Part shown: positions 1-46,790 of the stretch, one piece after another
Position numbering within the stretch: position 1 is the stretch's first letter
Layout of the letters: the number at the start of each line of letters is the position of its first letter
Source of the DNA: a virus
Direction: 5' to 3' (one strand)
Virus record (IMG/VR): IMGVR_UViG_3300030389_002782
Span: 3,680-50,469 of that record
DNA length: 46,790 bases
Position numbers and translations under genes: made by a program
Notes under the pieces: generated by a model
What the model saw: the letters and a program-made list of their open reading frames with translations, nothing else
What the model was told of the DNA's origin: nothing
The model's database searches: none

Positions 1-1
1 A

Positions 2-1267
2 CCAAATTTAAAACCAAAGTTTTTGCCTGAAGACAAAAACGCCGCTGGTTCAACTGGTGCAAGAGAACACGCAATAGCGACCAAAAGTGGTTGGGGTCTA
101 ACACCAGGCCTTGCTGCTAGTGGTAACGACAATACGGATGCACAACCTGAAATACTGGTATGTGTAAAAAATTTAGCAGAAGCATTTGGTTCTGCATCTA
201 TTATTGGTATAAATTGGACTGATCAAACAGTTGCAGATACAGGTACATTTGATATCACTGTGACATTTGATGAGGCAGTAGATATTACATCTGCAACAAG
301 AACTGCAAACCAAACAATTACTAATAAAGCATACATCTTATTATCAAGAGTTGGAAAAACAGACATGGTTGAAGATAGTACAATGGCATGTCAATATTTT
401 TCTGGTTCAGGTACAAACCAACTTACATTTAGAGGACTTGCACAAACAAACGCAGCTGCAGGTTTCTTAGCATTTAATGGCGAAGGAGTTGGTGATACAG
501 GTGTTGTAACAGGTATTAACTTTGACGGAACTGCAACAATGACTGAGGAAGACGGAAGTTCAGCATTAAGTATTAGACTTGAAGCTGGAACAACATCAGA
601 TCCAACATTTGGTGCAAAACTTATCGCAAACGGAAGTGCTGGTAAATCTGCAACAGTAAACGGTGCATTAACAACTGCAACAACAGCATTAGTATTGGAC
701 GGCAATTCTGGTACAATCGCAGTTGGTGACGTTGTCACTGTCAAAGATACAAGTACATTATCTTTCGCAGACGCAGACGGAAATACAGCAATTTCAACAA
801 ACAATGAATTAACAGTTGCCGCTACAAACGGATCAACATCTGTAACACTAAGTGAAGCAATCACAGTTGCAGATAATGTTGATGTTTTATTCCATACAGA
901 CGGTGGTGAAGAAATCATCTGTGATTCATTAGCATTTAAAGTTGCAGGTCCATTGTTTGCTACAAGATCAGATATTACTACAATAACAAGAACTGGTCAA
1001 GATACAAGTGTTGCAATACTTTTAGAAGAAGGTACAGCAGACTTTGAAGGTAAAACAAATGGTGACGGAAACTTCTTTAGACTTGTACAAGAGTCAGGTA
1101 GTGCCGCATCAAATGACAGTGATGGCAGAAACGCAGAGGGTAAGACACTAAGAACTGATCCTATCGTTGTTGAAACATCATTGAACGATGCCGCAACATT
1201 GTCACAGACAGGTACATCAAGTGGTACAGCCAACATCTTAAAAGGTGTTGATGTCGCTGCCGCATAG
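2..1267 (+). CDS. Virion structural protein of marine T4-like phages, 5' end cut off
   Basis: The frame is open from base 2 with no in-frame ATG before KPKFLPEDKNAAG, so the true start lies just outside the window and about 421 codons are visible. The first 50 residues (PEDKNAAGSTGAREHA, then a WGLTPG turn) resemble a structural protein I recall from marine T4-like phages. The rest is Thr/Ser/Ala/Gly-rich and beta-strand-like, with an acidic body and no cysteine-based active site, as expected of a virion surface or fibre-associated protein. A late-type TATAAATA box follows three bases after the stop. The exact role is unknown. Structural class is likely; specific identity is not claimed. Confidence 0.7.
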   Translation, partial: PNLKPKFLPEDKNAAGSTGAREHAIATKSGWGLTPGLAASGNDNTDAQPEILVCVKNLAEAFGSASIIGINWTDQTVADTGTFDITVTFDEAVDITSATRTANQTITNKAYILLSRVGKTDMVEDSTMACQYFSGSGTNQLTFRGLAQTNAAAGFLAFNGEGVGDTGVVTGINFDGTATMTEEDGSSALSIRLEAGTTSDPTFGAKLIANGSAGKSATVNGALTTATTALVLDGNSGTIAVGDVVTVKDTSTLSFADADGNTAISTNNELTVAATNGSTSVTLSEAITVADNVDVLFHTDGGEEIICDSLAFKVAGPLFATRSDITTITRTGQDTSVAILLEEGTADFEGKTNGDGNFFRLVQESGSAASNDSDGRNAEGKTLRTDPIVVETSLNDAATLSQTGTSSGTANILKGVDVAAA

Positions 1268-1269
1268 TA

Positions 1270-1277
1270 TATAAATA
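1270..1277 (+). promoter_or_regulatory. T4-like late promoter box TATAAATA
   Basis: An exact TATAAATA lies in the 117-base gap between two structural genes, 108 bases upstream of the next ATG. T4 late genes use this -10 box with gp55/gp33/gp45, and a gp33-like gene is present in this window. In DNA this AT-rich the octamer is expected several times by chance, so position is the main support. Confidence 0.55.
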
Positions 1278-1286
1278 GTTTAACTT

Positions 1287-1359
1287 GAGTCTATTATTAT
1301 AGGCTCAGTGATGTAGGATAGGGAAACTGATTTCCTACAGTAGAATCCCTCGAAAGAGG
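1287..1359 (+). promoter_or_regulatory. Structured mRNA leader with three hairpins
   Basis: Three stems follow one another. GAGTCTAT (1287-1294) pairs with ATAGGCTC (1299-1306). TGTAGGA (1312-1318) pairs with TCCTACA (1333-1339). CCTC (1348-1351) pairs with GAGG (1356-1359) across a GAAA tetraloop. They sit between the late-type box and the ribosome site (GAAGGAG) of the next gene, so they would form its 5' leader. No U-run follows, so a terminator is unlikely; message stability or translation control is an inference. Confidence 0.5.
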
Positions 1360-1384
1360 TTAATAACATAGAAGGAGACCTATA

Positions 1385-1939
1385 ATGGCCGATCTAAAGA
1401 TCACTGCATTAACTTCTCTAGCAGCTGCTTCAGCAAGAGAAGACTTATTGCATATAATCGATGACCCAAGTGGAACACCGATTAACAAAAAAGAAACAGT
1501 TGGAGATTTCTTCAACGCATTAACAGCACCAGTAACACTTGCTGACTCAGACGTAACATTAACTGAGGCAACACACGCTGGTCGTATCGTAATTACACCA
1601 AACGTAAGTGCAAATAGAACATACACATTACCAACACCTAAAGTTGGAATGTTATTCAGATTTATTGGCCCAACAGGTTTGGCTGCAGCTGATGGTCACT
1701 CAGTGATTATCTCTGCTGGTACTGGTAACTCAATTTTCTTCAAAGGACAATTAGTACACCACGATACAGACCAAACTGGTCAAACATCATCTGTTGTATT
1801 CTCAGATCAAGACTCAAATGAGACAATCACAGTAGCGCTTGCTCAGGCACTTGACATCACATGTGTTGGTACATCAACAACAACATGGCAGATTTCAGGT
1901 TTCACTGCATCTAACACAGCAGTGGCATTTGCTGACTAA
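1385..1939 (+). CDS. Small virion-associated protein (MADxKITALT family), 184 aa
   Basis: The N-terminus, MADLKITALTSLAAASAREDLLHIIDDPSGTPINKK, is nearly the same as that of the gene at 2312, so the two are paralogues. I recall this N-terminal module (DDPSGTPxNKK) from marine phage structural proteins. After it comes a beta-rich segment with RTYTLPTPKVGMLFRFIG, reminiscent of phage tail-fibre or receptor-binding C-terminal modules. A strong SD (GAAGGAGACC) precedes the ATG. It is followed by an intrinsic terminator at 1951, so it ends a transcript. Function is unproven; a fibre or decoration role fits the neighbours. Confidence 0.65.
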   Translation: MADLKITALTSLAAASAREDLLHIIDDPSGTPINKKETVGDFFNALTAPVTLADSDVTLTEATHAGRIVITPNVSANRTYTLPTPKVGMLFRFIGPTGLAAADGHSVIISAGTGNSIFFKGQLVHHDTDQTGQTSSVVFSDQDSNETITVALAQALDITCVGTSTTTWQISGFTASNTAVAFAD

Positions 1940-1950
1940 TCTTAATTTTC

Positions 1951-1981
1951 AAGTGACCATCTTTATGGTGGTCACTTTTTT
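1951..1981 (+). terminator. Intrinsic terminator
   Basis: AAGTGACCA (1951-1959) pairs perfectly with TGGTCACTT (1969-1977) around a nine-base loop, and a run of six T (1976-1981) follows at once. It lies 12 bases after the upstream stop codon. This is a classical Rho-independent terminator for the structural transcript. Confidence 0.85.
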
Positions 1982-1997
1982 ATCATAAGGAGTTATT

Positions 1998-2252
1998 ATG
2001 AGTTTATCAAAAGAAGATCTTGAAAAACAAATATCTAAATTAGAAAAAGATATTGTAACTTTACAGAATGCTATTACTGACTTTGAAAAGAAGAAAAGTG
2101 AAGCAGTCGCACAATTGAATGCTTTTCAAGGTGCGATACAACAATGTAAATTGTTTTTAACAGAGATTAATAATGAGGCCGACGGTGGACTTGGAGATTT
2201 AGGTGGATTACCTAATGAATCTAAAGAAGAAAAAACTGACGACCAGATGTGA
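1998..2252 (+). CDS. Small coiled-coil protein, 84 aa
   Basis: The product is almost wholly helical. Heptad-like leucine, isoleucine and phenylalanine spacing runs from residue 5 to about 58 (LEKQISKLEKDIVTLQNAI), followed by an acidic, Gly-rich tail. The SD AAGGAG precedes the ATG. It sits between two paralogous structural genes, so a small virion or assembly helper such as a trimerising or fibre-chaperone coiled coil is possible. No family is recognised. Confidence 0.6.
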   Translation: MSLSKEDLEKQISKLEKDIVTLQNAITDFEKKKSEAVAQLNAFQGAIQQCKLFLTEINNEADGGLGDLGGLPNESKEEKTDDQM

Positions 2253-2290
2253 TTATGGTGTATGCCATAAGTAAAATTCCCTACTTAGGG
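2253..2290 (+). promoter_or_regulatory. Hairpin pair in the leader of the second paralogue
   Basis: TTATGG (2253-2258) pairs with CCATAA (2265-2270), and CCCT (2279-2282) pairs with AGGG (2287-2290). These lie directly upstream of the SD AAAGGAGAAC of the gene at 2312. The arrangement (short CCCT-type stem, AT-rich spacer, SD, ATGGCCGA) parallels the leader of the paralogue at 1385, which suggests that leader and gene were duplicated together. Confidence 0.4.
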
Positions 2291-2311
2291 TTTATATAAA
2301 GGAGAACGGTT

Positions 2312-2788
2312 ATGGCCGATAAGAAAATTACAGCGTTAACAGACCTATCAACAGGTATTGCTTCTGCTGATTTACTACATGTGATTGATGATCCAAGTGG
2401 AACACCAATCAACAAAAAAGTTTCAGTCGCAAACTTTATTAATAATTTACCTTCTTTCATTGGTTTTTCTAACTCAGTGGAAGATATATCTGACGGTACA
2501 CAAACTGCAATCTCAGTATCAACTGCTTTGACATTACTACAAACTGCTGGATCAAACGCAACTACACTTGCTAATGGAACAGTTGTAGGTCAAATCAAAA
2601 TCATCGTACACGATACAGATGGTGGATCTACTGAGATGACACCTGCGAGTGCATTAGGATTTGTAAACGCAGAATTTGTGACTGCTGGTGATACTTTGAC
2701 ATGTATGTGGACAGGTTCTGCATGGGTTGTTCTTGCATCCCACGCTGCAGCCGCTGACACAGGTGTCGCTGAGGTATCAGACGACTAA
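2312..2788 (+). CDS. Small virion-associated protein (MADxKITALT family), second copy, 158 aa
   Basis: This is the paralogue of the gene at 1385: both share MADxKITALT, an ADLLHxIDDPSGTPINKK segment and a following xxFxN linker, then diverge. Here the C-terminal part is beta-rich with hydrophobic strands (GQIKIIVHDTDGG, LTCMWTGSAWVVLASHAA), like phage fibre-tip or tail-surface domains. It has a clear SD and a hairpin leader. Its neighbours are structural. A receptor-binding or decoration role is an inference. Confidence 0.65.
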   Translation: MADKKITALTDLSTGIASADLLHVIDDPSGTPINKKVSVANFINNLPSFIGFSNSVEDISDGTQTAISVSTALTLLQTAGSNATTLANGTVVGQIKIIVHDTDGGSTEMTPASALGFVNAEFVTAGDTLTCMWTGSAWVVLASHAAAADTGVAEVSDD

Positions 2789-2798
2789 TACTAATTAA

Positions 2799-2823
2799 CA
2801 CTTGGGGCGTAAAGCCCCAGGTG
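2799..2823 (+). terminator. Strong hairpin after the structural gene, without a U-tract
   Basis: A ten-base-pair stem, CACTTGGGGC against GCCCCAGGTG with one G-T pair and a GTAAA loop, begins 11 bases after the stop at 2788 and ends 17 bases before the next ATG. No T-run follows, so it may be a weak terminator, an mRNA 3'-end stabiliser or a leader element of the gene at 2840. Confidence 0.45.
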
Positions 2824-2839
2824 CTATGAAGGGAAAAAA

Positions 2840-3268
2840 ATGAAAAGCTTTAAAAAATTTGTCACAGAAATGGTCGGTCCTCACGCAATGGGGTATCAGT
2901 TTGATTCAAATGACATGTTGTCTGCGTTATCAAACCCAGTTGTCTTGCAAAAGTTAAATGCATTTGTTGGTAAAATTACTAATGAAGAAACAAAGATAGT
3001 TGAAGATGCGATTTCAAATCTTAGACAAAAACTTATGAGAGTTGGATTAAGTTTTGGTGCTGTGCCTATGTTCGAAGGTAAGAGTGGTAGTTTCTCACTT
3101 CCATTAACATTATTTGGTGGAAGATTTGGAAAAGACACAGATACACCTTTCGATGAGTTTTTAAATGATGACGGCATATCAGATAAAATCGAAGGTGGAT
3201 TATCACTGAATATAGGTTATGAAATGACCGAGGCAAACTGTTATAAGATTACTGCAAAAATCGAATAA
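2840..3268 (+). CDS. Conserved phage protein of unknown function, 142 aa
   Basis: It begins MKSFKKFVTEM, the short basic-amphipathic N-terminus often seen in proteins of marine T4-like phages near the capsid genes. A helical part (residues 25-70) is followed by a Gly/Phe-rich beta part (SFSLPLTLFGGRFG). No catalytic motif is seen. The SD AAGGGAAA precedes the ATG. It is co-directional with the structural block, so a virion or assembly role is plausible but not shown. Confidence 0.6.
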   Translation: MKSFKKFVTEMVGPHAMGYQFDSNDMLSALSNPVVLQKLNAFVGKITNEETKIVEDAISNLRQKLMRVGLSFGAVPMFEGKSGSFSLPLTLFGGRFGKDTDTPFDEFLNDDGISDKIEGGLSLNIGYEMTEANCYKITAKIE

Positions 3269-3276
3269 ATAATGAC

Positions 3277-3639
3277 ATGTATGAGAAGATTACTTCCGAC
3301 AATGTCATTATGTTTGCAATAAAAAATTATAATAATCCTCAATGTGAGGGTGAAATTGAGTTTCATGATGATTTAAAAAGATTTAAATATATTAAACGAC
3401 TCTTTAAAAAATATCAAGACACGGGTGAACTTCGAGAACGCCTGCTTATCAATCACTTCATAGTTTTAAATAATGTTTTTGGATCAGATGCAGCCATTAC
3501 ATTATTATTGTTTAAAATAGAGAAACAATATTGGAGTATTATGAAATCATTTTTAATATATCTAAATATGTTAGAGAAACATGAATTAAAAGGTGTACAA
3601 TCTGATGAAAATGTTTTTAATATTTTAAGGAAATTATAA
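3277..3639 (+). CDS. Conserved T4-like marine phage protein, 120 aa
   Basis: The product starts MYEKITSDNVIMFAIKNYNNPQC and continues with a helical region (RFKYIKRLFKKYQDTGELRERLLINH). I recall this pattern from a conserved hypothetical protein of marine T4-like phages. It is all-helical with no cofactor motif. It begins eight bases after the previous stop and overlaps the next start by one base, so it is translated as part of the structural operon. Function unknown. Confidence 0.7.
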   Translation: MYEKITSDNVIMFAIKNYNNPQCEGEIEFHDDLKRFKYIKRLFKKYQDTGELRERLLINHFIVLNNVFGSDAAITLLLFKIEKQYWSIMKSFLIYLNMLEKHELKGVQSDENVFNILRKL

Positions 3640-4253
3640 TGGGAAGAGCAATAGATTTATTTGTTACATATCGATTTATCAAACTGTTAACCACACCGTT
3701 TGAAAAGTCTGAAGCGTTTAAGTTAGGCATAATCGATAAAGACGGAAACAGAATTAAAAAACCTAAATCAACAAAACCAGCAGTTGAACTTACCACATCT
3801 GAACAAAAGGCTGCATATACCATACTTCATAAATTAGTATTCAATATCAAAAAAATATTTTCCAAAGTGCCGGGTCTTAGAACAAAAGTAGGAACATATG
3901 CGGCCGCATTGTTTCTATTGAAAGATACATTCAAAGAGTCTATAGAAGACCCAGATATGTTTGAAAAAGAGTTTTTAAAGTATTTAAAAGAGGAAGGTGT
4001 AGAGTTTGATGATGAAATACAAGAAGAAGTTATTGGATTTGGTGAACAACTTCCTAAAGGTAGATATAGATTAAAACAAGATATACTAAATAAAGAAGAA
4101 GAAGAGTTAACTGCAAAGAAGGGTGACATCGTAATTGCATTTGATGATGAACCACCAGTCGATACAGTTTTAGGAGTAGAAATTTTTTCTGTGATACATG
4201 AAAAATCACAAGAGAAAATTTATGTAAGTTTAGAGGACTTAGAAGATGCTTAA
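3639..4253 (+). CDS. Conserved T4-like marine phage protein with hydrophobic helix, 204 aa
   Basis: The N-terminal half (VTYRFIKLLTTPFEKSEAFKLGIID, then LVFNIKKIF and LRTKVGTYAAALFLLKD) looks like a conserved family I associate with marine T4-like phages. The C-terminal half is acidic and beta-like, with a lysine-rich patch near residue 148 (LTAKKGDIVIAFDDEPP). One Ala-rich hydrophobic helix lies around residue 90. Position next to the capsid-type genes suggests a head or assembly protein; no enzymatic motif is visible. Confidence 0.65.
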   Translation: MGRAIDLFVTYRFIKLLTTPFEKSEAFKLGIIDKDGNRIKKPKSTKPAVELTTSEQKAAYTILHKLVFNIKKIFSKVPGLRTKVGTYAAALFLLKDTFKESIEDPDMFEKEFLKYLKEEGVEFDDEIQEEVIGFGEQLPKGRYRLKQDILNKEEEELTAKKGDIVIAFDDEPPVDTVLGVEIFSVIHEKSQEKIYVSLEDLEDA

Positions 4254-4755
4254 AAAATTTAAAGAAGTAAATGTCTTTAATGGTAGACCAGTAGAAGAGG
4301 ATGCACCTACAAATGCAACTGGGCCTGCTGTTGCTGGAACAGGTGACGACAGTTCAGTTGTTGTAGTAAGAAGAAAAAAAGACAAGAAGAATCAAATGTT
4401 CTTAGATGCAAGAACAAAAGCATACAAACAACATGCAGAGAAACTTCAAAAAATGCGTGAAAGAAGAAGTAAACTTAAAGAGAAAATACTTACACAAACT
4501 GATGAATTTTATAGAGAGATGTTTGTTGTAGAAAATAATCTTAAAATGTTAAAAGATATTGTCAAAAAGAAATCAGCAAAACCTTTAAAATTTAAAGATG
4601 GTAGAATGAAAGTTGATTTAACAACTGCAAGTACAATCACACAAGTTTATGATAAAGTTAATTCAGTGAATAAAAAAAAGATAGAAAATATGATAAACGG
4701 CACAAAGAAAAATTTTTTACAAATCTCAAATGCCGTTTTTAAACTAGCGAGATAA
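4246..4755 (+). CDS. Basic coiled-coil protein, 169 aa
   Basis: A short N-terminal segment leads into a low-complexity linker (EDAPTNATGPAVAGTGDDS), then a Lys/Arg-rich patch (VRRKKDKKNQM) and a long helix, about residues 55-110, rich in K, E and R. It overlaps the upstream gene by eight bases and ends two bases before the next gene. Proteins of this layout (APTN linker, then KKK) occur in the head-gene region of T4-like marine phages. Binding to packaged DNA is only a guess from charge. Confidence 0.55.
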   Translation: MLKKFKEVNVFNGRPVEEDAPTNATGPAVAGTGDDSSVVVVRRKKDKKNQMFLDARTKAYKQHAEKLQKMRERRSKLKEKILTQTDEFYREMFVVENNLKMLKDIVKKKSAKPLKFKDGRMKVDLTTASTITQVYDKVNSVNKKKIENMINGTKKNFLQISNAVFKLAR

Positions 4756-4757
4756 AC

Positions 4758-5693
4758 ATGGGATTGATGTCTCTAAAAGAATATGGTCTTGCATATGAAC
4801 CATCTGGTAGAGATTATGCTTATAGTTTATATCAACCTGTCGCAGATCTCAATCTTAGAGCTCAAAAAGAAAAACAAGTTTCCAAATCAGACATAGATCA
4901 AATAGAAAGATACGCAGATCGTCTTTTTGCGTCATTGAATATTGATGTAGAATTTACTAAACATTTTATGGATCGAGTAAATGATGCAAGAAATAAAACA
5001 CAAATCACACCATCTGAACTTACAAGACTATTCAAACAATCATATAGAAAACACGGCAAGAAAATTAAAAACTTAGGACCAGATGCAGAGGCAGTTTTGA
5101 ATGATATGCAAACTGATATCAACATGCCGTTTGTTTTAAAAGTTGATGGTAACGAACTTGATTTAGTTGCAAAGACTGTGATGAGAAAAAAGAATTTTAA
5201 AACAAAAGGACCTAAATTATCGTTTGAAGAATTTAAAGTTAAATTAGATGAAAAAAAGAAAGACACATGTCCACCTGGTTATAGATATGATACAAATTTA
5301 AATCAATGTGTTCCTATAAATTTTAGAAAAACATATTATATAGGAGTTCCAAGATCAACATCTTCAGATCAAGATACAGATACAGATACACCAAAAACTG
5401 ACAATCAAACAGGTAATGGCAATGTCAATGGCAATGGTGCTGGAAATGGAGGCAACGGAAACGGAGCCGCATCAGGTAATGGTGGAGGCAATGCAGGTGG
5501 CGAACAATATATAGCTGCAGATGTAAGAAAAATGCCAGATGGTCGATATGGAGTTTACGCAGACAAATTTAAAAATAAAAAAAGAGTGATGACACCTGGT
5601 GGTAAACATGCGAAGGAACTTAAAAAAGTTTATAGTAATAAAAAAGATGCAAATGATTACATGGCTGCAATCATGATTGCGAAAGGAGGGTGA
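4758..5693 (+). CDS. Conserved phage protein with a Gly/Asn-rich hinge, 311 aa
   Basis: Residues 40-150 hold a helical domain with VEFTKHFMDRVNDARN and a KLDEKKK end, a pattern I recall from marine T4-like phages. A CPPGYRYDTNLNQC segment near residue 172 has two cysteines that could pair. A hinge of Gly, Asn and Ala (about 214-253) then joins a 55-residue basic C-terminal domain (DGRYGVYADKFKNKKRV) that looks like an AP2- or Arm-type DNA-binding fold. Its neighbours are structural and basic proteins. Exact role unknown; DNA contact through the tail domain is an inference. Confidence 0.6.
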   Translation: MGLMSLKEYGLAYEPSGRDYAYSLYQPVADLNLRAQKEKQVSKSDIDQIERYADRLFASLNIDVEFTKHFMDRVNDARNKTQITPSELTRLFKQSYRKHGKKIKNLGPDAEAVLNDMQTDINMPFVLKVDGNELDLVAKTVMRKKNFKTKGPKLSFEEFKVKLDEKKKDTCPPGYRYDTNLNQCVPINFRKTYYIGVPRSTSSDQDTDTDTPKTDNQTGNGNVNGNGAGNGGNGNGAASGNGGGNAGGEQYIAADVRKMPDGRYGVYADKFKNKKRVMTPGGKHAKELKKVYSNKKDANDYMAAIMIAKGG

Positions 5694-6106
5694 TGAAAAC
5701 TTACAAACATTTCATAGAAAGTTTATGGGCAAACATTCATAAAAAAAGAGAAAGAATCAAAAGAGGTTCTGGTGAAAGAATGAGAAAAAAAGGTGAGAAG
5801 GGCGCTCCTACTCCAGCACAAATGGCAAGAGCAAAATCAGAAGATGCACACACAGCCTTAGATAGAATTAGAGCTAAACACAAACGAGAAAAAGAAACAG
5901 ATAAAGATAGAAGAGACAGAGAATTAGATCGTGCAAGACTTGATACTGCAAGACAAATGAATAGAGAACAAGCACCTAATACTGCTGATGCAATGAAAAG
6001 ATTTAAAGCAGGTAAGGCTGGTTTTACAGATAAAGCACATTTAAAAGCAAAGGGTCTGATTGCAAGAAGTGACGGAACTAAGAGAAAATCCGATAAATAC
6101 AAATAA
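5690..6106 (+). CDS. Small, very basic conserved phage protein, 138 aa
   Basis: SLWANIHKKRERIKRGSGERMRKKGEKGAPTPAQ near the N-terminus is a motif I recognise from many marine phages. Nearly a third of residues are Lys or Arg, and a helical KREKETDKDRRDRELDRARL stretch follows. No catalytic site is seen. It overlaps both neighbours (ATGA and TAATG type), so expression is coupled. A virion DNA-binding or scaffold-like role fits the charge but is not established. Confidence 0.65.
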   Translation: MMKTYKHFIESLWANIHKKRERIKRGSGERMRKKGEKGAPTPAQMARAKSEDAHTALDRIRAKHKREKETDKDRRDRELDRARLDTARQMNREQAPNTADAMKRFKAGKAGFTDKAHLKAKGLIARSDGTKRKSDKYK

Positions 6107-6399
6107 TGTCAGAACAAACAAAAAAAGTAAATTTAGAATTAGAGATTGACACTAACACAGTTGACTCTAGTAAAAATAAATATCAAGGTCTTATTGATCT
6201 TGCAAAAGCAGTTGATGCTTGGAGAATTTTTCCTAGATTATTTTTAACTGTTTACATTATATTATTATATAAATGTGTTATTTGGTATATGAATTTAGCG
6301 GCTCCAACTATGGAACAATCAGGTCTAATCAGTATTGTTGTTGGTGCAGGTGCTGCTTGGTTTGGATTATACACTGGCACAAGTAAAAGTAAGAAATAA
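6106..6399 (+). CDS. Holin-like membrane protein, 97 aa
   Basis: An acidic N-terminal segment is followed by AVDAWRIFPRLF, a first membrane span (LTVYIILLYKCVIWYM, about 46-62), a short loop, a second span rich in small residues (GLISIVVGAGAAWFGLYTG, about 73-91) and a basic tail (KSKK). Two spans with a charged tail is the shape of small phage holins, and the pattern is common next to lysis genes in marine phages. It starts the membrane/lysis block, with spanin-like genes 1 kb downstream. Confidence 0.6.
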   Translation: MSEQTKKVNLELEIDTNTVDSSKNKYQGLIDLAKAVDAWRIFPRLFLTVYIILLYKCVIWYMNLAAPTMEQSGLISIVVGAGAAWFGLYTGTSKSKK

Positions 6400-6412
6400 T
6401 TAGGAGTTCAAA

Positions 6413-6991
6413 ATGGAAATATTACTAACACTTGCCATGAAATTTTGGCAGTGGACTGTTTTAATAAGTTTAATTATTATTGGTTTTATTGTTAATCTTT
6501 TCGATAAAAAGGTTGACAACAGAGTCAATTTTTCATATAATGACTATCCACACATGAAACCAATTAGAATTGAAACAAAAGGAAAAGGTTTCTTTAAAAT
6601 GATATTAATGTGGCTTCTCGGTGTAAGACATTGGGAGATTACAAAAGATTTTACTTTCTCACTAGAAGGTAAAAATTATGTCATACCAGCAGGTTTTACT
6701 TTTGATGGTGCAAGTATTCCAAAATTTTTGCACATGTTCTTATCACCTGTTGGAGTGCTTTTAATAGGTGGACTCATACACGACTATGCTTATAAGTATG
6801 AAACTCTATTAGAAGATAATAAGAAAGATACTATGGGTATCATATCTCAAAAAAGAGCAGATCAAATCTTTAGAGATATTAATATCGAAGTAAATGGTTT
6901 CTATCTTATGAATTACTTAGCATACTGGTCACTAAGACTAGGTGGATTTATGGCGTGGAACAAACACCGTAAAGTCAACGCTAAGATATAA
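6413..6991 (+). CDS. DUF1353 protein with N-terminal membrane anchor, 192 aa
   Basis: Residues 8-28 form a membrane span (FWQWTVLISLIIIGFIV). Residues 75-150 match what I know of DUF1353: a beta strand with IPAGFTFDGASIPKF, then GLIHDYAYKY. The conserved FDGAS-P and HD-xxY residues may form the active or binding site of this family, whose reaction is unknown. It lies between a holin-like gene and small membrane genes, so a role at the envelope during lysis or release is an inference. Confidence 0.65.
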   Translation: MEILLTLAMKFWQWTVLISLIIIGFIVNLFDKKVDNRVNFSYNDYPHMKPIRIETKGKGFFKMILMWLLGVRHWEITKDFTFSLEGKNYVIPAGFTFDGASIPKFLHMFLSPVGVLLIGGLIHDYAYKYETLLEDNKKDTMGIISQKRADQIFRDINIEVNGFYLMNYLAYWSLRLGGFMAWNKHRKVNAKI

Positions 6992-7006
6992 AAAGGAGGT
7001 TCTAAT

Positions 7007-7165
7007 ATGAACTGGTTAAAAGAAAGATCAAAAGAGATGTCTTCTATATCAGGCGCAGGTCTGGTTGTTCTTGGAGGACTGATAGTATTAGGTGGACCAT
7101 TTGTCAAATTATTGGCATGGGTCGCTATCATATGGGGTATCATCTCCATAATTCGTAAAGACTAA
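7007..7165 (+). CDS. Single-span small membrane protein, 52 aa
   Basis: A near-perfect SD (GGAGG at 6995-6999) precedes the ATG. The peptide, MNWLKERSKEMSSISGAG followed by two close hydrophobic stretches (LVVLGGLIVLGG, LLAWVAIIWGIISII) and an RKD end, is a one- or two-span membrane protein. It sits in the lysis block between the DUF1353 gene and the spanin-like pair. A holin or antiholin role is possible but not shown. Confidence 0.65.
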   Translation: MNWLKERSKEMSSISGAGLVVLGGLIVLGGPFVKLLAWVAIIWGIISIIRKD

Positions 7166-7171
7166 TCATTT

Positions 7172-7540
7172 ATGTTAGGAATTAGATTATTATTAATTGG
7201 TATCGTCAGCGCCACTTTAATTGGCGCTGGCGCTTACGTGCTTAAGTTAAGATCAGATAATGCAATCCTAAAAGCAAATCAAGTAAAATTAGAGGGTGCG
7301 ATTGAAACACAAAAAGCAGTAATCGAAAATCAAAAACAAGATTATGAACAAATTATCTCTATCAACAAAGAGTTGAATGATGACATAATAGAGATTAACA
7401 AATCAAAACAAATATTACAAAATAAATTATCAAAACATGATTTAAATTTTCTTGCAGTGGAGAAACCAGGGTTGATTGAAAAAATAATCAATAAAGGATC
7501 TGATAAAATTATGGATGAACTAAATGAGGCAACAAGATGA
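7172..7540 (+). CDS. Inner-membrane spanin-like protein (Rz-like), 122 aa
   Basis: Residues 4-24 form a single N-terminal membrane span (IRLLLIGIVSATLIGAGAYVL). It is followed by a long periplasmic coiled coil (about 27-95) and a short C-terminal helix. This matches i-spanins, which join with an outer-membrane lipoprotein to fuse the two membranes at the end of lysis. The next gene encodes exactly such a lipoprotein and overlaps the stop by four bases. The assignment rests on topology and order, since spanins share little sequence. Confidence 0.65.
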   Translation: MLGIRLLLIGIVSATLIGAGAYVLKLRSDNAILKANQVKLEGAIETQKAVIENQKQDYEQIISINKELNDDIIEINKSKQILQNKLSKHDLNFLAVEKPGLIEKIINKGSDKIMDELNEATR

Positions 7541-7908
7541 TTAGAGTCGTAGTAACATGTATGATGTTGGTAGTTGTACTACTAATATTCTCTGGTTGTT
7601 CAACATTTAGATCAGAGAAACAAATAGAAGTAATTACAGAGGAAATCGAGAAACCAAAATTAAATTTAGATGCAGTAGAACCTCTAGATTTAAAACCTGT
7701 TAAATGGATTGTACTTACGAGAGAAAATGTTGAAGAAGTTTTTACTAACCTAGAAAAAGACGGAAAGTCAGTGGCGTTGTTTGCACTTGATACTGATACT
7801 TATGAAATATTAGCAGTTAATATGGAGGATATAAAAAGATACATATTGACTCAAAAGACAATCTTAGTTAAGTATAAAGAGTATTACGAACCTGTTGAAG
7901 AACAATAA
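7537..7908 (+). CDS. Lipoprotein, probable outer-membrane spanin partner, 123 aa
   Basis: A signal peptide with a lipobox (LLIFSGCSTF, cysteine at about residue 21) predicts lipid attachment and outer-membrane sorting. The mature part is about 100 residues with no enzyme motif; o-spanins are usually shorter, so it could also be an unrelated phage lipoprotein. The ATGA overlap with the upstream inner-membrane coiled-coil gene is the classic spanin arrangement. Confidence 0.55.
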   Translation: MIRVVVTCMMLVVVLLIFSGCSTFRSEKQIEVITEEIEKPKLNLDAVEPLDLKPVKWIVLTRENVEEVFTNLEKDGKSVALFALDTDTYEILAVNMEDIKRYILTQKTILVKYKEYYEPVEEQ

Positions 7909-7962
7909 TATATCGAGGGGGAGTCCTCTACATTATCACACACATTACGAAAGGAGATTTTT

Positions 7963-8196
7963 ATGGAAATCTTAAATAAATTTAGAACTTGGGCATCTGC
8001 TCTTGCAGAGGTCGGTGTTAGTTTGATAGCACTTGGCATTGTTCTTGAAGTTCTATTCAATGGGCAGGGCATACCGTTCTGGCCAAATATTAATGTGATT
8101 GGAAATGTACAAAGCATCATAGCAGGGTTTTCTGCTCAAGGCTTAGTTGGATTAGTGGCAGTTTGGGTACTTTACTCAATCTATACTAAGAAATAA
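7963..8196 (+). CDS. Two-span membrane protein of T4-like marine phages, 77 aa
   Basis: After MEILNKFRTWASALAEVG comes a span (VSLIALGIVLEVLF, about 18-32), a loop with PFWPNINVIGN, and a second span (GFSAQGLVGLVAVWVLYSIYT, about 54-74). The arrangement and SQGLVGLVA-like end are familiar from small proteins of marine T4-like phages. SD is AAAGGAG. Another holin-like candidate in the same block; only one of these is likely to set lysis timing. Confidence 0.65.
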   Translation: MEILNKFRTWASALAEVGVSLIALGIVLEVLFNGQGIPFWPNINVIGNVQSIIAGFSAQGLVGLVAVWVLYSIYTKK

Positions 8197-8219
8197 TAAA
8201 TAATACTAGGGAGAGAGTT

Positions 8220-8630
8220 TTGTCAGACATACAATTAGATGTAGAATTATTAAAAAAAGATGTCGAAGAGATGAAGTTAATTCATGGGCGTCTTGATAAT
8301 GCTATTTCAAAAATATCTGACGTTTCCAATTCTATCAACCGAATGTTGGCAGTTCATGAGGAAAAACTCTCTTCCCAAGAAGAAGCAATCATCAATGCAG
8401 AAAATTTAGTTGAAGCCAGAAGAATGGAATTCAACAAAGAAATCAAAGAACTTCACGACAGAATCACTAAAAATAGTAAAGAACAATTAGACGCAATAAA
8501 CAATCTAAAGTCAGAATTATCGGGCCGTGTGGCCGTCCTAGACAAGTTTAGGTGGGTTTTAATTGGTGGTTCTATAGTTATCGGATTCGTTATACACAAG
8601 TTAATGAATATCGGTATCACTATCTCTTGA
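8220..8630 (+). CDS. Tail-anchored coiled-coil membrane protein, 136 aa, TTG start
   Basis: Translation appears to start at TTG (8220), nine bases after GGGAGAG; no upstream ATG exists in frame. Residues 5-100 are coiled coil, including SNSINRMLAVHEEKLSSQEEA, a segment I recall from T4-like marine phages. Residues 113-130 form one C-terminal membrane span (WVLIGGSIVIGFVIHKL). The product would be a membrane-anchored rod in the lysis or membrane block. Function unknown. Confidence 0.65.
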   Translation: MSDIQLDVELLKKDVEEMKLIHGRLDNAISKISDVSNSINRMLAVHEEKLSSQEEAIINAENLVEARRMEFNKEIKELHDRITKNSKEQLDAINNLKSELSGRVAVLDKFRWVLIGGSIVIGFVIHKLMNIGITIS

Positions 8631-8655
8631 CAACTTCAATAAAATTTAGTAGGAT
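8627..8655 (+). promoter_or_regulatory. Sigma-70-like promoter, possibly giving a leaderless mRNA
   Basis: TTGACA (8627-8632) is followed after exactly 17 bases by TAGGAT (8650-8655), a four-of-six match to TATAAT. The ATG of the next gene is six bases further on, where transcription should start. The AGGA inside the -10 could instead act as SD for read-through messages. Confidence 0.45.
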
Positions 8656-8661
8656 AAACAC

Positions 8662-8844
8662 ATGACCAAGTATAAGGTTGAAACCCATAGGGTTAGTGTG
8701 CGACACATTATCGTAAATGCAAAAGACGAGAAAGAAGCCAAACAACTTGCAAGTGATTACGTTGACAAGAAGTCGCACTTAAACCCAACTATAACTTATG
8801 ATAAAAAGTTAAAAAAAATTAAGAGATGTAAAGAAATAGATTGA
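8662..8844 (+). CDS. Small basic hypothetical protein, 60 aa
   Basis: MTKYKVETHRVSVRHIIVNAKDEKEAKQLASDYV resembles a short beta-alpha unit with the DEKEAxxxA helix seen in many small phage proteins that carry a DpnD/PcfM-like or YcfA-like fold. It is Lys-rich and lacks a catalytic motif. It stands alone between two sigma-70-like promoters and ends inside the -35 region of the primase promoter. Function unknown. Confidence 0.55.
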   Translation: MTKYKVETHRVSVRHIIVNAKDEKEAKQLASDYVDKKSHLNPTITYDKKLKKIKRCKEID

Positions 8845-8870
8845 CAATCAGATAGTATCTGATATATTAT
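8841..8870 (+). promoter_or_regulatory. Early sigma-70-like promoter with an internal palindrome
   Basis: TTGACA (8841-8846) is paired with TATTAT (8865-8870) at 18 bases, or TATATT (8863-8868) at 16. Between them lies the inverted repeat CAGATA-G-TATCTG (8849-8861), the place and size of a repressor operator. TATTAT ends six bases before the primase ATG, so the transcript may be leaderless. Confidence 0.6.
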
Positions 8871-8876
8871 GATGTA

Positions 8877-9890
8877 ATGTATTTAGAACAAAAGTATCTA
8901 CTTTTGGTTTCATCACAATTACAACTGTTTAAGAAAAAGAGTAATAATCTCTTTAACTTTCGTTGTCCTTATTGTGGCGATTCTCAAAAAAGTAAAAGTA
9001 AAGCGAGAGGATATGTATTTCAAAAAGAAAATTCTCTCATCTATAAGTGTCACAATTGTGGTGTTGGCACAACTGTTCCTAAACTAATCAAACATGTAAA
9101 CGAGACTTTATACAATGAGTTTATGACAGAGTCATATCGTGCAGAGATACCAAAAGATAATGCGAGAGGTATTCGCATTGATACAGATGACTTATCCCCA
9201 ACTGTTAAGAACATGTTGAAAAGTTCTAATTCTAAATTAAACAGATTAAAAAAAGTTTCACAATTAGATCATGATCACCCAGTCAAAAAATTTATTGAAG
9301 ATAGAAAAATACCCTCAGATAAACATTATCTATTGTATTATGCTCCACACTTTTATAAGTTTGTAAATACAATTATTGACAATAAGTTTCCTAGTCTAGT
9401 TGGTGATCATCCTAGATTAGTGATTCCATTTTTCAATGAAGATAATGATTTAATTGCAATTCAAGGGAGGGCATTTGGCAATGAAAATCCTAAATACATC
9501 ACAATCAAGATTGACGAGAATCAAGAAAAAATATATGGAACTGATAGAGTCGATTGGGATAGAACAGTTTGTGTATTTGAAGGCCCTATTGATAGCCTGT
9601 TTATTGATAATAGTATTGCGACTGCTCAGTCTGACCTAAGGATATATAAAGATAATGTTGTTTTGGTACCTGACAATGAACCAAGAAACTTTGAAGTCGT
9701 AAAACAAATTGAGAAGTATATTAATGAAAACTTTCAAGTCGTTATATGGCCAAGTGATATTAAACAAAAGGATATAAATGATATGATTCTATCTGGTAAA
9801 ACAGAAAGAGACATAAAAGACATCATAGCACAAAACACATTTAGTGGTTTGTTGGCTAGAACAAAATTTATTGAGTGGAAAAAAGTTTGA
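8877..9890 (+). CDS. gp61: DNA primase, T4 gp61 family
   Basis: The product makes RNA primers for lagging-strand synthesis with the phage helicase. A zinc ribbon is visible: FRCPYCGDS (Cys30, Cys33) and CHNCG (Cys58, Cys61), with the family pattern KARGYVF between. The TOPRIM half carries PRLVIPFF, a QGRAFG turn, YGTDRVDWD, VFEGPIDSLFI (catalytic Glu) and VLVPDNEPRN (Asp). Length (337 aa) matches T4 gp61 (about 342). There is no SD before ATG 8877, and the promoter places transcription start near the ATG. It overlaps the radical SAM gene downstream. Confidence 0.93.
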   Translation: MYLEQKYLLLVSSQLQLFKKKSNNLFNFRCPYCGDSQKSKSKARGYVFQKENSLIYKCHNCGVGTTVPKLIKHVNETLYNEFMTESYRAEIPKDNARGIRIDTDDLSPTVKNMLKSSNSKLNRLKKVSQLDHDHPVKKFIEDRKIPSDKHYLLYYAPHFYKFVNTIIDNKFPSLVGDHPRLVIPFFNEDNDLIAIQGRAFGNENPKYITIKIDENQEKIYGTDRVDWDRTVCVFEGPIDSLFIDNSIATAQSDLRIYKDNVVLVPDNEPRNFEVVKQIEKYINENFQVVIWPSDIKQKDINDMILSGKTERDIKDIIAQNTFSGLLARTKFIEWKKV

Positions 9891-10948
9891 CTTATTGTGT
9901 AAAAGCATTTAATGAAATATATTCTGATAGCGCTAATCGATATAGATTGTGTTGTCATGCAGATGTAAATAAATCTATTAGTCATATGACCACTGATAAT
10001 ACATTACCATTTGATTATTTTTTATCTGATGAATTAGAAAAAATTAGAAATGATATGTTTGACGGTAAAAACATAGATGGTTGTGAGGGTTGTTACAATG
10101 ATGAAAAAGTAAATGGGTATAGTCATAGACTAATGTATAATGAAAAATATAAAAATGTAAGTGAAGTAAAAAATGTTATCACTAAACTAAAAAATTTTGG
10201 AAGTCGATGTAATTTAGGATGTTACATGTGTCGTCCATACGACTCATCGACTAGAAGACAAGAATTAAAGTCTGCTGGTTTAGTTGATGTGTGGAATGAT
10301 TTAGGATTGACTGAATTTGAAAAAGAATGGGTTCACAACGTATCATCTAAAGAAGTTGAAATTTTTAATAATAATATTTTAGATAATATTGATAAGGTTG
10401 GTGAAGTAAAAATTTTTGGAGGTGAACCTGTATTACTTGATAGAATGTGGCAGTTTTTAGATTCAGTGGATGACAGTGATGCAAAACAAATTGATATAGT
10501 GATGTCAACTAATTTGACACAAATAAAATATAAAGATTGGTCATTGCTTAATATTGATAAAAAATTTAAAAGTTTGAAACTAATGGTATCATGTGATCAC
10601 TATGGAAAACAACTTGAATTTATTAGATATCCAATTGACGTAAAACAGTTTGAACAAAACTTACAAATCATGAAAGATCATATCATATTCATTGCATGTA
10701 CAGTAAGTGTACTAAATGTTTTTGATTTAAAAAAAATTGAAGAATATTACAAGGATTTTGCAGTGTCATTTGAACCTGTATATAGTCCAGCATCTTTGTC
10801 GATAAAGAATATTCCAAACAAAGATGATATAGATTACATACCAAATCAGTTAGTAAAAACTGAGTTGTTGAAAACTGCGAGTGATGATGAGTTCAAAAAG
10901 GGAAATGCATATATACAAGCGTTGCAAAATTATAGGAGAGGCGTATGA
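9875..10948 (+). CDS. Radical SAM protein (phage twitch-type), 357 aa
   Basis: The radical SAM cluster motif CNLGCYMC (Cys112, Cys116, Cys119; CX3CX2C) is intact, followed by KIFGGEPVLLD, the GGEP motif that binds SAM. An N-terminal cysteine set (YCVKAFNEIY, then CC at 26-27, and CEGC at 70-73) is typical of phage radical SAM proteins with a twitch-like extra cluster region. The substrate is unknown; relatives act on peptides or sugars. GTG 9875 is used here, but TTG 9887, overlapping the primase stop, is an alternative. It sits between primase and ribonucleotide reductase, with a four-base overlap into nrdA. Confidence 0.85.
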   Translation: MEKSLTYCVKAFNEIYSDSANRYRLCCHADVNKSISHMTTDNTLPFDYFLSDELEKIRNDMFDGKNIDGCEGCYNDEKVNGYSHRLMYNEKYKNVSEVKNVITKLKNFGSRCNLGCYMCRPYDSSTRRQELKSAGLVDVWNDLGLTEFEKEWVHNVSSKEVEIFNNNILDNIDKVGEVKIFGGEPVLLDRMWQFLDSVDDSDAKQIDIVMSTNLTQIKYKDWSLLNIDKKFKSLKLMVSCDHYGKQLEFIRYPIDVKQFEQNLQIMKDHIIFIACTVSVLNVFDLKKIEEYYKDFAVSFEPVYSPASLSIKNIPNKDDIDYIPNQLVKTELLKTASDDEFKKGNAYIQALQNYRRGV

Positions 10949-12708
10949 AGAAACAGTATTGTAATATCAAAATTGATACAGATCGAGATCAAAACTTTAC
11001 AGACCAAGCACAAAAACTTTTAAAAGATTATTATTGTCTAAGTGAAGAACCTTCCCCACAATTTGCACTTGCAAGAGCATCAAACGCTTACTCTTATGGT
11101 AACAAACAACTTGCACAAAGAATTTATGACTACGCCAGTCAAGGTTGGTTTATGTTTGCATCACCTGTATTATCAAACGCACCACTGCCAGGCAAAAAAC
11201 CAAAAGCATTACCTATATCTTGTTTCTTAACTTATGTGCCAGATACACTTGACGGATTAATTGATCATACATCTGAACTAAGATGGTTGTCAGTAAAGGG
11301 AGGTGGAGTTGGAGGTCATTGGTCAAATGTCCGTTCAGTATCAGATATCGCACCAGGCCCAATACCTTTTTTACACACAGTTGATGCTGATATGATTGCT
11401 TATAGACAAGGTAAAACTAGAAAAGGTAGTTATGCAGCTTACATAGATGTGTCACACCCAGATATTATGGAGTTCTTAACACTAAGAATACCGACAGGTG
11501 ATATAGGAAGAAAAACATTAAATTTACATAACGCAGTAAATGTGACTGATGAATTTATGAATGCAGTAAAAAAAGATTTAGAATGGAACTTAGTTGATCC
11601 TAATGATGGCACAATTAGAGATACAATGAAAGCAAGAAAACTTTGGGAACAAATCTTAGAAGTTAGATTTAGAACAGGTGAACCATATGTTAATTTTATA
11701 GATACTGCGAATAAGTATTTACCTAAACCATTAAAAGATAAAGGTTTAAAAATACATGGTTCTAATTTGTGTAACGAAATACATCTACCAACAAATGATG
11801 AGAGAACTGCCGTGTGTTGTTTGTCATCATTAAATTTAGAAAAGTATGATGATTTCAAAGATACAACAATTGTAAGAGACTTGATTACATTTTTAGATAA
11901 CGTATTACAGTTTTTTGTTGACAATGCAGGTGACGAAATAAGTCGTGCAAGATATTCAGCAACACAAGAGAGAAGTTTAGGACTTGGTGCAATGGGTTAT
12001 CATTCTTATTTACAAAAACATATGATACCTTTTGAACAATCTGGTCGTATCAATAAAGAGATTTTTTCATGGATGAGAAGTGAAGCAGATGCACAAACTT
12101 TGATACTTGGAAAAGAAAAAGGTGAGGCACCTGATATGAAGGGAACTGGCAGACGAAATGCTCATTGTCTTGCGATAGCACCTAACGCTAATTCATCAAT
12201 GATAGTTGGAACATCACCGTCAATTGAACCGAATAAAGCAAACGCATACACTCATAGAACTAGAGCAGGTTCACATTTAATTAAAAACAAGTATCTTGAA
12301 AAAATACTTGAAGAATACAAGATGAATACACCTGAAGTTTGGACGGGTATTGTTACGAATAATGGATCTGTTGATCATCTTGAATTTTTAAATGACGAGG
12401 AAAAAGAAGTATTTAAAACTGCTGTTGAATTAGATCAAATGAGACTTGTGGAACTTGGAGGTCAAAGACAAGTTTACTTAGATCAAGGACAATCATTAAA
12501 CTTATTCTTTCCAGCAGGTACTTCAAAAAAATATGTACAATCAGTGCATATGAGAGCATGGGAAACTGAATGTAAAGGATTATACTATTTAAGAACTGAA
12601 GTTTCAAAAAGAGCAGAGAATATATCTGAAAAAATTAAATTAGATAAATTAAAAGATTACTCAGACATTAAAAAAGACGAAGAAGAATGTCTGGCATGTC
12701 AAGCATAG
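10945..12708 (+). CDS. nrdA: Class I ribonucleotide reductase, catalytic subunit, without ATP-cone
   Basis: The enzyme reduces ribonucleoside diphosphates to deoxy forms for phage DNA synthesis, together with NrdB next door. Redox cysteines are present: Cys93 (ISCFLTY), Cys291/292 (AVCCLSSLNL) and the thiyl-radical Cys276 in SNLCNEI with Asn274 and Glu278. The phosphate-binding loop (IAPNANSSMIVGTSPSIEPN), the radical-relay pair Tyr547-Tyr548 and the C-terminal CLACQA shuttle cysteines complete the site. At 587 aa it is well below the 750-760 of E. coli and T4 NrdA: it starts directly at the catalytic core, so it probably lacks allosteric dATP control. Confidence 0.95.
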   Translation: MKKQYCNIKIDTDRDQNFTDQAQKLLKDYYCLSEEPSPQFALARASNAYSYGNKQLAQRIYDYASQGWFMFASPVLSNAPLPGKKPKALPISCFLTYVPDTLDGLIDHTSELRWLSVKGGGVGGHWSNVRSVSDIAPGPIPFLHTVDADMIAYRQGKTRKGSYAAYIDVSHPDIMEFLTLRIPTGDIGRKTLNLHNAVNVTDEFMNAVKKDLEWNLVDPNDGTIRDTMKARKLWEQILEVRFRTGEPYVNFIDTANKYLPKPLKDKGLKIHGSNLCNEIHLPTNDERTAVCCLSSLNLEKYDDFKDTTIVRDLITFLDNVLQFFVDNAGDEISRARYSATQERSLGLGAMGYHSYLQKHMIPFEQSGRINKEIFSWMRSEADAQTLILGKEKGEAPDMKGTGRRNAHCLAIAPNANSSMIVGTSPSIEPNKANAYTHRTRAGSHLIKNKYLEKILEEYKMNTPEVWTGIVTNNGSVDHLEFLNDEEKEVFKTAVELDQMRLVELGGQRQVYLDQGQSLNLFFPAGTSKKYVQSVHMRAWETECKGLYYLRTEVSKRAENISEKIKLDKLKDYSDIKKDEEECLACQA

Positions 12709-12718
12709 GAGAGAAAAA

Positions 12719-14047
12719 ATGGATGTACAAATCTATACAACACCAACTTGTGGTTATTGTTTAAATGCCAAAAATTGGTTTAAAGAACATGGTATTGAGT
12801 ATACCGAACACTCATTAGTAAACGATGAGGACAGACTAGAGTTTATTCAAAGAGTAAACAATGTTGAAGAAAAGTTAGGTAAAACAGGTGGAAGTATTAA
12901 ATCAGTTCCACAAATTTTTGTTAATGGTGAAAGAATTGGTGGATATACTCAATTGCTTGAAAGTTCAGAGAAGATTCTTAAAAAAAGAGGTGGTGGATTA
13001 TACAAGTTTAATGAAACATACAAACCATTTCACTACCCTTGGGCGGTCGACTTAGTACAGAAACATGAGAAAGTTCATTGGATCGAAGATGAAGTAGATT
13101 TATCAGAAGACGTGACAGATTGGAAAGGTGGTAAAATGACTGAGTTAGAAAAAGAATATGTGACTCACGTTCTTAGACTTTTCACACAATCTGATGTTGC
13201 TGTTGGGCAAAACTATTATGATCAGTTTCTTCCTAAGTTTAAAAACAATGAAGTAAGAAACATGTTAGGTTCTTTTGCATCAAGAGAAGGAATACATCAA
13301 AGAGCATACGCACTTTTAAATGAAACACTTGGATTACCAGATGAAGAGTTTCATGCATTTTTAGAGTATCAAGAGATGGCAGATAAAGTTGATTTCATGA
13401 TGAATTCAAATGTAAGTACAAAGAAAGGTATGGCTCTTGCACTTGCTAAATCAGTATTTAACGAGGGTATATCACTGTTTGCGTCTTTCGTGATGTTGTT
13501 AAACTTTCAAAGATTTGGAAAGATGAAAGGATCTGGTAAGATTGTCGAGTGGTCAGTTAGAGATGAGTCTATGCACGTTGAAGGTATCGCACAATTGTTT
13601 AGAGCATTTTGTGCTGAGAATGCAACAATAGTAGATAATCAATTGAAAAAAGAGATTTATGAAATGTCTAAAAAAGTTGTAGAACTTGAGGATAAGTTTA
13701 TTGATCTTGCATACGGCATGGGTGAACCAGAAGGATTAACAAAAGAAGATGTTAAACAATATATCAGATACATAGCAGATAGAAGACTACTACAACTAGG
13801 TTTGAAAACAAACTTTAAGGTAAAAGAAAATCCAATACCGTGGTTAGAGTGGATTCTAAACGCAGCCGATCATACAAACTTTTTTGAAAACAGAGTAACT
13901 GAATATGAAGTTGCAGGTTTGACAGGTGATTGGCAAGTTGCTTATGAAGACCCAGAGGCACATGTGAATTGTGATCACGATGAAGGAACATGTGTTTTAG
14001 AGGACACTAAAAAAGAACAAGCAATGGCACAAGGAAACTTATTTTAA
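12719..14047 (+). CDS. nrdB: Glutaredoxin fused to ribonucleotide reductase radical subunit
   Basis: Residues 1-85 are a glutaredoxin (TPTCGYC active site, Cys11/Cys14; cis-proline loop SVPQIF; GGYTQL glutathione site). Residues 100-430 are NrdB, with iron ligands Asp159, Glu190, His193, Glu249, Glu283 and His286, and the radical tyrosine Tyr197 (SREGIHQRAY). The glutaredoxin can therefore re-reduce NrdA from within the holoenzyme. SD AGGAGAG lies ten bases after nrdA. The last residues are acidic and Cys-containing (CDHDEGTC), unlike a standard NrdB tail. Grx-NrdB fusions are known from a few bacteria, one of which (Facklamia) has been characterised. Confidence 0.94.
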   Translation: MDVQIYTTPTCGYCLNAKNWFKEHGIEYTEHSLVNDEDRLEFIQRVNNVEEKLGKTGGSIKSVPQIFVNGERIGGYTQLLESSEKILKKRGGGLYKFNETYKPFHYPWAVDLVQKHEKVHWIEDEVDLSEDVTDWKGGKMTELEKEYVTHVLRLFTQSDVAVGQNYYDQFLPKFKNNEVRNMLGSFASREGIHQRAYALLNETLGLPDEEFHAFLEYQEMADKVDFMMNSNVSTKKGMALALAKSVFNEGISLFASFVMLLNFQRFGKMKGSGKIVEWSVRDESMHVEGIAQLFRAFCAENATIVDNQLKKEIYEMSKKVVELEDKFIDLAYGMGEPEGLTKEDVKQYIRYIADRRLLQLGLKTNFKVKENPIPWLEWILNAADHTNFFENRVTEYEVAGLTGDWQVAYEDPEAHVNCDHDEGTCVLEDTKKEQAMAQGNLF

Positions 14048-14202
14048 TGAGAAAAAAAATGTTATGTGAGGAGTGTGAAGCATCATACGAAATCAAACAT
14101 GACATGGATACAGATTATTTTGTGATTGAGCACTGCCCATTTTGCGGTGCTCATCAAGAGTCTGACGAATATGTTTCGTATGAAGAGGAATATGATGAAT
14201 GA
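14047..14202 (+). CDS. Small zinc-ribbon protein, 51 aa
   Basis: The ATG overlaps the nrdB stop (TAATG). Two CxxC pairs (MLCEECEA at Cys7/Cys10 and HCPFCGA at Cys30/Cys33) predict a one-zinc ribbon; the tail is acidic (SYEEEYDE). It overlaps the following nuclease gene by four bases. Small zinc ribbons of this kind occur widely in phage replication clusters; partner unknown. Confidence 0.7.
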   Translation: MRKKMLCEECEASYEIKHDMDTDYFVIEHCPFCGAHQESDEYVSYEEEYDE

Positions 14203-14537
14203 AAACACAATCGGCCAAAGCAAAAGGTCGTAGATTACAACAATGGTTTCGTGATTTACTGATTGAAAAACTTAACATACACACTGAAGATATAGAGTCA
14301 AGGAGTATGGGAGCAGGTGGCGAAGATTTAATTATGTCAAGATCTGCAAGGACAAAGTTTCCATACTCTATAGAATGTAAAAATCAAGAAAAAGTGAATG
14401 TTTGGGAATCATATAAACAGTCAGTCGAAAACTCAAAAGATTATGAACCAATAGTCGTAATTAAAAAAAATAATCATAAACCTTTAGTTATAGTTGATGC
14501 AGATTACTTTGTGAGATTACATGATGAAAAACAGTGA
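14199..14537 (+). CDS. PD-(D/E)XK nuclease-like protein, 112 aa
   Basis: A basic helix (KGRRLQQWFRDLLIEKL) precedes a GAGGEDLIMS strand and a PYSIECKNQEK strand, giving the D...ExK core of small PD-(D/E)XK enzymes. The last strand, EPIVVIKKNNHKPLVIVD, fits the fold of Hjc- or VRR-type nucleases. Size and position in a replication operon agree with a junction-resolving or repair nuclease, but the substrate is inferred. Confidence 0.75.
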   Translation: MKTQSAKAKGRRLQQWFRDLLIEKLNIHTEDIESRSMGAGGEDLIMSRSARTKFPYSIECKNQEKVNVWESYKQSVENSKDYEPIVVIKKNNHKPLVIVDADYFVRLHDEKQ

Positions 14538-14691
14538 ACAATTAGACAGAATAGAAAAAAGACTAGACGCATTAGAAAAAAAGTTAGATATACTAACGAA
14601 AACCCTTGACAAACACATTAAGTTCATAGATAATACTTATGAAGGATTACGAAATCCAATTGACAGTGTGAAGAAGTGGTTAACTAAATGA
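14521..14691 (+). CDS. Small coiled-coil protein, 56 aa
   Basis: The ATG (14521, or the next codon) overlaps the end of the nuclease gene, and the stop overlaps the next start (ATGA). Residues 6-38 form a coiled coil (LDRIEKRLDALEKKLDILTKTL), ending in a Trp-containing tail (VKKWLTK). A sigma-70-like promoter lies within the gene at 14601-14634. Function unknown. Confidence 0.65.
   Translation: MMKNSEQLDRIEKRLDALEKKLDILTKTLDKHIKFIDNTYEGLRNPIDSVKKWLTK
14601..14634 (+). promoter_or_regulatory. Sigma-70-like promoter for the sugar/curli block
   Basis: AACCCTTGACA (14601-14611), 17 bases, then GATAAT (14629-14634). The 11-base AACCCTTGACA occurs again at 22856 and 26265 in promoter position, which supports a real element. 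Transcription would start about 50 bases before the cytidylyltransferase gene and could run through the curli genes, since no terminator is seen before 22.8 kb. Confidence 0.6.
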
Positions 14692-15098
14692 GAATAGGAT
14701 TTACTTGTAGTAGTTTCGATTTGTTACATGCAGGTCATACTTTAATGTTAGAAGAAGCAAGATCACAATGTGATTATCTAATTGTTGGTATGCAACTAGA
14801 TCCCACAGTTGATAGACCAAATAAAAACAAACCAATTCAAACAGTTGTTGAGAGATACTTGCAATTACGAGGTTCTAAGTATGTAGATGAAATAATTCCA
14901 TATTCTACTGAACAAGACTTAGAAGATATATTGTCAAGTATGCATATAGATGTTCGTATAGTTGGAATTGAATATATGGGTAGAGAATTTACAGGTAAAG
15001 ATATTTGTAATCAAAGAAATATAGAAATATATTATAACGAAAGAGTTCATAGATTCAGTTCGAGTGACAGTGTAAAAAGGATATTAGATAATGAATAA
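14688..15098 (+). CDS. Cytidylyltransferase-like nucleotidyltransferase, 136 aa
   Basis: The nucleotide-binding HxGH motif is at residues 14-17 (FDLLHAGHT) and a late RFSSSDSVKRI segment supplies the second phosphate-binding motif, as in glycerol-3-phosphate cytidylyltransferase (TagD) and related enzymes. Length is that of the single-domain enzymes (about 130). It would activate a phosphorylated polyol or sugar with CTP. The next genes, a deacetylase and a glycosyltransferase-like protein, suggest a small glycan-modifying pathway; the substrate cannot be read from sequence. Confidence 0.85.
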   Translation: MRIGFTCSSFDLLHAGHTLMLEEARSQCDYLIVGMQLDPTVDRPNKNKPIQTVVERYLQLRGSKYVDEIIPYSTEQDLEDILSSMHIDVRIVGIEYMGREFTGKDICNQRNIEIYYNERVHRFSSSDSVKRILDNE

Positions 15099-15672
15099 AG
15101 TATTAGTGTTGTCAGCACACCCAGATGATTTAGAGATATCATGTGGTGGAACAGTTGCAAAGTTTGTTGATGAAGGTAACGTAGTAGATAATATTATATT
15201 GTGTTCAAATGTTAAACATAAAAAATATGTTCCAGCATCATCAAAAATTTTAGGATATAATCCAATATATTTAAATCATAGAGATGAATCACCAACAAGT
15301 AAAGTCATCGCAGAGATAGAAAAGAAAGTTGATATAGAATCATATGATTTATTAATTACACATTGGAGTGAAGATTGGCATCAAGATCACAGATTTTGTC
15401 ATGAATTAGGTAATTCACTAAGAAGAAAACAACAACTTGATGTATGGTATATGAATGCATTTCCATATTGTCAAAAATATAAGAGTTTTGAAGCAAACTT
15501 ATTTGTGGATATTACAAAGTACAAATATAAGAAACTAGACGCAATGTCACTATATGATAATGTGCCAGATGAATATTACATAGGAATCGATAGTATGTCT
15601 AGATATCGAGGATCATTTGTTCATGTAAAACACGCAGAGGTATTTAAAGTTGATACACTTTTGTATGGTTAA
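15091..15672 (+). CDS. PIG-L/LmbE-type N-acetylglucosaminyl deacetylase-like protein, 193 aa
   Basis: AHPDDLEISCGG (His10, Asp12, Asp13) is the metal-binding and catalytic signature of the PIG-L/LmbE family. WHQDHR (His97, Asp99, His100) supplies the second motif. These zinc enzymes remove acetyl groups from N-acetylglucosamine-type sugars. Length is typical of the short bacterial members. It overlaps both neighbours by eight bases and is probably translated with them. Target glycan unknown: host envelope or phage modification are both possible. Confidence 0.87.
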   Translation: MNKVLVLSAHPDDLEISCGGTVAKFVDEGNVVDNIILCSNVKHKKYVPASSKILGYNPIYLNHRDESPTSKVIAEIEKKVDIESYDLLITHWSEDWHQDHRFCHELGNSLRRKQQLDVWYMNAFPYCQKYKSFEANLFVDITKYKYKKLDAMSLYDNVPDEYYIGIDSMSRYRGSFVHVKHAEVFKVDTLLYG

Positions 15673-16369
15673 GTATGGAGACTCTTTCAAGGGTTTCAAT
15701 ACACGAAAATTATTCATAGATTTATACGAACCAATAAAAAAATATTATGCATTTTTCAGACCAATGAAAGAGTGTACTTTTCATTTACTAACTGATAAAC
15801 CAATATATGAACCGTTTATTAAAAACTATGTTTACAAACAATCTGATATAGACATACACGAACACTGGGCAAAGACATACTTTTTTGATCCTAATTTTAT
15901 ACAAGCAAAAAAAGATGATGAAACAATCATCATGGATATTGACATGTTTTGGATGAACAATCCAAGTGAAGTTATTACTTACCCAGTTGAAAGTGGCCAG
16001 TTTGTTTCAATACCAAGATGGTGGGCATTAGATCAAGTGGAAGAGTATCCTATAAGTGGAAACTTTTACAAATTTAAATCACATGACTTTCCACATGTTG
16101 CTTCAATTTATAGAAAACATCATGCATATTTTAGAAAACATTATTATGAAAAGGGTTTAGTTGAAGAACCAAGACTAGGTGAACAACATTTTGTTTATGA
16201 CATGATGAAACATGCTGATATAAAGTTACAACCTGCTGAGTGGTGTATGAAAGAGTCACCTGATGATCCTCAAAGATATATACATGCGTTTGAAGAATAT
16301 ACAGGTAAAAGTTATTATGATTGTTATGACAAAGCAATTTGGACACATGTTAGGAAATTAAATAAATAA
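15665..16369 (+). CDS. Putative glycosyltransferase, 234 aa
   Basis: The start is taken as ATG 15665 (MVKYGDSF); a TTG 15 bases upstream is less likely. VKYGDSFKGF at the start and IIMDIDMFWMNNP, a DxD-type metal-nucleotide sugar motif near residue 96, followed by an FVSIPRWWALDQ strand and GEQHFVYD, resemble GT-A fold transferases (GT8-like order). It ends the cytidylyltransferase-deacetylase trio. The fold call is moderate and the substrate unknown. Confidence 0.6.
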   Translation: MVKYGDSFKGFNTRKLFIDLYEPIKKYYAFFRPMKECTFHLLTDKPIYEPFIKNYVYKQSDIDIHEHWAKTYFFDPNFIQAKKDDETIIMDIDMFWMNNPSEVITYPVESGQFVSIPRWWALDQVEEYPISGNFYKFKSHDFPHVASIYRKHHAYFRKHYYEKGLVEEPRLGEQHFVYDMMKHADIKLQPAEWCMKESPDDPQRYIHAFEEYTGKSYYDCYDKAIWTHVRKLNK

Positions 16370-16373
16370 TAAT

Positions 16374-16625
16374 ATGGACTTAGTAGAACTTTTAAATCAA
16401 TATGGTTTTGCAACTATGGCTGCAATTGCAATGGGTTGGTTTATTTTTTTCATATACAACTACATAACAACTCAAGTAAAAGTAAAACTATCAGAAATGA
16501 ATTCTGTATTGATAGGTCTGATTGATCGAATAAGAATGTTAGATAATGATCTGATTAGATTAAGGTCAAAACTTAATACAGTATTAACACTTCGAGAGAT
16601 AGAAAAACAAAAGAAGGATAAATAA
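16374..16625 (+). CDS. Membrane-anchored coiled-coil protein, paralogue of the 17459 gene, 83 aa
   Basis: One membrane span (FATMAAIAMGWFIFFIYNYI, about 12-31) leads to a coiled coil (SVLIGLIDRIRMLDNDLIRLRSKLNTVL). The protein at 17459 has the same layout and aligned residues (AMGxFIFxIxxYI, then DxRIxxxxxDxIxL), so the two are paralogues flanking csgF. They begin the secretion cassette and may be inner-membrane partners of it; that is inferred from position only. Confidence 0.65.
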   Translation: MDLVELLNQYGFATMAAIAMGWFIFFIYNYITTQVKVKLSEMNSVLIGLIDRIRMLDNDLIRLRSKLNTVLTLREIEKQKKDK

Positions 16626-16629
16626 TTAC

Positions 16630-17001
16630 ATGAACAAATTAATTTTTATATTACTATTATTATTCAGCACATCAGCATGGGGTGCTGCGTGGAATGAAAA
16701 ACCAATCATGTGTGCAAGTTATGAAGAGACATTTTCTGCAATCGAGGCAAAAGGTGAAAGGTTAGTGTGGACTGCTGTTCAGTTTACTAAAGTAAAAGGA
16801 CCAGACAACACTTACAGAGAACACCCAGAGATGTTAGTATCTGCCAAATATATAAATGAGTTTACAAGAACATACACATTATTAGAGTATCATCCTAAGT
16901 ATCTAGTGTATTGTGTTATTAGTTGGGGAACAGACTTGTTATTACAAGATGAACTTGATCCTAACACTTACTATAGACCAGACAGAGACGTATTTAAATG
17001 A
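16630..17001 (+). CDS. Secreted protein of unknown function in the curli cassette, 123 aa
   Basis: A clear signal peptide (MNKLIFILLLLFSTSAWGAA, cleavage near residue 18) predicts export. The mature part has two cysteines (MCAS and VYCV) that may pair in the periplasm, and a KYLVYCVISWGTDLLLQDE C-terminus. It overlaps csgF by four bases. CsgE would be expected in a full curli system, but I see no CsgE signature here, so an equivalent chaperone role is speculation. Confidence 0.65.
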   Translation: MNKLIFILLLLFSTSAWGAAWNEKPIMCASYEETFSAIEAKGERLVWTAVQFTKVKGPDNTYREHPEMLVSAKYINEFTRTYTLLEYHPKYLVYCVISWGTDLLLQDELDPNTYYRPDRDVFK

Positions 17002-17459
17002 GAATAATATTAACACTTTTATTTCTATCTAGTTCAGTATTTGCTGAACAATTAGTTCAAGAATTTGGTAACCCTGCATTTAGTGGTAATGGATACTCAC
17101 AACATGTATTATCTGTAGATCAGTTACAACAACAAAGAAAACAAAAGAAGATTGATGATGAAAAATCTGCAATAGCAGCTGCTGAGAGGATAGAAAAGAA
17201 TAAAACTGTTAATAAATTTATTTCAAATGTTGAATCAAGGATATACGCAAACTTGTCTAAACAATTAGTTGATAATATGTTTGGTACAAGTTGTGACACA
17301 ACTACAACAACATGTCCTACAAGTGGCACTGCTGAGATAGAAGGTGCAACAATTTACTGGGTAAAAGACACTTCTACAGACATAATTACACTTACTGTCA
17401 CCGCTGATGACGGTACAGTCACTACAATTACTGTGCCTGTGGGGGATTTTGTCTTTTAA
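16998..17459 (+). CDS. csgF: Curli assembly factor CsgF-like protein, 153 aa
   Basis: After a signal peptide ending SSVFA, the mature N-terminus has QLVQEFGNPAFSGNGYSQHVLSV. This fits CsgF, whose first 35 residues (FxNPxFxGN...L...A..Q) insert into the CsgG pore. The C-terminal half (IYWVKDTSTDIITLTVTADDGTVTTITV) matches the beta-rich CsgF tail domain. In E. coli, CsgF caps the outer side of CsgG and links the nucleator to the cell. csgG follows 280 bases later in the same operon, which strengthens the call. A Thr/Cys-rich insertion near residue 95 is unusual. Confidence 0.85.
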   Translation: MRIILTLLFLSSSVFAEQLVQEFGNPAFSGNGYSQHVLSVDQLQQQRKQKKIDDEKSAIAAAERIEKNKTVNKFISNVESRIYANLSKQLVDNMFGTSCDTTTTTCPTSGTAEIEGATIYWVKDTSTDIITLTVTADDGTVTTITVPVGDFVF

Positions 17460-17740
17460 TGGACTTATTTTTTACAATTTTAAAGGAGTTTGGACTACCT
17501 GTGGCGGCAACACTTGCTATGGGGTTCTTTATATTCCTAATATTAAAGTATATACTTGAATCTGTTATAGGTCAAGTTAGAGGAATGCATGGAATTATTA
17601 TGTCATTAGATAACAGAATAAAAAATATGAATAATGATATGATAAAATTAGATATTCAAATATCTGATGCATTGAATTTAAGACAAGATGAAGAAAGAAT
17701 AAGTAGGGCAGATGGCAAAGAAGACGCAAGGAGAGATTAG
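17459..17740 (+). CDS. Membrane-anchored coiled-coil protein, second copy, 93 aa
   Basis: This is the paralogue of the 16374 gene: a span (LPVAATLAMGFFIFLILKYIL, about 13-33), a short MHGII turn and a coiled coil (LDNRIKNMNNDMIKLDIQISDAL), with a charged end. It lies between csgF and csgG, overlapping both stops (TAATG and TAGTG). Placement inside the secretion cassette suggests a linked role in the inner membrane, not demonstrated in any system I know. Confidence 0.65.
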   Translation: MDLFFTILKEFGLPVAATLAMGFFIFLILKYILESVIGQVRGMHGIIMSLDNRIKNMNNDMIKLDIQISDALNLRQDEERISRADGKEDARRD

Positions 17741-18681
17741 TGTTAAAGATAATTTTAGTAGCATTGTTGGGAACGGCTTTATTCAGTTGTGCTGCAAAGT
17801 ATCAAGATTTTGACACATACAAGGGCGATATGCCTTATATCGAAGGCACACCTACATTAGAATTACTTGAACAATTACCAGACTTAGATCAAGATAAAAT
17901 TACAATCGCAGTATATAAGTTTACAGATCAAACAGGTCAAAGAAAACCAAGTTCTAAATTTTCACAATTATCAACAGCAGTGACTCAAGGTTCAGATGCA
18001 TTTGTAATTAACGCACTAAAATCAGTATCAAAAGGTGATTGGTTTACTGTGGTTGAGAGAAATAGTTTAGATAATCTAGTAAAGGAAAGACAACTTATTA
18101 GATCAACTAGAGAGTTATATGATGGTGAATCTGAAATTGATAATGTTTTAAAACCACTTGTGTTTGCAGGTTTAATTATTGAAGGTGGTATAGTAGGATA
18201 TGATAGTAACACTGCATCAGGTGGTGCAGGTGCAAGATATTTTGGGATTGGTATGAATGAACAATATAGAGTTGATCAAGTTACCATTTCAATGAGATTA
18301 ATTTCAGTGCAAACAGGTGAGATTTTAATTACAACTAATGTTACTAAGACTATTGCAAGTTATAGTGGAGGTGGAGATGTGTTTACTTTTTTAGATATGG
18401 GTACAAAAGCATTAGAAATAGAAACAGGTGTGGCAGTTAACGAACCCGTAAACTATGCAATCCGAACTGCGATTGAATATGCCGTTTTACAAATGATAAA
18501 AGACGGTGAGAGAAAAGAATATTGGAAATACAAAGAAGTGCCAAACAATCAAAAAGTAGAGGAATTACCACCGATACCAATCGAAGATTTACCCATTCCT
18601 AAGATTCTAGAAGAGGAAATGGTGATACCCGAAGAAATCATAGAAATAAATGATTTTGAGGATCATCCTTTACATAAATAA
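17740..18681 (+). CDS. csgG: Curli secretion channel CsgG-like lipoprotein, 313 aa
   Basis: A GTG start follows SD AAGGAGAG. A lipobox (LFSCAA, Cys17) predicts a lipidated outer-membrane protein. The body matches CsgG: KITIAVYKFTDQTGQRKPSS, then GSDAFVINAL, WFTVVERNSLDNLVKERQLIR, a GLIIEGGIVGYDSNTASGG strand and RVDQVTISMRLISVQTGEIL leading to the second hairpin. CsgG forms a nonameric pore that exports curli subunits. A Pro- and acid-rich tail (about 270-313) extends past the usual end. It is preceded by csgF and followed by curlin-repeat genes. Confidence 0.92.
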   Translation: MLKIILVALLGTALFSCAAKYQDFDTYKGDMPYIEGTPTLELLEQLPDLDQDKITIAVYKFTDQTGQRKPSSKFSQLSTAVTQGSDAFVINALKSVSKGDWFTVVERNSLDNLVKERQLIRSTRELYDGESEIDNVLKPLVFAGLIIEGGIVGYDSNTASGGAGARYFGIGMNEQYRVDQVTISMRLISVQTGEILITTNVTKTIASYSGGGDVFTFLDMGTKALEIETGVAVNEPVNYAIRTAIEYAVLQMIKDGERKEYWKYKEVPNNQKVEELPPIPIEDLPIPKILEEEMVIPEEIIEINDFEDHPLHK

Positions 18682-18704
18682 TAATATCAGAGAGGGGCGA
18701 AGCT

Positions 18705-19391
18705 ATGTTAAAAATAACAGGTTATATTATGTTTGTTATGTTAAGTTTTGTGCCTTTATATGCTAATGACATATATGTAACACAGTCTGGTGCAAGTTTA
18801 GACTTAGATATAACACAAGACGGATCGAACAACACTGTTGGTAATTCAACAACTGCATCTTCATCTACAGGTGCATCTACTACACTTGATATTGATCAAG
18901 TAGGTAACTCAAACGTGATCACATATCAGATCAACGGTGCGACTTATACTGGTACGATTAATCTAACAGGTAACTCAAATGATGTAGATTTAAATTGTGA
19001 CAGTACAGGCAACAATAGTTCTTGTGGAACGGTAACTGCAAACATTACTTGGACAGGTAATTCTAATGACATCGATTTAGATATTGGTGAGACAAGTGAT
19101 GCATCAAACTCAACTGTAAATATCACAGGTCAATCTGGTTCTGATAGCAACGTGGTAGCAGCCACAATTGACGGAACAAGTGCGATATTAACATTGACTG
19201 TAAATGGCGATACAAATAATTATCTTATTGATATAGACGGAGACGGTGATGTCAACGGACATACGTTGATTCATACTCACACAGGTAGTATCGCAGACGT
19301 AGATATAACACAGTCAGGTGTCAATGATAACTATATTTCTTTAACAACATCAGGTGATAATGCAGACATTGATATTTCACAAACCGACTAA
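18705..19391 (+). CDS. Curlin-repeat protein (CsgA-like fibre subunit candidate), 228 aa
   Basis: A signal peptide (MLKITGYIMFVMLSFVPLYA) precedes about eight loosely spaced curlin-type units. Examples are DITQDGSNNTV, DIDQVGNSNVI, NLTGNSNDVDL, TWTGNSNDIDL and DITQSGVNDNYI, with the alternating strand and the Q/T-x-G-x-x-N turn that stacks curli amyloid. Strong Asp/Asn/Ser/Thr content and few cysteines fit an exported amyloid subunit. SD GAGGGG. It directly follows csgG, the export pore for such proteins. Repeats are more degenerate than E. coli CsgA. Confidence 0.8.
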   Translation: MLKITGYIMFVMLSFVPLYANDIYVTQSGASLDLDITQDGSNNTVGNSTTASSSTGASTTLDIDQVGNSNVITYQINGATYTGTINLTGNSNDVDLNCDSTGNNSSCGTVTANITWTGNSNDIDLDIGETSDASNSTVNITGQSGSDSNVVAATIDGTSAILTLTVNGDTNNYLIDIDGDGDVNGHTLIHTHTGSIADVDITQSGVNDNYISLTTSGDNADIDISQTD

Positions 19392-20481
19392 GTTTATCGT
19401 AGGAATATTCCTTTTTTTCAGTACAACACTTTATGGATCATCCATAGGCGATGTTGTATTGAAAGAAGGAAATTCAATCATTGAAAGATTAGATAAAACT
19501 GAAGTAGAAGTAGAAAAAGACCTAGATGTTTTCTCATATGATACAGTAAAAACAGGCAAAGGTAAACTTGCAATAGAATTTTTAGATGATACAAGAGTTG
19601 ATGTAACATCTCATTCAAAACTAATAATAGATGAATTTGTATATGATCCAAATGCAGGCACAGGTAAATTATCACTAAAAGCTGCACTTGGAACAGTCAG
19701 ATATGCAAGTGGGCAAATCGCAAAGAACTCAGCACAAAATATAAAAATAAAAACACCAACTGCAACTGTTTCAGTGAGAGGAACAGATTTTGCTATGACA
19801 GTTGATGAACTTGGATCATCTACTATTATATTACTACCTAGTTGCGATACGAATGGATATTGTTTTGTGGGAGAGATATCAGTCGAAAGTGACGCAGGTC
19901 AAGTAATATTAAATCAGGCATTTCAAGCAACACAAGTCGATGTGCCAGAAAATAGACCAGTAAGCCCTGTCATAGTAGAACTTGACGAGTCATTGATTAA
20001 TAATTTATTAATTATAAGACGACCTCCTAAGTTAGAGGATCAAATAGAATATGAAAGAAGTCTAAAAGTGATTGCAAATGCGTTAGACATAGACTTTTTA
20101 AAGTTTGATGAATTAGATATTGACCTTTTATCAGATGAAGAAGATGAATATGCATCACGATTAGACATAGATTTCTTAGAACAAAACTTTTTAGTTGACA
20201 TATTAGAAGAATTAAATAAACAATTGGCCTTGCAAATGAGGAGTGAATTTGATAAGATAGATGATAAAAGAAAACTTGGTTTAGATGAATTTGGAGTATT
20301 ACTTATCGAAGAGGATGGTAATTGGATTTGGACAAGAGAAGATGCCGCAGGTAATAATATTGTACTAAAGTTAAATCAAGAGAACGGATATATAATAAAT
20401 GCACAACAACAAGAATTCGAAATTAGAGATTACAGATTAGGAGAGGGAAGTAATGAAATTAATATTATTCAAAATCAGTAG
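19360..20481 (+). CDS. FecR-domain exported protein, 373 aa
   Basis: ATG 19360 is chosen (a GTG six bases upstream is possible); it overlaps the curlin gene by 32 bases. A signal peptide (FIVGIFLFFSTTLYG) leads into a FecR domain: GDVVLKEGN, a DTVKTGKGKLAIEFLDDTRVDV strand pair, and the conserved TPTATVSVRGTDFAM. FecR domains sense or bind at the periplasm and often pair with CHASE2 cyclases. The C-terminal 160 residues are acidic and helical (LDIDFLKFDELDIDLL). It overlaps the small curlin gene downstream. It probably belongs with the cyclase two genes on. Confidence 0.83.
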   Translation: MQTLIFHKPTKFIVGIFLFFSTTLYGSSIGDVVLKEGNSIIERLDKTEVEVEKDLDVFSYDTVKTGKGKLAIEFLDDTRVDVTSHSKLIIDEFVYDPNAGTGKLSLKAALGTVRYASGQIAKNSAQNIKIKTPTATVSVRGTDFAMTVDELGSSTIILLPSCDTNGYCFVGEISVESDAGQVILNQAFQATQVDVPENRPVSPVIVELDESLINNLLIIRRPPKLEDQIEYERSLKVIANALDIDFLKFDELDIDLLSDEEDEYASRLDIDFLEQNFLVDILEELNKQLALQMRSEFDKIDDKRKLGLDEFGVLLIEEDGNWIWTREDAAGNNIVLKLNQENGYIINAQQQEFEIRDYRLGEGSNEINIIQNQ

Positions 20482-20788
20482 TATTTTATTTTTAACATTT
20501 AGTGTCTATGCAAATAATTTTGATTTGACTGTCACAAGTAGTTCAAGTTATTCTATTGATGTGACACAAGATGGTGAAGATAATGATATTGATTTCGATA
20601 TGTTAAATATGAATTCAGGTGATATAAATTTTTCACAGATAGGAAACGACAATACAATTGATATTGATGTTGACGGAAGAACAAGTAATGGTAGTTCTAT
20701 TACTGTAAATCAATCAGGCAATAATAAAACTTATACTGGCAATCTTTGGTGTGGTCACACTTATTGTACATTAACAGTAAATCAATAA
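20453..20788 (+). CDS. Short curlin-repeat protein (CsgB-like nucleator candidate), 111 aa
   Basis: A signal peptide (LILFKISSILFLTFSVYA) is followed by three curlin-type units: DVTQDGEDNDI, NFSQIGNDNTI and TVNQSGNNKTY. A Cys-containing end (WCGHTYC) is followed by LTVNQ at the C-terminus. Two curlin genes, one long and one short, match the major/minor (CsgA/CsgB) arrangement, so this may nucleate fibres. It ends one base before the cyclase gene. Small size and missing outer repeats could also mean a degenerate copy. Confidence 0.72.
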   Translation: MKLILFKISSILFLTFSVYANNFDLTVTSSSSYSIDVTQDGEDNDIDFDMLNMNSGDINFSQIGNDNTIDIDVDGRTSNGSSITVNQSGNNKTYTGNLWCGHTYCTLTVNQ

Positions 20789-20789
20789 T

Positions 20790-22643
20790 ATGAAAAAAAT
20801 TTTTACTCATTGGTCTTTTGCCTTTGTCACTTTATTTTTTTTAATTTGGGTAGGAGTTAAAGATCCACAAGTAAAAGAAATACTTAGATTAAAATCCTTT
20901 GATCTAATGTTACAATCACAAGATAAACAAATATCTCAAGACATTGTTATAGTTACGATAGATGAAAAGTCTATAGAAAAATTTGGGCAATACCCATGGT
21001 CAAGAGATACTTACGCTGATATTATAGATTACCTACGAATAAATGATGCAGGTGTTATAGTATTACCGATATTATTTTCTGAAGAGGATAGATTTGGTGG
21101 TGATGAAATATTTGCAGATACGCTTAAAGATAATTTTGTTGTGGTTGGACAAGTTGGTTCAAATCAAACTTCGAACAATGGTTATCCTAGAGGAGTTGCA
21201 AAAATAGGTAATCCTTTAGATTGGTTATTTGAGTGGCGTGGAATGGTTGGCCCAATATCAGAAATCGGCGATAGTGCCGCAGGTGTTGGAGTTTTAAACA
21301 CATCACCTGAAATAGATGGTGTTGTTAGAAGAATGCCTCTACTAATGAAAATAGGTGAAGATGTATATCCGTCTATGGCAATAGAAGTTATTAGAACTGC
21401 TACAGGTGATCCTAGTTATCAAGTAAAATCTGGTGATGCTGGAATCATTGCAATGCGAGTGCCTGGGTTTGCAACAATAAAGACAGATGCAAATGCTAGA
21501 ATTTGGTTATCATGGAATACAGCATATCCAACTATTTCAGTCGCAGATTTAGGAAGTGAAGAATTAAGATTTACAGGTAAAACTGTTATAGTGGCTGTAA
21601 CTGCTGAAGGATTGAGTAATGTAATAGCAACACCAATAGGAAGTCAATATGATTATGTTGCAATCGCATCTACTTTACAAACAGTTATAGATGGTGTCAA
21701 TATTGAAAGAACAGACATATTGCCACTTATTGAATTATCACTTGCATTCTTAGTTGGTATTGCAATCATTATACTGACAAGATTTACACCATATTTTGTT
21801 GTAGGATTATCATTAGTATTTGGAAGTCTTGGTTCTCTTGTATATACAAACTTATTATTTCAACAAAAACTAATTTTATTTGATGTCACATGGATTTTAG
21901 TTGTATTATTATTTGTTGGTTTACATAGTATATTTAATCGTTTTATTTTAGAATTTAGATTAAAACAACAAATTAGAAAACAATTTGAAACATATCTTGA
22001 TCCTAGACAAGTTGCCATATTACAAAAAGATCCTAGTAAATTAAAACTTGGTGGCGAAAGAAAAGAGATGTCATTCTTGTTTATGGATATCGTAGGGTTT
22101 ACACCGATATCAGAATACTATAAAAACAATAATGACCCAGAGGGATTAGTAGAAGTTATCAATGATTACTTAAATCGCATGACAAAAATAGTTTTGGATA
22201 ATGGTGGAACAGTTGACAAATACATGGGTGATTGTATTATGGCATTTTGGAATGCACCATTAGATTGTCCTAATCATGCTGACATGGCAGTCAAAACAAG
22301 TATTGAATGTGCAAAAGAAACAGAAAAATTAAAACAAGAGTTTTTAGATAAGGGTTTACCAGAGATTAATATTGGATCAGGTGTCAATACTGGCACATGT
22401 ATAGTTGGTAACATGGGAAGTGATACTAGATTTGATTATTCAGTAATCGGTGACGCAGTAAACTTGGCCGCAAGATTAGAGGCATCCACAAGAAATTACA
22501 AAGATAAAAAGGGAAAAGTTTTGACTACATTATACTCATCTTACACAAAAGATCAATTGACTAATATTGAGTCAGTCAAAGTTGATAAAATTAAAGTAAA
22601 AGGTAAAGACGAGTTGATAACAATATACAAACCAAAGGAGTAA
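20790..22643 (+). CDS. CHASE2-domain class III adenylate/guanylate cyclase, 617 aa
   Basis: An N-terminal span is followed by a CHASE2 sensor (about 30-300, with IVTIDEKSIEKFGQYPWSRD and GVGVLNTSPEIDGVVRRMPL), three spans (about 308-380) and a class III cyclase domain (about 420-600). The catalytic set looks complete: Asp433 (FMDIVGFT), Lys477/Asp481 (VDKYMGD), Asp549 (FDYSVIGDAVNLAARLE) with Asn558 and Arg562. Lys477 and Asp549 favour ATP over GTP. It would convert an extracytoplasmic cue into cAMP. It adjoins a FecR protein, a common bacterial pairing, and curli genes. It is unusual cargo for a phage. Confidence 0.92.
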   Translation: MKKIFTHWSFAFVTLFFLIWVGVKDPQVKEILRLKSFDLMLQSQDKQISQDIVIVTIDEKSIEKFGQYPWSRDTYADIIDYLRINDAGVIVLPILFSEEDRFGGDEIFADTLKDNFVVVGQVGSNQTSNNGYPRGVAKIGNPLDWLFEWRGMVGPISEIGDSAAGVGVLNTSPEIDGVVRRMPLLMKIGEDVYPSMAIEVIRTATGDPSYQVKSGDAGIIAMRVPGFATIKTDANARIWLSWNTAYPTISVADLGSEELRFTGKTVIVAVTAEGLSNVIATPIGSQYDYVAIASTLQTVIDGVNIERTDILPLIELSLAFLVGIAIIILTRFTPYFVVGLSLVFGSLGSLVYTNLLFQQKLILFDVTWILVVLLFVGLHSIFNRFILEFRLKQQIRKQFETYLDPRQVAILQKDPSKLKLGGERKEMSFLFMDIVGFTPISEYYKNNNDPEGLVEVINDYLNRMTKIVLDNGGTVDKYMGDCIMAFWNAPLDCPNHADMAVKTSIECAKETEKLKQEFLDKGLPEINIGSGVNTGTCIVGNMGSDTRFDYSVIGDAVNLAARLEASTRNYKDKKGKVLTTLYSSYTKDQLTNIESVKVDKIKVKGKDELITIYKPKE

Positions 22644-22645
22644 TT

Positions 22646-22792
22646 ATGGTAAGAAAAATGAAGATGAATACAGTAAGTGTGTATGAACCTAAAATCAAAA
22701 GAACATCTATAGGTAGAGGCAAAGTAAAAATGTCATCTATGAACAAAAATAAACGAGCAAATTACAAAAAATATAGAGGACAAGGGGGCTGA
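22646..22792 (+). CDS. Small basic conserved marine phage protein, 48 aa
   Basis: It begins two bases after the cyclase stop with SD AAAGGAG. EPKIKRTSIGRGKVKMS and NKNKRANYKKYRGQG closely follow a tiny basic protein I recall from many marine T4-like phages (KRTSIGRS..., KKYRGQGR). About half of the residues are Lys, Arg or Asn. No function is known. It ends the 14.7-22.8 kb transcription block. Confidence 0.7.
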   Translation: MVRKMKMNTVSVYEPKIKRTSIGRGKVKMSSMNKNKRANYKKYRGQGG

Positions 22793-22855
22793 CAGATTGT
22801 CGCACCTAAAAAGTCCTTATTTATCGGGCATTTTTTTGCCAAAATAATTTAATAT

Positions 22856-22889
22856 AACCCTTGACAACATACCCCTAACCTGTCACAAT
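22856..22889 (+). promoter_or_regulatory. Sigma-70-like promoter in the 22793-22921 gap
   Basis: The shared AACCCTTGACA core (22856-22866) is followed after 17 bases by CACAAT (22884-22889). The gap also holds ATTGTCGCACC (22796-22806), which recurs at 39247, and a weak GGCA-T-TGCC hairpin with T-run (22827-22840). It would drive the gene cluster carrying bS21. Confidence 0.6.
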
Positions 22890-22921
22890 AATAATAGATG
22901 AACAAAAAGAGAGGTAATCAA

Positions 22922-23188
22922 ATGTCAATCGAAATCAAAAAAGGCGATCAAATCACTGCTGTTTGGGGTGCTGGACACCCAGAACAACAAGGTAAGATAT
23001 CTAAAATAAACGAGGACGGATCTTACATTGTTAAATTAAGGAATGGTAGGATCTTCGAACAACACTTAGTGTTGAAGAAGGAGTTCTTGAGTGACTACTT
23101 CTTAAAATGTAGTATTGGGTATCATCATATGCCGTCTGCCCAAAGTGTTGCAACGAGTAATTATGAAAGGTTATTTGGAACTGCTTAA
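22922..23188 (+). CDS. Hypothetical protein with SH3/KOW-like strand pattern, 88 aa
   Basis: ATG 22922 is preferred over ATG 22898 because AGAGAGGT lies eight bases upstream and the promoter places transcription start close to 22898. IKKGDQITAVWGAGHPEQQGKISKINEDGSYIVKLRNGRIF has the barrel pattern of KOW/Tudor-type small beta domains. The C-terminal part contains CSIGYHHMPSAQS. It overlaps the next gene by one base. Function unknown. Confidence 0.65.
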   Translation: MSIEIKKGDQITAVWGAGHPEQQGKISKINEDGSYIVKLRNGRIFEQHLVLKKEFLSDYFLKCSIGYHHMPSAQSVATSNYERLFGTA

Positions 23189-23589
23189 TGAGTAAACAAG
23201 GAACATTACATTTAGTTTATTGGCGAGAATATAAGGATGATTCTGAAAAGTATAATCCTTATTTTAAAAATTATTATACAATTTTTAGAAACGCACCTTT
23301 ATCACAACTTGATAGATTGTCGTCTTCTAAATTACATGACAAGATTAAAATATTTTGTGATAAAAATTACAAAGAAGAGGTATGTAATTTTACTGGTGAG
23401 TCTGGTGTAGAAATGATACATGGTTCTGAATATTATCATACTTACAATGATGAGTATGGTTATGAAGGAACACCATATTCTGATATAAATTTTTTAAACG
23501 ATTACTGTCAATCATATAACGGCAGACAGTTTTTTAAATACGATTTTTTACCAAAATTTACAGAGGAAATGTTACCGTTCAAATGTTAA
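23188..23589 (+). CDS. Hypothetical Tyr-rich protein, 133 aa
   Basis: The ORF follows through a TAATG overlap. It is rich in Tyr, Phe and Asn (YWREYKDDSEKYNPYFKNYY; HGSEYYHTYNDEYGYEG) without recognisable motif, signal or span. Two Cys-containing segments (FCDKN, EVCNF) lie mid-protein. It belongs to the early-promoter cluster with bS21, so it may be an early host-interaction protein; that is inference. Confidence 0.55.
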   Translation: MSKQGTLHLVYWREYKDDSEKYNPYFKNYYTIFRNAPLSQLDRLSSSKLHDKIKIFCDKNYKEEVCNFTGESGVEMIHGSEYYHTYNDEYGYEGTPYSDINFLNDYCQSYNGRQFFKYDFLPKFTEEMLPFKC

Positions 23590-23693
23590 AAATATTTTTT
23601 TGGATGGCAATCGGTGCATTGTTAACTATGGTAGATTATGGAACAGTCTTTGAATGGATGGCTGCAATATTTACAGTTTTATCAACTAAATAA
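23583..23693 (+). CDS. Tiny membrane peptide, 36 aa
   Basis: The ATG overlaps the upstream stop by seven bases. MLKIFFWMAIGALLTMVDYGTVFEWMAAIFTVLSTK has one or two hydrophobic stretches and little else. Translational coupling with its neighbours supports expression; nothing else can be said. Confidence 0.45.
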   Translation: MLKIFFWMAIGALLTMVDYGTVFEWMAAIFTVLSTK

Positions 23694-23708
23694 AATGAAG
23701 GAGTAAAC

Positions 23709-23951
23709 TTGAAACAATATAGAAGAAAACCAAACTTTGAAAGGACTGAGGGTCTACATGTAATTGTTAGAGATAACAATGTAGATAAGGCCATGAGAAA
23801 GTTAAAGAGGATGGTTAAGAATGCTGGGATTCTACAAGAAATAAAAGAACGACAGTTTTTTCAGAAGCCATCAGAGAAAAAAAGACTTGCTAAAAAGGCA
23901 GGTAAAAAAAGGTGGTTAAAAAAAGTTGCACAAATGGAACATGAGTATTGA
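23709..23951 (+). CDS. rpsU: Ribosomal protein bS21, phage-encoded
   Basis: VIVRDNNVDKAMRKLKRMVKNAGILQEIKERQFFQKPSEKKRLAKKAGKKRWLKK follows bS21 closely: the VxxxxxVDxAxRxLKR helix, G-(I/V)L-E, FxxKPSEKKR, and a basic tail. Length (80 aa) is right. It appears to start at TTG 23709, with AAGGAG five bases upstream. Viral bS21 genes have been reported, including in pelagiphages. bS21 sits next to the 30S mRNA exit platform and affects start-site choice, so it may tilt host ribosomes to phage messages. The mechanism is not shown. Confidence 0.92.
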   Translation: MKQYRRKPNFERTEGLHVIVRDNNVDKAMRKLKRMVKNAGILQEIKERQFFQKPSEKKRLAKKAGKKRWLKKVAQMEHEY

Positions 23952-24123
23952 TGAATACGCAGAATACGAAAAACTAAAACGCAAATCTAGAACTGATAAT
24001 ATGTCAATGAGAGTCAAAGACGTATTACGGTTTTTTGATTTGAAGGAAAAATTTAATGACAGACAACATAATAAAAGGACCGTGGAAAAGAGTGGTGACA
24101 GTGTCACCAGAGGAAAACAGTAG
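23941..24123 (+). CDS. Small basic hypothetical protein after bS21, 60 aa
   Basis: ATG 23941 overlaps the bS21 stop (11 bases). MSIDEYAEYEKLKRKSRTD starts a highly charged helical peptide. Its 3' end overlaps the next gene by 68 bases, unusually long for this genome, so either the stop-proximal part is not selected or the annotation is imperfect. Likely real from the tight junction, function unknown. Confidence 0.45.
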   Translation: MSIDEYAEYEKLKRKSRTDNMSMRVKDVLRFFDLKEKFNDRQHNKRTVEKSGDSVTRGKQ

Positions 24124-24415
24124 GGTTCGTGAAGACATAGAGTTCGTAGAAGAACTTGCAGAAAGTATTGTAGTTAATGCGATTACGAACTTTCAAGAGA
24201 ATGGTATAGATGTTACATCTAATACTATGAAAATGTACATACCATTTTTGAATGAGTGTATTAGGGCGATCTGTTACAAGGATATGGGATACAAACATAT
24301 ATTAAATGATCTAGTTGAAAAAGTAATGACCGAAAAATCAGTTGACAATAACTTAGATATATCGTATCATAGTGTAAATATAGAAAAGGTGAAAAACTTA
24401 TTAGAGGATAAATGA
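24056..24415 (+). CDS. Conserved phage hypothetical protein, 119 aa
   Basis: MTDNIIKGPWKRV at the N-terminus is a phrase I recall from a marine phage family. The rest is helical (EFVEELAESIVVNAITNFQENGI, then MGYKHILNDLVEKVM). It overlaps rnh by four bases and probably shares its message. No enzyme motif or span. Confidence 0.65.
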   Translation: MTDNIIKGPWKRVVTVSPEENSRVREDIEFVEELAESIVVNAITNFQENGIDVTSNTMKMYIPFLNECIRAICYKDMGYKHILNDLVEKVMTEKSVDNNLDISYHSVNIEKVKNLLEDK

Positions 24416-25260
24416 TTATATTAGATATGAATCAAATCTCACTTGCGAGTTTGATGATGCATTTGAATATGGAAAAAACCAAGAAACCTGATATAGGTAT
24501 GGTTAGACATATGATATTGAATTCTGTTCGCATGTATCGTCAAGACTTTAACGAGGAGTATGGTGAGATTGTATTAGCATATGATAGTAAACATTATTGG
24601 CGAAGAGACTATTTCCCTTACTACAAATTAAATAGAAAAAGAGCGAGAGACAAAGATAGTAAAGATTGGGAGTCAATCTTTGATTGTTTGAACCAAATCA
24701 AAAAAGAGATAAAAGATTATCTACCATACAAGGTTGTCGAAGTTCATGGTGCAGAGGCAGATGATATCATAGCAACTGTGGCCAAAGAATACCCCGAAGA
24801 AAAGATTATGATAATATCTGGTGACAAGGATTTTATTCAGTTACAAAAATATCCAAATGTCTCTCAATTTTCACCTATTTTAAAGAAAAAACTAAATGGT
24901 GAAAATCCACACGAATATATAAAAGTACATATATTAAAAGGAGACTCATCTGACGGTATACCTAATGTTCTGTCAAATGACAATGTTTTTACTGAAGGAC
25001 TAAGACAAAAACCTTTAAGTAAAAAGAAAATAGAAGCATGGAAGGACGGCAACTTTGATAATACAATGGCAACTGATGAAGTAGTTCGTAATTATAGTCG
25101 TAATAAAAATCTTATAGACTTGGACTGCATACCAGTCAACATTCAAACAGATATTATCAATGAGTTTAACGAAGCACCATGTGGCGATAGAAGTAAACTA
25201 TTAACATACTTTATCGAAAATAAACTAAAAGAACTAACTGATTCGATAGGAGATTTCTAA
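24412..25260 (+). CDS. rnh: T4-like RNase H / 5'-3' flap exonuclease
   Basis: The enzyme removes RNA primers and trims 5' flaps on the lagging strand. The FEN-family acidic residues are visible: Asp5 (MIILDMNQ), AYDSKHYWRRDYFPYYK (arch region), EAD-D (HGAEADDIIATVAKEY), SGDKDFIQL and GDSSDGIPNV. Length (282 aa) is close to T4 Rnh (305). In T4, rnh is followed by dsbA, 33, 59 and 32; here the first of these to appear is 33, about 10 kb on. Confidence 0.93.
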   Translation: MIILDMNQISLASLMMHLNMEKTKKPDIGMVRHMILNSVRMYRQDFNEEYGEIVLAYDSKHYWRRDYFPYYKLNRKRARDKDSKDWESIFDCLNQIKKEIKDYLPYKVVEVHGAEADDIIATVAKEYPEEKIMIISGDKDFIQLQKYPNVSQFSPILKKKLNGENPHEYIKVHILKGDSSDGIPNVLSNDNVFTEGLRQKPLSKKKIEAWKDGNFDNTMATDEVVRNYSRNKNLIDLDCIPVNIQTDIINEFNEAPCGDRSKLLTYFIENKLKELTDSIGDF

Positions 25261-25736
25261 TGAACAAACCATTACCTGGCACAGTTTTGAATTCTAGTAA
25301 TTCATTATTGTTTTCAGAAATATTAGACAAAGTGCATAAAGCAAAAACAAAAGAGGCAAAAGTAGAAATACTAAAAAAATTTGACAATCAATCATTAAGA
25401 ATGGTAATCAAATCATCATTTGATCCTAAGATTGTTTGGGAACTACCTGAGGGTGATGTGCCATTCAAACCTAATGATGCACCTGCTGGAACTGAACATA
25501 CAAGATTAGCATCAGAGGCTAAAAAATTATATCACTACATCAAAGGTGCTGACAATGATACACCAAAGTACAAAAAAGAATTAATGTTTGTACAATTACT
25601 TGAAGGACTACACGAGACTGAAGCAAAACTTATTGTAAACGCAAAAGATAAAAAATTACATCAAGTGTATAAAGGATTATCTAAAGAAGTTGTAAAAGAA
25701 GCGTTTGGTTGGAATGATGACTTTGTCAAACCATGA
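25260..25736 (+). CDS. DUF6433-like conserved T4-like phage protein, 158 aa
   Basis: The order EILDKVHKAKTKEAKVEILKKFDNQSLRMVIKSSFDPKIVWELPEG, then EAKKLYHYIKG and ELMFVQLLEGLHETEAKLIVNAKDKKL, agrees with a protein conserved after rnh in marine T4-like phages (DUF6433 as I recall it). It is all-helical with no catalytic residues. It overlaps rnh (TAATG) and the next gene, so replication-linked expression is likely. Role unknown. Confidence 0.75.
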   Translation: MNKPLPGTVLNSSNSLLFSEILDKVHKAKTKEAKVEILKKFDNQSLRMVIKSSFDPKIVWELPEGDVPFKPNDAPAGTEHTRLASEAKKLYHYIKGADNDTPKYKKELMFVQLLEGLHETEAKLIVNAKDKKLHQVYKGLSKEVVKEAFGWNDDFVKP

Positions 25737-26260
25737 GAATTGGTGAACCGTATCTAAGAAGAAACTTTCCATTTAAGATAGATGTCAGTGGTGGTAAATT
25801 TGAAGAAGGAAAAACTGTAGATAAAAGTGGTCATACTTCAAGAATATCTAATATTAAATGGATAAACGATAGACCAACTTTAGATAAAGTATTACAGTAT
25901 GCAAAAATAGTAAACAAAGATGCAGGTTGGAACTTCGAGATAGACGGAGTTGAACCTTTACAATATACAGAGTATGGTGAAGGTGGGGAATATGGATGGC
26001 ACATTGATCAACACACAAAACCATATGCAGATAATCGTATTAGAAAAATATCATTCTCACTACTTTTAAATGATGATTTTGAGGGTGGTGATTTTGATTT
26101 AGAATATGGTCATCCAAACGATGAATTAAGACATGTGACATTTTGTCTAGGTAAAAATGAGGCAATATTCTTTAAATCAGACTTTTGGCATCGTGTAAAC
26201 CCAGTAAAATCGGGCATTCGAAAGAGTCTAGTAGGGTGGATTTTAGGAAAGAATTATTAA
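25733..26260 (+). CDS. 2OG-Fe(II) oxygenase, 175 aa
   Basis: The jelly-roll iron site is clear: GEYGWHIDQH (His90, Asp92), FWHRV (His153) and Arg163 (SGIRKSLVGWI) for 2-oxoglutarate. The PiuC/P4H-like order, including KISFSLLLNDDFEGGDF, matches small phage dioxygenases. Possible substrates include nucleic acid bases or protein prolines; none can be read from sequence. It overlaps the upstream gene by four bases and is followed by a promoter. Confidence 0.88.
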   Translation: MRIGEPYLRRNFPFKIDVSGGKFEEGKTVDKSGHTSRISNIKWINDRPTLDKVLQYAKIVNKDAGWNFEIDGVEPLQYTEYGEGGEYGWHIDQHTKPYADNRIRKISFSLLLNDDFEGGDFDLEYGHPNDELRHVTFCLGKNEAIFFKSDFWHRVNPVKSGIRKSLVGWILGKNY

Positions 26261-26264
26261 AAAT

Positions 26265-26298
26265 AACCCTTGACATATACCCCGTTTCGTGGTATCAT
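26265..26298 (+). promoter_or_regulatory. Sigma-70-like promoter
   Basis: AACCCTTGACA (26265-26275), 17 bases, then TATCAT (26293-26298); a perfect TATAAT follows at 26298-26303, at longer spacing. The next gene begins 26 bases later with SD GAGAGG, giving a leader of about 20 bases. Confidence 0.7.
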
Positions 26299-26324
26299 AT
26301 AATAAGAAATGAGAGGTACTTATT

Positions 26325-26693
26325 ATGCAAACAGTAAATAAATCAGCAAACACAATCGAAGAAGGATTTGAGTTTCTAAAAGAAGCTGCAATCCAAGATT
26401 ACAAGGAATTTATCAACAATGAAAATATGATAAAAGAATATGAAGATAATATTCAATTAGAAGTTGGTGGTTCTAAATTTTTCAAAATTACTACAGGTAG
26501 ATCTAATCAAAGATCAGTTTTCGGTTTCATTGTAAAAGAGGATATGTTCACACCAGGTGGTCAACCTCAGTTTAAGAAAGGTGATATTCTTAAACCTGCA
26601 TCATGGAAAGCACCTGCCAAGAACAGAGCAAGAGGTAATGTTCTTACAGGTAACTATCCTATTCAATGGACTGGTCCTTTATATTTAAGTTAG
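26325..26693 (+). CDS. Hypothetical protein, first gene of an early transcript, 122 aa
   Basis: An acidic helical N-terminal half (about 1-45) is followed by a beta-rich half containing GSKFFKITTGRSNQRSVFGFIV and FKKGDILKPASWKAPAKNRARGNVL. A promoter with consensus -35 and an SD precede it, so it is probably expressed early and strongly. No known family, signal or span is seen. Confidence 0.65.
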   Translation: MQTVNKSANTIEEGFEFLKEAAIQDYKEFINNENMIKEYEDNIQLEVGGSKFFKITTGRSNQRSVFGFIVKEDMFTPGGQPQFKKGDILKPASWKAPAKNRARGNVLTGNYPIQWTGPLYLS

Positions 26694-26702
26694 GAGGTGA
26701 CT

Positions 26703-26786
26703 ATGATTAACGAAACTATAACAGTATTTGTACATATCGGAATGATAGGTTTTACATTATATTTCATTAAAGAGTTATTTTCCTAA
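26703..26786 (+). CDS. Tiny membrane peptide, 27 aa
   Basis: MINETITVFVHIGMIGFTLYFIKELFS is one membrane span, preceded by a strong SD (AGGAGGT, 26694-26700) at good spacing. The strong ribosome site makes translation likely in spite of the size. The stop overlaps an in-frame ATG of the downstream ORF. Confidence 0.5.
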   Translation: MINETITVFVHIGMIGFTLYFIKELFS

Positions 26787-26848
26787 TGAAAAGTTTGACA
26801 CTTGCGACCTCTCAACCTCATCATCACAATAGCAAGTGTCGTGGTCAC

Positions 26849-26856
26849 TATAAATA
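26849..26856 (+). promoter_or_regulatory. Possible T4-like late promoter box TATAAATA
   Basis: An exact TATAAATA lies 80 bases before the metalloprotease-like gene, between the tiny peptide and a strong leader hairpin. If used, it makes a hydrolase transcript late, which suits the SleB gene downstream. The octamer is common by chance here. Confidence 0.35.
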
Positions 26857-26885
26857 TATGATGAGACAATGTGAATGTGACCCAA

Positions 26886-26915
26886 AGGGGGTTAACAGTT
26901 CTTGTTTAACCCCCT
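26886..26915 (+). promoter_or_regulatory. Perfect ten-base-pair hairpin upstream of the metalloprotease gene
   Basis: AGGGGGTTAA (26886-26895) pairs exactly with TTAACCCCCT (26906-26915) around a ten-base loop. Five consecutive G-C pairs are striking in such AT-rich DNA. No T-run follows. It ends nine bases before the AGGAG ribosome site of the next gene, so it may shield or protect that leader. Confidence 0.5.
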
Positions 26916-26935
26916 ACGAAAATAGGAGAGGTAAG

Positions 26936-27388
26936 ATGAATACTGTAGATGTAGAGGGTGGCACTAAAAAACAAAGACGACTTGTTGAGAATTTAGTTAA
27001 TTGGTGTTATAATAGATTGACACCAAGACACAGAACTATTCATGTTAATGTAGAATTGACTACAGATATACCTATTGACGGCGAGTGTTCTAGAGGTGGT
27101 GAGAGAAACGAGTTTGATATTATCGTTTATAAGAAACTAAAAGATGATGATTTTATTACAACGATACTACATGAGATGGTACATGTTATGCAGTATGCAA
27201 CAGGTAAGATGAAAGATTTAAATAACCAAGGTTCCACAGTTTATTGGCGAGGATACAATTATTCTAATTATGAGTATCGAAGACAACCGTGGGAAAGACA
27301 AGCATATCGATTACAAGAAATATTATTGAGGGAGTGGAAAAAATATGTGGGAAGCAATAAATGTTGCCGTTGTGTGTCTAGCACTTAA
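26936..27388 (+). CDS. Zinc metalloprotease-like (SprT/HExxH) protein, 150 aa
   Basis: TTILHEMVHVMQYATGKM carries the HExxH zinc motif with the SprT-like spacing, after a basic helix and a GGERNEFDIIVYKK strand. ATG 26936 is chosen because AGGAGAGG lies a few bases upstream, after a leader hairpin. An ATG at 26786 in the same frame would add 50 residues, with several His and Cys but low-complexity look, and cannot be excluded. The C-terminus contains NKCCRCVSS. It overlaps the SleB gene by 44 bases. Confidence 0.7.
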   Translation: MNTVDVEGGTKKQRRLVENLVNWCYNRLTPRHRTIHVNVELTTDIPIDGECSRGGERNEFDIIVYKKLKDDDFITTILHEMVHVMQYATGKMKDLNNQGSTVYWRGYNYSNYEYRRQPWERQAYRLQEILLREWKKYVGSNKCCRCVSST

Positions 27389-27809
27389 CGTATATCACGA
27401 AGCAAAAAATCAAGACATAGACGGTATGTATGCCGTTGCAGATGTGGTTATGAATCGAGTAGAAGACCACAGATATCCTAATACTGTATGTGGTGTTGTG
27501 AAACAAGGCCCAACTAGAGAGTCTTGGAAAACTAGAGAAACACCAGATCCAAATGATGCAGTTTACTATCCAATAAAAAATAGATGTCAATTTTCTTGGT
27601 ATTGTGACGGAAAAGATGATACCCCATATAATCCACAGGCATGGCGTATCGCAGAATCAATCGCAGAGACCACTCTTAAATATGGAAGTTTAGTTAATAC
27701 TATGGGTGCGACACATTATCACGCAGATTATGTACAACCATCTTGGGCAGAATCTAAAACAAAAACAATGAAAGTAGGAAGGCATATATTTTACAGGTGG
27801 GAAAAATGA
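27345..27809 (+). CDS. SleB-type cell wall hydrolase, 154 aa
   Basis: LALNVYHEAKNQDIDGMYAVADVVMNRVEDHRYP is the Hydrolase_2/SleB signature with the catalytic Glu19, and the later region (QFSWYCDGK, GATHYHADYVQPSWA) completes the fold. These enzymes are lytic transglycosylases that open peptidoglycan. No signal peptide or membrane anchor is seen, so it would need a holin or act in the virion. A second, unrelated muramidase gene lies at 32787. Confidence 0.88.
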   Translation: MWEAINVAVVCLALNVYHEAKNQDIDGMYAVADVVMNRVEDHRYPNTVCGVVKQGPTRESWKTRETPDPNDAVYYPIKNRCQFSWYCDGKDDTPYNPQAWRIAESIAETTLKYGSLVNTMGATHYHADYVQPSWAESKTKTMKVGRHIFYRWEK

Positions 27810-27838
27810 TTGCAAATCTGTCAAAAATATGTTATTAT
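27810..27838 (+). promoter_or_regulatory. Sigma-70-like promoter, possibly giving a leaderless mRNA
   Basis: TTGCAA (27810-27815), 17 bases, then TATTAT (27833-27838). Exactly six bases later is the ATG of the next gene, and no SD is present between them. The -35 is a four-of-six match only. Confidence 0.5.
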
Positions 27839-27844
27839 AATTAA

Positions 27845-28183
27845 ATGATTAAACAGTATTCAGTATATCAAAGAAGAAAATATAACAAACTACCTTTGAC
27901 ACCTTCTTTACAGAAAGCAAGAGACGATTATCAAAAGTATTTAGAATCTATCGGATATAAAAAAACACCTAGATCTGACTTTACTGCGTTCAATGATTTA
28001 AATACTTTATTTAATTCTACGAGAAATATACAAAAAGTTTCAAATCCAAAACCATTAACACACATGGGGAATGGATCACCAAAAAGAAAATCAGTGAAAC
28101 ACAGTTTCACAGTAGCACCTGCATACAACAAAGGTGCATATCAGGTAATACACGAAAATGACATCAAAGACATCGGCAAATAA
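27845..28183 (+). CDS. Conserved phage hypothetical protein, 112 aa
   Basis: TAFNDLNTLFNSTRN and a C-terminal SFTVAPAYNKGAYQVI segment are familiar from small marine phage proteins (APAYNKG near the end). It is basic, with no span or catalytic motif. No SD precedes ATG 27845, and the -10 box sits six bases upstream. It overlaps the next gene by 26 bases. Confidence 0.65.
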   Translation: MIKQYSVYQRRKYNKLPLTPSLQKARDDYQKYLESIGYKKTPRSDFTAFNDLNTLFNSTRNIQKVSNPKPLTHMGNGSPKRKSVKHSFTVAPAYNKGAYQVIHENDIKDIGK

Positions 28184-29111
28184 TATTACAGGCATACCAA
28201 ATAATCATAAGGTAGATAAACCTTTTGGTAATGCTCATTGTATTTACGATCCAAAAACTTTACAGTGTAGAGATGACTCAATCAATAATTGGTTAAGTGT
28301 AAATTATAATGATAATCAAATAAAACATAATTTTTTTGATACTTATAAAAATTGGTTTAGTAAACCACATGATCTAAATGGTATACAAGAGTTTACAGAA
28401 GCATGTTACACACAAGGTACAACAGAAAGTTTCAGTCATTTTTATATTAGATATCAACACAAAAAAAGATTACGAATTGCTCGTGGTGATTATTTCTTTC
28501 ATCAAATGATGAGTAGATTATATTGGAAAGATAAATTTACATGGTTAGAGGATGATGAATTAAAAGAAGGTGATTTTTTAGTAATCAGTACACCATTTAG
28601 TGATACAGGTAATGTATATCCTAATTTAGATAATATATTAAAAAAGTGTGATGAGTTAGATATACCTGTCATGTTAGATATGGCTTACATTAATATTGCA
28701 AATAATTTAAAAATAGATGTGTCACATAGATGTATAAAATATATTGTAACAAGTTTAAGTAAACCTTTTCCAATAGAGAAACATCGTATTGGTATAAGAT
28801 TACAAAGATATATTCAAAAATGGGAAGACCAACTTTATGTAATAAACGAGGATGAGTATAATTATATACCATTAATAAATTGTCACATCGGAACTCAGAT
28901 GATGCAAAAGTTTGATGCTGATTATATACCACTTAAATACAAAGATAAACAAATTGAAATATGTAAAGAATTAAATGTAGAACCAAGTAGTTGTGTTATA
29001 TTTGGTATAGATCATAATGATAAGTTTAATGAATACAATAGAGGTAGAGATACGAATAGATTGTGTTTTAGTATGATATGGGATGGTAGAAGAGTGTATG
29101 ATAGAGTTTGA
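28158..29111 (+). CDS. PLP-dependent aminotransferase-fold protein, divergent, 317 aa
   Basis: The middle of the protein follows fold-type I PLP enzymes. EGDFLVISTPFSDTGNVYPNLDNIL is followed by IPVMLDMAYINIA (Asp174, Tyr177, matching the D-x-AY cofactor motif) and TSLSKPFPIEKHRIGIRL (Lys202, matching the S-x-SK Schiff-base motif). The N- and C-terminal parts are unusual and the large-domain glycine loop is weak, so activity is uncertain. Its neighbours are a DUF4385 gene and glycosyltransferase-like genes. It may act in sugar or amino-acid modification. Confidence 0.65.
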   Translation: MTSKTSANNITGIPNNHKVDKPFGNAHCIYDPKTLQCRDDSINNWLSVNYNDNQIKHNFFDTYKNWFSKPHDLNGIQEFTEACYTQGTTESFSHFYIRYQHKKRLRIARGDYFFHQMMSRLYWKDKFTWLEDDELKEGDFLVISTPFSDTGNVYPNLDNILKKCDELDIPVMLDMAYINIANNLKIDVSHRCIKYIVTSLSKPFPIEKHRIGIRLQRYIQKWEDQLYVINEDEYNYIPLINCHIGTQMMQKFDADYIPLKYKDKQIEICKELNVEPSSCVIFGIDHNDKFNEYNRGRDTNRLCFSMIWDGRRVYDRV

Positions 29112-29559
29112 TTACAATCTAGATTATAAAAATATATTATTTAAACCAAACGATAAGAGATATAGAATAGGTAGAGGCGAACAAGGTGTATTATTAGTTC
29201 GACCTTATACAAATGATATATGTCAACATTGGAAATTTAGAACACCGAGAATCGCAGAGATGAGTGCGAAAAAAATATATTCGATGTACGAACAATATAA
29301 AAAACAAGACGATTTTGTTGGCATGGATATGTGTAGAAAGTTTTTAGAAATGGGATTTACCCGTGCAAGACGATATGCGAACCACAAGAGTGGTAGAAAA
29401 TATAATCGTGACGGAACTATCAAACCACAAGCAAAAGACGCTCTAACGAGTAAAAAAGCGGTCTCAGCAAGGATATTTAAGGAGTTTAGAGATAGATTGA
29501 CAACTGATCCAAAATATGTTACAATGAGAAAAGAGTGGCGAGATAATGAACATATTTGA
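29098..29559 (+). CDS. DUF4385 protein, 153 aa
   Basis: ATG 29098 (MIEFDYNLDYKNILF) is chosen; an ATG 15 bases upstream is in frame. FDYNLDYKNILF, YRIGRGEQGVLLVRPY, HWKFRTPRIAEMSAKKIY, DFVGMDMCRKFLEMGFTRARRYANHKSGRKY and KAVSARIFKEF match the DUF4385 family closely. The family occurs in bacteria and phages and its role is unknown; the many Arg and Lys residues would suit nucleic acid binding. Overlaps on both sides suggest coupled translation. Confidence 0.83.
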   Translation: MIEFDYNLDYKNILFKPNDKRYRIGRGEQGVLLVRPYTNDICQHWKFRTPRIAEMSAKKIYSMYEQYKKQDDFVGMDMCRKFLEMGFTRARRYANHKSGRKYNRDGTIKPQAKDALTSKKAVSARIFKEFRDRLTTDPKYVTMRKEWRDNEHI

Positions 29560-30085
29560 GTTACATGAAAATCCTATAGAGTGTGCCAGAATGCATTGCG
29601 ACAAGCATATTGTTAAAATGCCGATAGAGTATGCTCAATTATTATCAACTGCTCATAGAGTTTTAGACGGTGAAGAATATGTCGGTGAAACAAAAACTGG
29701 TCGTAGGGCAAAAAGATTTAGATTGAATGATGAGAGAGAAAAACATTTATATATGGCATCACACATTAAACACCCAGACGGAATCTGGGTAAGAGAGTGT
29801 TCAGGTAATTATTATAAATTATTTTTTTTGTATATGTCAGTTCTTGCAGAGTTTACACATCGTTATGGAAAAGTTCATGGTGCATCTAAACCTTCTTTTT
29901 GGTTACAGAAGGCCCCCAATAATATTATTATCGGTGATGAAACTGAGTTACCACAATGTATGCCAGATGATTGTAAAACAGAAAATGTTATAGAGGCATA
30001 TCATAATTATTATAGAGAATATAAAAAAGATTTTGCTACATGGAAAAATAGAGAGACACCTTCTTGGTATGATACCAATCAATAG
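29546..30085 (+). CDS. Conserved phage protein, pyrimidine-dimer glycosylase-like, 179 aa
   Basis: MNIFELHENPIECARMHCDKHIVKMPIEYAQLLSTAHRVLDG, then HPDGIWVRECSGNYYKLFFLY and YRYGKVH, with a PEAMPD-like QCMPDDCK and EAYHNYYREYKKDFATWKNRETPSWY end, is a widely conserved phage family. It is often annotated as hypothetical or as pyrimidine-dimer DNA glycosylase-like. The conserved HCDKH could be an active or metal site. Activity is not certain. Confidence 0.75.
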   Translation: MNIFELHENPIECARMHCDKHIVKMPIEYAQLLSTAHRVLDGEEYVGETKTGRRAKRFRLNDEREKHLYMASHIKHPDGIWVRECSGNYYKLFFLYMSVLAEFTHRYGKVHGASKPSFWLQKAPNNIIIGDETELPQCMPDDCKTENVIEAYHNYYREYKKDFATWKNRETPSWYDTNQ

Positions 30086-30716
30086 ACAAACAGAAAAACT
30101 TGTAGTGTTAAACTATCCATTTGAAGGTGGTGGTAAATTTATTAGTCTTGTGTTAGCGTTACACCCTAAATTTGTACATCAAGACACAGTATTGGCAAGT
30201 TTAAAAATGAAATATGATTATGATCAATTATGGAGTTTTAGATACAGTTTAGAATGCATAGAACAAAACAAACCAGAAGTTGATAAACATTTTGAATTTG
30301 GATGTTTTCGATTAGCAGGGTTTCATAATGATCATGGTCAAATGGAAAAAGATGATGAATTAGCAAATAATGTTTTTAGAACATTATGTCATAATGATAC
30401 ACATTATTTTCCTATGGTAAATCAAAATAAGGAAAATGCATATTACAAATATGTAAATGCAAAACATTTGATGTATCAAAACTGTGATTGGATTTTAGAG
30501 GGAAGAACTAATTCAAGTAAAATAAGACCTGAATATAAAGTTGATGATGATAGGAATAATACTCATGATTTTGATATGGAAAGTATTACAAGTTTTACAC
30601 ATTTTTATGATGAGATACATAAAACATTACTTTGGTTAGGTTTAGATGACGTAGAGGAAGAATATGTTGATACATTAAGAAAAAAATGGATTGAGACATA
30701 TAGGATAGGATTTTGA
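30069..30716 (+). CDS. Hypothetical protein, weakly sulfotransferase-like, 215 aa
   Basis: ATG 30069 (MIPINRQTEK) is preferred to a TTG 36 bases upstream. VVLNYPFEGGGKFISLVLALHPKF near the start resembles the phosphosulfate-binding loop region of sulfotransferase-like proteins, but the loop is not canonical. The rest contains several His and Asp residues without a recognised motif. It lies between a DNA-repair-like gene and a glycosyltransferase, overlapping both. Function uncertain. Confidence 0.5.
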   Translation: MIPINRQTEKLVVLNYPFEGGGKFISLVLALHPKFVHQDTVLASLKMKYDYDQLWSFRYSLECIEQNKPEVDKHFEFGCFRLAGFHNDHGQMEKDDELANNVFRTLCHNDTHYFPMVNQNKENAYYKYVNAKHLMYQNCDWILEGRTNSSKIRPEYKVDDDRNNTHDFDMESITSFTHFYDEIHKTLLWLGLDDVEEEYVDTLRKKWIETYRIGF

Positions 30717-31384
30717 TATCAGTTAATTATTCATATTATAATAATTTAGAAACATTTAAATTAGTGAGAGATCATTATCTTAATTGTTCTAATTATAACG
30801 ATTACAAGTTTCGTATTGTTGATGACGGTTCACAACACAAACCATTACCAGAAAATGAAGTGCCAGGTGAATGGGATCACTATGTTGTTGAAAATGATAT
30901 TGGTTGGAACAATGAAGGATGTAAAAATTTATTAATGCAAGAAACAGATACAGAGTGGAATGTGTGTTTAGATCTTGATAGAGTCATGTCACCAATGTTA
31001 ATGAAACAATTACCAGAGTATATAAAGACAGCAAAAAAAGATAGATTGCATAGATTTTGTCGTGTTCCAAATTCAAATCCGATATCACCAAATGATTTCT
31101 TAGTCAATTATGCTTACTTTTGGAGTAAAAATGGATATGCTGAGTCATACTTCTCAGATGCAAATGGAAGAATATATTGGGGAGGTGCTGATTGGACTTT
31201 CGTAGGACAGTGTAAAAGTGAAATACTATTATCTTTTGCACCACTATATACTATACATAAACAAATAGAGGAACCACCAATAGATAAAAGTCTAGAGTGG
31301 AAAAAACTAAATTTAAAACCATATGATAATGGTAAGAGAGTAAACTTTGAATGGAAAAAATTAAATGCCAACTTATATAATTAG
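30713..31384 (+). CDS. Family 2-like glycosyltransferase, 223 aa
   Basis: It probably starts at TTG overlapping the upstream stop (TTGA). VNYSYYNNLETFKLV, YKFRIVDDGSQ and EWNVCLDLDRVMSP (DxD) follow the GT-A order of GT2 enzymes, and YWGGADWTFVGQC corresponds to the later acceptor region. Substrate unknown. It may act with the epimerase at 35238 and the cytidylyltransferase at 14688 in modifying phage or host glycans; that link is inferred. Confidence 0.72.
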   Translation: MISVNYSYYNNLETFKLVRDHYLNCSNYNDYKFRIVDDGSQHKPLPENEVPGEWDHYVVENDIGWNNEGCKNLLMQETDTEWNVCLDLDRVMSPMLMKQLPEYIKTAKKDRLHRFCRVPNSNPISPNDFLVNYAYFWSKNGYAESYFSDANGRIYWGGADWTFVGQCKSEILLSFAPLYTIHKQIEEPPIDKSLEWKKLNLKPYDNGKRVNFEWKKLNANLYN

Positions 31385-31664
31385 AAACAAAGATACCGAT
31401 GAACAGTTTGAAGAATTTTGTACATGGTCAGAGTTACAAGATTTGCTTTCAAAAAATCCTAAATATGAACAGATGCCAACGGCAGCTGCTTTAGTGGGTG
31501 ATCATCTAATGGGTGTGGGGCCAAAGATTGATAATGGATTTAAAGATAATTTGACAAGAATAGCAGATGCACACCCAGATTCTGCACTTGCTGAAAGATA
31601 TGGTTCAAAAGATCATAAAAGAATTAAGACTAAACAAGTTTTAAAAAAACATGGATTAATGTAG
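31365..31664 (+). CDS. Conserved phage protein with a MPTYxxRN start, 99 aa
   Basis: MPTYIIRNKDTDEQFEEFCTWSELQDLLSKNPKYEQMPTAAALVGDHLMGVGPKIDNGFKDNLTRIADAHPDSALAERYG is a pattern I recall from many marine phages: an FmdB-like N-terminus without its zinc cysteines, then a DAHPxSALAxRYG box and a KTKQVLKKHG end. It overlaps the glycosyltransferase gene by 20 bases. No function is known. Confidence 0.75.
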   Translation: MPTYIIRNKDTDEQFEEFCTWSELQDLLSKNPKYEQMPTAAALVGDHLMGVGPKIDNGFKDNLTRIADAHPDSALAERYGSKDHKRIKTKQVLKKHGLM

Positions 31665-31672
31665 GAGATATC

Positions 31673-31924
31673 ATGAAACAAAAAATTATAGACGCACTGA
31701 AAAGACATGCAGAAGGTCAGATAGAAAAACATAGACTAAATGTTAGTATATACTTAGATAAGGCTGTCGGTGTTGGCGAACACACAGACATACTTGAAAG
31801 TATAGAAAAAGAATTAAACTCAATCGGAAAATACGATGAGCAAATAGAGGTATTGAACAAATACTTTTCAGAACCTGTAAACATCGTTGAAGAAAAAATA
31901 AAGAATGATGACGGTGGATGGTAG
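31673..31924 (+). CDS. Small helical conserved phage protein, 83 aa
   Basis: MKQKIIDALKRHAEGQIEKHRLNVSIYLDKAVGVGEHTDILESIEKEL has a helix-turn-helix outline with a VGVGEHxD turn, familiar from marine T4-like phages. SD GGAGAT. The stop overlaps the next start (ATGGTAG). No motif for enzyme or binding is seen. Confidence 0.7.
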   Translation: MKQKIIDALKRHAEGQIEKHRLNVSIYLDKAVGVGEHTDILESIEKELNSIGKYDEQIEVLNKYFSEPVNIVEEKIKNDDGGW

Positions 31925-32097
31925 AAGAAAATAAAATAGAAAAGTCTTTTGACGAGTATTGGGCTGAAGAGGAAAAAGTTATGAAGGCGAGTTATGAAGT
32001 ATCTAAACTTTGGAGAGAGATGAGACTTAATAAATCACCTGCAAAAGAACTTGTTGATAGATGCGAAGGTAGAATAAAAGATGGCGAAGAAGAATAA
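31918..32097 (+). CDS. Small acidic protein, 59 aa
   Basis: ATG 31918 overlaps the upstream stop; the 3' end overlaps phoH by 17 bases. MVEENKIEKSFDEYWAEEEKVMKASYEVSKLWREMRL is helical and very acidic, with a DGEEE tail. It is likely a coupled small gene; function unknown. Confidence 0.55.
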   Translation: MVEENKIEKSFDEYWAEEEKVMKASYEVSKLWREMRLNKSPAKELVDRCEGRIKDGEEE

Positions 32098-32800
32098 CGA
32101 TTTAAATTTAAAAGATATGTTATCACTGAAACCAATAGGTGATAATCAAAAGGTTGTTTTTGATACTTGGGATAAAGGTAAAAATCAATTTGTTTTTGGT
32201 GCTGCCGGAACAGGTAAAACATTTATACTTTTATATAAAGCATTACAAGATGTATTAAATCCTAATACAGAGTATGATAGAGTAATAATTGTAAGGTCTC
32301 TAATTCCTACTAGAGAGATCGGTTTCTTACCTGGTGATGAAGAAGATAAGTCAGCATTATATCAAATTAATTATATGAATATGGTTCGTTTTATGTTTCA
32401 ACAACCAAATGAACAAGCATTTTTAATGTTATTTGATAGACTAAAACAACAAGGAACATTACATTTTATGTCAACATCATTTTTACGAGGTTTGACATTT
32501 GATAACTCTATAATAATTGTAGATGAGTGTCAGAATCTAAACTTTCATGAATTAGATACAATCATTACAAGAGTTGGACAAAATTCAAAGATATCATTTG
32601 CCGGTGATTTCTTTCAAACAGATTTAACAAAGTCAGCAGAAAAAAATGGATTACAAGATTTTGTTAGAATATTAGATAATATGCCATCTTTCAATGTTAC
32701 TGAATTTAACATTGGTGATATAGTAAGAAGTGGTTTTGTAAAAGAGTATTTAATAGAAAAAACAAAATTAGGATTTGGAGTCGATAATGAGCAATTTTAA
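32081..32800 (+). CDS. phoH: PhoH-like ATPase, 239 aa
   Basis: Walker A GAAGTGKT (residues 40-47), TEYDRVIIVRSLIPTREIGFLPGDEEDK, SFLRGLTFDNSIIIVDECQN (Walker B Asp148, Glu149) and FAGDFFQTDL are all typical of PhoH. Many marine phages carry phoH; its role is still unclear and it may act on RNA. The domain is full length with no extra RNA-binding tail. It overlaps both the upstream small gene and the lysozyme gene. Confidence 0.92.
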   Translation: MAKKNNDLNLKDMLSLKPIGDNQKVVFDTWDKGKNQFVFGAAGTGKTFILLYKALQDVLNPNTEYDRVIIVRSLIPTREIGFLPGDEEDKSALYQINYMNMVRFMFQQPNEQAFLMLFDRLKQQGTLHFMSTSFLRGLTFDNSIIIVDECQNLNFHELDTIITRVGQNSKISFAGDFFQTDLTKSAEKNGLQDFVRILDNMPSFNVTEFNIGDIVRSGFVKEYLIEKTKLGFGVDNEQF

Positions 32801-33308
32801 TAAATGTCTAGAGATAGTTTTACATCATGAGGGTGGATATGTAAATCATCCAAAAGACCCTGGTGGAATGACAAATATGGGTGTAACAAAAAGAGTTTAC
32901 GAAGAATGGGTTGGATATTCTGTATCAGAAAATACAATGCAAAATTTAAAAGAAGAGGATGTTGCACCAATCTATAAAAAAAATTATTGGGATCGTGTTA
33001 AAGGAGACCAATTACCAAATGGTTTAGATCTAGTGGTATTTGACTTTGGTGTTAACGCAGGCACAGGTAGGGCTGCAAAGTATTTACAAGCAATGATAGG
33101 CACAGTTGCCGATGGTGGTATAGGTCCTAATACACTTGCAAAATTAGATGAGTTCATAAATAACAATACTCTTACAGAAACAATTAGATTGTATCAAGAT
33201 GAAAGACAAGATTATTATGAATCACTTAGTACATTCAAAACTTTTGGTAAGGGTTGGACTAGAAGAGTAAACGAAACAACAGAGTTTGCATTGGAGATGG
33301 CAGAATGA
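32787..33308 (+). CDS. GH108-family endolysin (muramidase), 173 aa
   Basis: ATG 32787 (MSNFNKCLEIV) is chosen over a TTG 12 bases upstream. LHHEGGYVNHPKDPGGMTNMGVTKR contains the catalytic Glu15 of GH108 (Glyco_hydro_108), followed by the usual peptidoglycan-binding part (FDFGVNAGTGRAAKYLQAMIG, DGGIGPNTLAKL). It would cleave the glycan backbone for host lysis. No signal peptide, so it probably needs one of the holin-like proteins. It is the second cell-wall hydrolase in the window. Confidence 0.9.
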   Translation: MSNFNKCLEIVLHHEGGYVNHPKDPGGMTNMGVTKRVYEEWVGYSVSENTMQNLKEEDVAPIYKKNYWDRVKGDQLPNGLDLVVFDFGVNAGTGRAAKYLQAMIGTVADGGIGPNTLAKLDEFINNNTLTETIRLYQDERQDYYESLSTFKTFGKGWTRRVNETTEFALEMAE

Positions 33309-33394
33309 TATGTCAAAATTGTGACCATGCGTGTCACTGTTCAAATGGGGGTTCATGCACATCTTGTGAATGTGTAAATTGTGAATGTAAATAA
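33305..33394 (+). CDS. Tiny cysteine-rich (metallothionein-like) peptide, 29 aa
   Basis: ATG 33305 overlaps the lysozyme stop (ATGA). The peptide has nine cysteines in 29 residues, at 3, 6, 10, 12, 18, 21, 23, 26 and 28, in CxxC and CxC pairs, plus two histidines (8 and 11). This density can bind several metal ions. It ends four bases before the exonuclease gene. Metal binding is an inference from composition; a structural zinc peptide is the alternative. Confidence 0.6.
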   Translation: MICQNCDHACHCSNGGSCTSCECVNCECK

Positions 33395-33397
33395 ATT

Positions 33398-34066
33398 ATG
33401 TTTAATCATGTGCAGGTGAGTGAATTACCAAAATTAAAAACAGAGAATATCAACAAAAAAAGATATTACATAACACCAGACGGAAATAAGTATCCGTCTA
33501 TCACCACAGTCTTATCTAATAGAAATAAAAAGGGATTGTTTGAGTGGCGTAAAAGAGTCGGTGATGATGTTGCTAACTACGTTGCAAGGACAGCTGCAAA
33601 TCGTGGTACAAAAGTTCACCATATGTGTGAAGATTTTTTAAATAATAAAGAAGTTAATGCTGAACCATTTTTTGCGGCTTGTTTATTCAATCAATTAAAA
33701 CCAACACTTCAAGAAAAAATTAATAATATCTATTTTCAAGAATGTGGTTTATATTCAGATAAACTAAAAATTGCAGGTAGAGTAGATTGTATTGCAGAAT
33801 ATGATGGTGAACTATCTATTATAGATTTTAAAACATCATCCAAAGAAAGAAATGATCAGTACAATGAAAATTACTATATTCAAGCGTGTGCTTATGCAGA
33901 AATGTTTGAAGAGAGAACAGGTAAACCTATAAAACAAATAGTAATTTTAGTTGTAACTGAAGATGGCACTGTTCAAGAGTTTGTAAAACAGAAAAGTGAA
34001 GAATGGTTAGATATGTTAGTGACTTGTATTGAGGACTTTAATAAGTCAAACGAGATTACCCATTGA
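33398..34066 (+). CDS. PD-(D/E)XK exonuclease, Cas4/RecB-like, 222 aa
   Basis: YPSITTVLSNRNKKGLFEWRKRVG, the helix ANRGTKVHHMCEDFL, AGRVDCIAEYDGELSIIDFKTS (Asp, then D-x-K of the PD-(D/E)XK core) and YYIQACAYAEMFEERTG (the QxxxY motif) match the single-domain RecB-family exonucleases found in T4-like marine phages, related to mitochondrial MGME1. It may take part in recombination-dependent replication. No clear SD lies before the ATG. It ends at the promoter of the tmRNA. Confidence 0.87.
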   Translation: MFNHVQVSELPKLKTENINKKRYYITPDGNKYPSITTVLSNRNKKGLFEWRKRVGDDVANYVARTAANRGTKVHHMCEDFLNNKEVNAEPFFAACLFNQLKPTLQEKINNIYFQECGLYSDKLKIAGRVDCIAEYDGELSIIDFKTSSKERNDQYNENYYIQACAYAEMFEERTGKPIKQIVILVVTEDGTVQEFVKQKSEEWLDMLVTCIEDFNKSNEITH

Positions 34067-34093
34067 CAATCTTTTACAAATATGATATAAATA
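34063..34093 (+). promoter_or_regulatory. Strong promoter for the tmRNA, with overlapping late box
   Basis: TTGACA (34063-34068), 17 bases, then TATAAA (34086-34091). The -10 is also the exact late octamer TATAAATA (34086-34093). A consensus host promoter and a late box thus coincide, so the RNA could be made at all stages. Confidence 0.75.
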
Positions 34094-34099
34094 TTATTG

Positions 34100-34318
34100 G
34101 AATCGTTGACGTTTTGTAAAACGCTATAGAGGACGTGGGGGCAGTACCCACCACCTCCACCAAGATAAACCTCGACTGAGGGGGTGAAATAGGGTTGACT
34201 TATAGTAAGTATCCTAACTGAGATTTCATTTTTAAATGCAGACCAATATGAGTATGCAATGGCTGCCTAACTAGGTAGTCGGGGTTTGATCGGTGTACCT
34301 GGCAACAGAAACACCGAC
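34100..34318 (+). ncRNA. ssrA: Circularly permuted (two-piece) transfer-messenger RNA
   Basis: The acceptor piece comes first: T-stem GTGGG (34135-34139) pairs CCCAC (34147-34151) around a seven-base loop, followed by CACCTCC (34152-34158) and an encoded ACCA (34159-34162). After a 17-base spacer, the coding piece opens with GGGGGTG (34180-34186), which pairs with CACCTCC over seven base pairs. The third pair is G-U, the alanine identity element. TATAG (34201-34205) can pair with CTATA (34124-34128) as the P2 helix. A tag reading frame (34238-34270) and a seven-base-pair hairpin, possibly a pseudoknot, (34290-34317) follow. Ends are approximate. This gene order is that of alphaproteobacterial tmRNA. 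Confidence 0.87.
34238..34270 (+). other. tmRNA tag reading frame, ADQYEYAMAA
   Basis: Starting at a GCA resume codon, the frame reads A-D-Q-Y-E-Y-A-M-A-A and ends in TAA. The YAMAA end resembles the degradation signal of known tags (YALAA in E. coli). The resume codon is inferred from position and the common GCN usage; the codon before it is AAT. Confidence 0.75.
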
Positions 34319-34337
34319 TGTTCGAAAGGAGTATATT

Positions 34338-34463
34338 ATGGACGGAAGTACATGGATGATATTTACATCTTTGGCATCTTTAATTTTGATTATTGGTATT
34401 GTGAGTTCTAATAAACCTACAAAAAAGAAATCAAAAAAGAAGACAAAGACTAAAAGGAAATAA
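34338..34463 (+). CDS. Small membrane protein with lysine-rich tail, 41 aa
   Basis: SD AAAGGAG (34326-34332) precedes the ATG. A hydrophobic span (WMIFTSLASLILIIGIVSS, residues 6-24) is followed by a very basic tail (PTKKKSKKKTKTKRK). It is the first protein gene after the tmRNA and overlaps the next start (TAATG). Function unknown. Confidence 0.6.
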   Translation: MDGSTWMIFTSLASLILIIGIVSSNKPTKKKSKKKTKTKRK

Positions 34464-35008
34464 TGTTATTAAATAAAATTAACCTAGACATTGACTATGA
34501 TTATTTTTTAAACGCTGATTATACTCAACATAGTGGTAGTTGTTTGGCTCATCAATCTACAGAACAAAAAGATTTACATGATGAGTATTCTAATTTTAAT
34601 CACCCAAAATCTTACAATGAAAATAATACTATTCTACATCAACTGTGGTTTGATAAAGATCAAATAGATTACGATGACCTAGGTAAAAAATTAGGTATGG
34701 AAGTTGTGTCAGTTAGTTCTATATTACAAGAGCCTGGTCAAACAATATTATTACACAGAGATATGTTTTATCAAATAACAAAAAAGTACCCAGACGATAA
34801 AAGACTTAAAGTAAGAGCAAACATTTATCTACACGATTGGGAGTTAGGACATATTATACAATACAGAGATACAAATAAAGAGTGGCAGAATAGTTCGCAT
34901 TGGAAACAAGGAGAAGGTTTTCTGTGGGATAGTGATATATTTCATACAAGTTCTAACTTTGGACTAAAAAATAAGTACACACTACAGGTAAGTGGATTTC
35001 TTAATTAA
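34463..35008 (+). CDS. 2OG-Fe(II) oxygenase-like protein, 181 aa
   Basis: EPGQTILLHRDMFYQI (His98, Asp100) and GFLWDSDIFHTSSNFG (His161) give the HxD...H iron triad, with KNKYTLQVSGFL supplying the co-substrate Lys region. The N-terminal third is divergent. This is the second small dioxygenase of the window, unrelated in detail to the one at 25733. Substrate unknown. It overlaps gene 33. Confidence 0.65.
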   Translation: MLLNKINLDIDYDYFLNADYTQHSGSCLAHQSTEQKDLHDEYSNFNHPKSYNENNTILHQLWFDKDQIDYDDLGKKLGMEVVSVSSILQEPGQTILLHRDMFYQITKKYPDDKRLKVRANIYLHDWELGHIIQYRDTNKEWQNSSHWKQGEGFLWDSDIFHTSSNFGLKNKYTLQVSGFLN

Positions 35009-35241
35009 TGGATATATTTAAAAAGACACCAAAAATTTTTTCACTAGAGATAGAAAGATTAGCATCAGAAAAAAAGTTGACACACTTAGATGCTGTTTTG
35101 TATTATTGTGACAAGAATGAAGTAGAAGTAGAAAGTGTAAGCAAACTTATTACAAAAGGTTTAAAAGACAAAATAGAGGCAAACGCAAGAGAACTTAGAT
35201 TACTTAATGATGATGTCGGAGTCGGCAAACTACCAGTATGA
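35008..35241 (+). CDS. gp33: Late-transcription coactivator, gp33-like, 77 aa
   Basis: KIFSLEIERLASEKKLTHLDAVLYYCDKNEVEVESVSKLITKGLKDKIEANARELRLL follows the pattern of gp33 from marine T4-like phages: a helical protein with LxxLDAVxxYCE and a LKxKIxxEAxxL segment. gp33 bridges RNA polymerase (beta flap) and the gp45 clamp to turn on late genes. The gene lies just upstream of gene 59 and 32, as in T4 (33-59-32). Its presence supports use of TATAAATA late promoters. Confidence 0.78.
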   Translation: MDIFKKTPKIFSLEIERLASEKKLTHLDAVLYYCDKNEVEVESVSKLITKGLKDKIEANARELRLLNDDVGVGKLPV

Positions 35242-36176
35242 AAATATTAGTGACAGGTTCCGATGGTTTGCTCGGATCAAACATTATTGATTATGTATTG
35301 CAAAATACAGACATACATGTAAAAATTATTGCCATCGATAACAAAAGTCGTTATGGAGACGTTGATAGATCATATCATAATAAAGATAGAGTCTCTTACA
35401 TAAACGCTGATGTAAAAGAATTAGAACCTTTTGATGTTGATGTATTAGTGCATTGTGCATATGACATTGGTGGTATAAAACATTGGTGTGATGACCATGA
35501 GGATTTTTACAAAAGAAATAAAAGTTTATCTAACAGTATGATAAAGTGGATAGATCAAAATAAACCTAGACAAGTTATATGGATGAGTTCATCACAAGTA
35601 TATGAAAATGAAGTTGAGTTTCCGTCAAGAGAATTTTCTATGGTTTATTTACCAACATCAGGTTATGCAAGAGAAAAATATGATACAGAGTTAGATCTTA
35701 TGAAATCAGATTTTGCAGATCGTGTTTTAATTTTAAGACCATTTAATTGTGTAGGTAAAGAAGAGATAAAAACTAATAATCCTAATCATGTTGTGCCAGA
35801 TTTAGTAAAAAAAGTAGTTGAGTCAAATGGTGTAAACCCAATAACATTATATGGTGACGGATCACAAGTAAGACATTTTACATCTGTTTATGATTTTGCA
35901 TCGGCAGTTCACAGATCAATTTCACATCAACTTTTTGGTATCTACAATGTTTGTGGTAGTCATAAGATGAACATGCAACAACTAGCATTTAAAATATGGA
36001 CATTGACATATGATTCTGAACCAAAAATTAGTTTTGATTATAAAATGATAGATGAAGATGTAAGATATCGTGAAGGCGATGACACAAGATTTAGAAAAGA
36101 GACTAATTGGACGGAACATAAAAATTTTAATAAAGTATTAGAAGAGATGATATGGACGCAGCAGATGTCTTCTTGA
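35238..36176 (+). CDS. NAD-dependent epimerase/dehydratase, 312 aa
   Basis: An extended short-chain dehydrogenase: VTGSDGLLGSN (Rossmann glycines, residues 6-15), DVLVHCAYDIGG, WMSSSQVYEN (catalytic Ser) and SGYAREKYD (Tyr143, Lys147). RPFNCVGKEE and YGDGSQVRHFTSVYDFA complete the sugar-nucleotide epimerase pattern. It probably acts on an NDP-sugar. It interrupts the gene 33-59 order. It overlaps gp33 and gp59. Confidence 0.9.
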   Translation: MKILVTGSDGLLGSNIIDYVLQNTDIHVKIIAIDNKSRYGDVDRSYHNKDRVSYINADVKELEPFDVDVLVHCAYDIGGIKHWCDDHEDFYKRNKSLSNSMIKWIDQNKPRQVIWMSSSQVYENEVEFPSREFSMVYLPTSGYAREKYDTELDLMKSDFADRVLILRPFNCVGKEEIKTNNPNHVVPDLVKKVVESNGVNPITLYGDGSQVRHFTSVYDFASAVHRSISHQLFGIYNVCGSHKMNMQQLAFKIWTLTYDSEPKISFDYKMIDEDVRYREGDDTRFRKETNWTEHKNFNKVLEEMIWTQQMSS

Positions 36177-36712
36177 TGTATTGTGCGATAAAAGCTCATT
36201 TTAGTAGAGACAAATATGATTATCACAAATTCGGAGGCAAGACAAAAACAAAAAGAGATAGTTTTTACAAAAGAAAAGACAGATTCTTTTTTGCACGATT
36301 GTCTAGAAAATACAAAACAAAAGAAGATATAGAGTCATACTTAGTATCTAATTATGTGGCTTGTAAAGGTGGTTGGGTTGGAAAGTTTGATGATGAAGTG
36401 TACAAAGATTGGAAAAGAAGAACACAATCATTATCATATACTTTTATTAATGAGATAAGACCATATACGGAAAGATTTGAAGAATTATTTGAATGGGATA
36501 ATACTCATCCCTTACTATTAAGAGAGTATCTTGGTAAAAGAGTTTCTATGGAAACAATGATTATATTAGATGAACTGACACACTTTCAAAAAAATTGGGA
36601 TGATAATGATGTCATATGGAAAGATACAAAAAAACTTATGAATAAGTATAAAAAGTTCTTGACAATTAATAAAAATAAGTGTAAAGTAGATCTAATTAAC
36701 TTAATGAGGTAA
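36152..36712 (+). CDS. gp59: Helicase loader gp59 homologue, 186 aa
   Basis: VFLMYCAIKAHFSRDKYDYHKFGGKTKTKRDSFYKRKDRFFFARLSRKYK, then LVSNYVACKGGWVGKF, matches T4 gp59 (217 aa) through its DNA-binding N-domain. The C-terminal half (WDNTHPLLLREYLGKRVSMETMIILDEL, KYKKFLTINKNKCK) aligns with the second domain. gp59 loads the gp41 helicase on gp32-coated forks. It is shorter than in T4. Its order before gp32 is conserved, though two genes intervene. Confidence 0.9.
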   Translation: MDAADVFLMYCAIKAHFSRDKYDYHKFGGKTKTKRDSFYKRKDRFFFARLSRKYKTKEDIESYLVSNYVACKGGWVGKFDDEVYKDWKRRTQSLSYTFINEIRPYTERFEELFEWDNTHPLLLREYLGKRVSMETMIILDELTHFQKNWDDNDVIWKDTKKLMNKYKKFLTINKNKCKVDLINLMR

Positions 36713-36715
36713 ATC

Positions 36716-36931
36716 ATGTCTGATTTAAAACAAGCATTTGAAAGTATTGGTGTAAATGAGATAGAAGTTGCAAAACAAACTATCATCAAACAACAAGAAA
36801 CAATCAGAGAACTAGAATTTGATTGTGCAATGTTGCAACGCCAGTTGAGTGATATGGGTCATAAGTTTGCAAAACTTACGAACAGACCATTCAAGAAACC
36901 ATTTGTGAAAAGAAGTGAAGCACGATCATAG
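36716..36931 (+). CDS. Small coiled-coil hypothetical protein, 71 aa
   Basis: EVAKQTIIKQQETIRELEFDCAMLQRQLSDMGHKFAKL is a coiled coil; the C-terminal end (NRPFKKPFVKRSEARS) is basic. It begins four bases after gp59 and overlaps the next gene by 17 bases. Function unknown. Confidence 0.65.
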   Translation: MSDLKQAFESIGVNEIEVAKQTIIKQQETIRELEFDCAMLQRQLSDMGHKFAKLTNRPFKKPFVKRSEARS

Positions 36932-37565
36932 ACTTTTTACAATAGGTTGCTCTTTCACAAAGTACCATTGGAATACTTGGGCAGATTATTGTGGTTCTAA
37001 GTACAAGGAACATATTAATCTTGCCCGAACTGGTGCAGGTAATCAATTTATCGCAACAACAATAACAGAGGCATTTATTGATTATGATATCACACCAAAT
37101 GATAGGATTGTAATTCAATGGAGTAGTTGTCAGAGAGAAGACAGATATTTAAGTGAAGTAGATCATAACGGAAGATATAATTATTGGAGAGTTGTGGGAA
37201 ATATATTTAAACAATCTTACTACGATGATGACTGGGTTGAAAAATACACAACACTAGAACACTTTGTAAAAAGAGATTTCATGTTAATACATAATACTTA
37301 TTACATGTTGAAATATCATAATATACCTTTTGTTATGACATCAATGGTTGATTTGTATCCACCATATCACGAAAAAGAAATTATGCAATTATCAATGAAA
37401 TATGTTGACATACTACAAGAGATAAAACCCTCAATGAAAAAGGTAATATTTAATAACGTGTGGCCTGATAAAAAAACTAGAGAGGATCAACATCCTACGC
37501 CTGAAGAACACATCATGTATTCAGAGAAACAGTTACAAGGAGTGATTAATAATGAGTGGCAATAG
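36915..37565 (+). CDS. SGNH/GDSL-like hydrolase, 216 aa
   Basis: The start is GTG 36915. LFTIGCSFTKYHWNTWADYCG provides the nucleophile block (Ser in GCSFT), ARTGAGNQF the glycine/asparagine oxyanion block, and EDQHPTPEEHIMYSE the catalytic Asp and His block. These enzymes are esterases or acetylhydrolases; phage members may edit sugars. It lies between gp59 and gp32 with another glycan-like gene. Overlaps both neighbours. Confidence 0.75.
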   Translation: MKHDHRLFTIGCSFTKYHWNTWADYCGSKYKEHINLARTGAGNQFIATTITEAFIDYDITPNDRIVIQWSSCQREDRYLSEVDHNGRYNYWRVVGNIFKQSYYDDDWVEKYTTLEHFVKRDFMLIHNTYYMLKYHNIPFVMTSMVDLYPPYHEKEIMQLSMKYVDILQEIKPSMKKVIFNNVWPDKKTREDQHPTPEEHIMYSEKQLQGVINNEWQ

Positions 37566-38349
37566 ACATTTTGTATATGGTAATGGCGAAAGTCGAAAAG
37601 GTTTTAAAGTAAGTAATTATGGTGGTATATCTTGGGGTTGTAATGCAATCTATAGAGATACGCCAGTTGATAATCTTGTTGTTATGGACTTTGGAATGCA
37701 GGGCGAAGTATATGATAGTGATTATGTCAAAGAACATAAATGTTGGTTCTCTGATTGGAATCCTATACCCAGTGATCCAATAATGATAGAATCGTTTACA
37801 AGAGATTTTGAGGATAGTGAAGTTCACACATATGGATTTAATTATGGATCATGTGTAATAAATGGATCACACCCAGTGGTAGTAGAAAGTAAAGTAAACG
37901 AAGTTAAAAAACAGTTTCCACATCTTAATGAATATGATTTAAGAATAAAAATGAAAAAAGATTTAGGTTTGCATATCATTTACAATAATGACGAGGAAGA
38001 TATTATTAATAATATAGAAGACCCAGTCAATTGGTCAGCAGGTTCTACAGCAGTTCATCTTGCTTGTCAAAATGGTGCAGACGAAGTTTATATGTTTGGT
38101 TTTGATCTATCATCTTATAATGATAGTATAAATAACATATACAAGGGTAGTAATAACTATTTGCCAGAGACGGCAAAAGGATTCAACCCTGTCAATTGGC
38201 GTTCACAATTGAACTTGACATTTAATGAGTTTAGTGATACAATGTTCAAATGGATAGGTAATGATTTTAAGTATGTAAAAGACACTGAGATCGTTAACTT
38301 AAAAAACGTACAATTATTAACATACGAAGACATAGGAGACATACGATGA
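37552..38349 (+). CDS. DUF115/sialyltransferase-like protein, 265 aa
   Basis: HFVYGNGESRKGFKVSNYGGISWGCNAIYRDTPVDNLVVMD opens a nucleotide-sugar-type fold, and SAGSTAVHLACQNGADEVYMFGFDLSS is the later conserved block seen in MAF/DUF115 proteins and GT42-like transferases. It may transfer a sugar to a virion or host target. The call is from motif order only. It overlaps gp32 by four bases. Confidence 0.6.
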   Translation: MSGNRHFVYGNGESRKGFKVSNYGGISWGCNAIYRDTPVDNLVVMDFGMQGEVYDSDYVKEHKCWFSDWNPIPSDPIMIESFTRDFEDSEVHTYGFNYGSCVINGSHPVVVESKVNEVKKQFPHLNEYDLRIKMKKDLGLHIIYNNDEEDIINNIEDPVNWSAGSTAVHLACQNGADEVYMFGFDLSSYNDSINNIYKGSNNYLPETAKGFNPVNWRSQLNLTFNEFSDTMFKWIGNDFKYVKDTEIVNLKNVQLLTYEDIGDIR

Positions 38350-39236
38350 CATTAGAAAACATAAGGAAAAATAATTCTCTTGACAAACTACTCGGTGCTG
38401 TCAAAGATGAAAACCAACCTCAAGAAAAAAAATCATACACTGATGAAAGGTTATGGAAACCAGAACTAGATAAGTCTGGCAACGGATACGCTGTTCTAAG
38501 ATTCTTACCTGCAGTGCATGGTGAGGACTTGCCTTGGGCGAAGGTATATTCTCATGCGTTTCAAGGGCCAACAGGTCAGTGGTACATTGAGAACTCACTT
38601 ACCTCTATTGGAGGTAAGGACCCCGTATCAGAATATAATTCAAAACTTTGGAATACAGGTGTTGAATCTGATAAGGAGATTGCTCGTAAACAAAAAAGAA
38701 AGTTATCATACTATTCAAACATTTATGTTGTGAGTGATCCAAAACACCCAGAAAATGAAGGTAAAGTTTTCTTATTTAAATATGGTAAGAAAATATTTGA
38801 CAAACTTAAGGCTGCAATGCAACCAGAGTTTGAAGACGAATCACCTATCAATCCATTTGAACCATTCTCAGGTGCGAACTTTAAATTAAAGATTCGTAAA
38901 GTAGATGGTTATTGGAACTATGATAAGTCAGAGTTCGAAGCACCTTCAAAGTTATTTGATGATGAAACAAAAATTGACGAGGTGTGTTCAAAAGCATATG
39001 CTCTTTCTGAGTTCACAAATCAATCAAACTTCAAATCATATGACGAATTGAAAACTAGATTAGATGTTGTACTATCTGGTACAGTGTCAATCGGAAATGT
39101 GGCAGACGAGATTGCAGAGTCTAAACCTACTGCATCATCAGCCCCTACAACACAGGCAACGGATGTTTCATCTACACCTGATAGTATTGAAGAGGATGAT
39201 ACACTGTCATATTTTGAAAAGTTGGCAAATTCATAG
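38346..39236 (+). CDS. gp32: Single-stranded DNA-binding protein gp32
   Basis: Coats single-stranded DNA in replication and recombination. The core matches gp32 of marine T4-like phages (YAVLRFLPAV, WAKVYSHAFQGPTGQWYIENSLTSIGGKDPVSEYNSKLWNTG, RKLSYYSNIYVVSDPKHPENEGKVFLFKYGKKIFDK). An acidic C-terminal tail (PDSIEEDDTLSYFEKL) recruits partners. Unlike T4 gp32, there are no Cys residues in the zinc region, so zinc binding is lost, as I recall for cyanophage gp32. The N-terminus (LENIRKNNSLDKLL) is the self-assembly part. It ends the T4-type 33-59-32 series. Confidence 0.93.
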   Translation: MTLENIRKNNSLDKLLGAVKDENQPQEKKSYTDERLWKPELDKSGNGYAVLRFLPAVHGEDLPWAKVYSHAFQGPTGQWYIENSLTSIGGKDPVSEYNSKLWNTGVESDKEIARKQKRKLSYYSNIYVVSDPKHPENEGKVFLFKYGKKIFDKLKAAMQPEFEDESPINPFEPFSGANFKLKIRKVDGYWNYDKSEFEAPSKLFDDETKIDEVCSKAYALSEFTNQSNFKSYDELKTRLDVVLSGTVSIGNVADEIAESKPTASSAPTTQATDVSSTPDSIEEDDTLSYFEKLANS

Positions 39237-39271
39237 GGTGGTCAATATTGTCGCACCCTGTAAAAAGGGTG

Positions 39272-39301
39272 TTGACAATACCCCTTGTATTGTGTTATAT
39301 T
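39272..39301 (+). promoter_or_regulatory. Sigma-70-like promoter after gp32
   Basis: TTGACA (39272-39277), 18 bases, then TATATT (39296-39301). ATTGTCGCACC (39247-39257) lies 14 bases upstream, and the same 11 bases occur before the promoter at 22856. It would drive the small wHTH-like gene that ends at the 39656 terminator. Confidence 0.6.
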
Positions 39302-39376
39302 AATATCAATAACAAAATAAGGAAATATATTATGTTTAATTTCTTGAATACATTATTTACTAAAAGGAGTAATATT

Positions 39377-39631
39377 ATGGGAAGAAAAAAACTTGCTAAT
39401 TCTACAAAGTTTCTTAATGCATTATTAAGAGGCGAGACCATTACTTGGGCTCAAGCAAGAACTACTTTCAATCTTCAGCGTCCAAGAGCTGTAGTTGAAA
39501 AACTAAGAGAAGACGGACACTGTGTGTACGCAAACAAATCTGTAAAGAACGGAACTTCTTACAGAATTGGTAAACCTTCAAAAGAAATCATTGCCGCTGG
39601 AATGGCTGCAATTGATGGCGTTTACGCATAA
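39377..39631 (+). CDS. Small winged-HTH-like protein, 84 aa
   Basis: ATG 39377 has a strong SD (AAAGGAG). An in-frame ATG at 39332, also with an AAGGAA site, would add 15 residues. TKFLNALLRGETITWAQARTTFNLQRPRAVVEKLREDGHCVYANKSVKNGTSYRIG has a helix-turn-helix followed by a wing. I recall such a protein from marine T4-like phages after gp32. A DNA-binding regulator is likely by fold. It has its own promoter and terminator, so it is a monocistronic unit. Confidence 0.7.
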   Translation: MGRKKLANSTKFLNALLRGETITWAQARTTFNLQRPRAVVEKLREDGHCVYANKSVKNGTSYRIGKPSKEIIAAGMAAIDGVYA

Positions 39632-39655
39632 TCTTTAACTTAGTCTATCCTTAGA

Positions 39656-39677
39656 GGGCGCTTCGGCGCCCTTTTTT
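39656..39677 (+). terminator. Strong intrinsic terminator between convergent blocks
   Basis: GGGCGC-TTCG-GCGCCC (39656-39671) with a UUCG tetraloop, then six T. It ends the rightward gp32/wHTH transcription five bases before the stop of the leftward tail gene. On the other strand there is no T-run, so it acts mainly rightward. Confidence 0.95.
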
Positions 39678-39681
39678 ATTG

Positions 39682-41280
39682 CTAGTTTCTGGCGGCGACT
39701 GCCATTGAAGTTAAGAAGTCCATACCTGATATAGGTCTTACAGTTGTTGTGCTATCACTGATTGTTGTTGTCGGTGCATTCGTTACGATTGATGTTCCCA
39801 CAGACATTGCTGAATCTAAATCTTCTAATAGTTTTTGTCTTTGTTCTAAATTAGTAATCGCATTTTCTAAATCTCTTTTCAATACTGCAAACTTTTGTTC
39901 AGATTGTATATCATCTCTCTTTATTAAATTTTTTAATGTACTAAGATCATCATCCTCTAATGGGCCTGAGAGTAAATTCTCTATCCTAGACCGACTCATG
40001 CCTGCAGTTGGATTGAAACTAAAGATATCTGCATCACCACCTAAAAATGTTGGTAGTTTACTTTTATCTAGTGTAAAATCTTCTTTATCAATATCAAGTA
40101 ATCCAAATGTTAAACTGTTAATTAATCCAGCAAGACTTGCTTTAAATATTTCAATCGCTTTTTTCATTGGACTTAATGCTTGTGTTGTCTCATCTTTTGC
40201 CTCTTCTAATCCAGCTGCAACCGTATCAAATATAGAGAAAGCGGCAGTTGTAATAAGTGCAATAGGACCTGCAGTTTTTGAAACAATTCTTGCAGAGGCA
40301 AATGCTTTTGATAAAAACCCAACTTTAGGAGTGGCAGTTTTGACTCCAGCTGCAATCTTACTTGCCTCTGCACCTGTGGGTATACCTATGAAAGATTTTA
40401 TTTTACTACCAATACTTTTTATACTGGTTGTTAATGATGCAAACTGAGTTGCCAGAAATCCACCTTTAGCAAATAAACCTGTAAACTTAGATATGACACC
40501 ACCTTTTTTGGTTAAGTTGGCTGCATCTGCACCCTTAGTTGATTTTGTTAGTTTTTTAAATGTCTCTGATAGAAATCCACCTTTTTTAAATAATCCTACA
40601 AATTTTTTACCTAACAAAAATGGTAGTCCTAATCCAAATCTTAATACTTTAAATGGTGCAAATAAAGTGATTAATGCGGCCAATCCTAATGCTATTGTGC
40701 CACCGTCACTAAATAAATTATTTAAATTTTCTAAATTAGGATTATTTAAAAATGTTTGAAAACTTTCACCTATATTCGTAAATGCAGCTATCACATCTTT
40801 TGCAAAGTTCATCACGTTTTCAATCACGATAGGTAGTTTTTCTGCTAAAATATCTTTTGTTTTAGTCCATAATTCACTATTTAAAAATGCGATTGCACCT
40901 GTTAGAAATATAATAAGTGGTACTGCAGCCAATCCTAATTTAAGTGGTTCTAATGCTGTTTTTAGAGGTGATATAAATTTAGAAAATGTGTTTTGTATAC
41001 CTGATCCAATACTTGAGAATGTTTTTTGTAAACCTTGAAAAAGTTTTGATTGAGTGAGTCTGTCTTTAAATCTTTGAGTAATAGTTTGTCTATTATTTTC
41101 TTGTTGTTGATTTTGTTGATCTTTACTCTCTTTTTTTATAGTGTCTGATAATTCTCCAATAGAGTCATCTTGCTGTTCAGTGGTTTGAATACCAACAACT
41201 TTTTCCAACAATTGATTTTGTAATTTATTATCTTTTGTTATCTCTGCTAATAAACTTGTTTGTTGTGCGATCTCAGACAT
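39682..41280 (-). CDS. Tail tape-measure-like protein, 532 aa
   Basis: The sequence is mostly helical, with N-terminal coiled coil (residues 1-75, Gln/Lys-rich), then long hydrophobic and Gly/Ala-rich segments (LKLGLAAVPLIIFLTGAIAFL; LGLAALITLFAPFKVL) and FKKGGFL-type repeats near 235, 260 and 275. This is typical of tape-measure or hub-tail-length proteins (T4 gp29 role). It directly follows the gp26-like gene and the frameshifted small ORF, the usual order for tail chaperone and tape measure. Sequence identity with gp29 is not claimed. Confidence 0.65.
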   Translation of the reverse strand: MSEIAQQTSLLAEITKDNKLQNQLLEKVVGIQTTEQQDDSIGELSDTIKKESKDQQNQQQENNRQTITQRFKDRLTQSKLFQGLQKTFSSIGSGIQNTFSKFISPLKTALEPLKLGLAAVPLIIFLTGAIAFLNSELWTKTKDILAEKLPIVIENVMNFAKDVIAAFTNIGESFQTFLNNPNLENLNNLFSDGGTIALGLAALITLFAPFKVLRFGLGLPFLLGKKFVGLFKKGGFLSETFKKLTKSTKGADAANLTKKGGVISKFTGLFAKGGFLATQFASLTTSIKSIGSKIKSFIGIPTGAEASKIAAGVKTATPKVGFLSKAFASARIVSKTAGPIALITTAAFSIFDTVAAGLEEAKDETTQALSPMKKAIEIFKASLAGLINSLTFGLLDIDKEDFTLDKSKLPTFLGGDADIFSFNPTAGMSRSRIENLLSGPLEDDDLSTLKNLIKRDDIQSEQKFAVLKRDLENAITNLEQRQKLLEDLDSAMSVGTSIVTNAPTTTISDSTTTVRPISGMDFLTSMAVAARN

Positions 41281-41441
41281 TATCTACTCTTTCTTTGTTG
41301 TTCCTCTCTTGCTTTTCGTTCTTCCTCTTTTAAATATTCTACCAACATTACGACATAGATTTCTCTTTCCCATGGCATCATATCTTCGAGTTCACTTAAA
41401 CTATACTTGTGGTGTTGCATCAAACTAAAGTTTGTCTGCAT
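41280..41441 (-). CDS. Small tail protein, probably the frameshift extension of gp26
   Basis: MQTNFSLMQHHKYSLSELEDMMPWEREIYVVMLVEYLKEEERKAREEQQRK resembles a small conserved ORF next to gp26 in marine T4-like phages; the PWERE helix is like tail assembly chaperone extensions. The reading frame is open back to the T8 run at 41476-41483 and is closed just before it (TAG, 41484-41486). So the protein is made from an internal ATG or, more likely, as a -1 frameshift product of the 42169 gene. Its stop overlaps the tape-measure start. Confidence 0.7.
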   Translation of the reverse strand: MQTNFSLMQHHKYSLSELEDMMPWEREIYVVMLVEYLKEEERKAREEQQRKSR

Positions 41442-41473
41442 GTAGTTTTCCACAGTATCATGAGAAAGACAAA

Positions 41474-42169
41474 TTAAAAAAAACTATCTAAACCCTCCAA
41501 TAGAATCTTATTCTTCTTTTTAGTCTTAGAGTTTTTTACTTCAATCTCATGTCTTACTTTAGGCATAGTATTAAAAAAGTCCATAACCTTTTCAAACTGT
41601 TGAGTATTAAATGAATCAAAAAAGTCATCTAATTCTTTTTCAGTGTAATCACCTTTTCTCATAACACTATCTTTTGTGCGTATCTCTTTGACACATTTTT
41701 TTATAGTGTTAAAAACCTCATCAGTGCTTTGTTTGCCAGACATATCAACATCCTTAATTGTAGGATAATTCATAACGATTTTCACATCATCTGTTATATT
41801 TATCTCATTTGTGTGATTTTCTGGCATCTGAACATTGATGTCTTCTAAATTGATTTTTACTTTTTCTTTAGTTTTATTATCATCTGGGCAAGTCACTACT
41901 ATATCTACTGTCTCACCAACTGACTTTGCTCTTAGATTTAAAAAAACATATTCTAAATCAAACAAAGGGTTTTTTTCTGTGACTATACCATATGTGCAAT
42001 TCTTGATAATATCAAGTGTTGCCTGTGTCATCATATTTGACTTGTTACTTTGTTGTGCTAATAAAAGAACTTTTTGTTCTTTTACAAGGAAAGGTCGAAA
42101 CTCAATGGTTTCGCCTGTTGAGGGTAGCTCCAAAGGATACTTTGGAGTGTTTAATATTGGCAGTGCCAT
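41474..42169 (-). CDS. gp26: Baseplate hub/tail assembly protein, T4 gp26 family, 231 aa
   Basis: MALPILNTPKYPLELPSTGETIEFRPFLVKEQKVLLLAQQS and FDLEYVFLNLRAKSVGETVDI are the gp26-like (T4_baseplate family) signature in marine T4-like phages. T4 gp26 is 208 aa. SD AGGAGCG precedes the ATG. The 3' end has a slippery T8 run with an SD-like stimulator, so a longer 296-residue form may be made by -1 frameshift. It is the upstream gene of the tape-measure-like gene, where tail assembly chaperones are usually encoded. Confidence 0.78.
   Translation of the reverse strand: MALPILNTPKYPLELPSTGETIEFRPFLVKEQKVLLLAQQSNKSNMMTQATLDIIKNCTYGIVTEKNPLFDLEYVFLNLRAKSVGETVDIVVTCPDDNKTKEKVKINLEDINVQMPENHTNEINITDDVKIVMNYPTIKDVDMSGKQSTDEVFNTIKKCVKEIRTKDSVMRKGDYTEKELDDFFDSFNTQQFEKVMDFFNTMPKVRHEIEVKNSKTKKKNKILLEGLDSFF
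41476..41498 (-). promoter_or_regulatory. Programmed -1 frameshift signal at the end of the gp26-like gene
   Basis: On the minus strand, an SD-like GGAGGG (41498-41493) is followed by nine bases and then T TTT TTT within a run of eight T, just before the stop: codons GAT AGT TTT TTT TAA. A -1 slip reads TTT TTT TTA ATT and continues into the small ORF (12 linker residues, then 53). An SD nine bases upstream of a slippery run is the layout that stimulates -1 frameshifting in E. coli dnaX. Confidence 0.7.
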
Positions 42170-42183
42170 ATGTCGCTCCTATC

Positions 42184-42882
42184 TTATAATCGTCTCAATA
42201 CAGAAGGTAATTTAGACCTTAACTTTCTCTCTACTGTATTTACAAATACATCACCTATTCTTTCAAGCAATGATCTAGGTAAATCTGCCTCATCTGTCAG
42301 ATTCTTCCAATATCTATATGCCCAAGATACGTTAACAAACTCTAATGAGTTTTGTGTTGCGTAATCTAAAGCAATGTCACCTGTGTTTATTGGAAAACAT
42401 TCTACAAGTTCTACACCATGTCTTCTTCTATCTTGTCTATCTAACTGAAAGATTTGAAGAGAACCAATGTAATCATTATAATAGTTTACAGAGAAATCAT
42501 TTCTATTTGCAATCAATCTCTGCCAACTATCAATAAAATTTCTTTCTTTGTGGTCATTTGATAATCTTATTGCTGTTGTTATATCAGCAAAAGTTTGACC
42601 AGTTGCTATTTTACGAGTTGGACCATATATGTTTGTGTCTTCTTGCGTCTCAATATTCATGCCAGGAAATGAAACAGATGTAACTTCTAATGATGTTCTT
42701 CTAATTACATCTTTATTACTACCAAATGGTGACTCAGTTCCAATACCTTGAATACCAGCAGGTGGTGTAATAATTACTTCATATCTACTTGGTGATGCAT
42801 AACCATCATCAGTTCTAAAGAATCCTAATAACTCATTTAGAACACCATACGCAAATCCGTCAAGTAAACTACTTTTTGCCAT
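42184..42882 (-). CDS. Tail-tube-fold protein (gp19/gp54 type), 232 aa
   Basis: SRYEVIITPPAG, SLEVTSVSFPGMNI, YGPTRKIATGQTFADITTAIRLSNDHKERNFIDSWQRLI, NYYNDYIGSLQIFQLD and VELVECFPINTGDIALDYATQNSLEFVNVSWAYRYW follow the order of the T4 tail-tube fold (gp19, gp54). Length exceeds gp19 (163), with an extra helical C-terminus, so the gp54-like tube initiator is the nearest role. SD AAAGGAAG precedes the ATG. Confidence 0.72.
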   Translation of the reverse strand: MAKSSLLDGFAYGVLNELLGFFRTDDGYASPSRYEVIITPPAGIQGIGTESPFGSNKDVIRRTSLEVTSVSFPGMNIETQEDTNIYGPTRKIATGQTFADITTAIRLSNDHKERNFIDSWQRLIANRNDFSVNYYNDYIGSLQIFQLDRQDRRRHGVELVECFPINTGDIALDYATQNSLEFVNVSWAYRYWKNLTDEADLPRSLLERIGDVFVNTVERKLRSKLPSVLRRL

Positions 42883-42891
42883 AAACTTCCT

Positions 42892-43449
42892 TTATATCAT
42901 CTTTCTAGAATCTGACCAGACAGTTCCAACACTTGCTTTCTTAAATCTTGCGACAGGTAAAAGTGTTGCAATTGTAAACTCATCTGCGTCTATTCTTCTA
43001 AATTGTGATTTGACACGACCATTCAAATATCTTTTTATTGTAGGTCTTATCAATCTTAAATTTTTTAAACCAGCATAATCAGCATTAACACGAGTGGTGC
43101 TATCAAACTTATTATTATTTGTCAAGTCAACTAATCTATCTAATAATCTGACTCTAAGATTAATAGGTAAATAATGTAAATTTAAACCTAAGAATCCGTC
43201 AGAGTATCTTTCCAAAGGTAGAACCAGAGGGAAGGTGTCATAATATGGTAGTTTTTGTTTTAACTTAGGATCGTATATAAACATATTCAGACGACCAAAA
43301 AAAGGATTTTGTGATCTCTTACCATCACGAATTAAGTCCAATGATGTAGGTGTACCTAGTTCTCTTATTTTATCTCTGTACCACTCTGTCGATTTTGGAC
43401 GACCTTTTGCAGCTTTCTGTACTTGTTGTATGTATTTGCTAACCGCCAT
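42892..43449 (-). CDS. Conserved structural protein of marine T4-like phages, 185 aa
   Basis: NPFFGRLNMFIYDPKLKQKLPYYDTFPLVLPLERYSDGFLGLNLHYLPINLRVRLLDRLVD and a C-terminal TIATLLPVARFKKASVGTVWSDSRKMI are familiar from marine T4-like phages, where I recall it as a virion protein of uncertain number. The basic, Tyr-rich body (RYLNGRVKSQF) could contact DNA or tube. A TATAAATA box lies on this strand 23 bases upstream of the start. SD GAAAGGCAG. Confidence 0.65.
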   Translation of the reverse strand: MAVSKYIQQVQKAAKGRPKSTEWYRDKIRELGTPTSLDLIRDGKRSQNPFFGRLNMFIYDPKLKQKLPYYDTFPLVLPLERYSDGFLGLNLHYLPINLRVRLLDRLVDLTNNNKFDSTTRVNADYAGLKNLRLIRPTIKRYLNGRVKSQFRRIDADEFTIATLLPVARFKKASVGTVWSDSRKMI

Positions 43450-43470
43450 GGTTTCTGCCTTTCGTCTTTA

Positions 43471-43917
43471 TTATTTATACTTGGGTGCGAGATGATCTTC
43501 ATTTAGTATTAGAAACTCTAAACCCTTATCTTTACAAAAGTCTTTTGCATACTTAAATTTTGCCTCATTCATCGCATATGTCTTGACTGATTTTAACCAT
43601 GCTTTTGTGCGTTTTTTTGGATTAGCAGGGGGTTGTTTCATGTCTTTCTTAGGTTTTACTTCAACAATAAACTTCTTTATAGATCCGTCTTTCTGTCTTA
43701 CTGTCATGTAGAAATCTGGGTAGTATCGATGCATTTTGCCGTCAAGAGGCGAATAATAAGGTATTACTATTTCTTCACTACCCCATTCTAATACACTTGT
43801 TTTTTTATCACAATAGACCATTAATCTTCTTTCCCATAAAGATCGATAGATAATTTTCATAGGATTACCCTTGTATTTGTCTGGGTTTGTCGGTATGTAT
43901 CTTCCACTATATGCCAT
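43471..43917 (-). CDS. gp4: Head completion protein gp4
   Basis: The start is taken as the ATG at 43917 (MAYSGRYIPTNPDKYKG), as in T4 gp4. Residues RSLWERRLMVYCDKK, VLEWGSEEIVIPYYSPLDGKMHRYYPDFYM and KKFIVEVKPKKDMKQPP match gp4 with its PD-(D/E)XK-like core (D, then ExK). The length of 148 is equal to T4's 150. It completes filled heads before tail joining. It shares a 50-base divergent promoter region with gp48. Confidence 0.92.
   Translation of the reverse strand: MAYSGRYIPTNPDKYKGNPMKIIYRSLWERRLMVYCDKKTSVLEWGSEEIVIPYYSPLDGKMHRYYPDFYMTVRQKDGSIKKFIVEVKPKKDMKQPPANPKKRTKAWLKSVKTYAMNEAKFKYAKDFCKDKGLEFLILNEDHLAPKYK
43472..43479 (-). promoter_or_regulatory. T4-like late promoter box (minus strand)
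   Basis: TATAAATA reads leftward at 43479-43472, 23 bases upstream of the gene starting at 43449 and overlapping the stop of gp4. The position fits a late start for the tail block. Confidence 0.55.
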
Positions 43918-43936
43918 GTAAACCTTTAGTATATCA

Positions 43937-43953
43937 TATAAATACTCTTTATA
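43937..43953. promoter_or_regulatory. Divergent late promoter pair between gp4 and gp48
   Basis: Rightward TATAAATA (43937-43944) lies 24 bases before the gp48 ATG. Leftward TATAAAGA (43953-43946), one mismatch from the late octamer, lies about 29 bases before the gp4 start. The 50-base gap (43918-43967) thus seems to carry back-to-back late promoters, with SDs AAGGAA (rightward) and AAAGG (leftward). Confidence 0.55.
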
Positions 43954-43967
43954 CAAGGAATATTTAG

Positions 43968-45188
43968 ATGAGTCAAATCGTAAACGGAATCAAAGGACAA
44001 GTTGTTACTGCTGGAAGTCAGTATGCTCTTAGAAAAGTATCTGGCATTCTCAAAGGTATTATCAGTCCACAACCAGAACCTAAAGATGGCATAGACGAAC
44101 CTGAGAAACAAGGTAGATCAACTAATATATTACAGTTTCCATTAGATGTTACAGCCGCACCAGGTCTTGGTAATCAAGGACACTACGTCATGTTTTTTAT
44201 TAATGAACAAGAGGACGCAGAGATACAATTTGGAACACGAGGTAACAAAAACGCATTTGGCGATGTTCAAAAATCACTTGAAGAATATAATATATCTGAT
44301 ATTAATAGAGAACTTGGTGTCAAAAGAACAACTACAAATGCTTATAGAGAATTTGCAAATAATAAAGTTGGTACTGAAATGCAGAATGCTTTGAATAGTC
44401 AAGGTGGTAATACAGGTGGTTCAGGTTACATACCATTTACTGACGCTGAGTACAGTGACTCAGGTGAGGCAGTTTATGTGAAAAGAGCACCTACTGTTAG
44501 ATTAGACACTGCGATTGCAATGTACATGCCACCCACTGCAACATTTACAGATAACTCAAACTTTGTAGATACAGAGATTGGTGCTGCCGCAAAAGCAGGT
44601 ATGGATTTATATGCTGATGTTATGGCAGGCAGAAGTTTAGTAGAGACAGTCGGTAATCAATTAGAACAATTAGGCCCTGCATTAAGTGAGGGATTAACAA
44701 AAACATTATTGGCAACAGTCGGTGCGATACCAGGGTTCGCAGGTATGAGAGAAGCATATGAAATGGCATCTGGCACAATCATCGCTGATAGAATGGAACT
44801 TGCTTTCAAAGGTTTGGCAAAAAGAGTATTTCAATTTAATTTTAAAATGATGCCAAAGAGTGAAGAAGAGGCTGACGAGATTAGAAAAATAATATATGCA
44901 TTTAGACTTAATAGTAAACCAGAGTTTAGAGGTGGCAATCGTGCAGGTAGAAAATTAAGAGTTCCTAATACTTTCAACATAGAATATATGTACAATAATG
45001 GAAGAAATAACTATTTACAACGAATTTCTACTTGCGTTTTAGAGAATATTACTGTATCATATGGAGGAGACAGATATAGAACATTTACACCAAATGAAAA
45101 AGGGGCTCCACCTGTCGAGACAAACTTGACACTGAATTTTAAAGAAATGGAACTTATTACAAAAGACAGAGTATTCGAGGGATTCTAA
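43968..45188 (+). CDS. gp48: Baseplate tail-tube cap, gp48-like, 406 aa
   Basis: The N-terminal IVNGIKGQVVTAGSQYALRKVSGIL, the middle QFPLDVTAAPGLGNQGHYVMFFI and the C-terminal KRVFQFNFKMMPKSEEEADEIRKIIYAFRLNSKPE, PNTFNIEYMYN and ENITVSYGGDRYRTF..PVETNLTLNFKEMELITKDRV match gp48 of T4-like phages (364 aa in T4). The last part has the tail-tube fold and starts tube growth with gp54. It overlaps gp53 by one base. Confidence 0.85.
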   Translation: MSQIVNGIKGQVVTAGSQYALRKVSGILKGIISPQPEPKDGIDEPEKQGRSTNILQFPLDVTAAPGLGNQGHYVMFFINEQEDAEIQFGTRGNKNAFGDVQKSLEEYNISDINRELGVKRTTTNAYREFANNKVGTEMQNALNSQGGNTGGSGYIPFTDAEYSDSGEAVYVKRAPTVRLDTAIAMYMPPTATFTDNSNFVDTEIGAAAKAGMDLYADVMAGRSLVETVGNQLEQLGPALSEGLTKTLLATVGAIPGFAGMREAYEMASGTIIADRMELAFKGLAKRVFQFNFKMMPKSEEEADEIRKIIYAFRLNSKPEFRGGNRAGRKLRVPNTFNIEYMYNNGRNNYLQRISTCVLENITVSYGGDRYRTFTPNEKGAPPVETNLTLNFKEMELITKDRVFEGF

Positions 45189-45718
45189 TGTATTTCGAAT
45201 CATTTCCACTCATACCATACGACTCAGCTGGAAACGGCATATCAAAGGATGTTACGAATATTTTTAGAAGAGTGGCAGTTCGTGCAAAAGTAAAAAGTAA
45301 CACTGCTTTATTTGACACTTACGATGTTAGAGATGGTGAAACACCTGAGATGATTGCACATCGATTATATGATGATGCAACTTTACACTGGGTAATACTT
45401 TTATTTAATGAGATACATGATAGATATCATCAGTGGCCTATGTCAACTATTCAGTTTGAAGATTATCTCAAAGACAAATATGGTGACAATATAAACTCAG
45501 TGCATCATTATGAAATCACAGAGGACTCTGGTCACAACACTAAAAAAATAGATGTAGGAACAGTTAATACAGATTATCCAGCTGCAACTGCTATTACAAA
45601 TCGTGAACACGAAGAAGATTTACAAAACAGTAGAAGAAGAATAAAATTATTAGATCCAAGATTTATTGATGATTTCGTAGAGGAGTTCAAAAGGTTAGTT
45701 AGAGAACGAGTTATTTAA
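45188..45718 (+). CDS. gp53: Baseplate wedge subunit gp53
   Basis: MYFESFPLIPYDSAGNG, RRVAVRAKVKSNTALFDTYDVRDGETPEMIAHRLYDDATLHWVILLFNEIHDRYHQWPMS is the gp53 signature, with its LysM-like middle (GETPEMIAHRLYDDATLHW). The C-terminus (RRIKLLDPRFIDDFVEEFKRLV) is the usual end. Length (176) is close to T4 gp53 (196). It joins baseplate wedges. It overlaps gp48 and the next gene by one base each. Confidence 0.9.
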   Translation: MYFESFPLIPYDSAGNGISKDVTNIFRRVAVRAKVKSNTALFDTYDVRDGETPEMIAHRLYDDATLHWVILLFNEIHDRYHQWPMSTIQFEDYLKDKYGDNINSVHHYEITEDSGHNTKKIDVGTVNTDYPAATAITNREHEEDLQNSRRRIKLLDPRFIDDFVEEFKRLVRERVI

Positions 45719-46790
45719 TGTCAATACAATATGCAGGTGAGTATAGTTTAGATCATTGTCATCTATTAACATCAGGTGGTATCAGAGTAGATTTATCAGC
45801 AACAACAATACAATTAGATTTGTTTGAAGAGATTTATACTAATGGTATTACGGGCACCATTACAGTAGCAGATACAAATGGTATAATACAAAATGCACAG
45901 GTGATCGGACAAGATTACTTAGAACTTAAAATATCAACACCAGGTTTGGATCAAGATGACTCAAATAAAGGTGTCATAGACTTTGTAGAGAATCCGTTTG
46001 TCATACACAAAATAAACGCAAGGTTTGATGTGTCAAAAGGTGCTGAAGTATTTCAACTAAGTTTTATGTCATACGAAGCATTATATAATCATAGAATTAG
46101 ATTATCACGAACATTTACAGAGACTAATTCTAACATTGTTAAGAATATTATGAGAAGTCCAAATATATTTGATTCAAGAAAAACATTACATTTAGAAGAT
46201 ACTCAAGGTATTAGAAAACATGTGGTACCTAATATATCACCATTTGATTTCATTAGAAATTTATTAGATGATTCTGTATCAAAGGTAAACGGATCACCAC
46301 ATTACTTTTTCTACGAAACTACCAAAGGTTATCATTTTAGAACATTACAAAGTCTGTACAATCAACCAGTAACTGCTGAGTTTAATGACGGTGATGCTGG
46401 AACTATTGCAGGTGGTGACACTAAGGTAAGAGATTTAGACAAAGAATTTAGAACTGCATTAACATATGAACCAATGAGTCAAAACAATATGTTGGCAAAT
46501 GTTATGGGTGGATTATTAGGAAGTACATTTATAGATTATAATATTTTTCATAAAAAGTATGCAATAAAAGAATATGGATACTTTGATAATTTCAAAGACT
46601 TTGAAAGAGTAAATGGAAAAGATACAACTTACGATAATCCTATATATAGTGATGGTAGTATCGATGACAAGGGGAACAATGTCGGAGATTTTAAAAACGC
46701 AAGAATTTTTCTACAACCAAAAAGTGTTGATGAAACCACTGAGTCTGACGCAAGTCAATACAACACAAATACGTCATCATATTCTTTCAG
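45718..46790 (+). CDS. Baseplate hub-like protein (gp27-type), 3' end outside the window
   Basis: The ATG overlaps the gp53 stop, and 357 codons are open to the window end. LTSGGIRVDLSATTIQLDLFEEIYTNGITGTITVADTNG, VIGQDYLELKIST, IDFVENPFVIHKIN and a later GIRKHVVPNISPFDFIRNLLDDSV with SPHYFFYETTKGYHFRTL resemble the hub-like proteins that accompany gp48/gp53 in marine T4-like phages. The order strand-dimer-strand fits the gp27 tube domains. Assignment is from pattern only; the C-terminal part is unseen. Confidence 0.6.
   Translation, partial: MSIQYAGEYSLDHCHLLTSGGIRVDLSATTIQLDLFEEIYTNGITGTITVADTNGIIQNAQVIGQDYLELKISTPGLDQDDSNKGVIDFVENPFVIHKINARFDVSKGAEVFQLSFMSYEALYNHRIRLSRTFTETNSNIVKNIMRSPNIFDSRKTLHLEDTQGIRKHVVPNISPFDFIRNLLDDSVSKVNGSPHYFFYETTKGYHFRTLQSLYNQPVTAEFNDGDAGTIAGGDTKVRDLDKEFRTALTYEPMSQNNMLANVMGGLLGSTFIDYNIFHKKYAIKEYGYFDNFKDFERVNGKDTTYDNPIYSDGSIDDKGNNVGDFKNARIFLQPKSVDETTESDASQYNTNTSSYSF

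Follow-up and report, generated by a model that had tools for sequence, protein, structure and literature searches.

A curli-type gene cassette with a constant and a variable curlin in a T4-like marine phage

Curli genes of phages have been published in 2020 and 2022 (PMC7029224; PMC9599517; PMC9004378), and the novelty implied when the present cassette was first read from its sequence is therefore not supported. There, csgF and csgG are reported from pelagimyophages as a case of "sibling capture" (PMC7029224), while a full module with FecR, cyclase and both curlins is reported from HTVC023P-type podophages and from myophages, in the order CsgF, CsgG, CsgA/B, FecR, second CsgA/B and adenylate cyclase and with expression of the cassette in ocean metatranscriptomes (PMC9599517). 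For the methylophage Melnitz, curli genes are described with csgA and csgB considered absent, and CsgG is proposed to be a pinholin (PMC9004378). The Melnitz record (MZ577097) has the same gene order as the locus described here and, unlike that reading, annotates two curlin-repeat proteins. The Pelagibacter phage HTVC008M (GenBank KC465899) likewise carries CsgF-CsgG-curlin-FecR-curlin-cyclase, its CsgG and FecR being 70% and 61% identical to ours. Curli of E. coli (csgBAC/csgDEFG) share homologues of CsgG and CsgF as well as curlin repeats with the phage cassette, which has no recognised CsgE, CsgC or CsgD and has FecR and a cyclase added. What we propose as new is a different label for the gene described as a histidine kinase, a split between a constant and a variable curlin with lectin-like heads, and a curli operon in Hyphomonas; parts of this may be contained in the supplements of the published work.

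The window, i.e., the whole stretch of 46,790 nucleotides that was analysed, comes from a virus record of 50,469 bases (IMG/VR IMGVR_UViG_3300030389_002782). The cassette spans positions 16374–22643 and comprises nine ORFs in the ORF list, all on the plus strand and with short overlaps (Table 1). The ORF list and Pfam confirm the position, common direction and overlapping ends of the genes named in the sequence-only reading; T1, T2 and S123 were missing from it. The fecR gene probably starts at the ATG at 19360, the mechanical ORF beginning with a GTG at 19354. T4-like genes flank the cassette on both sides (NrdA/NrdB, RNase H, an exonuclease, a gp32-like SSB, baseplate and tail genes) and a tmRNA is found in the flanks, which bears out the T4-like context that had been claimed. 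Relative to HTVC008M, where the order is T-T-CsgF, the window has one T gene on either side of CsgF and S123 as an added passenger; its CsgG has the longer tail, and its curlin 2 is short and headless. The T4-type late promoter motif TATAAATA was found 6 times against 8.7 expected and is uninformative.

Table 1. Features of the cassette, in positions of the window
Feature	Position	Strand	Family match
T1, 83 aa, predicted small membrane protein	16374..16625	+	phrog_18771 1.2e-31
S123, 123 aa, secreted-looking	16630..17001	+	without Pfam or PHROG family
CsgF homologue, outer-surface partner of CsgG	16998..17459	+	Pfam CsgF 3.3e-14
T2, 93 aa, T1 paralogue	17459..17740	+	phrog_18771 7.9e-34
CsgG homologue, outer-membrane lipoprotein channel	17740..18681	+	Pfam CsgG 1.2e-51
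Curlin 1, 228 aa, N/G/S/T/D-rich, exported-type	18705..19391	+	Curlin_rpt 0.0061, below Pfam cut-off
FecR-domain protein, apparent signal peptide	19360..20481	+	Pfam FecR 3.7e-9
Curlin 2, 111 aa, exported-type, short form	20453..20788	+	Curlin_rpt 0.036, below Pfam cut-off
CHASE2-domain class III adenylate cyclase	20790..22643	+	CHASE2 6.1e-43, Guanylate_cyc 1e-17

The genes of the cassette are of bacterial type, and a chimeric join to a bacterial contig had been named from the start as an objection to the locus. The same gene order recurs in the genomes of the isolates HTVC008M and Melnitz, with which the segment is syntenic, and in about 100 contigs; GC content of the cassette is close to that of its flanks and similar across the join, with phage genes on both sides. 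Since isolate genomes have this order, assembly chimera or bacterial contamination is rejected, and as an explanation of the cassette we give it a negligible probability.

Two CsgG-based scans of viral contigs, together with scans using S123 and the cyclase, gave 104 loci with a distinct CsgG. The dominant order was T-T-F-G-c-R-c-A (F, CsgF; G, CsgG; c, curlin; R, FecR; A, cyclase), accompanied by truncated forms. Where the downstream part was complete (n = 40), curlin 1 and FecR were present in 40/40 and curlin 2 and the cyclase in 39/40, and CsgF was found in all 72 of the loci complete upstream. Co-occurrence of the downstream genes to this degree is not a matter of chance. The search for the same order in related phages, suggested along with the first reading, thus found it in contigs of marine phages, about 100 of them distinct. 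Among close orthologous pairs, dN/dS was about 0.04–0.16 for T, CsgF, CsgG, curlin 1 (about 0.05–0.10), FecR and the cyclase, as estimated by a crude Nei-Gojobori procedure with synonymous sites partly saturated and, for T, with spurious high values where T1 was matched to T2 in some relatives. The cassette genes other than curlin 2 are under purifying selection.

A sequence profile of CsgG matches the solved CsgG in the PDB over its length (E 3.5e-66), so that lack of a CsgG fold, which had been set up as a ground for abandoning the reading, did not materialise at the level of profile comparison. The lipobox cysteine (Cys17) is present in 100/101 relatives; the window CsgG has in addition a Pro/Glu-rich tail of about 45 aa. 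In CsgF, which is 37% identical to the Hyphomonas protein, an N-terminal FxNPxFxG is found in 77/95 sequences. No Pfam match to CsgE, CsgC or CsgD was obtained among the nine cassette proteins, in line with the first reading. CsgE aids curli formation and is not essential (PMC7029224), and its absence does therefore not exclude membership among curli or type VIII secretion systems, of which the locus has the CsgG lipoprotein channel, the CsgF partner and an exported-type subunit with curlin repeats. Homology of CsgG and CsgF and the curlin-repeat orthologues described below thus lend support, from sequence, to the proposal that a curli export machine and its cargo are both encoded in a T4-like phage.

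The curlin calls in the window are weak. Orthologues from the equivalent position give them firm support, Curlin_rpt being matched in 11/20 first curlins (best 3.9e-10) and in 24/37 second curlins (best 1.5e-16). Both proteins have signal-like N-termini as judged by eye. Curlin 1 is mostly 225–244 aa long, with a few members near 375 aa, and curlin 2 varies from 111 to 497 aa among relatives. In 48 pairs of cassettes with CsgG 70–85% identical, which are not independent of each other, median identity was 0.81 for curlin 1 and 0.34 for curlin 2, compared with 0.76 for FecR, 0.78 for the cyclase and 0.75 for CsgF (CsgF, CsgG, FecR and cyclase span 0.74–0.78); in the most distant pairs curlin 1 fell below CsgG (0.46 vs. 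0.52). Curlin 1 is thus about as conserved as CsgG, and curlin 2 is hypervariable. In some relatives curlin 2 carries an N-terminal head, with PA14 found in 7/37 second curlins (best 7.7e-14) and GLEYA in 3/37. The curlin 2 of HTVC008M, 441 aa long, combines PA14 (2.7e-6) with curlin repeats (5.2e-8), and the window has the short form without a lectin head. An AlphaFold model of curlin 1 is all-beta (pLDDT 86.6); its fold search against the PDB gave no significant match, the E. coli CsgA fibril appearing at E 0.8. Among the papers searched, none combined curlin, PA14 domain and phage.

Two T genes adjoin csgFG in 57/72 upstream-complete cassettes, i.e., T is common and not universal. T1 has one N-terminal transmembrane segment followed by a coiled coil, as seen by eye, and T2 is a paralogue of the same build. 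PMC9599517 (2022) names a histidine kinase ahead of CsgF. From matching position and copy number T is probably the gene so labelled, and the published position, in myophages, appears to be held by a protein with no kinase features. A role of T as histidine kinase was rejected: the proteins are 83–93 aa here, 20 members gave no Pfam kinase match, and no phospho-accepting histidine is conserved, T1 of the window having no histidine at all, 58/143 family members being without any and the best histidine column reaching 28%. Resemblance to YvrJ/BhlA holin-like proteins was limited to weak YvrJ matches in 3/20 members (best 0.19). S123 is found near CsgG in only 2/72 upstream-complete cassettes and is therefore a passenger and not a cassette member; as a substitute for CsgE it was discarded on the same count.

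The FecR protein begins with a signal-like stretch directly followed by the FecR domain. Its model (pLDDT 73.9, the middle part being unreliable) matches the cell-surface signalling domain of PupR at 2.4e-4; another match is to a "cell surface anchoring domain" of 76 residues (5.8e-4, TM 0.78 by target). FecR regulators of the ferric-citrate type have a cytoplasmic anti-sigma region at the N-terminus and FecI and FecA as partners. A Pfam scan of the nine cassette proteins showed neither FecI nor FecA. A curlin-like ending of FecR was considered and dropped, as curlin profiles support it in few sequences only; a motif for this ending, written after the sequences had been viewed, occurs in 75/92 FecR, 0/2282 other ORFs and 0/253 curlin ORFs. 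In the cyclase D433, K477 and D481 are invariant (94/94), and D549 (86/94), N558 (86/94) and R562 (92/94) are nearly so. We take these to be the two metal-binding Asp, the Lys/Asp pair for adenine and the Asn/Arg pair for the transition state, and by these residues the protein is predicted to be a class III adenylate cyclase. Pairs of FecR and a CHASE2 sensor occur in a bacterial operon regulating biofilm (PMC5192318), and in S. meliloti an outer-membrane barrel acts upstream of CHASE2 cyclases (PMC13001267). By analogy, FecR and the CHASE2 cyclase probably work as a pair that senses at the envelope, signals to the cytoplasm and is coupled to the export of fibres. Six phage records, of which some are fragments, gave no recognisable cAMP receptor, and a cNMP-binding domain is present in only 5/61 SAR11-group genomes, which leaves the output of the cyclase unexplained.

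To judge from its relatives, the host of the window would belong to the SAR11 group. The sequence-only reading had suggested looking for the same gene order in SAR11 genomes; those surveyed are without curli. Among 151 genomes of the group to which one Pelagibacter bin belongs, a full CsgG was found in that bin only, in addition to two remote matches, and the CsgG of this bin lies on a 3-kb contig and is indistinguishable from phage CsgG in the tree.

We consider it somewhat better than an even chance that the locus encodes a functional type VIII (curli-type) secretion system with which the infected cell's surface is remodelled, and not a pinholin. The course that we infer, from export and fibre assembly to adhesion, sensing and their timing, would be as follows. 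The CsgG lipoprotein would form the outer-membrane channel, capped on the outside by CsgF, and both curlins would be taken over the inner membrane by Sec and exit via CsgG. Curlin 1 would provide the conserved fibre core and curlin 2 a fast-changing second subunit, serving as adhesive tip or decoration and carrying lectin-like PA14/GLEYA or other N-terminal heads in relatives. Such fibres could tether neighbouring cells or particles, so that phages, once released, would meet new hosts more often. FecR and the CHASE2 cyclase would be the sensor from envelope to cytoplasm, with T proteins as putative inner-membrane helpers. It is tempting to go further and see a two-part fibre, in which curlin 2 is a diversifying, head-swapping adhesin (with PA14, GLEYA or other N-terminal modules in relatives) on a constant curlin 1 core, i.e., a target-diversifying amyloid adhesin on curli-less cells with FecR and the cyclase as sensor; this is held tentatively, at somewhat less than an even chance. 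Fibre display, clumping and blocking of other phages, all raised in the first reading, would be conceivable consequences. Several observations were counted against fibre export, namely that no clumping was observed with Melnitz in culture (one laboratory study, PMC9004378), that no CsgE was recognised, that curlin 1 is without a significant PDB fold match, that the window curlins are below the Pfam cut-off, that curlin 2 is headless here, and that the cyclase output is unexplained.

Fibres could also form a coat that masks infected cells and keeps competing phages out (superinfection exclusion) instead of gathering hosts, as proposed in PMC9599517. Just upstream of the cassette a PIG-L deacetylase and a cytidylyltransferase-like gene are possible glycan-type genes, which would fit an island for surface remodelling; on the other hand a hypervariable, sometimes lectin-headed curlin 2 is better suited to target binding, even if an arms race with phages could drive variation as well, and masking is considered unlikely. 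That CsgG instead serves as a pore for uptake of larger nutrients or cofactors during infection has been proposed as well (PMC7029224 and PMC9599517), and the unrecognised gating protein CsgE agrees with it. Uptake leaves unexplained why CsgF, two curlins, FecR and cyclase are kept in order in 39–40 of 40 cassettes, and we regard an uptake pore as improbable. Conservation of the cargo also weakens the case for the envelope pore, offered early on as an alternative to fibres. Even less credence is given to a CsgG re-purposed as pinholin or secretin that times lysis. For Melnitz that proposal was based on structure models, gene neighbourhood and the supposed absence of csgA/csgB (PMC9004378), and it gains from the T proteins being small, single-TM and weakly YvrJ-like. 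The two curlin-repeat genes annotated in the Melnitz record mean, however, that cargo is present; curlin 1 is conserved to about the degree of CsgG, and the lipobox suggests an outer-membrane location for CsgG, pinholins being active in the inner membrane. Adhesion or gathering of cells is favoured over masking, and both over lysis or an uptake pore.

If fibres are made, widespread ocean viruses would give curli-less SAR11-type cells a new adhesive surface. This would matter for phage encounter rates as well as for aggregation in dilute water and for gene exchange. The split into a constant and a variable curlin opens the adhesion idea to a direct test and speaks against a lysis pore.

A bacterial counterpart was found on a 705-kb contig of Hyphomonas sp. 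TMED17 (L206), where csgF, csgG, a curlin gene, fecR and a CHASE2 cyclase gene follow each other in the shared order between metabolic genes. The operon is without T genes and has one long curlin (504 aa), which gave no Pfam match at 0.01 and owes its label to the phage curlin profile. According to PMC9599517, FecR and cyclase are not found within bacterial T8SS operons; the Hyphomonas operon is a counter-example, as fecR and the cyclase do occur together with curli genes in a bacterium. A tree of CsgG places Hyphomonas on the side of the phages, on a long branch and with weak support, and so does not identify the donor. When 299 genomes of the Hyphomonas order and 385 of the class were searched for full-length phage-type FecR, only this same genome gave a nearly full-length match, the others among the matches listed matching mainly the FecR domain. 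With this operon and the relabelled "histidine kinase", the assumed regulation and origin of the cassette change. Several other "bacterial" hits are phage contigs in genome bins, among them L231 and L269, which carry T4-like polymerase, helicase and UvsX genes.

The phage-type cassette was also found on contigs assigned to genome bins (L198, L231, and L269, as well as L197 and L199), the bins being labeled Pelagibacter, Sphingobacteriales, and Rhodobacteraceae. The CsgG protein of L198 was at zero distance to a phage CsgG, with which it grouped, and L231 and L269 both carry T4-like genes; these contigs therefore look like phage contigs inside genome bins. Remote CsgG-like proteins, about 30% identical, were seen in large-genome Brevundimonas phages (records ON529851-ON529860).

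The CsgG proteins of the Pelagibacter phage HTVC008M and the methylophage Melnitz lack the C-terminal tail, whereas it is present in the nearest relatives of the window. The Melnitz cyclase (L015, positions 12505-14556) has an overall identity of 47% and a divergent catalytic half. At the position of cyclase Asn558, Ser was found in 6 of 94 relatives.

FecR proteins tend to close with a curlin-repeat-like stretch, LGxxxNxIxIxQ; this ending, a motif fitted after the sequences had been seen, occurred in 75 of 92 FecR proteins as opposed to 0 of 2282 other ORFs. The curlin profiles matched the FecR C-terminal stretch in a few sequences only. It is possible that the genes directly upstream of the cassette constitute a glycan-modifying set lying in one variable region with it.

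Features located in the window
Feature	Position	Remark
Cytidylyltransferase-like, PIG-L deacetylase and unassigned 239-aa proteins	14688-16369	Directly upstream of cassette
CsgG C-terminal tail	18540-18681	Pro/Glu-rich, ~45 aa
FecR closing stretch	20400-20481	
tmRNA	34059-34361	Matches both alpha_tmRNA and tmRNA_permuted

Follow-up and report, generated by a model that had tools for sequence, protein, structure and literature searches.

A phage gene for a CHASE2 receptor cyclase belongs to a module that appears to have been built from a standing bacterial sensor pair, with its enzyme half swapped several times. The gene lies in the window, by which we mean the whole 46,790-nucleotide stretch of DNA analysed here, part of a 50,469-base virus record. 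The set of curli, FecR and adenylate cyclase genes has already been described in pelagiphages, and the protein studied here is one more member of it; what we add is the pairing of FecR with CHASE2 and the swaps of the output domain. Our favoured reading, which we hold with moderate confidence, is that of an envelope-gated source of cAMP, in which the FecR-CHASE2 pair would report on the periplasm, the outer membrane or curlin export.

The cyclase reading frame is intact, opens with ATG and encodes the architecture of a CHASE2 receptor cyclase: an N-terminal helix, CHASE2, three helices and an output domain (Table 1). Both domains score above their Pfam cut-offs (CHASE2, E=6.1e-43, residues 17-315; Guanylate_cyc, E=1e-17, residues 425-611), and an AlphaFold model (pLDDT 86.4, built on a 31-row alignment) gives residues 27-310 as a mixed alpha/beta sensor and 421-615 as a cyclase fold. 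In a fold search the catalytic part matched CyaB (3r5g_A) with a TM by target of 0.87, and Cya2 and CyaC were also among the top PDB matches. The class III set (two metal-binding Asp, the purine-binding Lys, the transition-state Asn and Arg) is complete; among 83 phage sequences, Asp433, Lys477, Asp481 and Arg562 are present in all 83 and Asn558 in 82.

Table 1. Features of the curli-FecR-cyclase cluster and of the cyclase gene, in window coordinates.
Feature	Position	Strand	Evidence
83-aa paralogue of the 17459 protein, PHROG 18771	16374..16625	+	
CsgF	16998..17459	+	Pfam 3.3e-14
Small protein, 93 aa, one membrane helix and coiled coil (by eye), PHROG 18771	17459..17740	+	
CsgG outer-membrane curli pore	17740..18681	+	Pfam 1.2e-51
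First curlin-like protein, 228 aa	18705..19391	+	Curlin_rpt 0.0061, below cut-off; conserved in relatives
Periplasmic FecR-domain protein, 375 aa	19354..20481	+	Pfam FecR 3.7e-9 at 63-157
Second curlin-like protein, 111 aa	20453..20788	+	Curlin_rpt 0.036, below cut-off; Q-x-G-x-x-N motif above shuffles
CHASE2 class III nucleotidyl cyclase, 617 aa	20790..22643	+	ORF, Pfam, AlphaFold model, fold match
N-terminal membrane helix, residues 7-24	20808..20861	+	AlphaFold model secondary structure
Predicted periplasmic CHASE2 sensor, residues 27-310	20868..21719	+	Pfam 17-315, model
Three membrane helices, 311-332, 335-360, 367-399	21720..21986	+	Model
Class III cyclase domain, residues 421-615	22050..22634	+	Pfam, residue alignment, fold match
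Asp433 (metal)	22086-22088	+	
Lys477	22218-22220	+	
Asp481 (metal)	22230-22232	+	
Ser551	22440-22442	+	
Asn558	22461-22463	+	
Arg562	22473-22475	+	

The first-pass annotation of this DNA had claimed a full sensor, three spans and intact catalytic residues. The sensor is indeed there in full and the five residues just counted had been placed correctly; Asp549, which it had also listed, is wrong as the substrate-specifying position, and besides the three helices that follow the sensor the model shows a fourth, at the N-terminus. We take the substrate-specifying residue to be the one seven before the transition-state Asn, as in mammalian and CyaB/CyaC cyclases, which here is Ser551, so that at the purine positions, where an adenylate cyclase typically has Lys plus Asp or Thr, Lys477 is present and 551 is Ser. 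Since the equivalent of 551 is also Ser or Thr in the well-aligning FecR-linked bacterial relatives on plasmids, the protein is probably an adenylate cyclase, a prediction of which residue 551 alone is no proof. Compared with six relatives (dS being saturated in several), dN/dS was 0.022-0.057 in the linker and cyclase, 0.104-0.185 in CHASE2 and 0.163-0.526 in the membrane helices. No other part of the protein is as constrained as the cyclase domain, and the CHASE2 half has many invariant residues.

The cyclase comes last in a same-strand run of CsgF, a small membrane protein, CsgG, a curlin-like protein, FecR and a second curlin-like protein, in which fecR overlaps the first curlin-like ORF by 38 bases and the second by 29. 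FecR, CsgG and CsgF are each recognised by Pfam, and the link of the cyclase to FecR and curli genes proposed at first pass is supported. The first curlin-like ORF holds two curlin motifs, a weak signal equalled in 140 of 2000 shuffles, and the second holds three, equalled in 3 of 2000. The order csgF, csgG, curlin, fecR, curlin, AC (adenylate cyclase) is that of the pelagiphage T8SS-FecR-AC module, and the named genes stand in the identical order in the cultured phages HTVC008M and Melnitz. We examined 169 AC loci, 87 with at least 4.5 kb upstream and 108 with at least 2.5 kb. CsgG and FecR both lie within 7 kb in 85 of the 87, the curli or FecR genes of the two exceptions (L069 and L166) being just farther off, and FecR is present in 103 of the 108 (absent in L064, L069, L088, L155 and L157). 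The reverse test, on 80 fetched FecR loci, found the cyclase in 36 of the 37 with at least 3.5 kb downstream. At three loci (L107, L108 and L109) the curli-FecR genes are opposite in strand to the cyclase yet adjacent to it, so the linkage survives rearrangement. No curli gene is annotated in the first 50 kb of the 59.8-kb podophage MW574966. The sequence TATAAATA, which we take to be the T4 late promoter motif, occurs five times on the + strand versus 4.7 expected, with none directly before the cluster; a promoter scan gave 77 hits versus 58.8 (sd 7.9) in shuffles and was left out as evidence.

Other genes surround the cluster. Cytidylyltransferase-like and PIG-L deacetylase-like genes (14688-15672) adjoin it and perhaps serve surface sugar modification, and a gene for ribosomal protein bS21 (23709-23951, 3.9e-17), kept in several relatives, lies close downstream of the cyclase. 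The two paralogues of PHROG 18771, a family without assigned function, accompany the curli cluster; many Melnitz-type contigs have them on its other side, on the opposite strand. The module listed in the available excerpts of PMC9599517 includes a histidine kinase, whereas none is visible at this place in the window: the ORFs scanned before csgF gave no kinase domain and, instead, these two small membrane and coiled-coil paralogues, which may be what those excerpts call a histidine kinase, "sometimes two".

That the paralogues travel with the cluster would also suit a role in the timing of lysis, as proposed for Melnitz in the available part of PMC9004378: CsgG would be a pinholin- or secretin-like pore whose state FecR and the cyclase sense, and no fibre would be made. 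The same source reports no csgA or csgB, whereas the window has two curlin-like ORFs, below the Pfam cut-off, and such ORFs are present and conserved; moreover, the small PHROG 18771 proteins have no holin family match in Pfam or PHROGs. We regard this explanation as quite unlikely.

The contig is that of a T4-like phage, its record carrying gp32, T4 RNase H, PhoH, ribonucleotide reductase and a tmRNA. The tmRNA gene (34059-34361) fits both alphaproteobacterial and permuted tmRNA models and has the tag peptide ADQYEYAMAA. Relatives of the cyclase are encoded by at least 599 IMG/VR stretches (599 of 600 candidates), the best 80 of which were kept for analysis; a Melnitz query found them in 135 of 135 candidate stretches, of which 80 were kept. 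Among 50,697 phage records, 8 match, 6 of them over at least 80% of the query, namely two HTVC008M entries and four Melnitz strains. The closest relatives, among the matches listed, are all phages (67-92% identical), versus at most about 32% over the full length, and about 52% over just the cyclase domain, for the bacterial relatives from the plasmid collection, and we therefore take the gene for part of an apparently old cassette common to phages, not this phage's own capture. The idea of a phage-encoded cyclase acquired from bacteria thus holds in its first half, given the T4-type genes on the contig and the same cluster in HTVC008M and Melnitz, and only partly in its second, the kind of protein being bacterial while the closest matches listed are all phages. 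Contamination from a bacterial contig, which the first-pass annotation had named as the outcome that would undo its claim, is ruled out, as cultured phage genomes carry relatives in the same cluster.

A genome contig collection gave seven further matches to the cyclase. Five of them (L083-L087), in four MAGs, are phage-like curli/FecR/AC contigs binned in genomes called Flavobacteriaceae, Pirellulales and Sphingobacteriales; the other two (L088 and L089) are bacterial in appearance. T4-type gp23 is also present on both AC-bearing contigs (C58 and C79) of one MAG. The gp23 search found none in two of the other MAGs and, in the fourth, gp23 on a contig other than that of the cyclase, so that in those three the phage nature of the AC contigs rests on their curli-FecR-AC content and on similarity. 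One of the five, L084 (NZAX01000026.1), has a single in-frame TAA within the cyclase frame, and is either a pseudogene or the product of an assembly error.

Comparison of the two main catalytic types, the HTVC008M-type (83 rows, the window's own) and the Melnitz-type (79 rows), indicates that whole output domains have been exchanged among phages, each time for another class III cyclase, because the sensors are about equally close between and within types (median identity 58% between, 63% and 54% within) and the cyclases are far apart between types (36%, versus 85-86% within). There is a third catalytic type (L141), whose cyclase is 59% and 45% identical to the two main ones. On a tree of the sensor only (94 rows, from 164 thinned at 90%), at least three switches of catalytic type are required on branches with good support. 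The safest support for a swap comes from the pair L086 and L155, since L087, L088 and L089 have very long branches. These two are sensor sisters (support 100/100), 0.62-0.75 identical up to residue 320 and 0.30-0.53 from residue 401, and compared with the window protein L086 is 0.70-0.95 identical in the cyclase and only 0.25-0.55 in the sensor. The exchange point falls at about residues 395-402, in the linker into which the last membrane helix (367-399) continues.

The exchanged domains differ in their active sites. The Melnitz-type keeps Asp, Lys, Asp and Arg and has Asp at position 551, and in 79 of 79 covered sequences (80 rows, one gap) Ser replaces the transition-state Asn, a substitution that is not stated in the available parts of PMC9599517 or PMC9004378. 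Full activity may therefore not have been kept everywhere, and one could go further and see in these proteins a weak or dead cyclase, retained as a membrane scaffold or receptor. We find this very unlikely: the window's own type retains the whole set in every covered phage sequence, and it is on the cyclase domain that constraint is strongest.

The phage FecR protein has no Pfam domain other than FecR. Its model (mean pLDDT 63.1) is confident in the FecR domain only, and model and Pfam together have this domain begin at about residue 30, behind a short hydrophobic leader, with no anti-sigma part. The FecR anti-sigma regulator of iron-citrate uptake has an N-terminal cytoplasmic anti-sigma part, then a membrane helix, then the FecR domain; the phage protein, with its short leader and no second Pfam domain, does not have this architecture. 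The name of iron regulator is probably a misreading here, and, as the phage FecR has no anti-sigma part, the treatment of FecR as an iron-linked regulator in the available text of PMC9599517 is doubtful.

Bacterial plasmids point to a pairing of FecR with CHASE2. From 605 matching records in a plasmid collection we opened 14, picked from 30 listed for genus spread. The closest bacterial relatives found there are receptor cyclases, and FecR genes lie near most of them. When the 14 records were searched for domains over their full length (16.2 Mb, 17 CHASE2 genes, 25 FecR genes), a FecR-domain gene proved to lie within 4 kb of 16 of the 17 CHASE2 genes, against about 0.24 expected by hand arithmetic, the records having been picked by cyclase similarity (which does not apply to the second CHASE2 genes of W10, W12 and W16) and including near kin (two Sinorhizobium, two Ruegeria); in the exception, W15, FecR is about 8 kb away. 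A Crp-family gene is also found at three plasmid loci (L179, L185 and L186) and at one genome contig (L089). From these sequences, FecR and the CHASE2 cyclase look like a standing bacterial envelope-signalling unit, and it therefore seems that the phage, or its ancestor, joined this pair to a curli exporter. Two plasmid loci (L175 and L177) have the pair next to genes for NHLP bacteriocin export, so that curli is not the only secretion system with which the pair is linked.

In 65 thinned phage loci, FecR distance correlates with that of the sensor half (r 0.72), and it still does so given CsgG (partial r 0.59; 0 of 300 permutations as high); with the cyclase half the partial r is -0.09. FecR has diverged in step with the CHASE2 half and not with the cyclase half, and is the probable partner of the CHASE2 sensor. 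Gene closeness alone could produce this co-variation, as fecR is nearer than CsgG to the sensor-coding end.

These observations bear on a simpler view, close to the direct signal override suggested at first pass: a plain override in which the phage floods the cell with cAMP and redirects host transcription and metabolism, the sensor being a relic or always on. The canonical catalytic set is under strong constraint and the exchanged output domains are always class III cyclases, as such a role would have it. However, flooding would need just a free catalytic domain, and here the CHASE2 half is under purifying selection (dN/dS 0.10-0.19), keeps its invariant residues and co-varies with FecR. We judge an override to be unlikely. 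Phages also face cyclic-nucleotide-based host defences, and a cyclic nucleotide made by the phage might block or flood them; blocking a defence would require no envelope sensor, though, and the way the cyclase is constantly tied to FecR and a secretion cluster makes this role extremely improbable.

Under the envelope-gated reading that we favour, the protein would be a membrane-anchored receptor cyclase, with CHASE2 in the periplasm followed by three membrane helices and a helical linker, and with a cytoplasmic class III domain that would make cAMP from ATP as a homodimer. Its partner would be the FecR-domain protein, whose gene stands two places upstream, and FecR/CHASE2 would gate the cyclase, turning the state of the periplasm, of the outer membrane or of curlin export during infection into a change in cAMP, presumably to the benefit of the phage. 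A large periplasmic sensor stands above the enzyme and has a conserved partner in FecR, which argues for a gated rather than constitutive output. The cAMP would act through a cAMP-binding protein of the host, because none of 14 phage or virus records (that of the window, HTVC008M, Melnitz and 11 virus contigs of 68-152 kb) yielded a cNMP_binding (PF00027) protein. The sole matches in that search were eight in a bacterial MAG, none on its two AC-bearing contigs, and the window has no CRP box (TGTGA-N6-TCACA). Against this reading, FecR itself has some role without the cyclase, since podophage clusters, according to the available text of PMC9599517, hold FecR always and AC only frequently.

A more ambitious version is a complete outside-in relay across three envelope layers, from CsgG/CsgF or passing curlin in the outer membrane, through FecR in the periplasm, to the CHASE2 cyclase in the inner membrane. 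With it the infected cell would adjust cAMP in response to its environment or to the export of its own fibres, for instance to time lysis, and cyclase domains would be plug-in outputs exchanged to match host receptors. This proposal, to which we give only a slender chance, draws on an analogy with Sinorhizobium meliloti, where the outer-membrane barrel NsrA is needed by CHASE2 cyclases to respond to the ribosomal protein uL2.

Many ocean phages that infect very abundant bacteria with sparse normal regulation carry the cluster genes, and a signalling input built by a phage would, if true, amount to a new means of viral control over the host. Paired with CHASE2, the phage FecR acquires a testable function other than iron regulation. 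The natural sensor/output chimeras reveal the places at which a receptor cyclase can accept a different domain, and the Asn-to-Ser active site of the Melnitz-type is a natural test of class III catalysis.

Among the closest known systems are the two cultured phages. The cyclase of Pelagibacter phage HTVC008M (AGE60353.1, annotated adenylate/guanylyl cyclase) is 67% identical to the window protein and has the same architecture and CsgF-CsgG-curlin-FecR-curlin-AC order; that of Methylophilales phage Melnitz (QZI94833.1) shares architecture and cluster order, with a similar sensor (58%) and a different cyclase domain (41%). A literature phrase search for phage-encoded cyclases matched nothing. 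The available parts of PMC9599517 (mSystems 2022) describe curli, FecR and adenylate cyclase in podo- and myo-type pelagiphages as a T8SS/curli module with FecR, HK and AC, expressed in metatranscriptomes and of inferred alphaproteobacterial source; the term CHASE2 has 0 occurrences in the text. S. meliloti, as described in the accessible portions of PMC5498481, resembles the window in having CHASE2 cyclases (three of them, CyaD1/CyaD2/CyaK, acting through the Crp-family regulator Clr) and a FecR-domain gene, SMc02177, numbered next to cyaD1 (SMc02176); it differs from the phage in that the latter carries curli genes and yielded no gene of the Crp family. There, CyaD1 without CHASE2 gives constitutive cAMP, a precedent for gating by the sensor, and smc02177, for which a secretion role is also raised, is needed for infection control and not for perception of the plant signal, which counts against FecR as a simple receptor. 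The need of these cyclases for NsrA in responding to a protein signal, a further precedent for gating, is reported in what is available of PMC7529298 and PMC13001267. Finally, in the Burkholderia BiofilmReg operon (PMC5192318, in its available part) a FecR-domain protein adjoins a CHASE2 sensor as in the window, and is tied to biofilm; it differs in that its output is a histidine kinase and its FecR carries a LysM domain.

Follow-up and report, generated by a model that had tools for sequence, protein, structure and literature searches.

Does the phage represented by the window (the whole stretch of 46,790 nucleotides that was analysed, i.e., positions 3,680 to 50,469 of the IMG/VR virus record IMGVR_UViG_3300030389_002782) make a single protein from its gp26-like tail gene, or two of them, with some ribosomes changing frame at the end of this gene? 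Our in silico analysis points to the latter: with a probability of about 0.93, the window phage, a marine T4-like phage, makes two tail assembly chaperone isoforms by a programmed −1 ribosomal frameshift of the G/GT type. The slippage itself, the slippage rate and the chaperone role are what we infer in this reading.

The minus strand carries all frameshift features of the window. The gp26-like gene (42169..41474), which would encode the short form of 231 aa (TAC-N, the 'G' equivalent), ends in TTGGAGGG TTTAGATAG TTTTTTTT AA, i.e., a Shine-Dalgarno (SD)-like GGAGGG, nine bases and eight T's. GGAGGG occupies 41498..41493, nine nt (TTTAGATAG) upstream of the T run, and the run itself extends over 41483..41476, its last T being the first base of the 0-frame TAA stop codon (41476..41474). 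This stop directly adjoins the slippery heptamer T_TTT_TTT, which lies in frame at 41483..41477. On its upstream side, the T run is adjoined by a TAG in the −1 frame (41486..41484), which closes this frame there, and the −1 frame is therefore open only from the T run to 41280. The resulting −1-frame extension (TAC-C, the 'T' equivalent; gp51-like) comprises 65 codons and a stop (41477..41280), the TAA at 41282..41280, which shares bases with the ATG starting the next ORF (TAATG). In the window, it can be reached by a frameshift or by an internal start, and by nothing else. The predicted fusion has a length of 296 aa and the junction SFFLICL. The original prediction, made from this DNA alone, had described a gp26-like gene ending in an eight-T slip run with GGAGGG nine bases upstream, a −1 frame open only from the slip site and a fusion of 296 residues, and it was correct in each detail checked; it mentioned neither the minus strand nor the earlier reports of such frameshifts in T4-like phages. 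At the start of the gp26-like gene, a strong terminator-like inverted repeat, GCTCCAAAGGATACTTTGGAGT, is located on the opposite strand (42127-42148).

To place this site in a wider context, relatives were gathered by similarity to gp26-like proteins and not by the slip motif, yielding after removal of six truncated loci a set of 287 loci (205 distinct), including the window and the named phages. A T_TTT_TTN heptamer was present in the correct frame in all 287 loci, its end being 0, 3 or 6 nt away from the 0-frame stop. From the codon usage in the same genes, the heptamer would be expected in only about 40% for identical amino acids, so its conservation exceeds chance. The third 0-frame codon of the heptamer encodes Leu (TTA/TTG) in 126 and Phe (TTC/TTT) in 79 of the distinct loci, while the codon preceding it always ends in T; this alternation indicates that the bases, not the amino acids, are kept. 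Owing to kinship among the mostly marine loci, the 205 distinct loci stand for fewer than 205 independent events, but even so, an exchange of amino acids over a fixed string of bases would be hard to explain otherwise. The same type of heptamer also occurs in Pseudomonas pf16, Menderavirus, Acidovorax ACP17, Aeromonas G2, Cronobacter LPCS28 (Straboviridae), Rhizobium IC12, Sinorhizobium phiN3, KVP40 and cyanophages. The conservation of run and frame in related phages, named in the original prediction as a way to check it, is hence borne out by the relatives, none of the 287 loci lacking the slippery run.

Further support comes from the sequence downstream of the slip site. Its distance to the PWER motif amounts to 108 nt in all 198 loci with a recognised motif; of the remaining seven loci, five lie on truncated contigs, and the other two retain an open frame with an altered motif. 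Between +15 and +105, no locus contains a stop in the −1 frame, whereas the other two frames are interrupted in 201 and 200 loci. Neither of the two conditions by which the original prediction would have been refuted, a lost slippery run or an intervening in-frame stop, was thus encountered among the 287 loci.

An open and conserved −1 frame could also be explained if the gp51-like domain were a separate small protein with its own start, used either independently or by ribosomes that re-initiate once gp26 has ended. In the window, the −1 ORF holds two possible starts (GTG at +30, ATG at +42), so the case against initiation in this phage depends on its relatives. Consistently, public annotation lists gp51 as a gene of its own in P-SSM2, S-PM2 and KVP40; KVP40 has TAATG, and in this phage and some cyanophages the slip site is closely followed by an ATG at which translation could start independently. 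Moreover, in Klebsiella May, Vibrio K476 and Vibrio YC (L302, L303, L305) the heptamer is missing, yet a −1 ORF still follows at or close to the end of gp26. However, in 117 of the 205 distinct loci the −1 frame is free of ATG, GTG and TTG as far as +57, and still the stretch is conserved as −1 coding sequence, as reflected by −1 codon-position entropies of 0.50, 0.45 and 1.12 for positions 1, 2 and 3, the low-low-high pattern of coding. A separate start is excluded for these 117 loci unless a non-standard start codon is used. A separate protein would furthermore leave the invariant heptamer, the biased GGAGG codons and the fixed 108-nt offset unexplained, and we consider it improbable. K476 and YC also have TAATG and, together with May, could represent a third route to express the long or C-terminal part.

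Still less probable is an origin of the fusion at the level of transcription, with RNA polymerase stuttering on the T run, so that ordinary translation of a fraction of the mRNAs, with more or fewer U's, would yield the fusion. Transcriptional slippage begins near eight T's, which is the length of the run in the window, and hairpins can stimulate this process, too. Nearly all relatives, however, have only six T's, as far as known too short a run for such slippage, while a GGAGG at a set distance and a hairpin after the run fit the mechanism on the ribosome. The least credible option is that the T run arose by chance or sequencing error and that the gene is really one in-frame fusion. Although homopolymer runs are error-prone, the same frame relation was found in 287 of 287 loci from many assemblies as well as isolated and sequenced phages, and the bases after the run and the stop codons differ among the loci, so that the comparative data refute this explanation.

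Most loci carry an SD-like element in one and the same position, at a set distance upstream of the heptamer. In the 205 loci, GAG is used for its Glu in 90%, in comparison to 25% in the rest of the gene, and the preceding Leu is encoded by TTG or CTG in 73% versus 22%. GGAGG is consequently selected beyond the protein level, which provides, at the level of codons, the conservation of the SD-like element that the original prediction had left to be checked. A palindrome, GAGGGCCTC, extends over the SD-like element in 33 of the 205 distinct loci, about 17 to 6 nt before the heptamer; GGC (29% vs. 8%) and CTC (23% vs. 3%) are enriched at this place. A stop codon directly after the heptamer is common to only five of the 205 distinct loci, namely the window, L002, L004, L031 and L081, all with GAGGG. 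As a conjecture, we suggest that slow termination at the abutting stop may help the slip in this set of five.

Many relatives, in turn, feature a hairpin of 7 bp with a 4-nt loop, which starts 6 nt after the heptamer and hence directly after the stop. In its full length, it was found in 48 of 198 distinct loci (about a quarter), compared to 10.1 (sd 2.7, maximum 21) when synonymous codons were shuffled among the loci. In the central pair, the third position of a Leu CTN codon is matched to that of an Asp/Glu GAN codon, as A-T (27), C-G (21), G-C (37) and T-A (11). For a test of covariation, independent evolution was simulated on the gp26 tree in 500 runs and the mutual information was determined per pair. 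For pairs 2, 5, 6 and 7, the observed value was reached in 0 of 500 simulated runs; pairs 1, 3 and 4 carried little or no signal in this test, with 12, 19 and 500 of 500 runs, respectively, attaining the observed value. The number of distinct full stems (9) was not above that of the shuffles (9.1), and the claim of a hairpin therefore rests on its frequency and covariation. Three hairpin-bearing loci gave no match in Rfam at gathering score, and a fold of 12 sequences from hand-picked hairpin-bearing loci serves as illustration only. In the window, the hairpin was sought at the conserved place and not found.

The gp26-like protein matched PF12322 (T4_baseplate, E 4e-65) in Pfam and phrog_150 ('baseplate hub', E 3e-68) in PHROG. 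The −1 extension matched phrog_634 ('baseplate hub assembly catalyst', gp51; E 5e-28) and also the C-terminal end of phrog_150, a family spanning both the 0-frame part and the extension. For the AF2 model of the gp26-like protein (pLDDT 88.6), the top match in VIA-align was the HK97 tail assembly chaperone 2ob9 (Z 7.5, 82 residues, rmsd 4.1; a Z below 8 can reflect a common arrangement), followed by 3fgx (Z 6.6) and later rows at 4.4 and 2.5. A Foldseek search of the same model against the PDB gave no match with E < 0.001, the HK97 chaperone appearing at E 5.9 and ranking first only in the subsequent VIA-align comparison. A tail assembly chaperone as first structural row fits the frameshift-chaperone hypothesis, at a Z that could arise by chance. 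The head closure protein (phrog_218) encoded at 43471-43956 (−) has a second match, to the N-terminal domain of TnsA-like endonucleases (PF08722, E 3.5e-23).

The original prediction had expressed doubt about such a frameshift for T4 gp26, and the alignments resolve it. In hhalign, T4 gp26 aligned to the 0-frame part (E 1e-16, 199 columns), and its C-terminus, FFELL, comes without a heptamer. T4 gp51, in contrast, aligned to the fusion across the junction (E 9e-10, 223 columns), its residues 14-243 corresponding to positions 22-277 of the fusion profile, and it covers PHROG 150 from 13 to 280. Since gp51 aligns through the junction, it represents a permanently fused form and gp26 the short form; T4 therefore possesses one gene for each form (26 for the short, 51 for the long one), in line with what is cited for T4-like phages in PMC10885494. 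T4 gp51 is required for assembly and absent from the particle (PMC3004832).

The next ORF in the window (41280..39682, minus strand; 532 aa), whose start overlaps the −1 stop, is probably the tape measure gene. It gave no profile match in PHROG or Pfam, T4 gp29 showed no meaningful match to an alignment of its family, and its AF2 model is all helical with a pLDDT of only 34; its probable identity as tape measure is accordingly drawn from place, size and this low-confidence model. Of the G/GT-type frameshift before the tape measure in the original prediction, the frameshift was supported by heptamer, SD-like element and open −1 extension, with the structural match in keeping, while the tape measure is a probable assignment.

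In the programmed frameshift as we picture it, the majority of ribosomes would halt at the TAA and release the short form of 231 aa. A minority would slip back by one base on T_TTT_TTT, with tRNA-Phe occupying both the P and the A site, and read on to give the long form of 296 aa with the gp51-like domain. Pairing of GGAGGG with the anti-Shine-Dalgarno of the 16S rRNA would favour the slip, as might the abutting stop codon in the window phage. By analogy to lambda gpG/gpGT, the short form could coat the tape measure protein, while the C-terminal domain of the long form could recruit the tube subunit.

Several known systems share parts of this arrangement. Vladimirov, Gautam and Davidson (Virology 566:9-15) reportedly described in 2022 conserved frameshifting in several groups of T4-like phages and the use of genes 26 and 51 by T4. 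The T4-like gp26/gp51 chaperone pair, with frameshifting in several T4-like groups according to papers citing this work, belongs to the same protein families as the window proteins; T4 itself differs by its two separate genes, 26 (short) and 51 (long), in place of one gene with a slip site. To our knowledge, neither the covarying hairpin nor the stop-abutting variant is known from the 2022 study. In the literature, where that study is represented here by papers citing it, no report of the covarying hairpin was found. In E. coli dnaX, a −1 slip is combined with an SD-like element about 10 nt upstream and a hairpin about 6 nt downstream. The SD-like element is common to dnaX and the window, whereas the downstream hairpin is matched in many relatives only, and dnaX is an unrelated gene that slips on A's. 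The heptamer of lambda G/GT, GGGAAAG, likewise differs from that of the window. Otherwise lambda G/GT is alike: its chaperone gene, which lies just before the tape measure gene, has a −1 slip site close to the 3' end and yields short and long isoforms (PMC5009743). Frameshifting chaperones before the tape measure gene are indeed classical, although the review still excepted T4 (PMC5009743). In Vandenendeviridae and Andersonviridae, the chaperone frameshift uses a GTTTTT motif (Pseudomonas phage Adele, PMC12846349); these phages belong to other families than the window phage, but likewise have a chaperone gene that ends in a T-rich slip site, and a conserved −1 frame. In PMC10885494, Vladimirov et al. 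are cited for T4-like phages in which the short form and the long fusion have separate genes, and in PMC12846349 for poly-T slip sites in T4-like chaperone genes. As chaperone frameshifting has already been published for T4-like phages (2022), the window frameshift is not new in kind.

These data have consequences for the annotation of related phages. Hundreds of marine T4-like genomes list a small ORF as 'baseplate hub assembly catalyst gp51'; very likely, it represents in most cases the C-terminal domain of a frameshift product instead of an independent gene, and 'baseplate hub gp26' is very likely better read as a tail assembly chaperone. The second half is missing from the annotation in some records; in Synechococcus phage ACG-2014b (L084), for example, the gp51-like part is unannotated between gp26 and the next gene. 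The RefSeq 'tail assembly chaperone' of Pelagibacter phage HTVC008M (I899_gp144) is a homologue of a DUF1353 protein in the window (6413-6991, plus strand; PF07087, E 9e-14), which is encoded far from the tail chaperone locus; this RefSeq entry was rejected as probably misannotated.

Finally, the stimulators of the slip could have been swapped between lineages at one homologous site, an idea that we put forward tentatively and at somewhat below even odds: the heptamer, mostly with GGAGG, would be fixed, while the hairpin was gained or lost and some lineages, including the window phage, would have an abutting stop instead. The covarying hairpin and the stop-abutting variant from the comparative set could be compared in one reporter system. 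If true, such lineage-exchanged helpers would constitute a natural series for studying how a fixed ratio of short to long form is kept under different stimulators.
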